The notes under the pieces were generated by a model. That model searched no databases and had not been told where the DNA came from. It saw only the letters and a program-made list of their open reading frames with translations. The translations under genes and the position numbers were made by a program. This document shows positions 1 through 43,797 of a DNA stretch of 43,797 bases, one piece after another. Numbering within the stretch: the first letter of the stretch is position 1; each line of letters starts with the position of its first letter. The stretch comes from an uncultured Oscillospiraceae bacterium (GTDB taxonomy: Bacteria; Bacillota; Clostridia; Oscillospirales; Ruminococcaceae): positions 1 to 43,797 of the forward strand of contig CASGDD010000170.1 of NCBI GenBank assembly GCA_949300115.1, written 5' to 3'.

Positions 1-2
1 AC

Positions 3-173
3 ACCACCTTCCGTACCGCCGATGCCGATGTCAAGCTCGTGCTCCAGTCCGGCGGCCCGATCCAGGGTGCCTATTACGAAGCCTCCAAGACCCTTTCCTT
101 CACCGTCTTACAGGCTGCCGGGAGCCCCGGCTGGCGGGTCGAGCACAAAGGCGAGTGGGGGATAGGACGGTAG
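3..173 (+). CDS. C-terminal fragment of an unidentified protein (5' end outside window)
   Basis: An open frame enters from the left edge in frame 3 and ends at TAG 171-173, giving the last 56 residues of a protein. Nearly every third codon position is G or C up to the stop, as in the window's real genes, so the reading frame is credible. The visible residues (TTFRTADADVKLVLQSGG...) contain no motif that I recognise, no membrane segment and few cysteines. No function can be assigned. The next gene starts about 280 bases later behind its own promoter, so there is no sign of an operon. Confidence 0.5.
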   Translation, partial: TTFRTADADVKLVLQSGGPIQGAYYEASKTLSFTVLQAAGSPGWRVEHKGEWGIGR

Positions 174-337
174 ATACTCGCGATGCGGCGTGGGGAGAAA
201 AGAGGGGCTGGAATCACCCATAGCGCGGGCATACCGCCTATCAATTACCGAGGAGAGCGGGATGCCCGGCCTGCATGGATCGAAAAAGCCTCTGTTTACC
301 ATGAAAATACATAGAGTTTACAAAAGATTCATAAGCG

Positions 338-366
338 TTGACTTTTCAGGTGCGGTGGGCTACAAT
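338..366 (+). promoter_or_regulatory. sigma-A promoter for the solute-binding lipoprotein gene
   Basis: A -35 box TTGACT (338-343) and a -10 box TACAAT (361-366) are separated by exactly 17 bases. The start codon of the next gene lies 86 bases downstream of the -10. Both boxes differ from the sigma-A consensus by one base. The rest of the 174-451 gap holds no gene or clear terminator that I can support. Confidence 0.8.
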
Positions 367-451
367 GGAAAAAGTCTAAAAAATAGATCCTCTGGCGAGA
401 ATTTTAGACAGGAAAGAGCTAGGATCGCTGTGACTGAAGGAGGAAAATAAG

Positions 452-2065
452 ATGAAAAGGTTTGCCCAGCTGATCGCGATGCTGCTGTGCCTCGCGATGG
501 TTCTGACCGCCTGCGGCGGTGGGGACACGAGCAGCGCCGCGTCCGAGAGTGCTGCGACCGAGAGTTCGGCCGCAACGTCGGGCGAGGCAAGCGAGTCGGC
601 TGCCGAAAACGCGAGCACCTCGGGGAAAGCGGACAAGAACACGCTGGTTTATGCTGTCTCGTCCGAGCCCGGCAAGTTGGATCCCCAGAACAACTCGCTG
701 CTTCCCGGCATGATGATCGAGAAGCAGATCTTTGATTCGCTGCTGGTCAAGAACGCCGAGACCGGCGAATTTGAGCCCAGCCTGGCCACCGCCTGGGAGT
801 GGGTCGACGACACCCACCTCAAGTTCACCCTCCGCGAGGGTGTCAAGTGGCACGATGGCAGCGATTTCACCGCCGCCGATGTCGTCTACACGATCGGCCG
901 TTTTGCGGACGGCGCTGCGACCGGTTCGCTCTATGCCGCCTTTGACGCCGAGAACACCACTGCCAACGGCGACTATGAGGTGACCATCGCCTTCAAGTAC
1001 GAGTTCGCGCCGGCGCTCAACTTCCTGGCGCACAACCGTGCGTTCATTGTCAGCCAGAACTTTGTCGAGACCAACGGCGTGGAAGCGCTTGAGCGCAGCC
1101 CGATCGGCACCGGTGCCTTCAAGTTCGTCGAGTGGGTCATCGGCAGCCATGTCAACCTGGTCCGCAACGAGGAGTACTGGGGCACCGTTCCCAGCTTTGA
1201 GAACCTGACCGTCCGCTTCATCGTCGATGATACCGCCCGCATGGTCGCCCTGGAGACCGGCGAGGTCGACATCGTTTCCGAGATCCAGTCGGAGGATATC
1301 GAGCGCGCGATCAACAATGAGGTCGAGGGCGTTGTCGGCTATGCGGTTCCGAGCTACAAGGTTTGGTACCTCTCCTTCAACGAGAGCTTCGAGCCCTTCC
1401 AGAAGAAGGAAGTCCGTCTGGCCATGGCCCACGCGGTCGACTGGGTTGCTGCCTGTGAGGTGGCCGGTGCGATGACCGTTGAGCCCGCCGAGAGCATTGT
1501 TGCTTCCACCGTCTTCGGCTATGCGCCGCAGGGTGTCTACGAGTACGATCCCGAACTTAGCAAGCAGCTGCTTGCCGAGGCCGGCTATGCCGATGGCTTT
1601 GAGGTCACCTGCGTTGAGGAGGAGACCCCGATTGCTGTCCGTATGATCGAGACCTGCCAGGCCTACTTCGCCGAGGTCGGCATCACGATGAACATCGAGA
1701 CGGTTGATACCGCGACCTGGAACGATGCCAACGCGAAGGGCACCTCGATGCTGGCTGTCACCAACATGACCGCCATGACCGGCGACCCGATGCACACGAT
1801 GAATGCGATGGTCAACACCTCCGCAACCATCACCGGCAAGGTTACCGACGAGCACTACAACGAGCTGTTCGAGCAGGGCGCTGCCGAGCTGGATGAGACC
1901 AAGCGCGCCGAGATCTATGCCGAACTGCAGGCGTATGATCACGACAACGCCTATCACATCCCGCTGTTCCAGCAGATCATCACCTACGGTGTCCGCGACT
2001 ACATCGAGAACTTTGAGCCCGACGCGGGTCTCCAGCTCGATTGCAAGGGTATCGTGATCAACTAA
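452..2065 (+). CDS. ABC transporter substrate-binding lipoprotein, family 5 (peptide/nickel type)
   Basis: This 537-residue protein is a lipid-anchored extracellular solute-binding protein of the DppA/OppA family (SBP_bac_5). The N-terminus is a lipoprotein signal: MKR, a hydrophobic stretch and a lipobox LTAC with the modified cysteine at residue 21, followed by a Ser/Ala/Glu-rich linker to about residue 65. The mature part carries the family's opening pattern (LVYAVSSEPGKLDP, then FEPSLATAWEW and LREGVKWHDGSDFTAADVVYT). Length is typical. The start is set by AAGGAGG at 437-443, eight bases before ATG. No permease or ATPase of the peptide class lies nearby, so it is an orphan binding protein that must recruit a transporter encoded elsewhere. 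Substrate is unknown: peptides are the default guess, but the family also binds nickel, sugars and glutathione. Confidence 0.92.
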   Translation: MKRFAQLIAMLLCLAMVLTACGGGDTSSAASESAATESSAATSGEASESAAENASTSGKADKNTLVYAVSSEPGKLDPQNNSLLPGMMIEKQIFDSLLVKNAETGEFEPSLATAWEWVDDTHLKFTLREGVKWHDGSDFTAADVVYTIGRFADGAATGSLYAAFDAENTTANGDYEVTIAFKYEFAPALNFLAHNRAFIVSQNFVETNGVEALERSPIGTGAFKFVEWVIGSHVNLVRNEEYWGTVPSFENLTVRFIVDDTARMVALETGEVDIVSEIQSEDIERAINNEVEGVVGYAVPSYKVWYLSFNESFEPFQKKEVRLAMAHAVDWVAACEVAGAMTVEPAESIVASTVFGYAPQGVYEYDPELSKQLLAEAGYADGFEVTCVEEETPIAVRMIETCQAYFAEVGITMNIETVDTATWNDANAKGTSMLAVTNMTAMTGDPMHTMNAMVNTSATITGKVTDEHYNELFEQGAAELDETKRAEIYAELQAYDHDNAYHIPLFQQIITYGVRDYIENFEPDAGLQLDCKGIVIN

Positions 2066-2090
2066 CCTCGTTTTACAATGAGGCAAACAG

Positions 2091-2121
2091 AGGGACGTCC
2101 CCACGGGGACGTCCCTTTTTG
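2091..2121 (+). terminator. Rho-independent terminator after the solute-binding protein gene
   Basis: A perfect inverted repeat, AGGGACGTCCCC (2091-2102) against GGGGACGTCCCT (2105-2116), is followed at once by five T residues. It starts 26 bases after the stop codon and closes the monocistronic unit. Confidence 0.92.
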
Positions 2122-2170
2122 TGTCGCGGTTGGTTGATACCTACACGATGGCCGCGGGGATGGCGCCCCC

Positions 2171-2199
2171 TTCTTTTTTCCTTTTCGGGGTGGTATAAT
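2171..2199 (+). promoter_or_regulatory. Extended -10 promoter for the zinc-ribbon protein gene
   Basis: TGGTATAAT (2191-2199) is a perfect extended -10 element. The -35 position, 17 bases upstream, is only TTCTTT (2171-2176), as is common when the TG extension is present. The transcript would have a leader of about 125 bases, AT-rich between 2230 and 2300, in which I see no recognised riboswitch. Confidence 0.65.
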
Positions 2200-2330
2200 G
2201 GCTTTTGAAACGAGGATTCCTGCGAACGAAAGAGGAAAATATCATACAATAAGATAAATCTGCATGATATTATACTTTTTGTATTTATTTTTTGCCCTGA
2301 TGGCGTTTGAATCGGAGAGGGGAACAGACG

Positions 2331-2900
2331 ATGACGACACGCTACTGTCCTGCCTGTGGGCGGGCCTACGATCTGGACGAACATCCCGCCTTCTGTGCCG
2401 GATGCGGACAGCCGCTGGGGGAGGCGGAGAAGCGAAAGCGGATGACCAATCCCTTTTATCTCGACCCGGCCGAAACCAATCCCGCCTATTGGCTGGTCGA
2501 TCCCGCGGTCCATCCTGAGGGTGCAGGGGATGGGGCACAGCAGGCGGAGAGCGGGAAGGAGGGGGAGACGGCCGCGGCCCATCGGCCGGAAGAGGGGCCG
2601 GTTCACCGGGTGTCACCCGACCGCTGTCAGCTTGTCCCCTGGCAGGCGGGCCTGCTTTCGCTGCTGATCGTTGGCGCCGGACCGATTGCCAACGGCCAGG
2701 TGCTCAAGGGGGTGCTGATGAACCTGATTGCCACCCTGTTTGTCTATCTCCTGCCCGAATGGCAGTTTACCGGCCTGCAGGAGCTGCTCTTTCGGATGGC
2801 GGTGCTGCTCTGCAGCGCGCTCGACGGCTATCTCTGCGCCCGCAAGCTGCGGCAGGGCCGTCCGCTCGGCCTCTTCAGCATGTTTGGCGGCCGCTGGTAG
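2331..2900 (+). CDS. Zinc-ribbon membrane protein of unknown function
   Basis: This 189-residue protein starts with a four-cysteine zinc ribbon: CPAC at residues 6-9 and CAGC at residues 22-25. A charged, low-complexity linker of about 60 residues follows. The C-terminal third is hydrophobic, with two or three likely membrane helices from about residue 105 (GLLSLLIVGAGPIA, then LMNLIATLFVYLL, then LLFRMAVLLCSAL). This zinc_ribbon-plus-helices layout is common in Firmicutes proteins of unknown role. An in-frame TTG at 2307 is possible, but ATG 2331 has the ribosome binding site (GGAGAGGGG at 2314-2322, eight bases upstream). It has its own promoter and terminator. No function is proposed. Confidence 0.72.
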   Translation: MTTRYCPACGRAYDLDEHPAFCAGCGQPLGEAEKRKRMTNPFYLDPAETNPAYWLVDPAVHPEGAGDGAQQAESGKEGETAAAHRPEEGPVHRVSPDRCQLVPWQAGLLSLLIVGAGPIANGQVLKGVLMNLIATLFVYLLPEWQFTGLQELLFRMAVLLCSALDGYLCARKLRQGRPLGLFSMFGGRW

Positions 2901-2922
2901 GGGCCCATCTGGCACATAAAAC

Positions 2923-2967
2923 AAATCCCCCGAGGATCCCGTGGTTTGGATCTTCGGGGGATTTTTG
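2923..2967. terminator. Bidirectional terminator between convergent genes
   Basis: A 17-base stem, with one G-U pair, runs from 2923-2939 to 2948-2964 around an eight-base loop. On the + strand it ends in ATTTTTG. On the - strand it ends in ATTTGTTTTATG. It sits between the stop of the zinc-ribbon gene (2900) and the stop of the cytidine deaminase gene (2995) and can serve both. Confidence 0.88.
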
Positions 2968-2994
2968 ATGGCAGATCGGCCGATGGCGGGCCGC

Positions 2995-3378
2995 TCACTC
3001 CCAGCGATCGGGCAGCAGCTCGTCGAGGGTGGCCGTTCGATCGGGGAGCAGAATCTCACAATCGAGATTGCGGGGATTGATCTGGTAGAGAAACTCCCGG
3101 CAGCGTCCGCAGGGCGGAACGACGCGCGTTTCGGTGAGGGCGACCAGCCGCACCACCCGGCTTTCGCCGGCGGTGATCATCGCGGCGATGGCGGCATGCT
3201 CGGCACAGAATCCCATCGAGCAGGGCACGTCGATGCAGACGCCGCGGTAGATATGCCCCTCTGCGGTCAGCAGGGCGGCCGCCACCGATCCGGCCGAGGC
3301 GGAGGGGGTGAGATCACGGGGATGCAGCACCGCCCGCGCGGCCTGGATGAGTTCGTCAAAGGGATTGCAGCGTTCCAT
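2995..3378 (-). CDS. Cytidine deaminase family protein
   Basis: This 127-residue zinc-dependent deaminase probably converts cytidine or deoxycytidine to uridine in pyrimidine salvage. The zinc and catalytic motifs are present: CAEH at residues 58-61 (ligand C58, proton-shuttle E60) and PCGRC at 89-93 (ligands C90 and C93). This matches the homotetrameric cytidine/blasticidin-S deaminase group, whose members are about 130 residues. The motif is followed by REF rather than the RQ common in Cdd, which leans slightly to the blasticidin-deaminase-like subgroup. The exact substrate is therefore uncertain. The gene starts nine bases after the stop of the P-loop protein gene, with GGAGG in that gap, so the two are probably co-transcribed. 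Confidence 0.88.
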   Translation of the reverse strand: MERCNPFDELIQAARAVLHPRDLTPSASAGSVAAALLTAEGHIYRGVCIDVPCSMGFCAEHAAIAAMITAGESRVVRLVALTETRVVPPCGRCREFLYQINPRNLDCEILLPDRTATLDELLPDRWE

Positions 3379-3387
3379 CGGGGCCTC

Positions 3388-4323
3388 CTATTCCGGCATA
3401 TCGACCATCAGCAGCTTGTTGAGGTTTTTGCCGGTGGTCTTCCAACTCTCGCCCACCATGCCGACCAGCAGATACTCGTCCCGCTTGGGATCGTAGGGCA
3501 TCTCGTCGATCAGCGTAAAGGTTTTGATCTCGCCGGTCGATCGGACATGGATGCGCGGGCCGGTGCAGTAATGGCGGTGGTCACCGATCATGACGTGGGT
3601 CTCATCGACATAGGAGACGGGCAGATCCTGCGCGATGAGCTTCCGTACCTCCTCCTCGATCTCCTTGATGTCGATATCCGGCCGCTCGGGGAAGGCCATG
3701 ATAAAGCCGTGCCGCACATCCCGGTGGAGGAAGGTGCCGTGGTAGGACTGCTGGACGAAGATTTCGACCAGATCTTCGGCGGTATGGGCGCGCTTGCGGT
3801 ATTCGATCGATTTGAAAACCGCCTCGGCGATGTCCCCCGGTTCGGGGCCGAAGAGGTTGGGCCGGGTGATGACCACCTCCTGCCCCACCCCGATGAGGAT
3901 ATCGGCGTTGCGTTCGAGAATGGGGTAGATGAGATCGAAATGCTCGACGACCACCCGTTTGCCGAGCGAGAGGGCGTTTTTGATCGCGTCGGCCAGCTCG
4001 TGCATCTGGGTGAAGGCCGACTCAAAGCGGATGTCGAGATGGTAGGTGTGGGCGGAATAGAAGGCGGTCGGGTTGATGTCGAGCAGGGGCAGCGGCCGGA
4101 CGTTGACCCCCTCGTCGTCGTTGGTCAGCTCGAGCCCGGGGAACATCCCCTTGACCAGGATGCTCTTGCCCGACCCCGCTTCGCCGATGATGCCAATCAG
4201 CTGGTCGAAGGGGCTTAGATACTGGGAAGCGATCTGCATCCCCAGTTCGGCCATCCGCGCGTAGCCGCGCGGCGCAAAATAGACGCTGTACAGGTGACTT
4301 TGCAGGGTGTGGGAGTAAGCCAT
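3388..4323 (-). CDS. P-loop NTPase with an AlaX/AlaRS second-additional-domain-like C-terminus
   Basis: This 311-residue cytosolic protein has two parts. Residues 40-170 form a P-loop domain with Walker A GEAGSGKS at 47-54, resembling small kinases. Residues 175-275 resemble the editing (second additional) domain of alanyl/threonyl-tRNA synthetases: RAHTAEDL at 178-185, a conserved-looking EIEEEVRKLIAQDLPV helix, then CTGPRIH at 253-259 and TGEIKTF. The usual metal motif HTAxH...CxxxH is altered: the second histidine is an aspartate and the Cys-His spacing is longer. ATG 4323 is chosen because AGGAGG lies eight bases upstream. It has its own promoter and lies next to the glutamate mutase operon but is separated from it by a terminator. 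No function is known to me; nucleoside/uridine kinase-like activity is one option. Confidence 0.75.
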   Translation of the reverse strand: MAYSHTLQSHLYSVYFAPRGYARMAELGMQIASQYLSPFDQLIGIIGEAGSGKSILVKGMFPGLELTNDDEGVNVRPLPLLDINPTAFYSAHTYHLDIRFESAFTQMHELADAIKNALSLGKRVVVEHFDLIYPILERNADILIGVGQEVVITRPNLFGPEPGDIAEAVFKSIEYRKRAHTAEDLVEIFVQQSYHGTFLHRDVRHGFIMAFPERPDIDIKEIEEEVRKLIAQDLPVSYVDETHVMIGDHRHYCTGPRIHVRSTGEIKTFTLIDEMPYDPKRDEYLLVGMVGESWKTTGKNLNKLLMVDMPE

Positions 4324-4351
4324 GGCGATACCTCCTGTTTGGGATACTTCC

Positions 4352-4380
4352 AGTATAAACGGACGACGGCAAAAGCGCAA
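4352..4380 (-). promoter_or_regulatory. Sigma-A promoter for the P-loop protein / cytidine deaminase unit
   Basis: Read on the - strand: TTGCGC (4380-4375), a 17-base spacer, then TATACT (4357-4352). Transcription would start about 20 bases before the ATG at 4323. Confidence 0.8.
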
Positions 4381-4397
4381 GCGTGTGGATGCCGGCA

Positions 4398-4432
4398 AAC
4401 GCAAAGCACCCCGCCGTAGATGGGCGGGGTGC
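4398..4432 (-). terminator. Terminator of the glmS-glmL-glmE-mal operon
   Basis: On the - strand the stem GCACCCCGCC/GGCGGGGTGC (4432-4423 and 4415-4406) is followed by TTTGCGTTTGCC. The tail is only moderately T-rich. It lies 30 bases after the mal stop codon and upstream of the next promoter on the same strand. Confidence 0.72.
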
Positions 4433-4462
4433 CGCTGGATGGTTGTGGATGGAGCGGGCGCC

Positions 4463-5713
4463 TTACCGGCGCGCCTTGGCGGCGCGCAGCGCGAGAATCC
4501 GCTGCATCTCGTTGTAGACGATCATATAGCCCTCGTCGACGCCCATGCCGGGTTTGGCAAGGATCTGATCGGCGTCGGTGGCCATGGCGATGTGGGTGCA
4601 GACCTGGGCCGAACGGTCGGTCTCGTTGCAGGTACCGCCCTGATAGGCGCCGATGCCCTTCGATTTGCAGTAGAGCACCGCCTCGGCGATGTTGTTGATG
4701 CCGCCGAGATCGGGGGTCTTGATCTGCAGCATGTGGCCGGCCTTGTTGTCGGCGAAATACCGGATATCCTCGAGGGTGTTGCACCACTCGTCGGCGACGA
4801 TCTCCACCCCGATGCCGCGCTCATCGAGCGTACGGCGGAGCTCGCGCAGGGCGATCATCTGGCCCTCCCGCTCACCGACATCCATCGGGCCCTCGATCCG
4901 CAGGTGGAAGGGCTTCGCCATCGCTTCCAGCTCGGCCAGATAGTCGGCCATCGCCGGGTAGTTGTTGTTGCCGAAGATCAGCCCGATGGTGCCATAGACG
5001 TCGATGTGGAAGATGGGCTGGTAGTCATCCGACAGGCGCAGCTGCAGGATGCGGTCACGCAGCCAGCCGACATACTCCTTGAGCAGTTCGCCCTGCTTGC
5101 CGAGCTTCTCCTCGACGTTGTTGATCAGCGCGTGGGGCAGTACATCCGAGCCTTTGAGGATCATCTTGTCGGTACCGGCATAGCGGTCGTCGCCCGACTG
5201 GGAGAAGATGGGGATGGGATGGTCGTTGACCTGGGTGCCGTACTCGTCGGCAATGACCTCGCACATCAGCCGGTGGGACGCTTTGGCGGCGGCGTCGAGG
5301 ATCGCCTGGGTGACACCGTAGCGCAGCGCGGTATGCAGCCGCTTGCCATCCAGCTCGTAGCGGTCGATCATCTCGGCGAGCGGCCGGAACGCGCCCGCCT
5401 CCTTGCCGACCAGCATCGGTTTGATCACCTGCTCGATCACCGGAATGAAATCGTCGGCGAGGAAGAGGGGATCCCGACCGCCGCAGCCGGAGTACTGGAC
5501 GGCGGCGCAGTCGCCCTGGGCAATCTGGCCGTCCTCCAGAAGCAGCATGACCGAAATGGCCTCGCCCGGCTGCCGGACCGCCTTGAAGCCGTCGGTCATC
5601 GGCGCGCCGAAGTAGGCGTTGCCCTCGTGACGGGCGCCCGCTTTGATGGCCCGCTGGTCGTCAAAGAAGAAGCCGGTACGTCCCTTTGCACAGATCACAT
5701 CGATGATTTTCAT
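4463..5713 (-). CDS. mal: Methylaspartate ammonia-lyase
   Basis: This 416-residue enolase-superfamily enzyme removes ammonia from (2S,3S)-3-methylaspartate to give mesaconate, the second step of the methylaspartate route of glutamate fermentation. Residues expected from the Clostridium tetanomorphum enzyme (413 residues) are present at nearly the same numbers. H194 is in LPHALIN. The magnesium ligands are D238, E274 and D308 (HIDVYG, RIEGP, VADEW). The catalytic lysine is K332 in QIKTPDLGGI. ATG 5713 starts the conserved MKIIDVICA. The upstream frame extension is rejected because AAGAAGG lies ten bases before 5713. It is the last gene of the glm operon, 91 bases after glmE, with a GC-rich intercistronic hairpin. 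Confidence in the family is high. Confidence 0.96.
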   Translation of the reverse strand: MKIIDVICAKGRTGFFFDDQRAIKAGARHEGNAYFGAPMTDGFKAVRQPGEAISVMLLLEDGQIAQGDCAAVQYSGCGGRDPLFLADDFIPVIEQVIKPMLVGKEAGAFRPLAEMIDRYELDGKRLHTALRYGVTQAILDAAAKASHRLMCEVIADEYGTQVNDHPIPIFSQSGDDRYAGTDKMILKGSDVLPHALINNVEEKLGKQGELLKEYVGWLRDRILQLRLSDDYQPIFHIDVYGTIGLIFGNNNYPAMADYLAELEAMAKPFHLRIEGPMDVGEREGQMIALRELRRTLDERGIGVEIVADEWCNTLEDIRYFADNKAGHMLQIKTPDLGGINNIAEAVLYCKSKGIGAYQGGTCNETDRSAQVCTHIAMATDADQILAKPGMGVDEGYMIVYNEMQRILALRAAKARR

Positions 5714-5742
5714 CTTCAAAAATCCTTCTTTCTGATCGGTTG

Positions 5743-5769
5743 CCCGCCGCCATGCAGGGAATCGGCGGG
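5743..5769 (-). other. Intercistronic hairpin between glmE and mal
   Basis: CCCGCCG (5743-5749) pairs with CGGCGGG (5763-5769) around a 13-base loop in the 91-base gap between glmE and mal. No T-run follows on the - strand, so it is more likely an RNA-stabilising or processing hairpin than a terminator. Confidence 0.45.
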
Positions 5770-5804
5770 ATGAATGATGGGGGATGACGCTGTCGGAGGA
5801 GGGG

Positions 5805-7256
5805 TTATCCCCGCGGCCGTCCAACCAGCCGCCCCTTGCTGATGGCATAGATGTCGTCGATGACCATCTGGAAGGAAGCCTTGCGCTTCTCCGCCTTGGC
5901 GCGCAGATCGATCATCTCGCGATGGTAGTCGAGGATCTCCTTCGAGAGGGGCACCGCGCCCGGCTCGAGGATGCGCACCGCGCCAAAGTGGTCACGGGCG
6001 GGCAGCATCTTGCCGGCGTTGTAGCGGCTGGGCGCAAAGGGGACGTCGAGGACGCCGGCCTGGAAGGCGCGCACCGCGCCCAGCGCGATATCCCCCTCAC
6101 CGAGTTCGAAGCATTTGTCCAGGATGCAGCGGGTCTCGGCCAGGGTGATGTCAATCTCCTTCTGGACATCCTCCGAATGGTAGACCTGGTCGGAGAGCAT
6201 CGAAATGGTCTGCTTGGTGCAGCGCAGGCCCTGGGCGTTGGCCTCCTTGGTGGGGATGCCCATCGCCTCGTGCGGGCTCTTGGTGATGACCTTGGTCGCG
6301 CCCGAGAAGGCGGCTGCAGCGCTGCCCCAGGCGATGACGCCGAACGCCTGCGCCTCATCCTGCGGGAAGCCGCCCATCCACTGGTGGAAGACGGTGGTGA
6401 CCTCGCAGTCGGTGTAGCCGTAGCGCTCGAGATATTCGTCGGTGATCATCGCGAGCGAGCGGATGGCGGCGACATCCTGGTTGAGGTTGCCGAGCTGTCC
6501 GTAGCCGACGCTGATGTTTTTGACCCCCTGCTCGGCGGCCAGCAGCGCCTCGATGACGGCAACCGCGTGGGAGATGCAGGGCGGTACCAGCGTCCCAGTC
6601 AGCGGTCCGAACGGCTCGCGGTTGATCGGCACCCCCGCCTCCTCGTAGAAGCCCACCAGCCGGTCGGCATACTGCCAGTCGGCAATCGTCTTCTCGAGGG
6701 GCACGCTCTTGGCATAGGGGATGTTGTAGGAGATGCCGCCGCCCTCATAGCTGGTAAAGCCGCCGGCGAGGCTGATCTCGGTGAGCAGACGGGCGTCGGG
6801 GGTGCCGTGACGGATCTGAACCGGCACATCGATCGCTTCGATGATGGCCCGGCAGCCGGCAATGCCGTGGTTGACGGCCGGGAAGCCGTTGAGGGCGGAT
6901 TTGCCCGTCTTGATCGACTCCTCGATGCCGATGTCCGCCTCGTGGTAGCGGTTCTGGCGGGTGTAGCTGTCGATGGTGGTCGGCAGCAGGTCGGCCTGTC
7001 CTTCGTTCTGCAGGTGGGTCAGCAGCTCGATGTGCTTGTCGATCAGTGCGACGCCGGCGCGCGGCTGGGTGAGGGTGCGGCCCTCCCTTTTGGCGGCGCT
7101 GAGCTTGCGGGAGAAGATCTTCGACTCGGGCAGAGCTTTGTGGTAGGCGACCGCCTCCTCAAAGTTGACATCCTTGCCGGTCGGCCAGCCGGTTAAAATC
7201 TCCTGCTGGATTGCGCGGAATTCCCCCTCGGGGATTTTTTTGTTTTTCAGTTCCAT
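5805..7256 (-). CDS. glmE: Glutamate mutase epsilon (catalytic) subunit
   Basis: This 483-residue TIM-barrel subunit of coenzyme-B12-dependent glutamate mutase interconverts (S)-glutamate and (2S,3S)-3-methylaspartate. The length matches clostridial GlmE/MutE. The three arginines known to clamp the substrate carboxylates occur at the published numbers R66 (QPRAG), R100 (YTRQN) and R149 (QIRHG). E171, Y177 and Y181 ([13 protein letters not shown]) are likewise present at the expected positions. It partners with the B12-binding GlmS. The start has AGGAGG six bases upstream. It follows glmL by 55 bases in the order glmS-glmL-glmE-mal, the order known from glutamate-fermenting clostridia. This is among the firmest functional calls in the window. 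Confidence 0.97.
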
Positions 7257-7311
7257 CGGTATCCTCCTGTTTGAGGTTGTCGTCGGTGGGATGGGGCATC
7301 GAACGATCGGA

Positions 7312-8688
7312 TCAGGCGGGAACGAGCTCCCGTTTCATGATCCGCAGGGCCGCATCGGGATAGTGTTCGCTGAGCAGACCCATGCCGGCGAGAATATACC
7401 GCCGGTCGACCAGGACCGACGCCTCGGTCGGCATCAGCGCGTAGGGATCGCTGCGGTTCTGCAGGGCGAACTGGGCGATCTCAGCCACCCGGTCGGAGTG
7501 GATGATCGCGCCGCCGGTCATGATGAGCTGGTGAACGAGGGTGAGGTCCTTGCCGGTCTGGGCAAACGCCTCGCCCATCGGGGTGTAGATCTGTTCGAGC
7601 CGTCCGGCATGGCGGCGAACGGCGGTCTCGACCGCCACCGAGGCGAGCGCCCCATCCAACCGGCGCAGTTCGTCGGTATCGGGCAGCGTGTCGGTGTGGC
7701 TGCCGAGGTAGTCGATCAGCTCGGCGGTACGGTCCTCGTCGATGCCGGCCATCTGGGCGATCCGGGGGATGCCGCCCGCGTCGGCGATGCCGTGGATCGA
7801 GTAGCGCATGCCGATGTCCCCCTCGACCGTCCGCTTGTTGCGCGGTTCGGTCAGCCCCTTCAAGATGGTGTTGAGGCGGGTGGGAGAGCCGTCGCAGATC
7901 GAATAGACGTCGGTGGTGGCCCCGCCGAGATCGACCGCGACCAGGTCGCCGAGGCCCGGTTCGTTCTCGGTGCCGTTTGCGAGCAGCTTCATCGCGGTGA
8001 GCATGGCGGCGGGGGTGGGCATCATGATGCCCGAAATGAGCTCCATCGCTTTGGAGAGCCCCTTCGCCTGGATAATCCGTTCGAGGAAGATGGCGCGGAT
8101 AGTCTCCTGGGTCGGCTCGATGTTGGTGACGCCGAAGCGGGGCATGACATTTTCGCAGATCCGAACGGTCCAGCCGTCGAGCAGCTTGGCGCATTTCGCC
8201 GAAGCCGACCGGTTGCCGGCGATGACCACCGGGCAGAGGGGCGGAATCTTGGCAAGTGCCTCGGCGTTGTGCAGAATACAGGCCGAATTGCCTCCGTCGG
8301 TGCCGCCGGTCAGCAGCAGGATGTCCGGCTTCGCGGCGGCGATATCCTCGATATCCTCCTCGGTGAGTTCGTAGGAATAGACCCCGATGACCTTGGCGCC
8401 GGCGCCGAGGCTGGCGAGCCGGGCCGCTTCGGCGGTCAGTTCGGGAACCAGTCCGCTGGTGATCATCCGCAGTCCGCCGGCGGCCGACGAGCAGGCATAC
8501 CGTTCGGCGAATGCGAGCGGGCCGGTTGTCTTCTCCAGCGCCGCCAGGGCATTCTGCAGCCCCTCGCCGATGTCGGTCTCGACCGTCGTGTAGCTGGCGG
8601 CGGTGCCGAGCAGCACCTCACCCTCGACGTCGACGGCGGTCACCTTGGTGTAGGTGCTGCCGAAATCGATGAGCAGAACCGGTTTCAT
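7312..8688 (-). CDS. glmL: Glutamate mutase reactivation protein GlmL (MutL)
   Basis: This 458-residue ASKHA-fold (actin/Hsp70-like) ATPase belongs to the family that reactivates glutamate mutase by exchanging damaged cobalamin. The N-terminal phosphate-1 motif is [16 protein letters not shown] (residues 4-19). The second phosphate motif is [13 protein letters not shown] near residue 250. LLTGGTDGG lies between them. It is not the DNA-repair MutL, despite the shared old name. Its ATG overlaps the glmS stop codon in an ATGA (8685-8688), so translation is probably coupled to glmS. Length and order match clostridial operons. The reactivase role comes from work on the family, not from this sequence. 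Confidence 0.93.
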
Positions 8689-9125
8689 ACCGTTTCGTCC
8701 TCCTTGGGAGGGGGTGTCACGCCGAGATCCTCGTAGAGGCAGGCGATGGTCGTTTCAACCGGTGTGCCGGGACCGAATACCCGGTCGAAGCCCATCTCCT
8801 TAAAGTGCTTCTCCACCTCGGGGAAGGGCTGCTTGCCGATGACGATGTTGCCGCCGACATAGAGAAGGATGCCCTCAAGACCGGCCTCATCGCACTTCTG
8901 CCGCAGTCCCCTGCAGTCGAGCTCGCCGTGCCCATAGAGGGAGGAGACGACAATCGCGTCGGCGTCCGATTCGATCGCCGCGGCGATGAACTCCTCCTGG
9001 GAGACGAGCACCCCCAGATTGATGACGTTAAAGCCCGCCTCGGTGAACGCGTAGTAGAGAATTTTGTTGCCCACCGCGTGCACGTCGGCGCCGATGACGC
9101 CCATGACCAGAGTTTTCTTTTCCAT
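8685..9125 (-). CDS. glmS: Glutamate mutase sigma (B12-binding) subunit
   Basis: This 146-residue Rossmann-like domain binds adenosylcobalamin in the base-off/His-on mode. The signature DVHAVG (D14, H16, G19) supplies the histidine that coordinates cobalt. SSLYGHGE and YVGGN further on match the cofactor-tail pocket of GlmS/MutS. It is slightly longer than the 137-residue clostridial prototype, with extra residues at the acidic C-terminus (PPPKEDETV). ATG 9125 begins [16 protein letters not shown] and has AAGAGGT upstream; a frame extension to 9155 is not supported. It is the first gene of the operon, about 40 bases after the predicted transcription start, so the leader is too short for a cobalamin riboswitch. 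It is not the mismatch-repair MutS. Confidence 0.96.
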
Positions 9126-9157
9126 ATTGCACCTCTTGCAGTCGCCCACAGGCAAGT

Positions 9158-9190
9158 TTGTTCTATGTCTATAAGATACATTGAACTAGG
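9158..9190. promoter_or_regulatory. Candidate regulator binding sites overlapping the glm promoter
   Basis: TTGTTCTA (9158-9165) and TTGAACTAG (9181-9189) lie on either side of the glm -10 box. The same words recur as TGAACTAGAACAA inside the opposite promoter (9376-9388). Shared words within both divergent promoter spacers suggest a common operator. The GntR protein encoded in the rightward operon is the natural candidate ligand, but that link is inference. Confidence 0.5.
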
Positions 9191-9201
9191 CCATATGTCA
9201 A
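9173..9201 (-). promoter_or_regulatory. Sigma-A promoter of the glmS-glmL-glmE-mal operon
   Basis: On the - strand a perfect -35 TTGACA (9201-9196) is followed, after 17 bases, by -10 TATCTT (9178-9173). The start of transcription would fall near 9166, giving a leader of about 40 bases before the glmS ATG. Confidence 0.85.
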
Positions 9202-9260
9202 TTCCTCAAAAGGTCAAAAGCTCCCAAAAATGAAGGATGAATGTCATCTATTTTGCTCAA

Positions 9261-9278
9261 ATGCAGAGCAGGCTGCAT
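9261..9278. promoter_or_regulatory. Inverted repeat between the divergent promoters
   Basis: ATGCAG (9261-9266) and CTGCAT (9273-9278) form a six-base inverted repeat with a six-base spacer in the AT-rich middle of the divergent region. It could bind a dimeric regulator. Nothing in the sequence shows which. Confidence 0.3.
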
Positions 9279-9305
9279 AAAAGGGCAAAAATAAGAGGGG
9301 CACTC

Positions 9306-9343
9306 GACGCTGCCGGCCGATGAAGGCCGGCGAAGGGACCGTC
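9306..9343. other. GC-rich hairpin island between divergent promoters
   Basis: GCCGGCC (9312-9318) pairs with GGCCGGC (9325-9331) around GATGAA, with a possible outer GACG/CGTC pair (9306-9309, 9340-9343). It sits in a GC-rich block (about 9298-9365) flanked by AT-rich DNA. Neither predicted promoter would transcribe it. No T-run follows on either strand. Its role is unknown. Confidence 0.4.
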
Positions 9344-9367
9344 TTCCACCGGGATGATCCAGCCTAC

Positions 9368-9396
9368 TTGACAAATGAACTAGAACAATATATCAT
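9368..9396 (+). promoter_or_regulatory. Sigma-A promoter of the hydratase-GntR operon
   Basis: A perfect -35 TTGACA (9368-9373), a 17-base spacer and -10 TATCAT (9391-9396). The spacer contains TGAACTAGAACAA, sharing TGAACTAG with the spacer of the divergent glm promoter. Transcription would start near 9403. Confidence 0.85.
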
Positions 9397-9402
9397 GGGG
9401 GT

Positions 9403-9514
9403 CAAAAGTGGATTTTAATCGGTGGAATCGGCCCGCGGCGCACCGTTCCCGACGGATGGTGCGGGGGCATGGGAGCCGGTAAAATCCCGGACAGCGAGGC
9501 AAGGAGGAGTTTGT
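9403..9514 (+). promoter_or_regulatory. Structured 5' leader of the hydratase operon
   Basis: The leader of about 110 bases holds a hairpin CGCACC/GGTGCG (9439-9444, 9458-9463). It is followed at 9471-9494 by GGGAGCCGGT and then AAAATCCCGGACAG, ending next to the AGGAGG at 9503-9508. The second part loosely resembles the conserved GGGAA-GGTG-AAATCC core of cobalamin riboswitches, but the remaining conserved parts are missing. It may simply be a small regulatory hairpin. Confidence 0.35.
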
Positions 9515-10351
9515 ATGCGTGAAATCCACGCCGAGCAGATCACCGAGGTGGTGGCGAGGCTCTGTTCGGAGGCCAACCGGCAGCTGCCCGACGATGTGCG
9601 CCGGACGATCCGTGCGGCCCGTGCAGCGGAGGACTGGCAGCCCGCCTGCGAAATTCTCGACCGGATTATCGACAACTTTGAGCTGGCCGGCGAGGTGCCC
9701 ATCTGCCAGGACACCGGCATGGCCTGCGTCTTTCTCGAGATCGGCCAGGAGGTGCATATCACGGGGGATCTGCACGAGGCGGTCAACCGCGGGGTGGCGA
9801 AGGGCTATACCGAGGGCTATCTGCGCAAATCGGTGGTGCGCGACCCCATCTTCGACCGGGTCAATACCGGCGACAACACCCCGGCCATGCTCACCATCGA
9901 TCTGGTGCCGGGGGACAGGGTGACGATCACCGTCGCCCCCAAGGGCTTCGGCAGCGAGAATATGTCCCGCATTGCGATGCTCCGCCCCTCCGACGGATTG
10001 GCGGGGGTCAAGGCGTTTGTGCTGGAGACGGTCGAGCAGGCGGGCCCCAACCCCTGCCCGCCCATCATGGTCGGTGTTGGGGTCGGCGGCACCTTCGACA
10101 AGGCGGCGCTGCTTGCCAAAAAGGCGCTGATGCGCCCGATGGACGACCAAAACCCCGATCCCAACTATGCCGCCCTCGAAGCGGAGCTGCTTGCGAGCAT
10201 CAACGCGCTCGGCATTGGGCCGCAGGGCTTCGGCGGCCGGACCACCGCGCTCGCCGTCAAGGTCAACGCCCTGCCCACCCACATCGCTGGGCTGCCCTGT
10301 GCGGTCAACATCAACTGCCATGTGACACGGCATAAAACGGAGGTGCTTTGA
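9515..10351 (+). CDS. Class I fumarate hydratase-type alpha subunit, predicted mesaconase
   Basis: This 278-residue protein is the iron-sulfur catalytic subunit of a two-subunit class I fumarase (TtdA/FumA N-terminal family). Three conserved cysteines that can hold the 4Fe-4S cluster are C64 (PICQDTG), C181 (NPCPP) and C268 (INCHVTRHK). The glycine-rich GVGVGGTFDKA stretch is also typical. Family members hydrate fumarate, mesaconate or dehydrate tartrate. Here the divergent mal gene supplies mesaconate, so hydration of mesaconate to (S)-citramalate is the likely reaction. That is inferred from context, since sequence alone does not separate mesaconase from fumarase. ATG 9515 begins MREIHAEQ and has AAGGAGG upstream; an extension to 9422 is not supported. 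Confidence 0.9.
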   Translation: MREIHAEQITEVVARLCSEANRQLPDDVRRTIRAARAAEDWQPACEILDRIIDNFELAGEVPICQDTGMACVFLEIGQEVHITGDLHEAVNRGVAKGYTEGYLRKSVVRDPIFDRVNTGDNTPAMLTIDLVPGDRVTITVAPKGFGSENMSRIAMLRPSDGLAGVKAFVLETVEQAGPNPCPPIMVGVGVGGTFDKAALLAKKALMRPMDDQNPDPNYAALEAELLASINALGIGPQGFGGRTTALAVKVNALPTHIAGLPCAVNINCHVTRHKTEVL

Positions 10352-10352
10352 G

Positions 10353-10916
10353 ATGGCACATTATGATCTGACGACCCCGCTGTCGCCGGAAACCGTCCGC
10401 ATGCTGCAGGCGGGCGACAGCGTGACCCTTTCGGGCATCATCTACACCGCCAGGGACGCGGCACATAAGCGGCTGGTCGAGCTGGTGGAGGCGGGCAAAC
10501 CGCTCCCCTTCGAGGTCGAGGGCGCGGTGATCTACTTTGTCGGCCCGACGCCGGCGCCGCCGGGACACGCGGTGGGCGCGGCCGGCCCGACGACCAGCTA
10601 TCGGATGGACGCCTACTCCCCCACCCTCATCCGGCTCGGCCTGCGCGGCATGATCGGCAAGGGCAAGCGGGGGGAAGCGGTTGTCGAGGCGATGCGGCGG
10701 TACGGTGCCGTCTACTTCGGTGCCATCGGCGGCGCCGGCGCGCTCATCTCCCAGTGTATCCGGCAGTCGGAGGTGATCGCCTATCCCGACCTCGGCGCCG
10801 AAGCCATCCATAAATTTACGGTGGAGCGGATGCCGCTGACCGTGGTGATCGACAGCGAGGGACGCAACCTCTATCAGGAGGGGCGCCGGACCTACCTCGC
10901 TGGCCGAAAGGATTGA
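10353..10916 (+). CDS. Class I fumarate hydratase-type beta subunit, predicted mesaconase
   Basis: This 187-residue partner subunit corresponds to the C-terminal domain of one-chain class I fumarases. Recognisable stretches are the opening LTTPLSPETVRMLQAGDSV, GPTTSYRMD, GKGKRG and the glycine-rich YFGAIGGAGALIS, then DLGAEAIHKF. Length is normal for the separate beta subunit. It starts one base after the alpha stop codon, with GGAGG just inside the end of the alpha gene, so the subunits are translationally linked. It should form an alpha2beta2 enzyme with the upstream product and act on mesaconate or fumarate. Confidence 0.9.
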   Translation: MAHYDLTTPLSPETVRMLQAGDSVTLSGIIYTARDAAHKRLVELVEAGKPLPFEVEGAVIYFVGPTPAPPGHAVGAAGPTTSYRMDAYSPTLIRLGLRGMIGKGKRGEAVVEAMRRYGAVYFGAIGGAGALISQCIRQSEVIAYPDLGAEAIHKFTVERMPLTVVIDSEGRNLYQEGRRTYLAGRKD

Positions 10917-10920
10917 TGCT

Positions 10921-11916
10921 ATGCAGATCAAAATCGACCGGGACAGCCGCCAGACGGTCTATATGCAGATTGTCGAGCAGGTGTCGGCGGCGGTGGAGGG
11001 CGGGCAGCTTGCCCCCGATACCCGGCTGCCGACCGTGCGCGAGCTGGCCGACAGCCTCGACATCGCGAGAGGCACGGTCAAGCACGCCTACGACGAGCTG
11101 GAAAAGCGCGGCGTCATCCGGATGATCCAGGGGCGGGGGACCTTTGTGCATGGCCGGCGGGAGCGGCCGCTCGGCAAGAAGGAGCGGGCGATGCAGGCGA
11201 TCGGCGCGCTCTTTGAGGAGCTGGGCAGCCTGGGCTTTTCGCCGCAGGAGATCCGCATCTTTTTAAGCCTCAAGCTGCGCGAGCTGGAGGAGCTGGGCGA
11301 CGGGATCCTGATCTTCCTAGTCGACTGCAGCCCCGAATCGCTGGCGATGCTCGAGGGGAGGCTTGCCGGCCAGGCGGATATCGAGACCTATCGGATGCTG
11401 CTCGATGAGGCGCTGGCTTCCTCCGAAAACTTTGCCGGCCAGGCCGATCTCATCGTGACCACCGCCACCCACTATGTCCAGCTGCGGGATGCGATGCAGA
11501 ATCCCGACCGGCTGATGCAGGTGGTGATGACCCCCACCCACGAGACGATCGTCGACCTTGCCAAGCTGGGCGAGGCGAAGCTGGGCATCGTCTGCGCGAG
11601 CGAACGGTTTGCCCAGGTCATCCGGCACAGCTGTGAGGCGCTGGGGATCAACATCGGGGAGGAGAGCATCTTTCTGTTCGGGGAGGAGGGGCTGGAGCGC
11701 TTCCTCGAGACGCGGGACGCCATTCTGCTGCCCCCCAACTACCTGCGCTTCTGCAGCGCCTCGGAGGGGGCCCTGCTTTCGGAGGCACACGGCCGGGGAA
11801 AGAGCCTGATTCCCTACGAGTACCAGCTGGACGGCGGGTCGCTGCTCATGTTTAAGGAACGGATTGCCTCGATCCGGCGGCAGAAAAACCGCCTGATCCG
11901 CCCGGAAAGCCGCTGA
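10921..11916 (+). CDS. GntR-family transcriptional regulator with a large C-terminal sensor domain
   Basis: This 331-residue regulator has an N-terminal GntR winged helix (residues 1-75; LPTVRELADSLDIARGTVKHAYDELEKRGVIRMIQGRGTFV). It continues with a domain of about 250 residues with alternating beta and alpha character (DLIVTTATHYVQLRD, KLGIVCASERFAQVIRHS, DAILLPPNY). This resembles a periplasmic-binding-protein-like sensor, longer than the small YtrA-type GntR proteins. It starts four bases after the hydratase beta stop, so it is the third gene of the operon. The predicted role is control of both divergent operons in answer to a pathway metabolite such as glutamate or mesaconate, an inference from position. 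A 16-base direct repeat spans its stop codon (11893-11908 and 11913-11928). Confidence 0.85.
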   Translation: MQIKIDRDSRQTVYMQIVEQVSAAVEGGQLAPDTRLPTVRELADSLDIARGTVKHAYDELEKRGVIRMIQGRGTFVHGRRERPLGKKERAMQAIGALFEELGSLGFSPQEIRIFLSLKLRELEELGDGILIFLVDCSPESLAMLEGRLAGQADIETYRMLLDEALASSENFAGQADLIVTTATHYVQLRDAMQNPDRLMQVVMTPTHETIVDLAKLGEAKLGIVCASERFAQVIRHSCEALGINIGEESIFLFGEEGLERFLETRDAILLPPNYLRFCSASEGALLSEAHGRGKSLIPYEYQLDGGSLLMFKERIASIRRQKNRLIRPESR

Positions 11917-11928
11917 TCCGCCCGGAAA
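11893..11928 (+). repeat. 16-base direct repeat across the gntR stop codon
   Basis: CTGATCCGCCCGGAAA occurs at 11893-11908 and again at 11913-11928, an offset of 20 bases. The stop codon TGA is inside the second copy. This looks like a short tandem duplication that altered the 3' end of the gene or its flank. Confidence 0.7.
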
Positions 11929-11939
11929 AGAAGATTTTC

Positions 11940-11985
11940 AGAACCCATCCGTTCGCCCCTCCGGGCGGGGGATGGGTTCTTGATG
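11940..11985 (+). terminator. Probable terminator after the GntR gene
   Basis: AGAACCCATCC (11940-11950) pairs with GGATGGGTTCT (11970-11980), enclosing a second small GC hairpin. Only a weak T content follows (TGATGT), so termination may be partial. Confidence 0.6.
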
Positions 11986-12030
11986 TCCACCGGTGCGAAA
12001 ACGGTCGCTGGCGGGCGATTTTGGACGAGC

Positions 12031-12112
12031 GATGTAAAGAAAAAATCCTTGACAGCGGGGCGGCTTTTCCGTATAATGTGGAAAGCAGGGATGTAAAGAC
12101 ACGTGCTTTACA
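12031..12112. promoter_or_regulatory. Direct and inverted TGTAAAG repeats flanking the ylxM promoter
   Basis: GATGTAAAGA occurs at 12031-12040, just before the -35 box, and at 12090-12099, just after the expected transcription start. The second copy also forms an inverted repeat with CTTTACA at 12106-12112. Such paired sites around a promoter suggest an operator for an unknown regulator or an early hairpin in the transcript. Confidence 0.4.
12049..12077 (+). promoter_or_regulatory. Consensus sigma-A promoter of the ylxM-ffh operon
   Basis: TTGACA (12049-12054), 17 bases, TATAAT (12072-12077): both boxes match the sigma-A consensus perfectly. It drives ylxM and probably the ffh-to-trmD string behind it. 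Confidence 0.93.
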
Positions 12113-12149
12113 ATTTCGGCGCTGGGGAGCGGCGGAAAGGAGCGGGATG

Positions 12150-12518
12150 ATGGTCGAAAAGAACCTCTATATCTCCGTTTTGCTCGATTTCTATGGCCCG
12201 ATGCTCACCGACAAGCAGCGCGAGGTGGTCGAGTACTATTACAATGAGGACCTCTCGCTGGCCGAAATTGCCGACCATGCCGGCATCACCCGTCAGGGGG
12301 TGCGCGACGCGATCAAGCGGGGGGAGGCAACCCTGCTCGAGATGGAGGAGCGGCTGCATTTCGCCGAGCGGTACCGCGAACGGGAGCAGCAGCTCGAACG
12401 GGTGTCGGAAATTGCCCGCGGGCTGTTGGAGCACAACCGGACCCATCTCTTCTCCCGTGAGCTGCAGGCTGGGATGGAGGAGATTCTCCGGCTCTGCAGC
12501 CAGATGGCCGACGAATAA
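12150..12518 (+). CDS. ylxM: YlxM-family SRP-associated DNA-binding-like protein
   Basis: This small protein of about 122 residues belongs to the YlxM/p13 family found next to ffh in Firmicutes. It has a sigma-region-4-like helix-turn-helix (LTDKQREVVEYYYNEDLSLAEIADHAGITRQGVRDAIKRGEATL) and a coiled C-terminal helix. The family is associated with the signal recognition particle; in streptococci YlxM has been reported to influence SRP activity. Two adjacent ATG codons exist (12147, 12150). I chose 12150 because AAAGGAG ends seven bases before it; 12147 would add one methionine. ffh follows after 12 bases. Confidence 0.9.
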   Translation: MVEKNLYISVLLDFYGPMLTDKQREVVEYYYNEDLSLAEIADHAGITRQGVRDAIKRGEATLLEMEERLHFAERYREREQQLERVSEIARGLLEHNRTHLFSRELQAGMEEILRLCSQMADE

Positions 12519-12530
12519 GGAGAAACGTTT

Positions 12531-13892
12531 ATGGCCTTTGAAAGTCTTTCGGATAAGCTGGCCGCGGCCTTTAAAAAGCTTCGCTCGAAGGGCAAGCTCA
12601 CCGAGGCGGATGTCCGCGAATCGATGCGGGAGGTGCGTCTCGCGCTGCTCGAGGCGGATGTCAACTTCAAGGTGGCCCGCGACTTTATCAAATCGGTGAC
12701 CGAGAAATGCGTGGGGGAGACGGTGCTTTCCTCGCTGACCCCCGCCCAGCAGGTCATCAAAATTGTCAACGACGAACTCATCGCGCTGATGGGCGGCGAG
12801 CAGAGCCGCATCCACCAGAATTCCAAGGGGCCGACCGTCATCATGATGTGCGGCCTGCAGGGCTCGGGTAAAACCACCCATTCGGCCAAACTGGCCCGCA
12901 TGTTCCGTTCGGAGGGCAAACGCCCGCTGCTGGTGGCCTGCGACATCTACCGCCCGGCTGCCATTGAACAGCTCAAGGTTGTCGGCGAGCGGGCCAATAC
13001 GCCCGTCTTCGAGATGGGTCAGACCGATCCGGTTGAGATTGCCAAGGCGGCCCTCCGGCACGCGAAGGACTACGGCAACGATTTTGTCATCCTCGATACC
13101 GCCGGCCGCCTGCACATCGACGAGGTGCTGATGGAGGAGCTCAAGCGGATCAAGGAGGCGGTCCATCCGGATGAGATCCTGCTGGTGGTCGACGCGATGA
13201 CCGGTCAGGACGCCGTCAACGTCGCCCAGTCGTTCAATGAGGCCCTCGGCATCGACGGGGTCATCCTCACCAAGCTCGACGGCGATACCCGCGGCGGCGC
13301 GGCGCTGTCGGTCCGGGCGGTCACCGGCAAGCCGATCAAATTTATGGGTACCGGCGAGAAGCTCGACGACCTCGAGCCCTTCCATCCCGCCCGCATGGCC
13401 TCCCGGATCCTCGGGATGGGCGACGTGCTCACCCTCATCGAGAAGGCGCAGCAGAACCTCGATGAAGAGCAGGCGATGGAGCAGTACCGCAAGATCAAGG
13501 AAAACAGCTTCGATATGAACGACCTGCTCGCCCAGATGCGCCAGCTGAGGAGCATGGGCCCGCTGCAGCAGGTGCTTTCGATGCTCCCCGGGGTGGGCAG
13601 CCAGCTCAAGAACATCGAGATCGACGACAACGAGATCTACTTCGGCGAGGCGATCATCCTCTCGATGACCGAGGAGGAGCGCCGCAAGCCGGCCATCATC
13701 AACCCCAGCCGCAAGCGGCGGATTGCCGCCGGTTCGGGCAGACGGGTGGAGGATGTCAACAAGCTGCTGAAGATGCACCGGGATATGCAGAAGATGATGA
13801 AGCAGGTCACCGGCATGAACAAGGGCGGCAAGATGGGCAAGAAGCGCCGCCGCGGCCTGCAGCTGCCGCCCGGATTCCCCGGCATGTCCTAA
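12531..13892 (+). CDS. ffh: Signal recognition particle GTPase Ffh
   Basis: This 453-residue SRP54 protein binds 4.5S/6S-type SRP RNA and signal sequences of nascent chains and docks with FtsY at the membrane. The N domain spans residues 1-90. The G domain has the P-loop GLQGSGKTT at 108-116, DTAGRLH and TKLDGDTRGGAALS. A methionine-rich M domain follows from about residue 300 (MRQLRSMGPLQQVLSMLPGVG, then MHRDMQKMMKQVTGM). Length is typical. AAGGAGA upstream of ATG sets the start. The SRP RNA gene itself was not seen in the window. Confidence 0.97.
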   Translation: MAFESLSDKLAAAFKKLRSKGKLTEADVRESMREVRLALLEADVNFKVARDFIKSVTEKCVGETVLSSLTPAQQVIKIVNDELIALMGGEQSRIHQNSKGPTVIMMCGLQGSGKTTHSAKLARMFRSEGKRPLLVACDIYRPAAIEQLKVVGERANTPVFEMGQTDPVEIAKAALRHAKDYGNDFVILDTAGRLHIDEVLMEELKRIKEAVHPDEILLVVDAMTGQDAVNVAQSFNEALGIDGVILTKLDGDTRGGAALSVRAVTGKPIKFMGTGEKLDDLEPFHPARMASRILGMGDVLTLIEKAQQNLDEEQAMEQYRKIKENSFDMNDLLAQMRQLRSMGPLQQVLSMLPGVGSQLKNIEIDDNEIYFGEAIILSMTEEERRKPAIINPSRKRRIAAGSGRRVEDVNKLLKMHRDMQKMMKQVTGMNKGGKMGKKRRRGLQLPPGFPGMS

Positions 13893-13977
13893 GCAAAGGA
13901 AAGATTCCGCCTGTCGCGTACGGCGGGTTCGATCATATTTTATTCTCTAGAAAACATTGTATGGAGGGCACATTACC

Positions 13978-14220
13978 ATGGCAGTACGTATCAGACTTCG
14001 TCGTATGGGCGCGAAGAAGGCGCCGTTCTACCGCATCGTCGTCGCCGATTCCCGCTATCCGCGTGACGGCCGCTTCATCGAGGAGCTCGGCTATTACGAT
14101 CCCACCCAGCACCCCTCGCTGGTCAAGGTGGACCTCGACAAGGCGAAACAGTGGATCGCCAACGGCGCCCAGCCGACCGATACCGTCAAGGCGCTGCTCA
14201 AAAAGAGCGGTTTGGAATAA
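13978..14220 (+). CDS. rpsP: 30S ribosomal protein bS16
   Basis: This 80-residue protein starts [42 protein letters not shown], the diagnostic opening of bS16, a small-subunit assembly and stability protein. The start at 13978 is supported by TGGAGG about ten bases upstream and by conservation; a seven-residue frame extension is rejected. It lies 85 bases after ffh and 15 bases before khpA, in the classic rpsP-khpA-rimM-trmD order. Confidence 0.97.
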
Positions 14221-14235
14221 GGAAGGGATCCAGGC

Positions 14236-14469
14236 ATGGATAAACTCCTTGTGACCATCGCGCAGGGCCTGGTCGAGGACAAGCAGGCGGTTTCGGTGAC
14301 GGTCGACGAGCCGGACGCCGAAGGCGTCGTTGTCTACCACCTGCATGTCGCGCCCGACGACATGGGGCGGGTGATCGGCCGTCAGGGCCGGATTGCCAAG
14401 GCGATCCGCACGGTGATGCGGGCCGCCGCCACCCGTGCCGAGGTCAAGGTCGCGGTGGAGATCGATTAA
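14236..14469 (+). CDS. khpA: KH-domain RNA-binding protein KhpA
   Basis: This 77-residue single-KH-domain protein (YlqC/KhpA) carries the RNA-binding GxxG-type loop in MGRVIGRQGRIAKAIRTVMRAAA. In streptococci and others KhpA pairs with KhpB (Jag/EloR) and affects cell elongation through RNA binding. Start ATG 14236 has GGAAGGGAT upstream. It sits between rpsP and rimM, its usual place. A perfect 14-base hairpin lies just beyond its stop codon. Confidence 0.93.
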   Translation: MDKLLVTIAQGLVEDKQAVSVTVDEPDAEGVVVYHLHVAPDDMGRVIGRQGRIAKAIRTVMRAAATRAEVKVAVEID

Positions 14470-14480
14470 GCGAAGCCTAC

Positions 14481-14510
14481 GATGGAGAAGCGAACATTCG
14501 CTTCTCCATC
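14481..14510 (+). other. Perfect 14-bp hairpin between khpA and rimM
   Basis: GATGGAGAAGCGAA (14481-14494) pairs fully with TTCGCTTCTCCATC (14497-14510) around a two-base gap. No T-run follows (TGTGTATC), so it is not a standard terminator. It may stabilise or punctuate the polycistronic mRNA, or be a processing site. Confidence 0.75.
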
Positions 14511-14569
14511 TGTGTATCTGTATCGCACCGGCAGCGGATGCCGGGGGAGAAGCGGCAAAGGAGATCTCG

Positions 14570-15085
14570 ATGAAACGACGCTATCTGGAGACCGGCAAGA
14601 TTGTGACCACCCACGGCGTTCGCGGGGAGGTCAAGGTGATGCCCTGGGCCGACGCGCCCGAGGTGTTGACCGAGCTGGATACCCTCTATCTGGAGGAGGG
14701 ACGCCGGCCGCTCGAGATCGAGCAGGCGCGGGTGCAGAAGAGCATGGTGCTCCTAAAATTTCGGGGCATCGACACGATGGAGGCGGCCGCCCAGCTGCGC
14801 GGCCAGCTGCTCTACCTCGACCGGGAGGACCTCGAGCTGGAGGAGGGGACCTGCTTTGTGCAGGATCTGCTGGGCGTTCGGGTGACCGACGCCGACACCG
14901 GAAGAGATTATGGCAGGATCACCCAGGTATTTGAGACGGGCGCCAACGATGTCTATGAGCTGACCGACGGCGCGGGCAAAAAACGGTTGGTGCCGGCCAT
15001 TGACGAGGTGCTGGTTGCGAGCGACCTCGACGCCGGGACGATGCAGATCCGGCCGCTGAAAGGATTGTTTGACGATGAGGATTGA
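14570..15085 (+). CDS. rimM: 16S rRNA-processing / ribosome maturation factor RimM
   Basis: This 171-residue protein assists maturation of the 30S head and binds uS19. The N-terminal beta-barrel starts KRRYLETGKIVTTHGVRGEVKVMPW. A PRC-barrel follows with CFVQDLLGVRVTD and a conserved VYELTD...LVPAIDEVLVASDL end. ATG 14570 has AAAGGAGA upstream; the longer frame from 14435 runs back through khpA and is rejected. Its end overlaps the start of trmD by 11 bases. Confidence 0.95.
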   Translation: MKRRYLETGKIVTTHGVRGEVKVMPWADAPEVLTELDTLYLEEGRRPLEIEQARVQKSMVLLKFRGIDTMEAAAQLRGQLLYLDREDLELEEGTCFVQDLLGVRVTDADTGRDYGRITQVFETGANDVYELTDGAGKKRLVPAIDEVLVASDLDAGTMQIRPLKGLFDDED

Positions 15086-15887
15086 TCTGGCGACCCTCTT
15101 TCCGGATATGTGCGAGCGGGTGGTGGGGGAGAGCATTATCGGCCGCGCGCGGGCCCGCGGCGACATCGAAATCTGCTGCCACCAGATCCGCGACTACACC
15201 CTCGACAAGCATAACCGAACCGACGACACCCTCTACGGCGGCGGCAAGGGGATGCTCATGCAGGCCGACCCCATCTACCGCTGCTATGAGGCGATCTGCG
15301 GAATGGCGGAAGGAAAGCCCCATGTCCTCTATATGTCCCCGCAGGGGGCGGTGCTCACCCAGCGCCGGGCGGTCGAACTCTCCAAGCTGCCCCGGCTGAT
15401 GGTGCTCTGCGGCCATTACGAGGGGGTGGACGAGCGGGTGCTGGAGGAGATTGTCGACGAGGAGATCTCGATCGGCGACTATGTGTTGACCGGCGGCGAG
15501 CTGCCCGCACTGGTGCTGATCGACTGTATCGCCCGGATGATCCCCGGTGTGCTGGCCGAGGACATCTGCTTTGAGGAGGAGAGCCACTACGCCGGCCTGC
15601 TCGAATATCCCCAGTATTCCCGTCCGGAGGTCTGGCATGACCGCAAGGTGCCGCCGGTGCTGCTGACCGGACACCACGCCAAGATCCGCAAGTGGCGCTA
15701 CCTCAAGCAGCTCGAGCGTACCTACCGCAAACGTCCCGATCTGCTCTGGGCGCTCGATCCCACCGAAATGAAGGAGGAGGAAGCCTGGCTCTATGCCGCC
15801 TTCACCGCGGGCCTGGCCGCCGCTGGTGGACAGAAGACGGAACCCGCGGCGCCCGCGGAGGAAAATTCCGATCCGGATGGTGTTTAA
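15075..15887 (+). CDS. trmD: tRNA (guanine-N1)-methyltransferase
   Basis: This 270-residue SPOUT-fold enzyme places m1G37 in tRNAs with G at position 36, preventing frameshifting. The knot motifs are LCGHYEGVDERVLE and DEEISIGDYVLTGGELPALVLID. The N-terminus MRIDLATLFPDM is typical and decides for ATG 15075 over an in-frame TTG six bases earlier. The C-terminal 20 or so residues (GGQKTEPAAPAEENSDPDGV) are a low-complexity tail beyond the normal end. The gene overlaps rimM and ends the ribosomal operon. Confidence 0.96.
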   Translation: MRIDLATLFPDMCERVVGESIIGRARARGDIEICCHQIRDYTLDKHNRTDDTLYGGGKGMLMQADPIYRCYEAICGMAEGKPHVLYMSPQGAVLTQRRAVELSKLPRLMVLCGHYEGVDERVLEEIVDEEISIGDYVLTGGELPALVLIDCIARMIPGVLAEDICFEEESHYAGLLEYPQYSRPEVWHDRKVPPVLLTGHHAKIRKWRYLKQLERTYRKRPDLLWALDPTEMKEEEAWLYAAFTAGLAAAGGQKTEPAAPAEENSDPDGV

Positions 15888-16010
15888 AATCACATACATT
15901 GTGGAAAACTTGTTGTGCAAGACATCCAAACGCCTCGGTCTCAAAATGCCGGAGATTTGGGAAACAAGCAGAATTTGCCCTCAGGGCCGGGTTGTTTTGC
16001 CTGTGAGTCA

Positions 16011-16039
16011 TTGCAAAGAATTCGGGATGTTGCTATAAT
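16011..16039 (+). promoter_or_regulatory. Promoter of ptsH
   Basis: TTGCAA (16011-16016), a 17-base spacer and TATAAT (16034-16039), with TG at the extended -10 position (TGCTATAAT). The transcript leader is about 70 bases and holds a weak inverted repeat near 16060-16090 (CGGACG with CGTCTG). Nothing else was recognised in the 15888-16114 gap. Confidence 0.85.
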
Positions 16040-16114
16040 AATCTCACCTGATATAACGTTCGGACGGTTCTTACAACTGTCGTCTGAAAAAAGGAAAGAT
16101 TGCGGGGTTATAGC

Positions 16115-16378
16115 ATGTTTGTCAAGGAAGTTGCGGTTCAGAACCAGGTTGGTTTGCATGCGCGTCCGGCTACCTTTTTTATCCAGAAGGCGAATGAATA
16201 CAAGTCTTCCATCTGGGTGGAGAAGGAGGAGCGCCGGGTCAACGCCAAGAGCCTGCTGGGTGTCCTCTCGCTGGGGATCGTAGGCGGCACCAGCATCCGG
16301 ATCATCGCCGACGGTGCCGATGAGGAGCAGGCGGTCGAAGGTCTGGTGCATCTGGTGGAATCGGGATTCGCCGAATAG
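16115..16378 (+). CDS. ptsH: HPr family phosphocarrier protein
   Basis: This 87-residue HPr carries the phosphohistidine site H15 in GLHARPAT and the regulatory serine S46 in NAKSLLGVLSLG, the site of HPr kinase in Firmicutes. It can therefore serve both sugar uptake by the phosphotransferase system and catabolite control with CcpA. No enzyme I or HPr kinase gene is adjacent. ATG 16115 begins MFVKEVAVQ as in other HPr proteins. The binding site before it is modest (GCGGGG), and an in-frame TTG at 16100 is possible but would add residues not seen in the family. It is monocistronic, with a promoter and a strong terminator. Confidence 0.95.
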   Translation: MFVKEVAVQNQVGLHARPATFFIQKANEYKSSIWVEKEERRVNAKSLLGVLSLGIVGGTSIRIIADGADEEQAVEGLVHLVESGFAE

Positions 16379-16397
16379 TCTAGAGGTTTCCTGGAGA

Positions 16398-16430
16398 GCC
16401 GTCCGCGTCGATCGGACGGCCTTTTATTTT
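16398..16430 (+). terminator. Rho-independent terminator of ptsH
   Basis: GCCGTCCG (16398-16405) pairs with CGGACGGC (16413-16420) around a seven-base loop and is followed by CTTTTATTTT. It begins 20 bases after the ptsH stop. Confidence 0.92.
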
Positions 16431-16473
16431 GCCGGACAGGCTCCTTGCCCGGCGGAGAGGGAGGGGAGAGTCG

Positions 16474-18324
16474 ATGCGCAATCCCAAGCTGGAGGCGCTG
16501 CGGGAGGATGCCCGCGCGCTGCCGCTGCGGCCGGGTGTCTATCTGATGAAGGATGCGAGCGGCAGGGTGATCTATGTCGGCAAGGCCAAGGCACTGCGCA
16601 ACCGGGTGAGCAGCTATTTCCGCAGCGTCGAGAAGCACACCCCCAAGACCTACCAGATGGTCGAGCAGGTCCGGCATTTTGACACCATCATCACCGACAA
16701 CGAATATGAGGCGCTCACCCTCGAGGCGAGCCTCATCAAGCAGTACAATCCCAAATACAATATCCTGCTCAAGGATGGCAAGGGGTACCGGTACATCCGC
16801 ATCTCCCACGAGCCCTACCCGCGCATCACCGCTGAAAAGCAGAAGCCGCAGGGGGACGACGCCGACTATCTCGGGCCGTATACCAGCGCCTTTGCGGTTA
16901 AGCTGGCGGTCGAGGAGGCGATCGAATCCTTCCTACTGCCCACCTGCCGGCGAAAATTCCCCCGCGATTTTGGCAAACAGCGTCCCTGTCTCAACCGGGA
17001 TATGGGCCGCTGCATGGGCGTCTGCACCGGCAAGATCTCGGAGGAGGAGTACCGGGCGGTCATCGACGAGGCGGTCGAGTTTTTAAAGAGCGGCAACATG
17101 CAGTCGGTCGAAGCGCTCACCGCGCGGATGGAGGCCTACAGCGAAAACCTCCAGTTCGAGCTGGCCGCCCGTATCCGCGACCGCATCCGGGCGATCGAGA
17201 AGATCACCGAGCGGCAGAAGGTGGTCACCGAGGACAAGCGGGATATCGACGTTGTCGCGATGGTACAGGGGCTGGTGACCTCCTGCTTTGTCGTGCTCGG
17301 CTTCCGGCATGGCAGGCTGTACGACAAGGAGGAATTTGTCATCGACACGCCGGAGGATCTGCCGCAGGGTTACCACGAGTTTCTGATGATGTACTATACC
17401 ACCCGCCCCGACTACCCCGATCTTGTCTACACCGCCGAACTGCCGGCCGAACCCGAGCTGCTCGAGCGTTTTCTGTCCGACCGCAGGGGGAAACGGGTGC
17501 AGATCCATAAGCCCCAGCGGGGAACCGGTGTCGAGCTGGTTGAGATGGCCCGTTCGAACGCCTCCGAGACGCTGGCGCGGGAGGTGCGGGGCAACCGGGC
17601 GGCCGGCGGCCGGGAGATTGCGGCGTTGGATGAGCTGCGGCATCTGCTGGGACTGGTCGGCCCGCCCGGCTATATCGAGGCCTACGACATCTCCAACCTG
17701 GGCGACCGGGATATTGTCGGCGGTATGGTGGTCTTCGAGAACGGCAAGCCGCTGCGCAAGGCCTACAAACGCTTCCGCATCCAGTCGACCGGCGGGGTGG
17801 ATGACTACGGTTCGATGCGGGAGATGCTTGCTCGCCGCTTGCAGCGTTACCTCGACCATCCCGATACCGGCGACGGATTCGGACGGCTGCCCGATCTCAT
17901 CCTGCTCGACGGCGGCAAAGGGCATGTCGCGGTGATCCGCCAGCTGCTCGATGGGATGGGGATCGAGGTGCCGGTCTTCGGCATGGTCAAGGATGACCGC
18001 CACCGCACCCGCGCCATCGCGAAGGACGGCGGCGAAATTGCCATCAATTCGACCCGCGGCGCCTTCACTCTCGTCTCGAATATCCAGGAGGAGGTCCACC
18101 GCTACGCGATCGAATACCAGCGGCTCCGCCGTAAAAAAACCGCCTTCCAGTCGGTGCTGCAGCAGGCGCCGGGCATCGGGCCCAAGCGGGCGGCCGAGCT
18201 GATGCAGTACTTCAAACGGGTTGCCGCGATCAAGGCGGCGACGGTCGACGAGCTGGCCGCCGTCCCCGGCATGAGTCGGAGCGCTGCCGAGGAGCTGCGC
18301 GCCTATCTCGATCGAGAGGGATGA
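16474..18324 (+). CDS. uvrC: Excinuclease ABC subunit C
   Basis: This 616-residue nuclease makes both incisions in nucleotide excision repair. The N-terminal GIY-YIG domain reads RPGVYLMKDASGRVIYVGKAKALRNRV (residues 19-45). A Cys-containing segment follows (PTCRRKFPRDFGKQRPCLNRDMGRCMGVC). The UVR motif for UvrB contact is around residues 200-235. The RNase-H-like 5' nuclease domain contains AYDISNLGDRDIVGGMVVFENG and LLDGGKGH. Two helix-hairpin-helix units end the protein (APGIGPKRAAELMQYF, VPGMSRSAAEELRAYL). ATG 16474 has GGAGGGGAG upstream. No promoter is obvious between the ptsH terminator and this start. Confidence 0.97.
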   Translation: MRNPKLEALREDARALPLRPGVYLMKDASGRVIYVGKAKALRNRVSSYFRSVEKHTPKTYQMVEQVRHFDTIITDNEYEALTLEASLIKQYNPKYNILLKDGKGYRYIRISHEPYPRITAEKQKPQGDDADYLGPYTSAFAVKLAVEEAIESFLLPTCRRKFPRDFGKQRPCLNRDMGRCMGVCTGKISEEEYRAVIDEAVEFLKSGNMQSVEALTARMEAYSENLQFELAARIRDRIRAIEKITERQKVVTEDKRDIDVVAMVQGLVTSCFVVLGFRHGRLYDKEEFVIDTPEDLPQGYHEFLMMYYTTRPDYPDLVYTAELPAEPELLERFLSDRRGKRVQIHKPQRGTGVELVEMARSNASETLAREVRGNRAAGGREIAALDELRHLLGLVGPPGYIEAYDISNLGDRDIVGGMVVFENGKPLRKAYKRFRIQSTGGVDDYGSMREMLARRLQRYLDHPDTGDGFGRLPDLILLDGGKGHVAVIRQLLDGMGIEVPVFGMVKDDRHRTRAIAKDGGEIAINSTRGAFTLVSNIQEEVHRYAIEYQRLRRKKTAFQSVLQQAPGIGPKRAAELMQYFKRVAAIKAATVDELAAVPGMSRSAAEELRAYLDREG

Positions 18325-18357
18325 TGGGTGTCCGGCGGGGAAGTTTTGCCGGCGCAC

Positions 18358-18387
18358 TTGACAGCATGTCCCCTTATGGGGGATAAT
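18358..18387 (+). promoter_or_regulatory. Promoter of the rsmD-coaD unit
   Basis: TTGACA (18358-18363) and GATAAT (18382-18387) are separated by 18 bases. The gene start is about 45 bases downstream. Confidence 0.75.
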
Positions 18388-18431
18388 GGTGGCAACACAG
18401 GGCGATCGGCCCGGATGGGATGGAAAACAGC

Positions 18432-18977
18432 ATGCGTGTCATTACCGGTACGGCGCGGGGACGCCGGCTTGAATCCCCCGAGGGGATGGAGGTCCGTCCG
18501 ACCTCCGAAAAGGTCAAAGAGGCCGTCTTCAGCATGATCCAGTTCGAACTGCCCGGCGCGCGTTTTCTCGACCTCTTCGCCGGCTCCGGCCAGATGGGGA
18601 TCGAGGCGCTCAGCCGGGAGGCGAGCGGCGCGGTCTTTGTCGATGCCGCGTCCGCCAGCATCGCCGTCGTGCGGGAAAATCTGGCGCGGACGGGGCTGTC
18701 CGACCGGGCGCAGGTGGTGATGCTCGACGCCAAGACCTATCTCTCGGCCGCGGCGGACAGCTTCGATCTCGCCTTTGTCGATCCGCCCTATGCCGAATCC
18801 GATCTGACCGGCCTGCTCGGCCTGCTGCTGCCCCATATGCGGCCGCAGGGGGCGGTACTTGTCGAGACCGACGGCCGGACGGCTTTGCCCGAGTCGGTCG
18901 GCGGCTGGACCATCGGCCGACAGAAACGGTATGGCAGGACGCTCATCACCTGCTATCGAAAGGGGGAGACGGCGTGA
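18432..18977 (+). CDS. rsmD: 16S rRNA (guanine966-N2)-methyltransferase RsmD
   Basis: This 181-residue SAM-dependent methyltransferase modifies G966 of 16S rRNA. It begins with the family's opening MRVITGTARGRRLESPEG. The SAM-binding loop is FLDLFAGSGQMGIEAL (residues 45-60) and the catalytic motif is DPPY at 117-120. ATG 18432 is chosen from the conserved N-terminus; ATG 18420, four residues earlier, is an equal-frame alternative, as neither has a strong ribosome binding site. The stop codon overlaps the coaD start in GTGA. Confidence 0.94.
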   Translation: MRVITGTARGRRLESPEGMEVRPTSEKVKEAVFSMIQFELPGARFLDLFAGSGQMGIEALSREASGAVFVDAASASIAVVRENLARTGLSDRAQVVMLDAKTYLSAAADSFDLAFVDPPYAESDLTGLLGLLLPHMRPQGAVLVETDGRTALPESVGGWTIGRQKRYGRTLITCYRKGETA

Positions 18978-19474
18978 AGACGGCCATCTGTTCGGGCAGT
19001 TTCGACCCGGTGACGCTCGGCCATGTCGACATCATCACCCGGGCGAGCGCTCTGTTCGACAAGATCTACGCGGTGGTGCTCAACAACCCCACCAAGCACA
19101 CCACCTTTACCCTCGAGGAACGGATGGAGTTCCTCAAGCTGGCAACCTCCCACCTCGGCAACGTCGAATATGACGTCCATGGGGGGCTGCTGGTCGATTA
19201 TGTCCGGGAGAAAAAGGCGACGGCGATTGTGCGCGGCCTGCGCGCCGTCTCCGATTTTGACTATGAATTTCAGACCGCGCTGATCAACCGCAAGCTCTAC
19301 GGCGGGGCGGAGACGGTCTTTCTCATGACCCAGGGGGAATACCTCTACCTCTCCTCAAGCATCGTCAAACAGGTGGCGATGTTTGGCGGGGATATCTCCC
19401 AGTTCATCCCCGCGCCGATTGTCGATGCGGTGACCGAGCGGATCCGGCTGCAACAAGGAGGAATGAAGCTATGA
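18974..19474 (+). CDS. coaD: Pantetheine-phosphate adenylyltransferase
   Basis: This 166-residue nucleotidyltransferase transfers AMP from ATP to 4'-phosphopantetheine, the fourth step of coenzyme A synthesis. The signature GSFDPVTLGH occupies residues 8-17. The second motif YLSSSIVKQ lies near residue 127, and RGLRAVSDFDYE is typical. The start is GTG 18974, overlapping the rsmD stop by four bases. The stop overlaps the next ATG by four bases (ATGA). The rsmD-coaD pairing is common in Firmicutes. Confidence 0.96.
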   Translation: MKTAICSGSFDPVTLGHVDIITRASALFDKIYAVVLNNPTKHTTFTLEERMEFLKLATSHLGNVEYDVHGGLLVDYVREKKATAIVRGLRAVSDFDYEFQTALINRKLYGGAETVFLMTQGEYLYLSSSIVKQVAMFGGDISQFIPAPIVDAVTERIRLQQGGMKL

Positions 19475-19941
19475 ACGTCGACGAAATTCTGGATGTCATC
19501 GATGAAATGCTCGATAAATCGTGGAGTGTGCCCCTCTCGGGCGGACGCTGCGTTGTCGATGTCGAAAAGATGCGTGACCTCATCGACGATATCCGGCTGA
19601 ATATGCCGATGGAGATCAAACAGGCCAAGGCGATCGTGGCCGACCGGCACGATATCCTTGAGAGCGCCCGCAGCGAGGCGGCCGAAATCATCCGCCGGGG
19701 CGAGGAGCGCGCCCGGGTGCTGGTCAGCGAACAGGAGGTGGTCAAGCAGGCGCAGGCCAAGGCCAACGAGCTGCTGACCAATGCCCAGGTCAAATCGCGG
19801 GAGATCCGCCGGGCGACCAGCGAATTTGCCGACCGGGTGCTGCGCTCGACCGAAGAGGTGCTCATCCAGAACGTCAACGAGGTCAAACAGACCCGCCAGG
19901 CGATCAAAAATCAGCGGATGAATACCCATCAGGAGAAGTAA
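19471..19941 (+). CDS. Coiled-coil cytosolic protein of unknown function
   Basis: This 156-residue, highly charged and mostly helical protein opens with MNVDEILDVIDEMLDKSW and is then a long coiled coil (residues 50-150) rich in Ala, Glu, Arg and Gln. It resembles the stator/H-subunit-like proteins often labelled ATPase or V-type ATPase subunit H in clostridia, and also DivIVA-like scaffolds. That likeness may reflect only coiled-coil composition. It overlaps coaD by four bases, so it is co-expressed with rsmD-coaD, a conserved-looking arrangement in this bacterial group. A terminator follows at once. No function is proposed. Confidence 0.8.
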   Translation: MNVDEILDVIDEMLDKSWSVPLSGGRCVVDVEKMRDLIDDIRLNMPMEIKQAKAIVADRHDILESARSEAAEIIRRGEERARVLVSEQEVVKQAQAKANELLTNAQVKSREIRRATSEFADRVLRSTEEVLIQNVNEVKQTRQAIKNQRMNTHQEK

Positions 19942-19960
19942 CCGCGTTTCTTACAGCCAT

Positions 19961-20002
19961 AAGCCCTCCGCGTGGACCGGACGTCCTGCGGGGGGCTTTT
20001 TG
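19961..20002 (+). terminator. Terminator of the rsmD-coaD unit
   Basis: AAGCCCTCCGCG (19961-19972) pairs, with one bulge or mismatch, with TGCGGGGGGCTT (about 19987-19998), and the helix runs into TTTTT. It starts 20 bases after the stop codon. Confidence 0.85.
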
Positions 20003-20005
20003 CGT

Positions 20006-20091
20006 GCGGAAGGCGGAAGACACCGCGTGGTGCCGGACGGCGTCCGGTGCGGGAATCGCGACTCGATCCGCCGCCCGTTTTCGCCTTCCGC
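20006..20091. other. Highly structured intergenic segment, candidate RNA element
   Basis: GCGGAAGGCG (20006-20015) pairs perfectly with CGCCTTCCGC (20082-20091). Inside lie the hairpins CACC/GGTG (20021-20024, 20029-20032) and CCGGAC/GTCCGG (20033-20038, 20042-20047). The whole could fold as a multi-branched RNA. No promoter was seen directly before it, and it ends before the mraZ promoter. No known RNA family was recognised. Confidence 0.35.
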
Positions 20092-20140
20092 GAGACAGCC
20101 CGAAGTGGGGCGTCGGGGTGGGAAAAAGGAAGAAAGAACA

Positions 20141-20160
20141 AGGAGAACAGCCGTTCTCCT
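20141..20160. other. Perfect 8-bp hairpin upstream of the mraZ promoter
   Basis: AGGAGAAC (20141-20148) and GTTCTCCT (20153-20160) enclose AGCC. On the - strand it is followed by a T-rich stretch (TGTTCTTTCTTCC), so it might end an antisense transcript. On the + strand no T-run follows. Confidence 0.45.
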
Positions 20161-20173
20161 GCCGCAAAATCTA

Positions 20174-20202
20174 TTGCAATCGGGCGGGGATGTGGGTATA
20201 AT
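20174..20202 (+). promoter_or_regulatory. Promoter of the mraZ-led dcw cluster
   Basis: TTGCAA (20174-20179), 17 bases, TATAAT (20197-20202). The predicted transcript starts near 20209 with a leader of about 105 bases before the mraZ start. Confidence 0.88.
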
Positions 20203-20211
20203 AACAAGTAA

Positions 20212-20235
20212 GTGGTGAAATGTGGGGTGCAGTGG
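20212..20235 (+). promoter_or_regulatory. Candidate MraZ operator: three GTGG words at 10-bp spacing
   Basis: GTGG occurs at 20212, 20222 and 20232, in exact 10-base register, directly after the predicted transcription start. MraZ proteins bind short G-rich direct repeats, one per helical turn, in their own promoter region (shown in E. coli and mycoplasmas). A hairpin with GACAG/CTGTC arms (about 20238-20263) follows in the leader. Confidence 0.65.
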
Positions 20236-20313
20236 GGAGACAGCCCTCCCTGGTGGGGACTGTCCCCCGCTCTCGCATCCCCCAAGATCGGAACAGCGGA
20301 GGAGGGGAAGGCT

Positions 20314-20733
20314 TTGTTGATCGGCGAATACAGCCATACGCTCGATGCCAAAGGGCGGATCAACTTCCCTGCCCGGCTGCGCGACGATCTGGGGGAGCAG
20401 TTTATCATCACCAAGGGGCTGGACACCTGCCTGTCGGCCTATCCGATGGCCGAATGGCGGCGCCTGGAGGAGAAACTGCGGGAACTGCCGCGGGCAAAAT
20501 CCCGTGTGGTGCAGCGCTTTATCTTCGCGGGCGCGGTCGAGGTGGCCCCCGATAAGCAGGGACGTATTGTCATCCCGTCGAATCTGCGCGACTATGCGGG
20601 GATCGAGCGGGATGTTGTCATTATCGGCGCGTCCGACCGGGTGGAAATTTGGGATGCCGGCCGGTGGGCGAAGGAATGCGGCGAACTGACCGCCGAGTTG
20701 GTCGCCGAAACGATGGATGAGCTGGGCTTTTAG
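20314..20733 (+). CDS. mraZ: Transcriptional regulator MraZ
   Basis: This 139-residue protein has two AbrB-like/MraZ DNA-binding repeats: GEYSHTLDAKGRINFPARLRDDL near the start and VEVAPDKQGRIVIPSNLRDYAGI in the second half, each with the DxxGR core. MraZ proteins form rings and usually repress the dcw operon. The start is taken as TTG 20314, because the protein then opens MLIGEYSHTLDAKGR like its relatives and GGAGGGG (20301-20307) lies six bases upstream. The frame continues upstream to 20212 but would add an unrelated 34-residue extension overlapping the operator. Confidence 0.93.
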   Translation: MLIGEYSHTLDAKGRINFPARLRDDLGEQFIITKGLDTCLSAYPMAEWRRLEEKLRELPRAKSRVVQRFIFAGAVEVAPDKQGRIVIPSNLRDYAGIERDVVIIGASDRVEIWDAGRWAKECGELTAELVAETMDELGF

Positions 20734-21702
20734 ATGAACGGAGCATTTAAACATACGAGTGTACTACTCGAGGAGAGCATCGAGGCGCTGCGGATCAAAC
20801 CGGACGGCGTCTATATCGACGGCACCGCCGGCGGCGCCGGCCATTCGGCGGCCATCGCGAGCCGCCTGACGACCGGCCGGCTGCTCGCCCTCGACAAGGA
20901 CCCCGACGCCATCGCGGTGATCGGTGAGCGGCTGCGCCCCTTTGGCGAGCGCTGTCTGATTGTGCGGGCCGATTTCCGCCATCTTGCCGAGGTGGCGCGG
21001 GAATTCTACCTCGAGCCGGTCGACGGCATCCTGCTCGACCTGGGGGTTTCCTCCTACCAGCTGGATACCCCCGAGCGGGGGTTTAGCTACCACTACGACG
21101 CCCCGCTCGACATGCGGATGGCGAAGGAGGGGCTGTCGGCCTACGATGTGGTCAACCGCTGGACGCCCGAGGCACTCGAGCGCATCCTCTACGACTACGG
21201 GGAGGAGCGCTACGCCCGATCGATCGTCCAGAAGATTGTCGAGGCGCGTGCCCGGCATCCGATCGAGCGGACGGTGGAGCTGGCCGAGCTTGTCAAGATG
21301 GGGGTGCCGCCCAAGGTGCGCAGGGAGGCGGGGCATCCCGCCCGCAAGACCTTCCAGGCGATCCGCATCGCGGTCAACGGCGAATTGGACGCGCTGGGGG
21401 AGGCGCTCGACGAAGCGCTCGACCTACTCGCGCCCGGCGGCCGGATCGCGGTGATTACCTTCCACTCGCTCGAGGACCGGATGGTCAAGCAGCGGTTTGC
21501 CGCGTGGTGCCGCGGATGTGAATGTCCGCCCGATTTTCCCGTCTGTGTCTGCGGCAAAAAGCCGAGGGCCAAACTGGTGGGGCGCAAGCCGGTGACGGCG
21601 GGGGAAGCGGAGCTCGAAGAAAATCCGCGCAGCCGGAGCGCCAAGCTGCGGGTGGCGGAAAAGCTGGATACGGCATCCCAAACGGAGGATGCCGCCCGAT
21701 AG
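20734..21702 (+). CDS. rsmH: 16S rRNA (cytosine1402-N4)-methyltransferase RsmH
   Basis: This 322-residue SAM-dependent enzyme (MraW) modifies C1402 of 16S rRNA. It opens FKHTSVLLEESIEAL. The SAM site includes YIDGTAGGAGHSAAIASRL, and GILLDLGVSSYQLDTPERGFSY and ITFHSLEDRMVKQRF are diagnostic. The ATG is directly next to the mraZ stop codon, so the two are coupled. A Cys-rich loop (CRGCECPPDFPVCVCGKKP) typical of many RsmH proteins is present. Confidence 0.97.
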   Translation: MNGAFKHTSVLLEESIEALRIKPDGVYIDGTAGGAGHSAAIASRLTTGRLLALDKDPDAIAVIGERLRPFGERCLIVRADFRHLAEVAREFYLEPVDGILLDLGVSSYQLDTPERGFSYHYDAPLDMRMAKEGLSAYDVVNRWTPEALERILYDYGEERYARSIVQKIVEARARHPIERTVELAELVKMGVPPKVRREAGHPARKTFQAIRIAVNGELDALGEALDEALDLLAPGGRIAVITFHSLEDRMVKQRFAAWCRGCECPPDFPVCVCGKKPRAKLVGRKPVTAGEAELEENPRSRSAKLRVAEKLDTASQTEDAAR

Positions 21703-21734
21703 ATGGAGACAAGCCAGGATGAGGAGGAATGGGC

Positions 21735-22214
21735 ATGGCGGCCTATACGAGCAATGCGGCGTATGATCTTTCGCGGTTTGAGGCGCCCGAGCGGCCTCGG
21801 CTGGAGGTTGTAAAACCCCAAAAACCAAAGCCGTTTTCGATCACCCGCGCGTGGGGGGTCGCGCCCATCAAGATCATCCTGCTCTCCGTCCTGCTGGTGG
21901 GGGTGATCTCGGTCATGCTCGCAAGCCAGATCGCGCTGGTCGAGCTGGGGGATGAGATTCTGACCTTGCAGGAGGAGCTCGAAACCCTCCAGAGTGAGGA
22001 GGTCCGGCTGCAGCTGCAGCTGGATGCCGGACTGTCGCTCGAGAATGTCGAGGCGATGGCCGAGGAGATGGGACTCGTCAAGATGGAGAACTACCAGGTC
22101 GAGCGGGTCTATCTCAACAGCGACGATGCCGTCGTGGTGGCCGAGGGTACGCCCACCCTGCTCGATCAGGTGGGGCACTTTTTGGAGGGCATTTGGCATA
22201 CCCTTTTCGGCTGA
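21735..22214 (+). CDS. ftsL: Cell division protein FtsL-like (septum formation initiator type)
   Basis: This 159-residue bitopic membrane protein has a cytosolic N-terminus of about 45 residues and one membrane helix (IKIILLSVLLVGVISVMLA, about residues 46-65). An outside leucine-heptad coiled coil follows (ALVELGDEILTLQEELETLQSEEVRLQLQL). Position between rsmH and the penicillin-binding protein is that of ftsL, whose product joins DivIB and DivIC at the division site. Start 21735 is preferred to ATG 21729, since GAGGAGG then has a seven-base spacing. Sequence identity in this family is low, so the call rests on topology and context. Confidence 0.85.
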   Translation: MAAYTSNAAYDLSRFEAPERPRLEVVKPQKPKPFSITRAWGVAPIKIILLSVLLVGVISVMLASQIALVELGDEILTLQEELETLQSEEVRLQLQLDAGLSLENVEAMAEEMGLVKMENYQVERVYLNSDDAVVVAEGTPTLLDQVGHFLEGIWHTLFG

Positions 22215-22240
22215 TCCATAGATATGCATAGGGTTTTACG

Positions 22241-22276
22241 GGCTGCGGAAGGCGGGAGAGAGCCCTTCCGGCAGCC
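22241..22276 (+). other. Hairpin in the ftsL-PBP gap
   Basis: GGCTGCGGAAGG (22241-22252) pairs with the CCTTCCGGCAGCC arm ending at 22276, with a one-base bulge. No T-run follows. It occupies the 89-base gap before the penicillin-binding protein gene. Confidence 0.5.
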
Positions 22277-22303
22277 GATCCTGTTCCTGGAGGTGGAAGA
22301 GCG

Positions 22304-24562
22304 ATGATCAAAAAAGCACCGACCAAGGGGATGCGCCGGCGGATGCTGCTTGCGGTATCGGCCATCCTGTTTATCGGCTTTTCGGCGGTTATCGTGCAGC
22401 TCTTCATCCTGCAGGTGCTTGATACCGAATTTTATCAGCAGCGGGCGTCCGGCCAGCAGCTGCGCTCAACCCCCATCCGGGCCGACCGCGGCTCGATCCT
22501 CGACCGCAACGGCAATGTCCTCGCCAAAAGCACCACCGCCGTCGAGATCTATGTCGAGCCGGTGTCGGTGGAGGATGAGGAGGAGGGAAGGCTGATTGCC
22601 CAGGGACTCAGCGAGATCCTCGGGGTCGATGAGGAGACGGTCTTTCAGAAGACCCAGAATACCGGCAGCTATTTTGAGAGTATCAAGCGGCAGGTCGAAC
22701 CGGATGTCGCCGAGCAGGTGCGCCAGTTCGCGGTCGACAACGAGCTGACCGGTGCCATCCGCTTCGGTGAGGACAGCAAGCGCTACTACACCAACGGCGC
22801 CTTTCTGTCGACCGTGCTCGGCTTTGTCGGGGTCGACAATCAGGGGCTGTACGGGGTGGAAGCCTATTACGACGACTACCTCGCCGGCACCGAGGGCAAG
22901 ATCGTTTCGGCGAAAAATGCCATCGGTACCGAGATGAAGAGCTACAACTACGAGAAGATCTACGAGGGGGAGCAGGGCGCGGACATCGTCCTGACGATCG
23001 ACGAGGTCATCCAGCACTATCTCGAAAAGCATCTCGAGACGGCGGTCGTCGACGACATCGTCCTCGAGCGCGGGGTCGCCATCGCGATGGACCCCAACAC
23101 CGGCGAGATTTTGGGCATGGCGGTCAAGGGGGATTTTGACCCCAACAATCCCTACGCGATCGACGAGAATATCACCCTCCAGCTGGATGAGCAGCTGCTG
23201 AAGCACGAGATCACCGAGGAGGAATACAACCAGGCGGTGCAGGATGCCCGCCAGACCCAGTGGCGCAACAAGGCGGTCTCCGACCCCTACGAGCCGGGCT
23301 CGGTCTTCAAGGTCTTTACCGCGGCGGCCGCGCTGGAGGAACAGGTGGCCGATCCGGACGAGAGCTACTTCGACTGCATCGGCTACACCACCATCAACGG
23401 GGTCAAAATCCACTGCAACAAGACGACCGGACATGGAAGCCAGACCTTCCGGGAGGGGCTGGTGCATTCCTGCAACCCTGTCTTTATGGAGCTCGGCCGC
23501 CGGCTCGGTTGGGAAACCTGGCAGTCCTACTCCAAGGCGTTCGGCTTTTTTGACAAGACCGGCATCGATCTGCCGGGAGAGGCGGCTCCCATTCAGCACT
23601 CGGATGCCTCCCTCTCCAATCCGGTGGCGCTGGCCAACGCCTCCTTCGGCCAAACCTTCAAGGTTACCCCCATCCAGATGATCACCGGTCTGTCGGCGGT
23701 GGTCAACGGGGGTACCCTGCTCGAGCCGCATATCGTCAAACAGATCGTTGCGGCCGACGGTACCATCATCAAAAATGTCGAGCGCACCGAGGTTCGTCAG
23801 GTGCTGTCGAAGGAAAACTCCGCCGTACTGCGGGATATGCTCGAGAGTGTCGTGGCCGACGGCGAGAATAAAAATGGCTATCTGCCCGGCTACCGCCTCG
23901 GCGGCAAGAGCGGTACCAGTGAGAAGCTCGACCCGGAGAAGATTGCCCAGGAGGAGGAGACCGGCGAGACCGCCCGGATCGCTTCCTACATGGAGTTCGG
24001 CCCGGTCGACGACCCGCAGATTGTGATTCTGGTGCTGCTTGATGAGCCGCAGACCGACAGCAAATACGGCAGTGTGCTGGCGGCGCCGGTGGTGCAGCGG
24101 ATGATGAACGACATCCTGCCCTATCTCGGCATCGAGCCGCAGTACACCGAGGAGGAGAAGGCCCAGCTGGATATCCAGGTGCCCTACCTGCGCAGCGGTT
24201 CGGTCGACGTCGCCAAGGCGGAGCTCGAGGAGCTCGGGCTGCAGTATCGGATCTTCGGCGACGGCGGCACGGTGATCAAACAGGTGCCGAGCGCGGGCGA
24301 TCCCGTCCGCGCGGGCGGCGTGGTCATCCTCTACACCGAGGCGGAGGACCTGGAGGATCGGATGGGGACGGTGCCGAATATCATCGGTTCGACCCCCAAA
24401 CAGGCCAACCGCTGGATCACCGAGTACGGTTTCAACATGAAGGTGGTCGGCAGTACCGAGGCGGGCATGCTTGCCCAGAACCAGACGCCGGCCGCGGGCG
24501 AGGAGGCGCCGCTCGGTACGGTCATCACGGTGGAATTTTCAAGCGAGGCAAACGCGGGATAA
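22304..24562 (+). CDS. Class B penicillin-binding protein with PASTA domains (FtsI/SpoVD type)
   Basis: This 752-residue transpeptidase crosslinks peptidoglycan at the septum or, if it is SpoVD, in the spore cortex. It has one N-terminal membrane helix (residues 13-36), then the PBP dimerisation domain (RADRGSILDRNGNVLAKS). The transpeptidase domain has its three catalytic motifs: S333-VFK, S389-C-N and K535-SG. Two PASTA repeats end the chain (about 628-690 and 695-750). GGAGGTGG precedes the ATG. Only one such gene is present in the cluster, so septal PBP2b/FtsI and SpoVD functions cannot be separated from sequence alone. Confidence 0.93.
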   Translation: MIKKAPTKGMRRRMLLAVSAILFIGFSAVIVQLFILQVLDTEFYQQRASGQQLRSTPIRADRGSILDRNGNVLAKSTTAVEIYVEPVSVEDEEEGRLIAQGLSEILGVDEETVFQKTQNTGSYFESIKRQVEPDVAEQVRQFAVDNELTGAIRFGEDSKRYYTNGAFLSTVLGFVGVDNQGLYGVEAYYDDYLAGTEGKIVSAKNAIGTEMKSYNYEKIYEGEQGADIVLTIDEVIQHYLEKHLETAVVDDIVLERGVAIAMDPNTGEILGMAVKGDFDPNNPYAIDENITLQLDEQLLKHEITEEEYNQAVQDARQTQWRNKAVSDPYEPGSVFKVFTAAAALEEQVADPDESYFDCIGYTTINGVKIHCNKTTGHGSQTFREGLVHSCNPVFMELGRRLGWETWQSYSKAFGFFDKTGIDLPGEAAPIQHSDASLSNPVALANASFGQTFKVTPIQMITGLSAVVNGGTLLEPHIVKQIVAADGTIIKNVERTEVRQVLSKENSAVLRDMLESVVADGENKNGYLPGYRLGGKSGTSEKLDPEKIAQEEETGETARIASYMEFGPVDDPQIVILVLLDEPQTDSKYGSVLAAPVVQRMMNDILPYLGIEPQYTEEEKAQLDIQVPYLRSGSVDVAKAELEELGLQYRIFGDGGTVIKQVPSAGDPVRAGGVVILYTEAEDLEDRMGTVPNIIGSTPKQANRWITEYGFNMKVVGSTEAGMLAQNQTPAAGEEAPLGTVITVEFSSEANAG

Positions 24563-24605
24563 CCGCGCAGGCAGATACAACGACAACTGCATCACAGCGG
24601 GCAGA

Positions 24606-24625
24606 GGCCGTCCTTCGGGGCGGCC
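24606..24625 (+). other. Tetraloop hairpin before murE
   Basis: GGCCGTCC and GGGCGGCC form an eight-pair stem with one G-U pair around a TTCG loop (24606-24625), a very stable RNA tetraloop. It lies about 30 bases before the murE start, without a T-run. Confidence 0.55.
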
Positions 24626-24653
24626 GAACCCGCAGGTTCTGTAGGAGGCGGCG

Positions 24654-26111
24654 ATGGAGCGTAAGCTGCTGGAGCTCATGCAGGACGTACAAACGGCCGG
24701 ATTTTGGACGGCGGACGGCGAAAGGATCATTACCCGCATCACCGCGGACAGCCGGCAGGTTGTGCCGGGCAGCCTCTTTGTCTGCATCCGCGGCAGGCAT
24801 ACCGACGGGCACGCGCTGGCGGCCGAGGCGCTGCGAATGGGCGCGGCGGCGGTTGTCTGCGAGCGGGCGCTGGATCTCCCAGAGGCAGTCCTCGTCCCCG
24901 ACACGAGGGAGGCGCTGGTGCGGCTGTTTGCGGCCTGGTATGGCCACCCCGAGCGGCGGCTGCGGCTCGTAGGGGTGACCGGCACCAACGGCAAAACAAC
25001 GGTGTCCGCCACCATCCACCACCTGCTCGGCCGTGCGGGATACCGCGCGGGACTCATCGGGACGGTATCCAATCGGATCGGAGAGCAGCCGTTCGGCGCC
25101 GATAGGACCACCCCCGAGCCGGAGGAACTCTACGCGCTGCTTGCCGAGAATGTGCGGGCGGGCTGTTCGTTTGTGGTGATGGAGTGTTCCTCCCAGGCGC
25201 TCGACCAGAAGCGGCTGGCGGGGCTGTGGTTCGAGCGGATGATCTTTACCAATCTTTCGCAGGACCATCTCGACTATCACCCGACCCTGGAAGACTACTA
25301 CCGGGCCAAGCGGTCGGCCTTCTTCCAGTGTGACCGCGCGGTTGTCAATCTGGACGACCCGATCGCCGGGCGGCTGTTGGGCGAGATTCCCTGCGGGGCG
25401 CTCACCTGTTCGGCCGGACAGGCGCGGGCGGATTTTACCGCCCAAACGATCGAGCGGACGGCGGATGCCGTTCGGTTTGTCCTCACCGGCGCCGGGACCA
25501 TCGGGCGGATCGAATACCCGATGCCGGGCGCCTTTTCTGTCCTCAACGCGATGGAGGCGGCCGTCTGCTGTCTTTCGCTGGGCATTCCGATGGAAGCGAT
25601 CGAGCGGGCGATGCCCGGCTTTCCCGGTGTGCCCGGGCGGATGGAGCGGCTGGACCGGGGGGAGGGCTGCCGGGTGATCTGCGACTATGCCCACACCCCC
25701 GACGGGCTCGAACAGCTGCTGAGGACCTACCGGCCGCTGGTAAAGGGGAAGCTCTGGCTGCTGTTCGGCTGCGGCGGCGACCGGGATCGGGCGAAGCGTC
25801 CGCTGATGGGGCGGACGGCGGCCCGCTATGCTGACCGCATTGTGCTGACCTCCGACAACCCGCGCACCGAGGATCCGATGCGCATCCTCGAGGAGGTGCT
25901 GGCCGGCATCGCCGGCAGCGGGGTATCCTGCCAGGTGATCCCCGACCGGCTGGAAGCGATCAAATGGGTGTTGGATCACGCGCGAAAAGATGATATCATA
26001 TTGCTGGCGGGCAAAGGCCACGAGCGATCCCAGCTGCTGGGAGACCGGACGGTGGCGTTCGATGAAAGAGCGATTGTCCGCCGGCTGTTACAAGAAAAAG
26101 GGAAGGGCTGA
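24654..26111 (+). CDS. murE: UDP-MurNAc-L-Ala-D-Glu:meso-diaminopimelate ligase
   Basis: This 485-residue ATP-dependent ligase adds the third residue of the peptidoglycan stem. Motifs: ATP-binding GVTGTNGKTT (residues 107-116), the carbamylated lysine in YYRAKRSAF (K220), CDYAHTPD and the amino-acid-selecting DNPR at 401-404. DNPR indicates meso-diaminopimelate rather than lysine, which supports a Gram-negative-type cross-bridge. GTAGGAGG sets the start. It ends five bases before the murF start. Confidence 0.96.
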   Translation: MERKLLELMQDVQTAGFWTADGERIITRITADSRQVVPGSLFVCIRGRHTDGHALAAEALRMGAAAVVCERALDLPEAVLVPDTREALVRLFAAWYGHPERRLRLVGVTGTNGKTTVSATIHHLLGRAGYRAGLIGTVSNRIGEQPFGADRTTPEPEELYALLAENVRAGCSFVVMECSSQALDQKRLAGLWFERMIFTNLSQDHLDYHPTLEDYYRAKRSAFFQCDRAVVNLDDPIAGRLLGEIPCGALTCSAGQARADFTAQTIERTADAVRFVLTGAGTIGRIEYPMPGAFSVLNAMEAAVCCLSLGIPMEAIERAMPGFPGVPGRMERLDRGEGCRVICDYAHTPDGLEQLLRTYRPLVKGKLWLLFGCGGDRDRAKRPLMGRTAARYADRIVLTSDNPRTEDPMRILEEVLAGIAGSGVSCQVIPDRLEAIKWVLDHARKDDIILLAGKGHERSQLLGDRTVAFDERAIVRRLLQEKGKG

Positions 26112-26116
26112 GGGCT

Positions 26117-27508
26117 GTGGAAAGGCTGACCATCCGGGAAATTGCCGGTTATACCGGCGGACGGTGCGAGCGGACGGAGGATCTCGACCGCACGGTGTGT
26201 GCGATCAGCACCGACTCGCGCGAGCCGCTCGAGGGGGCGATGTTCATTGCGCTCGAGGGAGAACGGTTTGACGGGCACGATTTTGTCCACCAGGCGTTCT
26301 GCAAGGGGGCGGTCTGCGCCCTCTGCCACAAGGATGTCCCCGACGCTCCCGGCCCGATCATCCGGGTGGCCGACACCGGCCGGGCGCTGCTCGATCTGGC
26401 GGCCGGCTATCGAAGCCGCTTTTCCCTTCCGGTGGTGGGGGTGACCGGTTCGGTCGGCAAGACGACCACCAAGGAGATGGTCTATGCCGCCCTGTCGGGC
26501 AGCCTGCGCACCCACAAATCGGAGGGCAACCACAACAATGAGATCGGCCTGCCCAAGACGGTGCTGGAGCTCTCGCCGGCGGACGAGGCGATGGTTGTCG
26601 AGATGGGCATGTACTTTCCCGGCGAGATCCGCGCGCTCGCCCAGGTGGCCCGGCCGACGGTCGGCGTCATCACCAACATCGGGGTGGCGCATATCGAAAA
26701 CCTCGGCAGCAGGGAGAATATCCTGAAGGCCAAGCTCGAGATCCTCGACGGGATGCCGGCGGACGGCACCCTCATCCTCAACCGGGACAACGACCTGCTC
26801 GCCGCCCTGCCGCGGGACCTCTATCCCGACATCCGCTGGTATGCGATCGAGGCGGCGGATGCCGACTGCCGCGCCCGTGACATCCGGCAGGAGGGGGAGT
26901 GTACCCATTTTGTGATCGAAACCGCCGCCGGGCGCTATCCCGCCTCGATCCCGACGATCGGGCAGCATAACGTTCTCGACGCGCTGGCCGGCTTTGCGGC
27001 GGCCTGTGCGGTGGGGGTGGCGCCCGAGGAGGCGGCGCGTTCCCTCGGACGGTATGAGCCGGCCGGAATGCGACAAAAAATCGTCCGTCATCGGGGTATG
27101 ATGGTGATCGAGGACTGTTACAACGCCTCCCCCGATTCGGTACGGGCGGCGCTCGAGACCCTCTGCTCACTTGAGAAGCCCAGCCCCGGCGGCCGCCGGA
27201 TCGCCGTGCTCGGCGATATGACCGAGCTTGGCGCCATCGGCCCGCAGGCCCACGAGGAGATCGGCCGGCTGGCTGCCCGGATGGGGGTCGATCTGCTCTA
27301 TGGACTGGGCGAGCTCTCCCGGCGGACGGTCGAGGGCGCGAAGGCGGCTGGACTCGATTCGGCCTATGCCTTTTCCTACAAACAAAGCCTGTACGACGCC
27401 CTGCGCGGCCAGCTGCGCGAGGGGGATATCATCCTGTTGAAGGGCAGCCGGGTGATGCAGCTCGAGGAGATTCTCACCTGGCTCTACCGAGAGGGGGAAG
27501 GACGTTGA
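26117..27508 (+). CDS. murF: UDP-MurNAc-tripeptide:D-Ala-D-Ala ligase
   Basis: This 463-residue Mur ligase adds the D-Ala-D-Ala dipeptide to complete the pentapeptide. Motifs: STDSREPLEGAMFIAL in the N-terminal domain, the ATP loop GVTGSVGKTTTKEM, NHNNEIGLP, and EDCYNASPDSVRAAL in the C-terminal domain. The start is GTG 26117. Its stop overlaps the TTG start of mraY (TTGA), so the two are coupled. Length is typical. Confidence 0.95.
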   Translation: MERLTIREIAGYTGGRCERTEDLDRTVCAISTDSREPLEGAMFIALEGERFDGHDFVHQAFCKGAVCALCHKDVPDAPGPIIRVADTGRALLDLAAGYRSRFSLPVVGVTGSVGKTTTKEMVYAALSGSLRTHKSEGNHNNEIGLPKTVLELSPADEAMVVEMGMYFPGEIRALAQVARPTVGVITNIGVAHIENLGSRENILKAKLEILDGMPADGTLILNRDNDLLAALPRDLYPDIRWYAIEAADADCRARDIRQEGECTHFVIETAAGRYPASIPTIGQHNVLDALAGFAAACAVGVAPEEAARSLGRYEPAGMRQKIVRHRGMMVIEDCYNASPDSVRAALETLCSLEKPSPGGRRIAVLGDMTELGAIGPQAHEEIGRLAARMGVDLLYGLGELSRRTVEGAKAAGLDSAYAFSYKQSLYDALRGQLREGDIILLKGSRVMQLEEILTWLYREGEGR

Positions 27509-28518
27509 AGACGATACCGATTGCGCTGTCGGCTCTGGTGGCCTTTGCGGTCACCGCGGCATTGGGGATCAAGGTGATCCCCTTTCTGCACCGGCTCAAA
27601 TATGGCCAGACCATCCGTTCGGACGGCCCGTCCTGGCACAAATCCAAATCGGGCACGCCGACGATGGGCGGGGTGATGTTCATCACCGGCATTCTGACCG
27701 CGGCGGTCATCGCCTGGATCTACCTGGTCTACGCCGATGAAAGCCTCTTTCTGCCCGAAAGCCGCGTCGCCAACGTTCGCTTTTTTGCCGGCCTGGGTAT
27801 GGCGGTCGCCTTCGGTTTTGTCGGCTTTCTCGATGACTACATCAAGGTGGTCAAACATCGCAACCTCGGGCTGCGGGCCCGCGAGAAATTCGCGCTGCAG
27901 GTGCTGGTGGCGGTCGCCTATCTGGTGACCCTCTATCTCTTCGGCGACCGGGGCACCTATCTGGCCGTCCCCTTCCTCGGGTCGTGGGATCTCGGGTGGT
28001 TTTACTACCCGGCGATGGCGGTCTTCATCGTCGGCTCGGTCAATGCGGTCAACCTCACCGATGGCATCGACGGGCTGGCCGGTTCGGTCACCTTCCTGGT
28101 TGCCCTCTGCATGATGTTCCTTTCCGGCCTGCTCGGCTACAGCGGGATGAGCCTGCTTGCGACCGCCCTCGCCGGCGGCTGCGTCGGCTTTCTCGTCTGG
28201 AATATGCATCCGGCCAAGGTCTTTATGGGGGATACCGGCTCGCTTTTCCTCGGCGGCATGGTGCTCGCGCTCGCCTTCGGGGTGGGCCTGCCCGCCTTTC
28301 TCATCCCCGCCGGGGCCATCTACTATATCGAGATGTTCTCGGTGATCATCCAGGTTGGCTATTTCAAGCTGACCCACGGCAAACGGCTGTTCAAGATGAG
28401 CCCCATCCACCATCACTTTGAGCTCAGTGGCTGGAGCGAAAACAAGATTGTGCTGCGGTTTTCGCTGGTAACCCTGCTCGGCTGTGCGGTTGCCATCTGT
28501 GCCGTCTTTCTCATGTAG
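27505..28518 (+). CDS. mraY: Phospho-N-acetylmuramoyl-pentapeptide transferase
   Basis: This 337-residue membrane enzyme moves the phospho-MurNAc-pentapeptide to undecaprenyl phosphate, giving lipid I. It has about ten membrane helices. The conserved aspartates are FLDDYIKVVK (D110, D111) and NLTDGIDGLAG (residues 183-193); MGDTGSLFLGG and the histidine-rich HHHFELSGWSE follow. The start is TTG 27505, inside the murF stop, with GAGGGGGAAGG upstream. The gene for MurD, which normally follows mraY, is absent here. Confidence 0.96.
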   Translation: MKTIPIALSALVAFAVTAALGIKVIPFLHRLKYGQTIRSDGPSWHKSKSGTPTMGGVMFITGILTAAVIAWIYLVYADESLFLPESRVANVRFFAGLGMAVAFGFVGFLDDYIKVVKHRNLGLRAREKFALQVLVAVAYLVTLYLFGDRGTYLAVPFLGSWDLGWFYYPAMAVFIVGSVNAVNLTDGIDGLAGSVTFLVALCMMFLSGLLGYSGMSLLATALAGGCVGFLVWNMHPAKVFMGDTGSLFLGGMVLALAFGVGLPAFLIPAGAIYYIEMFSVIIQVGYFKLTHGKRLFKMSPIHHHFELSGWSENKIVLRFSLVTLLGCAVAICAVFLM

Positions 28519-28562
28519 GCGGCCCTGTTCGATACTTTTGCGTCTCCGGGAGGTGAAGCGCT

Positions 28563-29819
28563 TTGAAGCCGTCTGATCTGCTTAAAAATATCGGGACCAA
28601 ACGGCGCCCGTCGTCCGGCCGGACGGAGGCTGCCCGTTCGTCCGGCAGCGCCCGCCTTCTGCCCTCCCGCCGGACGGTCTTTCCCACCCTCTATGCCGCC
28701 CGCTCGGGCAGCCGCCGAACGGGCAGCCTCGACATCACCTTCCTTGTGCTGGTGTTGATCATTCTGACCATCGGGCTGGTGATGCTCTTTTCCGCCAGCT
28801 ATGCCTTCGCCTATTACAACTACGGCGACAGCTTCTACCACATCAAAAGGCAGGCGCTGTGGGCAGTGCTCGGCGTCGTCGCCATGATCATCATCTCCCA
28901 CATCAACTACCGCATCCTCTTCCGGCTGGCGGTCCCGCTGCTGGCCGGCTCAACCTTTCTGCTCATCCTCGCGCTGATCCTGCCGGCCCGGCGCGGGCGC
29001 TATCACCGCTGGATCGACATCGGTCCCGGCTTCCAACCGTCCGAGATTGCGAAGTTCGCGATTATCGTGATGTTTGCGGTGATGATTGTCCGCTACGGCA
29101 AAAAACGGATGGCGACCTTCCGCTACGGGGTCGCGCCCTTTATGGTGATCCTCGGGGTGACGGCCGGCCTGATCGTTATCGAGCCGCACCTCTCGGCGAC
29201 CATCATCGTCATCGGGCTGGGCCTGCTGATGATGTTTATCGGGGGCACCAAATGGCGCTGGTTTGCGCTGGGCGGCGCGGCCATCGTCGCGATCCTGGTC
29301 ATGCTGCTGCTCTTTACCGACATCCTTTCCCACGCCTGGACGCGGCTGGAGGGGTGGCTTGACCCCTTCTCGGATGTACAGAACACCACCTTCCAGACCG
29401 CCCAGTCGCTGATGGCAATCGGCTCGGGCGGACTGATGGGGCTGGGGCTGGGCGGCTCGAGGCAGAAGTACCTCTACGTGCCCGAGCCGCAGAACGACTT
29501 TATCTTCGCCATCGTCTGTGAGGAGCTCGGCTTCATCGGCGCGGTCATCATCATCCTGCTGTTCGCGCTGCTCATCTGGCGGGGCTTTCTCATTGCGATG
29601 CGCTGCAACGACCAGTTTGGCTCGCTGCTGGCCATCGGGCTGGTGCTCCAGCTGGCGCTGCAGGTTTTCCTCAATATCGCCGTCGTCACCAACACCATTC
29701 CCAACACCGGCATCGGTTTGCCCTTCTTCAGCTATGGCGGTACCTCGATGCTGATGACGATGGGGCAGATGGGGCTGATCCTCTCGGTATCCCGCTACTC
29801 CTCCCTCGAGAAGAGCTAG
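28563..29819 (+). CDS. ftsW: FtsW/RodA/SpoVE-family peptidoglycan polymerase
   Basis: This 418-residue SEDS-family glycosyltransferase polymerises lipid II at the septum together with the class B PBP. After a basic cytosolic N-terminus of about 55 residues come about ten membrane helices. Typical stretches are GLVMLFSASYAFA, HIKRQALW, GPGFQPSEIAKFAIIV, GLGLGGSRQKYLYVPEPQNDFIFAIVCEELGF and NTIPNTGIGLPFFSYGGTSML. Start TTG 28563 has GGGAGGTG nine bases upstream. The position after mraY and before murG fits FtsW or its sporulation relative SpoVE; these cannot be told apart here. Confidence 0.94.
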   Translation: MKPSDLLKNIGTKRRPSSGRTEAARSSGSARLLPSRRTVFPTLYAARSGSRRTGSLDITFLVLVLIILTIGLVMLFSASYAFAYYNYGDSFYHIKRQALWAVLGVVAMIIISHINYRILFRLAVPLLAGSTFLLILALILPARRGRYHRWIDIGPGFQPSEIAKFAIIVMFAVMIVRYGKKRMATFRYGVAPFMVILGVTAGLIVIEPHLSATIIVIGLGLLMMFIGGTKWRWFALGGAAIVAILVMLLLFTDILSHAWTRLEGWLDPFSDVQNTTFQTAQSLMAIGSGGLMGLGLGGSRQKYLYVPEPQNDFIFAIVCEELGFIGAVIIILLFALLIWRGFLIAMRCNDQFGSLLAIGLVLQLALQVFLNIAVVTNTIPNTGIGLPFFSYGGTSMLMTMGQMGLILSVSRYSSLEKS

Positions 29820-29855
29820 CGGCGGGAGGAGCAAGAAAGGAGCTGTGAGACATCG

Positions 29856-31031
29856 ATGCGTGTCCTGGTAACCGGAGGCGGCACCGCCGGGCATATCAAC
29901 CCGGCGCTGGCCATCGCCCAGACCATCCGTTCCCGACAGAAGGGTGCCGAGATCCTCTATGTCGGTACCCCGGGCGGGATGGAAGCCCGCCTGGTCCCGC
30001 AGGCGGGCTTCGCCTTTCGTCCCTTTGAGGCCAGAGGCTTTATGCGCAACCGCATCTCGATCCAGAATCTCAAATACAACATCAAGGCGGTCGGCAATCT
30101 GATGACCAGCACCCGGCGCGCGCGGGCGATCCTCGAGGATTTTAAGCCCGATCTCGTCGTCGGCACCGGCGGCTATGTGACCGGCCCGCTGCTGCGCACC
30201 GCCGCCAAGCTGGGGATTCCGACGGCCACCCATGAATCCAACGCCGCCCCCGGCGTCACCACCAAGCTGCTGGCGCCGCTGGTCGATGTGGTCCTGCTGG
30301 CGAATGAGGCGGCCAAGCGCCATCTGCCCGCCCACTGTACCACCGTCGTCACCGGCAATCCCATCCGGGAGGCTTTTATCTACGCCGACCGCGACCAGTC
30401 CCGGCGGGAGCTGGGCATCCCCGATGACATGCCCTGTCTGCTCTCCTTTGGCGGCAGCCTCGGCGCCAAGCGGATCAACGAGGCGATTGCCGATGTGATC
30501 GCCTGGCATGTGGACGGCGGCAGCATTCACCATATCCACGCGACCGGCCGGTATGGGGTCGACTATCTGCCCGAACTGCTCGCGGCCCGGGGTGTTGCCA
30601 TCGAGGGGCATCCCCATCTGGTCATCCGGGAATATATCGACGACATGCCCCGCTGCTTCGCCGCCGCCGACCTCATCATCTGCCGGGCGGGCGCAAGCAC
30701 GATCAGCGAACTGCAGGCGGCCGGCCGCGGCTCGATCCTCATCCCCTCCCCCAATGTGGCGGAGAACCACCAGTATTACAACGCCCGCGTGCTGGCCGAT
30801 GACGATGCCGCCGTCCTGATCGAGGAGCGGGATCTCACCGGTGCGCGGCTGTGCGAGGAGATTCGCTCGCTCATCCACGATCCCGAGCGGCTGCATGCGC
30901 TCGGCCGCAATGCCCGCAAGCATGCCATTCTCGATGCCAACGACCGCATCTACCGTGAACTCATGCGCCTGATGGCCGGTGGCGATGCCGGCTCCCCATC
31001 GTCTGCGGCGGCCCCGAACGCGGGTGCATAA
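29856..31031 (+). CDS. murG: UDP-GlcNAc:lipid I N-acetylglucosaminyltransferase
   Basis: This 391-residue GT28-family enzyme makes lipid II from lipid I on the inner membrane face. The N-terminal glycine-rich loop is VTGGGTAGHINPALAIA. Other typical stretches are GGYVTGPLLRTA, ATHESNAAPG, LSFGGSLGAKRINEA and CRAGASTISELQAAGRGSILIPSPNVAENHQYYNA. The C-terminus carries a short Ser/Ala-rich tail. AAAGGAG precedes the ATG. murC, which often follows, is absent. The gap of 247 bases to murA contains GC hairpins. Confidence 0.96.
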   Translation: MRVLVTGGGTAGHINPALAIAQTIRSRQKGAEILYVGTPGGMEARLVPQAGFAFRPFEARGFMRNRISIQNLKYNIKAVGNLMTSTRRARAILEDFKPDLVVGTGGYVTGPLLRTAAKLGIPTATHESNAAPGVTTKLLAPLVDVVLLANEAAKRHLPAHCTTVVTGNPIREAFIYADRDQSRRELGIPDDMPCLLSFGGSLGAKRINEAIADVIAWHVDGGSIHHIHATGRYGVDYLPELLAARGVAIEGHPHLVIREYIDDMPRCFAAADLIICRAGASTISELQAAGRGSILIPSPNVAENHQYYNARVLADDDAAVLIEERDLTGARLCEEIRSLIHDPERLHALGRNARKHAILDANDRIYRELMRLMAGGDAGSPSSAAAPNAGA

Positions 31032-31201
31032 CGGCATCGATGCTCCATATTCTCAGCACCCAGCTCTCCTCCGGGCAGCTCGCTCCGCTGACCGCGGGCT
31101 GACCTGGCAGCCATTTTCCCCCACCCGATTGCGCGAATGGCCGGCGGGGGCACCCCGCCCCGCCGCGAACCCAATGGGGATGGGCTGCATAGGATGGTTT
31201 G

Positions 31202-31249
31202 TCGGGAAAGCGCCGCGGGGGAGAGTGCCCCACATCCGGTGTTTCCCGA
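31202..31249 (+). other. Hairpin in the murA leader
   Basis: TCGGGAAA (31202-31209) pairs perfectly with TTTCCCGA (31242-31249), enclosing GC-rich sequence that can fold further. It ends about 30 bases before the murA ATG. I see no promoter or gene in the rest of the 31032-31278 gap. Confidence 0.5.
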
Positions 31250-31278
31250 TAGAGGTCCGGATCAAAGGGGTGCTGTAG

Positions 31279-32550
31279 ATGGGCGTAATCCCGGAAAAAC
31301 GACTGTTGATCGAAGGCGGCCGCCGGCTGGACGGCGAGCTTCGCCTGCAGGGCGCAAAGAACAGCGCGCTGCCCATTCTGACCGCCGCCTTTCTGACAGG
31401 CGGTGTCAGCGAGATACATAACTGTCCCGATTTGACCGATGTTGACGCGGCCATCCGCATCCTGCGCCACCTCGGCTGCCGGGTATCCCGGCAGGAGGGG
31501 GTGGTGACGGTCGATGCCACCCAGGCAGCCGATGCCACCGTACCGGATGAGCTGATGCGGGAGATGCGCTCGTCGATTGTCTTTCTGGGGGCGATCCTTG
31601 CCCGCTGCGGTTCGGCCAGGGTCTGTTTCCCCGGCGGCTGCGAGCTGGGGCCCCGGCCGGTCGACCTCCATCTGGCGGCGCTGCGGCGGATGGGCGCGGT
31701 GATCCGGGAGGATCACGGCTCGCTCGACTGCACCGTCCCCGCCGGACGGCTGCACGGGGCGAACATCGCCTTCTCCTTTCCCAGCGTGGGTGCGACCGAG
31801 AATGTGATGATTGCCGCGGCGACGGCGGAGGGGAGAACCCTGCTGACCAATGCGGCCAGAGAACCGGAGATCCTCGATCTGGCCCGCTATCTCACCGCCT
31901 GCGGCGCCCGGATTGACGGCGCCGGGGAGGGGGTCATCACCATCGAAGGGGTGCGGTCGCTGCACGGTGCCCGCCACGCGGTGATCGGCGACCGGATTGC
32001 GGCGGCCACCTATCTGGCGGCCGCGGCGGTGACCGGCGGACGCTGCAGCTTGACCGGCTGTGATCCGGTGGCCCTCGCGTCGGTACTCCCCATCTTTGAG
32101 GAGATGGGCTGCCGGCTGCGGATCGAGGGGCGGACGGTCGCGCTTGAGGGCGGCGGACGGCTGCGGGCGCCCCGGCATATCCGCACGATGCCCTATCCCG
32201 GTTTTCCGACCGACGCCCAGGCACCCTTCATGGCGATGAGCGCGGTAGCCGAGGGGCACACCGTCTTTGTCGAGAATATCTTTGAAAACCGCTACCGGCA
32301 TGTCAGCGAGCTCTGCCGGATGGGTGCCCATATCAAGGTGGAGGGCCGGGTTGCGGTGGTCGAGGGGGTACCGTCGCTGCAGAGCGCCGAGGTGGAAGCC
32401 TCCGATCTGCGGGGTGGGGCGGCGCTGATCGTCGCCGGACTCTGTGCCGACGGGGAGACGGCGGTTGCGGGGATGCATCACGTCTACCGCGGCTATGAGG
32501 ATATCGAAGGGATGCTGCGCGCACTCGGCGCTTCGGTGCGCACCGGCTAG
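31279..32550 (+). CDS. murA: UDP-N-acetylglucosamine 1-carboxyvinyltransferase
   Basis: This 423-residue EPSP-synthase-fold enzyme transfers enolpyruvate to UDP-GlcNAc, the first committed step of peptidoglycan synthesis. The substrate lysine is in LQGAKNSALPI (K27). The loop cysteine C121, target of fosfomycin in MurA, is in FPGGCELGPRPVDLH. Since the cysteine is present, the enzyme should be fosfomycin-sensitive unless other factors act. AAAGGGGTG precedes the ATG. Location between murG and ftsQ is seen in various clostridia. Many Firmicutes have two MurA copies; only one lies here. Confidence 0.96.
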   Translation: MGVIPEKRLLIEGGRRLDGELRLQGAKNSALPILTAAFLTGGVSEIHNCPDLTDVDAAIRILRHLGCRVSRQEGVVTVDATQAADATVPDELMREMRSSIVFLGAILARCGSARVCFPGGCELGPRPVDLHLAALRRMGAVIREDHGSLDCTVPAGRLHGANIAFSFPSVGATENVMIAAATAEGRTLLTNAAREPEILDLARYLTACGARIDGAGEGVITIEGVRSLHGARHAVIGDRIAAATYLAAAAVTGGRCSLTGCDPVALASVLPIFEEMGCRLRIEGRTVALEGGGRLRAPRHIRTMPYPGFPTDAQAPFMAMSAVAEGHTVFVENIFENRYRHVSELCRMGAHIKVEGRVAVVEGVPSLQSAEVEASDLRGGAALIVAGLCADGETAVAGMHHVYRGYEDIEGMLRALGASVRTG

Positions 32551-32571
32551 CCGGGCATCCAGATTTTACTT

Positions 32572-32600
32572 TTGCGCCGGCCCATATCCTGTAGTATAAT
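32572..32600 (+). promoter_or_regulatory. Promoter before ftsQ
   Basis: TTGCGC (32572-32577), 17 bases, TATAAT (32595-32600), just after the murA stop. It would give ftsQ expression independent of the main mraZ promoter. Confidence 0.78.
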
Positions 32601-32681
32601 AGGGGAAAATGCCCCCATATCCGGATTCGGGCGGCGGGAATGACAGCGACGGCGGGACGGATGCCCTGCCGCGGAGGCAGT

Positions 32682-33692
32682 ATGGCAGGACGTACAGGAA
32701 AAAAGAATACCCTGCGCAGACCCAAACAGACACCACAGTCGGAGAAGGAGCCGAACCGGCCGTCTGCCGGACCGGCCGGTCTGCAGGACGGTTCACCGGC
32801 GGAAAAACCGCCGTCTGGACGGCGCCGCCGGCGGACGCCCGAAGAGGCCCGCCGGGCGCATGGGACAAGAACCCACCGGCGCAAACAGCGGCATACCCGC
32901 ATCCTCGGCGGTGTGCTGATTCTGCTGTCGGTGGCGGCGGCGGTGCTGCTCATCATCACCATGCTCTTTACCATCCAGACGGTGACGGTGACGGGGGAGA
33001 GCCGCTATGAGACCGACCTGATCCTCGGGGCATCCGGCCTGGAGATGGGGCAGAATATCCTCCGCTTTTCCGACGAGGAGGTGGAGGAGCGGATCATCCG
33101 GGCACTGCCCTATATCCGGTCGGTCGAGGTCGTTCGCCACTATCCCAGCCGGGTTGAGCTGGTGGTGACCGAGGTGACCCAGATGGGGGTCGCGGTGTAC
33201 GGCGACTTCTATGTGCTGCTCGATACCGACGGCAAGGTGATTGAGGAGGGGCTCGAGCGGGCGCCCTCCAATGTGCCCGTGCTGGTCGGCCTGACGGTGA
33301 CCGAGGCCCAGCTCGGCTATCCGGCCGTCTTTGAAAATACCGAGCTGTTTTCGATTGCCCAGGAGATCGGCGAGACGCTCGAAAAGTACGGAGTCGCCAA
33401 CATCACCCGCATCGATCTCAGCGACGAGCTCAACCTCAAGATGAACTACCGGCAGGATACCTATATCCTGCTCGGCACCCGCTCCGAGCTCGATTACAAG
33501 ATCAAGTTTATCGCCGAGCTGATCCACAAGGATATGGTCGATCCGGCCAAGCCGGTGCTCGACGCCTCGGTGCCCGGGCAGATCTCCGCCCGTTCGCTGC
33601 GCGACTCTGAGTATACCTCGGAGGTTGGCGCCGAAGGGGTCTTCGACTATGAAGCCGGCTTCCCCGGCGAGGGCGCCTGGAACCGGGAATAG
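32682..33692 (+). CDS. ftsQ: Cell division protein FtsQ/DivIB
   Basis: This 336-residue bitopic protein has a long basic cytosolic N-terminus (about 75 residues, many Arg/Lys/Pro) and one membrane helix (ILGGVLILLSVAAAVLLIITML). It then has a POTRA domain (FTIQTVTVTGESRYETDLILGASGLEMGQNIL) and the FtsQ beta domain (LPYIRSVEVVRHYPSRVELVVTE, FYVLLDTDGKVIEE). It links FtsL/DivIC to the septal synthases. Start 32682 has CGGAGG just upstream. In-frame ATG codons at 32640 and 32661 are alternatives, and the true N-terminus is uncertain. ftsA does not follow; a MATE gene on the other strand does. Confidence 0.9.
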   Translation: MAGRTGKKNTLRRPKQTPQSEKEPNRPSAGPAGLQDGSPAEKPPSGRRRRRTPEEARRAHGTRTHRRKQRHTRILGGVLILLSVAAAVLLIITMLFTIQTVTVTGESRYETDLILGASGLEMGQNILRFSDEEVEERIIRALPYIRSVEVVRHYPSRVELVVTEVTQMGVAVYGDFYVLLDTDGKVIEEGLERAPSNVPVLVGLTVTEAQLGYPAVFENTELFSIAQEIGETLEKYGVANITRIDLSDELNLKMNYRQDTYILLGTRSELDYKIKFIAELIHKDMVDPAKPVLDASVPGQISARSLRDSEYTSEVGAEGVFDYEAGFPGEGAWNRE

Positions 33693-33707
33693 CGGGGGAT
33701 ATCGCCG

Positions 33708-33776
33708 TTTTGTATGATACATTTTGTATAATAGGGATCAGATTCTACATCGAGAATGATGGAACGGTTGATCCCT
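33708..33776 (+). promoter_or_regulatory. AT-rich direct repeats with a -10-like box and following inverted repeat
   Basis: TTTTGTATGATA (33708-33719) is repeated as TTTTGTATAATA (33722-33733), the second containing TATAAT. An inverted repeat AGGGATCA/TGATCCCT (33733-33740, 33769-33776) follows. No good -35 box is present. A short transcript running into the next hairpin is conceivable but unproven. Confidence 0.3.
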
Positions 33777-33783
33777 GTCGACA

Positions 33784-33818
33784 GAAAACCGCCCGCGGCC
33801 TTTTGGGCCGCGGGCGGT
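33784..33818 (-). terminator. Terminator of the MATE transporter gene
   Basis: A perfect 13-pair stem, ACCGCCCGCGGCC (33788-33800) with GGCCGCGGGCGGT (33806-33818). On the - strand it runs into TTTTCTGTC. The + strand side has no T-run, so it serves the leftward gene. Confidence 0.88.
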
Positions 33819-33840
33819 ACAGTCCATCGGGAAGGGGCGT

Positions 33841-35343
33841 TTATCGAACCAGCTGCATCTTCTTCCAGCGGCCGGAGAGGTAACGCCAGACGACCAGGGC
33901 GGAGCGGATGAGCTGATCGACGATCAGTGCGATCCAGGCGCCGTAGAGGCCCCATTGCCACTCGTTGACCATGACGTGGGCAAGGAAGGGACGCAGGGCC
34001 AGGGTGGTCACCGCCACAAAGATGGCGATGACCCGGGTATCGCCGGCGCCGCGCAGCGAGCCCGCCAGGATGAACTGGATCGACTGGAAGGGCTGCAGGA
34101 ATGCGACCAGCTGCAGGATACCGATGCCGGCGCTGATGATGTAGGGATCGCTGTTGTACAGCCCGATCAGCGGACCGGCGAAGCAGTAGATGACCGTCGC
34201 GGTCATGATCGAGAAGACAAGGCCGACCGACACCGTCCGCAGGCTGTAGGCCTGGGCCATGTCATAGCGGCGGCGCCCAAGGCTCTGGCCGGTCAGGGTG
34301 GTGGCCGAGACGGCGAACGACTGGCCGCCCATGAAGGAGAAGGAGTGGATGTTCATACAGACCTGGTGGACGGCGAAGTCGACGGTACCCAGTCCCGAAA
34401 CCGTTTTGGTGTAGAGAATGAGGCCGACCCGCATGACCAGCTGTTCGAAGGCGGCCGGCACACCGATGCGGACGATGGCGCCGAGCGCGTGCCGGTCGGG
34501 AAGGAAGCTCTCCTTAAAGGAGAGCCGGGCATACTGATGTTTGCGCATGACGATGATGAACGCGAGCACCATCGCGACAAACTGGCCGATGACGGTGGCG
34601 ATCGAAGCGCCCGCGACCCCCATCATCGGGAAGCCGCCGTGGCCGTAGATGAGCAGATAGTTGAAGAAGACGTTGACGAGGTTGGCAATGAGGTTGTAGA
34701 TCATCGCGGCACGGGTGTTGCCCACCCCGCGCAGGGCGGCGGTGATGGTGCTGGTCAACGCGATGGTCGGAAGTCCCAGCATCTGGATGGCGAGGTATTC
34801 GGTGCCCGCTTTGAGGGTTTCGGCGTCGGCCGAGCCCATAAAGAGAATCAGCGACTCGGCGTTGAAATAGCCGAGCACCATGCCGATGGCCGACAGCACG
34901 ATGTTGAGTACGAGCGCCTGCCGCAGAAACATGCGGGCGCGGGCGGGCTGGTTGGAGCCGCGGCTGTGGGCGATCATCGCAGTGACGCCGACATTCATCG
35001 ACATGAACATCGACATCATCAGGAACTTCGGCTGGGTCGCCAGCCCGACGGCCGACAGGGCGTAGGCGCCCAGCTGGCCGACCATCATCAGGTCGACCAT
35101 CGAGGCGAGCTGGGTCAGGCAGAATTCGACCAGCGCGGGCCAGGCGAGGCGGATGATATCGCCATAGACCGCCCGGCCGGAGACACCTTCGGGAAGATGC
35201 AGTCCGGTACCGGCGTGGTCGGCGGCGGTGCCGTCGTCCGGACCGAATTCGAGGTTGTCAAGCGTGCTGCGGTACTGCTTTTTGGAGACGGGAGGTGCTT
35301 CTTCGGCCGTGGCCGAGGGGGAGGTTCGCGGATGCTCCTTCAT
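33841..35343 (-). CDS. MATE family efflux transporter
   Basis: This 500-residue multidrug/toxin-extrusion-type membrane protein has about twelve helices in two similar halves. Its first half shows IIRLAWPALVEFCLTQLASMVDLMMVGQLGAYALSAVGLATQPKF and SRGSNQPARARMFLRQAL. Its second half shows RIGVPAAFEQLVMRVGLILYTKTVSGLGTVDFAVHQV and GQSLGRRRYDMAQAYSLRT. This arrangement is typical of MATE proteins that use Na+ or H+ gradients. About 55 unusual polar residues precede the first helix. ATG 35343 is preferred; the open frame continues upstream without coding character. It is inserted, in opposite direction, between ftsQ and ftsZ, where ftsA is often found. Substrate unknown. Confidence 0.93.
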   Translation of the reverse strand: MKEHPRTSPSATAEEAPPVSKKQYRSTLDNLEFGPDDGTAADHAGTGLHLPEGVSGRAVYGDIIRLAWPALVEFCLTQLASMVDLMMVGQLGAYALSAVGLATQPKFLMMSMFMSMNVGVTAMIAHSRGSNQPARARMFLRQALVLNIVLSAIGMVLGYFNAESLILFMGSADAETLKAGTEYLAIQMLGLPTIALTSTITAALRGVGNTRAAMIYNLIANLVNVFFNYLLIYGHGGFPMMGVAGASIATVIGQFVAMVLAFIIVMRKHQYARLSFKESFLPDRHALGAIVRIGVPAAFEQLVMRVGLILYTKTVSGLGTVDFAVHQVCMNIHSFSFMGGQSFAVSATTLTGQSLGRRRYDMAQAYSLRTVSVGLVFSIMTATVIYCFAGPLIGLYNSDPYIISAGIGILQLVAFLQPFQSIQFILAGSLRGAGDTRVIAIFVAVTTLALRPFLAHVMVNEWQWGLYGAWIALIVDQLIRSALVVWRYLSGRWKKMQLVR

Positions 35344-35410
35344 TCGATACTTCGCCTTCTTTCTTAACCGTTTCAAGATGTATGCACAAAAAGTACGAAC
35401 CCTGTCTATA

Positions 35411-35439
35411 AGGGTAGCATGTTTTTGGTTAAATTGCAA
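35411..35439 (-). promoter_or_regulatory. Probable promoter of the MATE gene
   Basis: On the - strand TTGCAA (35439-35434), 17 bases, then TACCCT (35416-35411) with TG at the extended position. The -10 box is weak. The leader would be about 60 bases. Confidence 0.5.
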
Positions 35440-35518
35440 CTCGGCTGCGCAAAAAGGGAGGATGGCCGGGCGGCTTAGAAAAATGTGAGAAATTCTTTTG
35501 CCAAATGACGTGGGAAGC

Positions 35519-35547
35519 TTGAATTTTTGCGCCAAATCTGATAACCT
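35519..35547 (+). promoter_or_regulatory. Possible ftsZ promoter
   Basis: TTGAAT (35519-35524), 17 bases, TAACCT (35542-35547). A second pair, TTGCGC (35527) with TAAGAA (35550), also has 17-base spacing. Since ftsZ is cut off from the dcw operon by the opposed MATE gene, a promoter must lie in 35344-35621, but which pair is used is unclear. Confidence 0.45.
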
Positions 35548-35621
35548 TGTAAGAAGATATAAGGGATGAGACTGCACAAGCCGTGGTCGGCAGGATTTTT
35601 GAAACTGGGAGGACGTCTACT

Positions 35622-36689
35622 ATGCCCATGAACTTTGCACTTGACAGCGAAAACGATCTGATCGTTGGCATCAAGGTCGTGGGAGTCGGCGGTGGCGGCG
35701 GCAATGCGATCAATCGCATGATTTCGACCGGCATCGAAAACGTCGACTTTGTCGCGATCAATACCGACAAACAGGTCTTAATGACGTCGCTGGCGCCTCA
35801 GAAGATTCAGATTGGAGAAAAGCTGACCAAAGGCCGCGGGGCCGGTGGCTTCCCCGAGAAGGGACAGCGGGCGGCGGAGGAGAGCCGCGATGAGATTGCG
35901 GCCTCCCTCAAGGGCACCCAGATGCTCTTTATCACCGCGGGGATGGGCGGCGGCACCGGGACCGGCGCCGCGCCGGTTGTCGCGGAGATCGCCCGGGAGC
36001 TCGGCATTCTGACGGTCGGCATCGTCACCAAGCCCTTTACCTTTGAGGGCCGCAAGCGGATGCTGCAGGCGGAGCAGGGTATTGAATCGCTGCGGGAACA
36101 TGTCGACGCGCTGATTGTCATCCCCAATGAGCGGCTCAAGCTCATCAGCGAGAGCAAGATCACGCTGGCCAACGCCTTCGCGGCGGCCGACGATGTGCTG
36201 CGCCAGGGTGTGCAGTCGATCTCCGACCTCATCACCGTCACCGGTCTTGTCAACCTCGACTTCGAGGATGTCTCGACCATTATGCGGAACGCCGGGATGG
36301 CGCATATGGGCATGGGGCGCGCCTCCGGCAAGGACAAGGCGGAAACCGCCGCGGCGATGGCGATCTCCAGCCCGCTGCTCGAGACCTCGATCAGCGGCGC
36401 CCGCGGCGTGATCATCAACATCACCTCCTCCTCCGAAATCGGTCTCGACGAGGTCGATGCGGCCGCCAACATGGTGGCTGCTGCGGCCCATCCCGACGCA
36501 AACATCATCTGGGGTACCGTCTTTGACGAGTCGATGCAGGATGAGATGCTGGTCACCGTCATTGCGACCGGTTTTGACGAGGGGAACGCGCAGAGCTGTG
36601 ACAGCTTTGGCAGCAAGCAGGAAGCCGGTTCGAGCGGCGACGATGACGACTTTGTGGATATCCTGCAGATCTTCGGCAACAAGAAGTAA
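35622..36689 (+). CDS. ftsZ: Cell division GTPase FtsZ
   Basis: This 355-residue tubulin homologue forms the Z ring. The nucleotide-binding domain opens [18 protein letters not shown]; the tubulin signature GGGTGTG is at residues 109-115, and the synergy-loop region is [21 protein letters not shown]. The domain ends near residue 315. The C-terminal linker is very short (about 25 residues), ending [16 protein letters not shown], rather than the more usual longer linker and IPxFLR-type peptide bound by FtsA/SepF. Start ATG 35622 has GGAGG nine bases upstream. It is encoded on its own, away from the dcw operon. Confidence 0.97.
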
Positions 36690-36704
36690 AAAGGTTTTAC
36701 CACC

Positions 36705-36735
36705 GGGCGCGGGCCGAAGGGACCCGCGCCCTTTC
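36705..36735 (+). terminator. Terminator after ftsZ
   Basis: GGGCGCGGG (36705-36713) pairs with CCCGCGCCC (36723-36731), followed by only TTTCG. The stem is strong but the T tail is short, so some read-through into the next gene is likely. Confidence 0.65.
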
Positions 36736-36756
36736 GCATCGAAAGGAGGGTTTTGT

Positions 36757-37509
36757 ATGCTGCAGCCCACCTACCAGATCGGCCTGACCCGGGCCCAGGG
36801 CGCGCGCTACGCCATTCTGCCGGGCGATCCCGGACGGGTGGAGACGATTGCGCAGGCGCTCGACCGCCCGGAATATCTCGGCAGCCATCGGGAGTATACC
36901 GCCTGGCGGGGGGAGGTGGACGGTGAACCGGTGCTGGTGATGTCCACCGGCATGGGCGGCCCCTCGACCGCCATTGCGGTGGAGGAGCTCAAACAGATCG
37001 GAACGGAGTGTCTGATCCGCCTGGGGACCTGCGGCGGCATGCAGCTGGAGGTCCGGGCGGGCGATCTGATCATCGCCCAGGCGGCCATCCGCATGGAGGG
37101 GACCTCGAAGGAGTATCTGCCGGTCGAATATCCGGCGGTCGCCGATTTCACCCTTACCGGCGCGCTGGCCGAGGCGGCCCGGACGCTCGCGCTGCCCTAT
37201 CATATCGGGGTGGTGCAGAGCAAGGATTCCTTCTACGGCCAGCATGACCCCGGGCGGATGCCGGTGGGCCCCGAGCTGACCGCGAAATGGAACGCCTGGA
37301 GGATGGGAGGATGCCTCGCGAGCGAGATGGAGTGCGCGGCCCTCTTTACCGTCGCGGCGGTTCTGCGGATGCGGGCAGCAGCGGTGCTGCTGACCGTCTG
37401 GAATCAGGAGCGGGCGAATGCCGGGTTGCCGGATGAACATGATTTTGATACCGACCGGGCGATCCGCGCGGCGGTGGAGGCGATTCGGATCGATCGCCGG
37501 CGGGTATGA
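36757..37509 (+). CDS. Nucleoside phosphorylase, uridine phosphorylase type
   Basis: This 250-residue hexameric-type nucleoside phosphorylase (NP-I family) cleaves a nucleoside, most likely uridine, to base and ribose-1-phosphate. Typical stretches are the start YAILPGDPGRVETIAQAL (phosphate-binding GDPGR), ISTGMGGPSTAIAVEEL-like VMSTGMGGPSTAIAVEEL, IRLGTCGGMQ, KDSFYGQ and the ribose-binding ASEMECAALFTVA. The QxxR-type uracil residues are not certain by eye. AAAGGAGGG precedes ATG 36757. It is followed after 31 bases by the YgjP-like gene. Confidence 0.88.
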   Translation: MLQPTYQIGLTRAQGARYAILPGDPGRVETIAQALDRPEYLGSHREYTAWRGEVDGEPVLVMSTGMGGPSTAIAVEELKQIGTECLIRLGTCGGMQLEVRAGDLIIAQAAIRMEGTSKEYLPVEYPAVADFTLTGALAEAARTLALPYHIGVVQSKDSFYGQHDPGRMPVGPELTAKWNAWRMGGCLASEMECAALFTVAAVLRMRAAAVLLTVWNQERANAGLPDEHDFDTDRAIRAAVEAIRIDRRRV

Positions 37510-37540
37510 GGCCGGCGGCGGAAAGGGGGCGCAGCGGGGG

Positions 37541-38326
37541 ATGAAGTGGCAGATCAGCGACCGGGAGATCGAGCTCGGTGGCCGCCGGCTGACCTATCGG
37601 CTGACCCGCAAATCGATCAAAAATCTGATCCTCCATGTGGGGCCCGACCGGCAGATCCGGGTCTCCGCCCCCCATCGGGTGCCGCTGGAGGCGATCGATC
37701 GCTTTGTATGTTCGCGGGAGGCATTCATCGAGCGGGCGCTGCGCTATTTCGCCAACCGTCCCGCCCAGCTGGCCCGGCCGGCCTATACCACCGGGGAACG
37801 GTACCTCTACCGGGGAGCGCCGGTGACCCTGCAGCTCTGCCAGGGAGAGCGGGAGGGGGTCGCGGTCGAGGGGGACCGGCTGATCCTGACCGTCCGGGAT
37901 CCGGAGGACGGGGCGCGTAAACAGGCGCTGATCGGGCGCTTTGTCAGAGAGGAGGGAGGGCAGCTGTTCGCGCGGCTGGTGCGGGAGCTGCTGCCGCTGC
38001 TCGCCTGCTACGACGTCGAGCCGCCCAAGCTTCGGATGCGGGCGATGAAGACGCGCTGGGGCTCCTGTTCGCCCACCCGGCGGTCGATCTCGCTCAATCT
38101 CAAGCTCCTCGAGCTGCCGGAGTCCTGCGCCGAATATGTCGTGCTGCATGAGCTCTGCCATCTGGTCCACCCCAACCATTCCCGGGCCTTTTACGGGCTG
38201 CTGACCCGGCTGATGCCCGACTGGCAGGCGCGCAAGGCGGCGCTCGACCAGCGGGAGCGGCAGCTGGCGGAGGGGTTGGCGCCGCTGGTGGTGATCGGCG
38301 GGAAGGCCGACTTGGCATCGGATTGA
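37541..38326 (+). CDS. YgjP/SprT-like zinc metallopeptidase domain protein
   Basis: This 261-residue protein belongs to the YgjP-type (DUF45/M48-like) putative metal-dependent hydrolases. The C-terminal zinc motif is HELCHLVHPNHSRAFY, a HExxH site followed by the conserved NHS and third-ligand region. RWGSCSPTRRSISLNLKLLELP upstream is diagnostic for the family. The N-terminal part begins KRLTYRLTRKSIKN-like (RRLTYRLTRKSIKNLILHV), also typical. The substrate is unknown. ATG 37541 follows GAAAGGGGG; the frame continues upstream into the preceding gene and is rejected. No membrane segment, so it acts in the cytosol. Confidence 0.88.
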   Translation: MKWQISDREIELGGRRLTYRLTRKSIKNLILHVGPDRQIRVSAPHRVPLEAIDRFVCSREAFIERALRYFANRPAQLARPAYTTGERYLYRGAPVTLQLCQGEREGVAVEGDRLILTVRDPEDGARKQALIGRFVREEGGQLFARLVRELLPLLACYDVEPPKLRMRAMKTRWGSCSPTRRSISLNLKLLELPESCAEYVVLHELCHLVHPNHSRAFYGLLTRLMPDWQARKAALDQRERQLAEGLAPLVVIGGKADLASD

Positions 38327-38335
38327 TAAAAAAGG

Positions 38336-38364
38336 TTTTCAAATATCCTTTGGGATGCTATACT
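38336..38364 (+). promoter_or_regulatory. Promoter of the DivIVA-like gene
   Basis: TTTTCA (38336-38341), 17 bases, TATACT (38359-38364) with the extended element TGCTATACT. It begins ten bases after the preceding stop codon. Confidence 0.72.
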
Positions 38365-38433
38365 AGAGGGAGAAGGAGCTGGCGCATCGCCTGGAGGGGC
38401 GGTACGCAATGCGTGAGAGGGAGGATGATCCGC

Positions 38434-39540
38434 TTGGAAGAACAAGCCATCTTTAAAACGGCACCACTCGGATTCAACCGGCAGGAGGTACTTGCCTATA
38501 TCGAAAAACTGCAGCAGCATGTCAAGAACGCGCGGGCCGAGACGGCCGAACAGGCCAAAGGCGAAACCGAACGGATGAAGAAGCTCGAGGAGGAGCGGGA
38601 CGATCTGCAGAACCAGCTCAACGCCCGGACCGAACGGGTAGCCGAGGTGGAAGGGGCGCTGCTCGACCTCAAGCGGCAGCTGGATGCGGTCAACAGCCAG
38701 CTGGCCGATCGGGAGCGCCGCTGCGGCATCTTAAGCGAACAGGTGGAGACCTTCCGCAAGCGGATTCATACGCTGACCGAGGAGGCCGAGGCCCAGCGCC
38801 AGTCGGCGGAGGAGCAGCAGAAGACGGCCGAGGCCCAGTTGGCCGACCAGAAGCACCGCTGCGATCTTTTGAGCGAACAGGTGGAGACCTTCCGCCAGCG
38901 GATTTATACGCTGACCGAGGAAGCGGAGGCCCAGCGCCAGCTGGCGGAGGAGCCGCAGAAGGTGGTCAGCGAGGAGCCGGTGCAGCCTGACCGGACGGAG
39001 GAGATGGAGGAGGCGTTGGTCAGCCTTCGTCAACAGCTGGCAGCCGCGGAGCGGGAGAAGGCGCAGCTGGCCGACCGCATCCGCCTCAACGAGGAGAAGG
39101 CCCGCCGGTATGACGAGGCGTCCGCCACGATTGCCCAGGCGATTGTCGAGGCCCAGAAGGGCGCGCAGGCGATTACCGCCAATGCCCAGCGGGAGGCGGA
39201 TGAGATGACCGGCCGTGCCGGACGGGAGGCCCGGGCGATCCTCGAGCACGCGAAACGCACCGCCGAGGCAAACCGCGCCGAGACCGCCCGGCAGCTGCAG
39301 AAGACGCTGGAGGGGATTGCCGATTTCCATCGCGAGTTTGAGGCACTCTGCGGCCAGACCCAGGAGGCGCTGCGGGGGATGGATGCCCAGTTGAGTCGGG
39401 TCGGCAGCCTGTCGGATGCGCTGCTGGGCTCGACGGGCCAGCTGCACGGCCTTGCGTCCGATCCGCACGCTAGCGACGCGGCGGAGAAGTCTGTCTCCGT
39501 CGAGGAAACTGCCCCGAAGGATCCCCGTTTTTTATACTGA
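38434..39540 (+). CDS. DivIVA-like coiled-coil protein with internal duplication
   Basis: This protein of about 368 residues opens IFKTAPLGFNRQEVLAYIEKLQ, resembling the membrane-binding N-terminus of DivIVA/GpsB proteins (GF-x-R-x-EV-x-x-Y). The rest is a long coiled coil (about residues 25-320) rich in Glu, Gln, Ala and Arg, ending in a less ordered tail. Residues around 91-182 are two copies of a 46-residue unit (SEQVETFRxRIxTLTEEAEAQRQ). DivIVA-type proteins mark poles and division sites by binding curved membrane; that role here is inference. The start is unsure: TTG 38434 has GGGAGG nine bases upstream, whereas ATG 38425 directly abuts that site. It has its own promoter and strong terminator. 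Confidence 0.75.
   Translation: MEEQAIFKTAPLGFNRQEVLAYIEKLQQHVKNARAETAEQAKGETERMKKLEEERDDLQNQLNARTERVAEVEGALLDLKRQLDAVNSQLADRERRCGILSEQVETFRKRIHTLTEEAEAQRQSAEEQQKTAEAQLADQKHRCDLLSEQVETFRQRIYTLTEEAEAQRQLAEEPQKVVSEEPVQPDRTEEMEEALVSLRQQLAAAEREKAQLADRIRLNEEKARRYDEASATIAQAIVEAQKGAQAITANAQREADEMTGRAGREARAILEHAKRTAEANRAETARQLQKTLEGIADFHREFEALCGQTQEALRGMDAQLSRVGSLSDALLGSTGQLHGLASDPHASDAAEKSVSVEETAPKDPRFLY
38704..38979 (+). repeat. 138-bp tandem duplication inside the DivIVA-like gene
   Basis: Unit 1 (38704-38841) and unit 2 (38842-38979) are adjacent in-frame copies of 46 codons. Long identical stretches (for example AGCGAACAGGTGGAGACC in both) point to a fairly recent duplication. Divergence is greatest at the unit ends. 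Confidence 0.88.
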
Positions 39541-39665
39541 GCCGTCTATCCGGCGCCGTCCGGCCCGGCTGGACGGCCCCTCCGGCGGACCGTTTGGCGC
39601 GTGGCTCCGGCAGCTGCGTGCACGACGGGAGTGAAGGTGACAGGACATCCTATCCGGATGATGCA

Positions 39666-39701
39666 AACCGGCAGAGCGGGTAAGCTCTGCCGGTTGTTTT
39701 T
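39666..39701 (+). terminator. Terminator of the DivIVA-like gene
   Basis: AACCGGCAGAGC (39666-39677) pairs perfectly with GCTCTGCCGGTT (39684-39695), followed by GTTTTTG. It lies about 125 bases after the stop codon; the stretch 39541-39665 between holds no gene that I can support. Confidence 0.9.
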
Positions 39702-39732
39702 GTATCCTGCCGCCATTTGATTTTGTGCGGAT

Positions 39733-39758
39733 ACGGCCCCCGTGGACGGCCCCCGTGG
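39733..39758. repeat. 13-bp tandem repeat
   Basis: ACGGCCCCCGTGG is present twice in direct succession (39733-39745, 39746-39758) in the gap between the DivIVA-like gene and the fused ABC transporter. No function is evident. Confidence 0.8.
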
Positions 39759-39820
39759 GGCGGGTCGTTATGCGGAGGGGCCGGATTCTTTTGCAGGCGT
39801 GCCGCGGTTCTCAATACGAG

Positions 39821-39855
39821 AAGATGCCCATCCGATGTCGGATGGGCATCTTTTG
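39821..39855. terminator. Terminator-like hairpin downstream of the fused ABC gene
   Basis: AAGATGCCCATCCGA (39821-39835) pairs perfectly with TCGGATGGGCATCTT (39838-39852) with a two-base gap. It lies 64 bases beyond the leftward stop of the ABC gene. The + strand tail is TCTTTTG and the - strand tail is CTTCTCGTATT, so it probably ends the leftward transcript and may act in both directions. Confidence 0.7.
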
Positions 39856-39915
39856 CGATCTTCGATGGGATGAGGGCCTGTGCGAACAGAGGGCCTTTCT
39901 GCGGAGACGTTCACC

Positions 39916-42597
39916 TTACAGGCAGACGTTCAGGATGTTGGTATGGTCCTCGTACCGGTACGCCGTCTCGGAGAAGTAGCCTTTCAGCAGCTTGACGGAC
40001 AGCTCGTCGCCATCCTCCAAGGGATTGAACGGCTCACCGCCCCAGACGAAGCGCATCTGGGCTTTGCCGGTTTCCTCGGCATATTCGGCCGTGATGTGCA
40101 GCTCGTACTCGCCGGCGCTGCGGGGGATTACATTGGTGGCGCAGATCTCCTCGAAGGCACGGCGCATGTTGTCCAGCTGGCGGCGCGGCATCAGCTGCTT
40201 CTCGCCAAACTGCTGGAGCTGTTCGGTGACGGCGATGAAGTCGTAATCCGGGCTGGCAATGGTAATCGAGAAGACCTTCAGCCGCTGGACAAAGGCCCGT
40301 GTGCGATCCCGCTGCGGATGTTCGAAAATCTGCTCGGGGGTGCCGTCCTCGTAGATCACACCCTGGTCCATATAGAATACCCGGGTGGATACATCGCGCG
40401 CAAATTTCATCTCGTGTGTAACGATCATCATGGTCAGACCCTGGGCAGCCAGCTGCCGGATGACCGTAAGGACCTCGCCCACCATGGTGGGATCCAGTGC
40501 GCTGGTGGGTTCGTCAAAGAGCACGATCTCCGGCTCCATGGCCAGGGTTCTGGCGATGGCTGCGCGTTGCTTCTGCCCGCCGGACAGCTCATCCGGATAG
40601 CTCAGCACCTTCTCCGCCATGCCCACCGCCTTGAGCAGCTCCATGGCCTTCTCGTAGGCCGCCTGCCGGGGAATCTTCCGGATCAGGGTGGGCGCCAGCA
40701 TGATGTTTTCGATGACGGTCAGATGATCAAAGAGGTTAAACTGCTGGAATACCATCCCCATGCTGCGCCGGAGGGCGTTGAGATCGGCCTTTTTGTTGCA
40801 GATATTCTCCCCATGGACCAGGATGGCGCCCGCGGTGGGCTCTTCCAGACGGTTGACACACCGCAGAAGGGTCGATTTACCGGTGCCGGAGGGCCCGATG
40901 ATGGTGATGACTTCACCCCGGTGGATCGAGGCGTTGACATCGGTGAGCGGTGTGACGTTGGGAAAAGCCTTCTTGAGATGCTCGATACGGATGAGCTCGC
41001 CGCTTGCAAAGGTTCGATCCGGCGCGGGTGCGACGGCCGGATTTTCCACGGCGGTCACCCCTCTGGGCAGCCGCCGCGGCCGGTAGCGGGGATCGATGCG
41101 CAATTCGATCTTGCCGATGGCCCCCGCTGCGGCCGAGGAGATGGCAAAATAGATGATGGCGGTGGCAATCAGGGGGAAGAAGGCCTCGAAGGTACGGCTG
41201 CGGATGAGGTCCCCGGCACGGGCCAGATCCTGGATGGAGATGTACCCGACGATCGAGGTCATCTTGATCATGGCCACAATCTCACTCTTATAGATCGGCA
41301 GCACATGCCGGACGGCCTGGGGCAGAATTACCCGGACAAAGCTGGCGGCCCTGCTGAAGCCCAGCGCGGACGCCGCCTCCCACTGTCCGCTGCCCACGGC
41401 GTTGATGCCGGTGTTCAGGGTGCCTGCCACCGAGACGGCAAAGATGACCGAGAAGGAGATCACCGCCACGACCACCGGTGCGATGTCGGAGGAGGCGAAG
41501 ATGACAAAGTTGACGATGAGGAGCACCACCAGATTGGGGACGCCCTCCATGATCCGGCAGAATCCTTCGGCCGTACCGGATACCGCCCGGACGCGGCTGC
41601 GCAGCAGCAGACAGAGCCCGAAGCCCAGAGCCGTGCCGAAGATCCCCGAGAAGAGGGAGATCTCCAGCGTTACCAGCAGTCCGCTGAGGATCATCTGCCA
41701 GCGGTTTTCCCGGATGAAGGTTTTTTCAAAGTTGGATACAATGCCCGCCCAAAAGCCCTCTTCCACCGCCGAACCCGTACTGGCGACGACCATGACCGTC
41801 CGCACCTCCTTGTACGGGTCGGAAAAATCCATGGCCTCGCGCCGCTCCTCGGTGGCAAAGAGGTTGGACATGATGTAGTCCACCTTGCCCGAGGTGCATG
41901 CGGGCATGATGCCGTACCAGTCGTATACATCGATGACCAGTTCGGCGTTGCACCAGAGGGCAAAGCGGCGCATGAGTTCGAGGTCAAAACCCACCAGCTC
42001 GTTGTCCTGATAGAAGGAGTAGGGCTCCGCGGCGCCGGTCGTGGCGACCTTGATGGTAAACTCCGGATCTTCCGGCGCCGGGATGTCCGGCATGGTGTAG
42101 TCGTGTTCGGTTTCCCAGCGGCGGTTCATATCCTCCAGCGTGCCATCGGCCTTGATGTCGGCGATGAAGTCGTTGATGAGTTCGGCCGCGTGGGGGAGCT
42201 CGGTCACCGGACTGATGCCCACCACCACTTCGCCGCCCTCACCCACGATGCCGTCCGGATGGAGGGCCACGTCGCTCCGCTGGGACGCAACGCTGCTCTC
42301 ATAGGCCGTTAGGTTCATGGCATAGGCATCGGCTTTTCCGGCGGTGACGGCCAGCAGGCCGTCGGTGGCGCTGTTTACATAGACAATTTGGGCCTCCGGA
42401 TAGGCGCTGCGGGCGTCGCTCTCGGTGGTTGTGCCCACCTCCGCGGCGATGAGGGTGTCCGGCGCGTGCAGATCCACAGGCTGTTGGTCGCCGGTGTCGG
42501 AGTGGTCGCTGCCGCTGCCGCAGGCGGTCAAGGTCAGGCAGAGCGCGCACAGCAGACCGGCGAGCGATCTTTTCCTCCAGGTTCTGTCGGGTTTCAA
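39916..42597 (-). CDS. Fused amino-acid ABC transporter: permuted binding domain, permease, ATPase and RsbW-like C-terminal domain
   Basis: This single 893-residue chain holds a whole polar-amino-acid importer. In order: lipoprotein signal with lipobox LTAC (lipid cysteine C26); residues 45-162 like the second half of family-3 binding proteins ([39 protein letters not shown]); residues 180-272 like the first half ([35 protein letters not shown]); permease 300-495 with EAA loop (EAASALG, 407-413). The ATPase covers 535-770 (Walker [10 protein letters not shown] 568-576, LSGGQKQR 671-678, Walker B with D695-E696). Residues 774-893 resemble RsbW-type histidine-kinase-like ATPases ([18 protein letters not shown]) but lack a clear N-box asparagine and second glycine box. 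TTG 42597 is chosen for AAAGGAG eight bases upstream. Substrate, probably glutamine-like, is inferred. It is divergent from a STAS gene. Confidence 0.88.
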
Positions 42598-42673
42598 GAC
42601 AGTCACTCCTTTCAAGCCATTCCAGCCGCCGGCGGTGTCCTCCATGCCGCCCCGAAAGGGGGATCTTCCGGCG

Positions 42674-42686
42674 ATCCGACATCGGA
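42674..42686. repeat. 13-base sequence repeated in inverted orientation on both sides of the fused ABC gene
   Basis: TCCGATGTCGGAT occurs on the - strand here and on the + strand at 39831-39843, inside the downstream hairpin. Each copy is itself nearly palindromic. The pair brackets the fused ABC gene. Confidence 0.6.
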
Positions 42687-42701
42687 CACGGCCCTAGCTA
42701 G

Positions 42702-42710
42702 ACTATAGCA
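42702..42710 (-). promoter_or_regulatory. Extended -10 promoter of the fused ABC gene
   Basis: On the - strand TGCTATAGT (42710-42702) is a good extended -10. No consensus -35 box is found 17 or 18 bases upstream. The leader would be about 98 bases to the TTG start. Confidence 0.55.
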
Positions 42711-42735
42711 TACCGCGTTTAGCCGGCTGCCTACT

Positions 42736-42749
42736 TTACAATTTTGTAA
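42736..42749. promoter_or_regulatory. Palindrome TTACAA-TT-TTGTAA, candidate operator
   Basis: A perfect six-base inverted repeat with a two-base spacer lies between the divergent ABC and STAS genes, just upstream of the ABC -10 element. A further inverted repeat ATAGAA/TTCTAT (42783-42788, 42797-42802) lies on the STAS side. Their regulator is unknown and none is encoded nearby in the window. Confidence 0.4.
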
Positions 42750-42941
42750 GGCTGTCCCGCTGGCCAAAATGCGCATGATAAGATAGAAATGGCAACTTCT
42801 ATACAGCGGCAGGGCGGACGGGTATTTTGACCGGTGGGACGGAAAATTCGGGACCCGGCGCGGGTCTGTCCGCTTCAGGCTGTATGGGAACGGTCCTTCT
42901 GCCGGTACAGAAGGCGAGAAATCGATGGGAGGGGAAGCGAC

Positions 42942-43238
42942 ATGACCCTTACGAAAACCGAAGAAAATGGCGTACTGCATATCGCCCTGGAGGGACGGCT
43001 GGACACCAATACGGCCCCCCAGCTGGAGGCGGAGCTCAAACATTCGCTCTCCGGCATTACCCGGCTGGATTTGGATTTTTCCGGTCTGGAGTACCTGTCC
43101 TCCGCCGGATTGCGGGTTCTGCTGGCGGCGCAGAAGACGATGAACGGGCAGGGGGAGATGGTGGTGCGCAACGTCAGCGAGACCATCATGGAGGTTTTTG
43201 AGATCACCGGGTTTGTGGATATCCTGACTCTTATCTGA
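42942..43238 (+). CDS. STAS-domain anti-sigma factor antagonist-like protein
   Basis: This 98-residue single STAS domain is of the SpoIIAA/RsbV type. It shows VLHIALEGRLDTNTAPQLEAEL and the phosphorylation loop FSGLEYLSSAGLRVLL, where S54 (the second serine) matches the serine phosphorylated by RsbW/SpoIIAB-type kinases. Such proteins, when unphosphorylated, bind the kinase and free its target. Here the nearest kinase-like domain is the C-terminus of the divergent fused ABC transporter, a suggestive pairing. ATG 42942 has GGAGGGG about seven bases upstream; the frame upstream to 42834 is not supported. The MATE-type gene follows after 19 bases in the same direction. Confidence 0.9.
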   Translation: MTLTKTEENGVLHIALEGRLDTNTAPQLEAELKHSLSGITRLDLDFSGLEYLSSAGLRVLLAAQKTMNGQGEMVVRNVSETIMEVFEITGFVDILTLI

Positions 43239-43257
43239 GGCGGGGAAGGAGGTCCCC

Positions 43258-43797
43258 ATGACCGATATGGCGATGCGGACACAGCATGACCTGCGACAGG
43301 ATGAGACGTTTCTGCGCAAGGCCCTTCACCGGACGCTCCTGCCCTGTGTCCTGTCCATCCTCAGCGAGAACATCAACATCCTGGTGGATGGCATTCTCGT
43401 GGGGCAGCGGATCGGTACCGACGGCCTGTCCGCGATCAGCCTGTGTGTGCCGGTGTATCTGGTCCTGTGTGTGGCGGGATCCTTTTTTGTTTCGGGCACC
43501 GCCATCGAGGCTTCCAAGGCCATCGGGCGGCAGCAGCCGGAGCGGAGCCAGCGGCTCTACCACACGGCGGTTTGGAGCAGCCTTGCCGTGTCAGCCCGGC
43601 TGTCGGTGGCAGGGCTGACGGTTGATGAAACACAGTCCGCATGGCTTTGCCCCGACCCGGTGATACGGCCGATGGTGCGGGCGTACACCGCCGTCACGCT
43701 GATCGGCGCGCTTCCCAAGATCCTGATCTACGTCCCATTCTGGTTTCTGCGGATAGACGGGAGAACCAAGCTGGTGGCCCGGATGATGCTGGTGATG
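43258..43797 (+). CDS. MATE-type membrane transporter, N-terminal part (runs off window)
   Basis: An open frame of 180 codons from ATG 43258 (AAGGAGG seven bases upstream) continues past the right edge. After a short polar N-terminus it reads LLPCVLSILSENINILVDGILVGQRIGTDGLSAISLCVPVYLVLCVAGSFFVSGTAIEASKAIGRQQPERSQRLY, matching the first two helices and loop of MATE-family exporters (VDGILVG...GLSAIS). More hydrophobic segments follow (YTAVTLIGALPKILIYVPFWF). It shares a unit with the STAS gene. It is a different protein from the MATE at 33841-35343. Substrate unknown; flavin or drug export are only family possibilities. Confidence 0.82.
   Translation, partial: MTDMAMRTQHDLRQDETFLRKALHRTLLPCVLSILSENINILVDGILVGQRIGTDGLSAISLCVPVYLVLCVAGSFFVSGTAIEASKAIGRQQPERSQRLYHTAVWSSLAVSARLSVAGLTVDETQSAWLCPDPVIRPMVRAYTAVTLIGALPKILIYVPFWFLRIDGRTKLVARMMLVM

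Follow-up and report, generated by a model that had tools for sequence, protein, structure and literature searches.

The window, by which we mean the whole 43,797-nucleotide (43.8-kb) stretch of DNA analyzed here, carries a gene cluster for glutamate fermentation through methylaspartate, a classic anaerobic pathway that we found in many gut and rumen genomes. The cluster is organized as two divergent operons (Table 1). The leftward operon reads glmS, glmL, glmE and mal; the rightward operon encodes the alpha and beta subunits of a fumA/fumB-type hydratase followed by a GntR-family regulator, with gaps of only 1 bp (alpha/beta subunit) and 4 bp (beta subunit/gntR). Given this order, the regulator is the third gene of one of its two proposed target operons. 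Just downstream of gntR, at 12049-12077, we also noted a perfect consensus promoter, TTGACA-17-TATAAT (12/12), in front of the gene region that extends to an ffh-like gene (12531-13892).

Table 1. Genes, promoter cores and predicted operators of the glutamate-fermentation locus (positions are those of the window)
Feature	Position	Strand	Basis or detail
glmS, glutamate (methylaspartate) mutase subunit S; gene 1 of leftward operon	8685..9125	-	TIGR01501 and PRK02261 above cut-off
glmL, mutase accessory protein	7312..8688	-	NF040745 above cut-off
glmE, glutamate mutase subunit E	5805..7256	-	TIGR01503 above cut-off
mal, methylaspartate ammonia-lyase (start codon approximate)	4463..5713	-	TIGR01502 above cut-off
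fumA-type hydratase alpha subunit (mesaconase/fumarase, class I)	9515..10351	+	PRK06246, PF05681
fumB-type hydratase beta subunit	10353..10916	+	PRK06842, PF05683
gntR, GntR-family regulator	10921..11916	+	PF00392 at residues 14-76
glmS promoter core	9173..9201	-	-35 TTGACA 9201-9196, 17-bp spacer, -10 TATCTT 9178-9173
fumA promoter core	9368..9396	+	-35 TTGACA 9368-9373, 17-bp spacer, -10 TATCAT 9391-9396
Predicted operator O1, glmS promoter, TGGCCTAGTTCA; fills -35/-10 spacer	9182..9193	-	17.5 bits, window rank 2
Predicted operator O2, glmS promoter, AGACATAGAACA; just past -10, over predicted start site	9159..9170	-	16.1 bits, window rank 3
Predicted operator, fumA-fumB-gntR promoter, TGAACTAGAACA; fills -35/-10 spacer	9376..9387	+	19.6 bits, window rank 1

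In its account of the pathway, PMC4682846 (2015) assigns the role of mesaconase to a class I hydratase of the fumAB kind, and its Fig. 4 legend names as a putative regulator a GntR gene drawn in clostridial clusters of glutamate mutase, methylaspartate ammonia-lyase and mesaconase genes. We found no operator, sites or test given there for that regulator. Searches of the open-access literature turned up neither an operator described for glutamate fermentation through methylaspartate nor a tested regulator.

The original prediction held that both divergent promoters combine a TTGACA box with a 17-bp spacer and share an 8-nucleotide operator word. Both promoters are indeed of this kind (9201-9173, minus strand; 9368-9396, plus strand) and have good -10 boxes, and the words are real: TGAACTAG occurs at 9182-9189 and 9376-9383, and TTGTTCTA occurs at 9158-9165 and, inverted, at 9381-9388. 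TGAACTAG thus stands in both spacers, but its two copies are oppositely oriented relative to their own promoters, and each 8-mer is only part of the true unit, a 12-bp quasi-palindrome. This shared unit, TGWWMTAKWWCA, is centered on TA, follows the pattern TG-NN-M-TA-K-WW-CA and has its strongest positions at G2 and C11. TGAACTAG looks alike in the diverging promoters because it is the left half plus center of one quasi-palindrome and, on the opposite strand, the right half plus center of the other. We dropped the 8-mers as the functional unit in favor of the 12-bp element.

Read in the direction of transcription, TTGACA-TA-TGGCCTAGTTCA (glmS) and TTGACA-AA-TGAACTAGAACA (fumA) have an identical register, the site starting 2 bp after the -35 box. 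The fumA promoter of the window has a site at the O1 position only, whereas the glmS promoter has both O1 and O2, with O2 starting 25 bp after the -35 box, a step of 23 bp from O1. All sites overlap the core promoter in this fixed register. Most relatives have two copies as well: (i) O1, 2 bp after the -35 box and filling the spacer, and (ii) O2, 25 bp after the -35 box and just past the -10 box. The step between them is 23 bp, sometimes 24 bp, and the glmS promoter of the window matches this arrangement exactly. The same orientation of O1 and O2 raised a direct-repeat (MocR-like) reading; however, two dimer sites are simpler, because O1 and O2 are each quasi-palindromic. A riboswitch upstream of glmS was likewise set aside, as Rfam gave no match anywhere in the window.

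We ran an unsupervised, two-strand, de novo motif search on the 140-bp regions that precede glmS in 33 non-redundant relatives, with the window excluded and no hydratase promoter included. The best 16-bp motif scored 318 bits, compared to 66-87 bits in 12 sets of dinucleotide-preserving shuffles. When both strands of the window were scored with the resulting matrix, the top three positions were 9376 (+), 9178 (-) and 9155 (-), which are the three operator sites of Table 1, and the next-best position reached 12.1 bits. Across the 2.15-Mb assembly, TGAACTAG occurs twice, both times at these promoters, compared to 20 occurrences of the same word read backwards.

We then asked how widely the site is conserved and whether it is tied to this gntR. 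Scanning the named genome collection with a single sequence returned no relatives; an alignment query of a second collection returned 64 loci. These belong to Oscillospiraceae, Emergencia, Christensenella and Treponema, among others, and in the majority gntR is adjoined by fumAB and/or glmSLE-mal. Among 397 genomes of the same family, the regulator is present in 13, glmS in 20 and both in 12 (Fisher p 6e-17). In 11 of these 12 genomes the regulator adjoins glmS or is separated from it by fumAB genes only; in the twelfth (G356) it adjoins fumB on another contig. Conservation upstream of glmS had been named beforehand as one of the tests of the original prediction, and the prediction came through it: sites were called above 9 bits, and one is present upstream of glmS in 36/37 GntR-linked loci, against none in front of the 28 glmS genes examined in genomes that lack this GntR (8 from the same family and 20 from other families, the latter in genomes where the C-terminal domain described below was not found). 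The difference corresponds to a Fisher p of about 1e-17 with relatedness ignored; several families, and more than one phylum, are represented among the loci. At the same threshold, no site was found upstream of glmL, glmE or mal in these loci. As background, a site occurred in 2.9% of 220-bp windows drawn at random from these loci, in 3.8% of AT-rich windows from outside the cluster and in 1.5% of shuffled glmS upstream regions. In one same-family genome that lacks the regulator (L049), a separated glmE is preceded by an 11.3-bit site.

Conservation at the hydratase operon, the other half of that prediction, holds in part. Many relatives have a site before gntR or fumAB, but the head of the fumAB operon carries one in only 13/37 loci; hence, control of the hydratase is lineage-dependent. 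Where gntR has a promoter of its own, a site is often present there (above 9 bits in 17/61 loci), in members of the same family as well. The Treponema loci L094, L096 and L113, within which no glmS was found, also have a site before gntR. The gntR-glmS operon of G428, a diverged relative, has TGGTATATACCA and TGGAATAGACCA upstream, an altered version of this palindrome. The matrix did not find the motif in distant homologues with the same C-terminal domain adjoining glmS, and the operator is therefore established only for the closer clade. Overall, the comparative data support, with these qualifications, the earlier reading in which GntR would control both operons and its own gene.

The regulator itself has a GntR-type winged helix at its N terminus (PF00392, 54.6 bits versus a cut-off of 27). 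The full-length model (pLDDT 91.5, pTM 0.61) shows this winged helix, two helices and an alpha/beta part of about 205 residues; modeled alone, the C-terminal domain reached a pLDDT of 92.6 and a pTM of 0.85. The overall plan is thus a YtrA-like N-terminal part of about 125 residues joined to a two-lobed alpha/beta domain of about 205 residues, and the closest solved relatives by sequence are short, YtrA-like GntR proteins. The two helices at residues 86-125 are as in YtrA, but the large domain then follows in place of a short tail. The C-terminal part of the window protein matches no Pfam family, and no FCD, UTRA or aminotransferase match appeared in this protein or among the families listed for the C-terminal domains of 48 relatives. 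Structure comparison gave only weak fold matches for the C-terminal domain (TM about 0.4): sensors of the LacI type, that of PrpR, and maleate isomerase. The best is a LacI-family sensor, with an E value of 8e-5 but a TM of 0.39; PrpR and maleate isomerase score similarly. All three are two-lobed alpha/beta folds, and some bind small acids.

Across the phylum, 80 of the 398 sampled genomes carry the C-terminal domain. A glmS gene is also present in 28 of these 80 (p 3e-5), and roughly half of those 28 encode the domain no more than about 1 kb away from it. The other 52 have no glmS match, so family members there must control other genes. We see about an even chance that these proteins form an undescribed GntR subfamily, with a YtrA-like half for DNA binding and dimerization and a Pfam-less two-lobed alpha/beta sensor, often encoded beside glmS, in which the glutamate-fermentation branch would sense a C4-C5 acid of the pathway and use a paired operator spaced by 23 bp.

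Based on promoter architecture, conservation and linkage, we consider it highly likely that the 12-bp sites serve as operator for the product of gntR (10921-11916), and that this protein is an autorepressor released by a metabolite of the pathway. The presence of the same site in both promoters, conserved in place in dozens of gntR-carrying relatives, argues that the regulator very probably controls the glutamate-fermentation pathway and, via its own operon, itself. In the mechanism that we propose, a GntR dimer would bind each quasi-palindrome. The glmS promoter would hold two dimers, one in the spacer between the -35 and -10 boxes (O1) and another covering the start site, 23 bp farther downstream (O2), and the fumA-fumB-gntR promoter would hold one, in the spacer. 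Bound dimers would keep RNA polymerase off by steric block of the core promoter, as in a standard GntR repressor circuit. With two sites, the operon for glutamate mutase and methylaspartate ammonia-lyase would be strongly repressed, and the mesaconase-regulator operon, and hence the regulator itself, more loosely. Release would follow binding of a pathway metabolite to the two-lobed C-terminal domain; glutamate, or a different C4-C5 acid like methylaspartate or mesaconate, is the most probable effector.

We weighed three alternatives to this repressor circuit. The sites could be real and the GntR protein an activator or dual regulator that, for example, distorts or stabilizes the promoter with effector bound. 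MocR-branch members of the GntR family, GabR for instance, can act as activators, and the spacer in which the sites lie is also where MerR-type activators bind. However, promoter realignment would be needless here, because each promoter already combines a perfect -35 box with a spacer of optimal length (17 bp), and the position of O2 over the predicted start site fits repression; we regard activation as improbable. A second alternative, in which the sites are bound by a different transcription factor co-occurring with the pathway and the neighboring gntR is not the partner, draws on the fact that gntR linkage alone does not prove partnership. We judge it very unlikely, as among glmS-bearing genomes the site tracks this particular gntR (the 36/37 versus 0/28 above), the Treponema loci place a site before gntR where glmS was not detected, and G428 keeps a diverged palindrome upstream of gntR-glmS. 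Finally, that the words are a chance likeness of AT-rich promoters, or a promoter element without any regulator, is scarcely credible: two matches are only moderately unlikely within the window alone (reached in 5/100 window shuffles for TGAACTAG and 2/100 for TTGTTCTA) and the promoter regions are AT-rich, but TGAACTAG is unique to these promoters genome-wide, de novo recovery lies far above shuffles, O2 falls outside the -35 and -10 elements and glmS promoters without the regulator lack the site; the comparative data already contradict this reading.

The proposed repressor resembles the GntR-family repressors FadR, HutC/NagR and YtrA (Suvorova et al. 2015, PMC4494728) in its PF00392 winged-helix N terminus and in its short palindromes with an AT-rich center, as well as in having paired sites, autoregulation and a nearby site for each promoter of a divergon. 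A TA-centered palindrome is also familiar among the GntR motifs published there. Unlike those operators, however, the conserved outer pair here is TG...CA, its G and C separated by eight bases, in place of the usual GT...AC; the element departs from the GntR consensus NyGTNxACNy in that G is mostly followed by A or T and GT/AC is not conserved. The C-terminal domain likewise sets the protein apart from FadR, HutC, MocR and YtrA, being neither FCD, UTRA, an aminotransferase nor the short YtrA tail. In the YtrA subfamily the C-terminal part has about 50 residues and two helices, and published YtrA regulons are mostly single-site ABC-transporter operons (PMC4494728). AraR shares the chimeric plan of a GntR winged helix with a two-lobed alpha/beta sensor, in its case of LacI type, and LacI-type sensors are among the best fold matches here. 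In contrast to AraR, there is no periplasmic-binding Pfam match, the domain is, at about 205 residues, shorter than LacI sensors, and the fold matches are weak (TM about 0.4). Beyond the putative GntR regulator already named in the Fig. 4 legend of PMC4682846, what is new is a regulator whose sensor domain fits no Pfam family, a defined 12-bp predicted operator with an exact place in two promoters, and a matrix for finding regulon members. With operator, matrix and regulator defined, the question of what switches the pathway on is now directly testable.

Genome-wide site searches were made by pattern and not with the full matrix, and sites missing the patterns may exist. In the genome of the window, they gave a fourth strong site (17.7 bits; G000 contig C48:8128-8143, equal to L127:1496-1511), which precedes an aspartate aminotransferase (type Ic) gene (NF053594) by 69 bp and falls just past a TTGTAA-17-TACAAT promoter. 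One simulated genome of equal size contained no site of at least 16 bits. The site was not found at the orthologues in ten relatives, in some of which gene starts or orientation are uncertain. Aspartate aminotransferase may be a lineage-specific regulon member. The relatives contain other pattern matches, for example upstream of a possible sporulation gene.

Several relatives depart from the common gene arrangement. In three Treponema loci (L094, L096 and L101), gntR relatives stand beside sodium/glutamate-symporter-like and M20 amidohydrolase genes, not glm genes; the Pfam match for the symporter is in L101 only. These neighbors hint at a glutamate-related signal. A protein of about 311 residues is encoded directly upstream of fumAB in Emergencia (L083:4624-5559) and Treponema (L113:5941-6873); it has no Pfam match above family cut-off, and shows a faint likeness to P-loop and tRNA_SAD families. 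At L117:7001-7486 (the same gene as L048:8894-9379), the regulator is only 162 residues long and lacks the C-terminal sensor domain, and the operator at its own promoter is kept; this is perhaps an effector-blind repressor. Lastly, a perfect TGAACTAGTTCA palindrome lies about 185 bp upstream of glmS in L045, within a terminator-like hairpin between gntR and glmS, and TGAACTAGTCCA lies about 234 bp upstream of glmS in L044, directly after gntR. Both are extra operator-like sites, away from the promoters.
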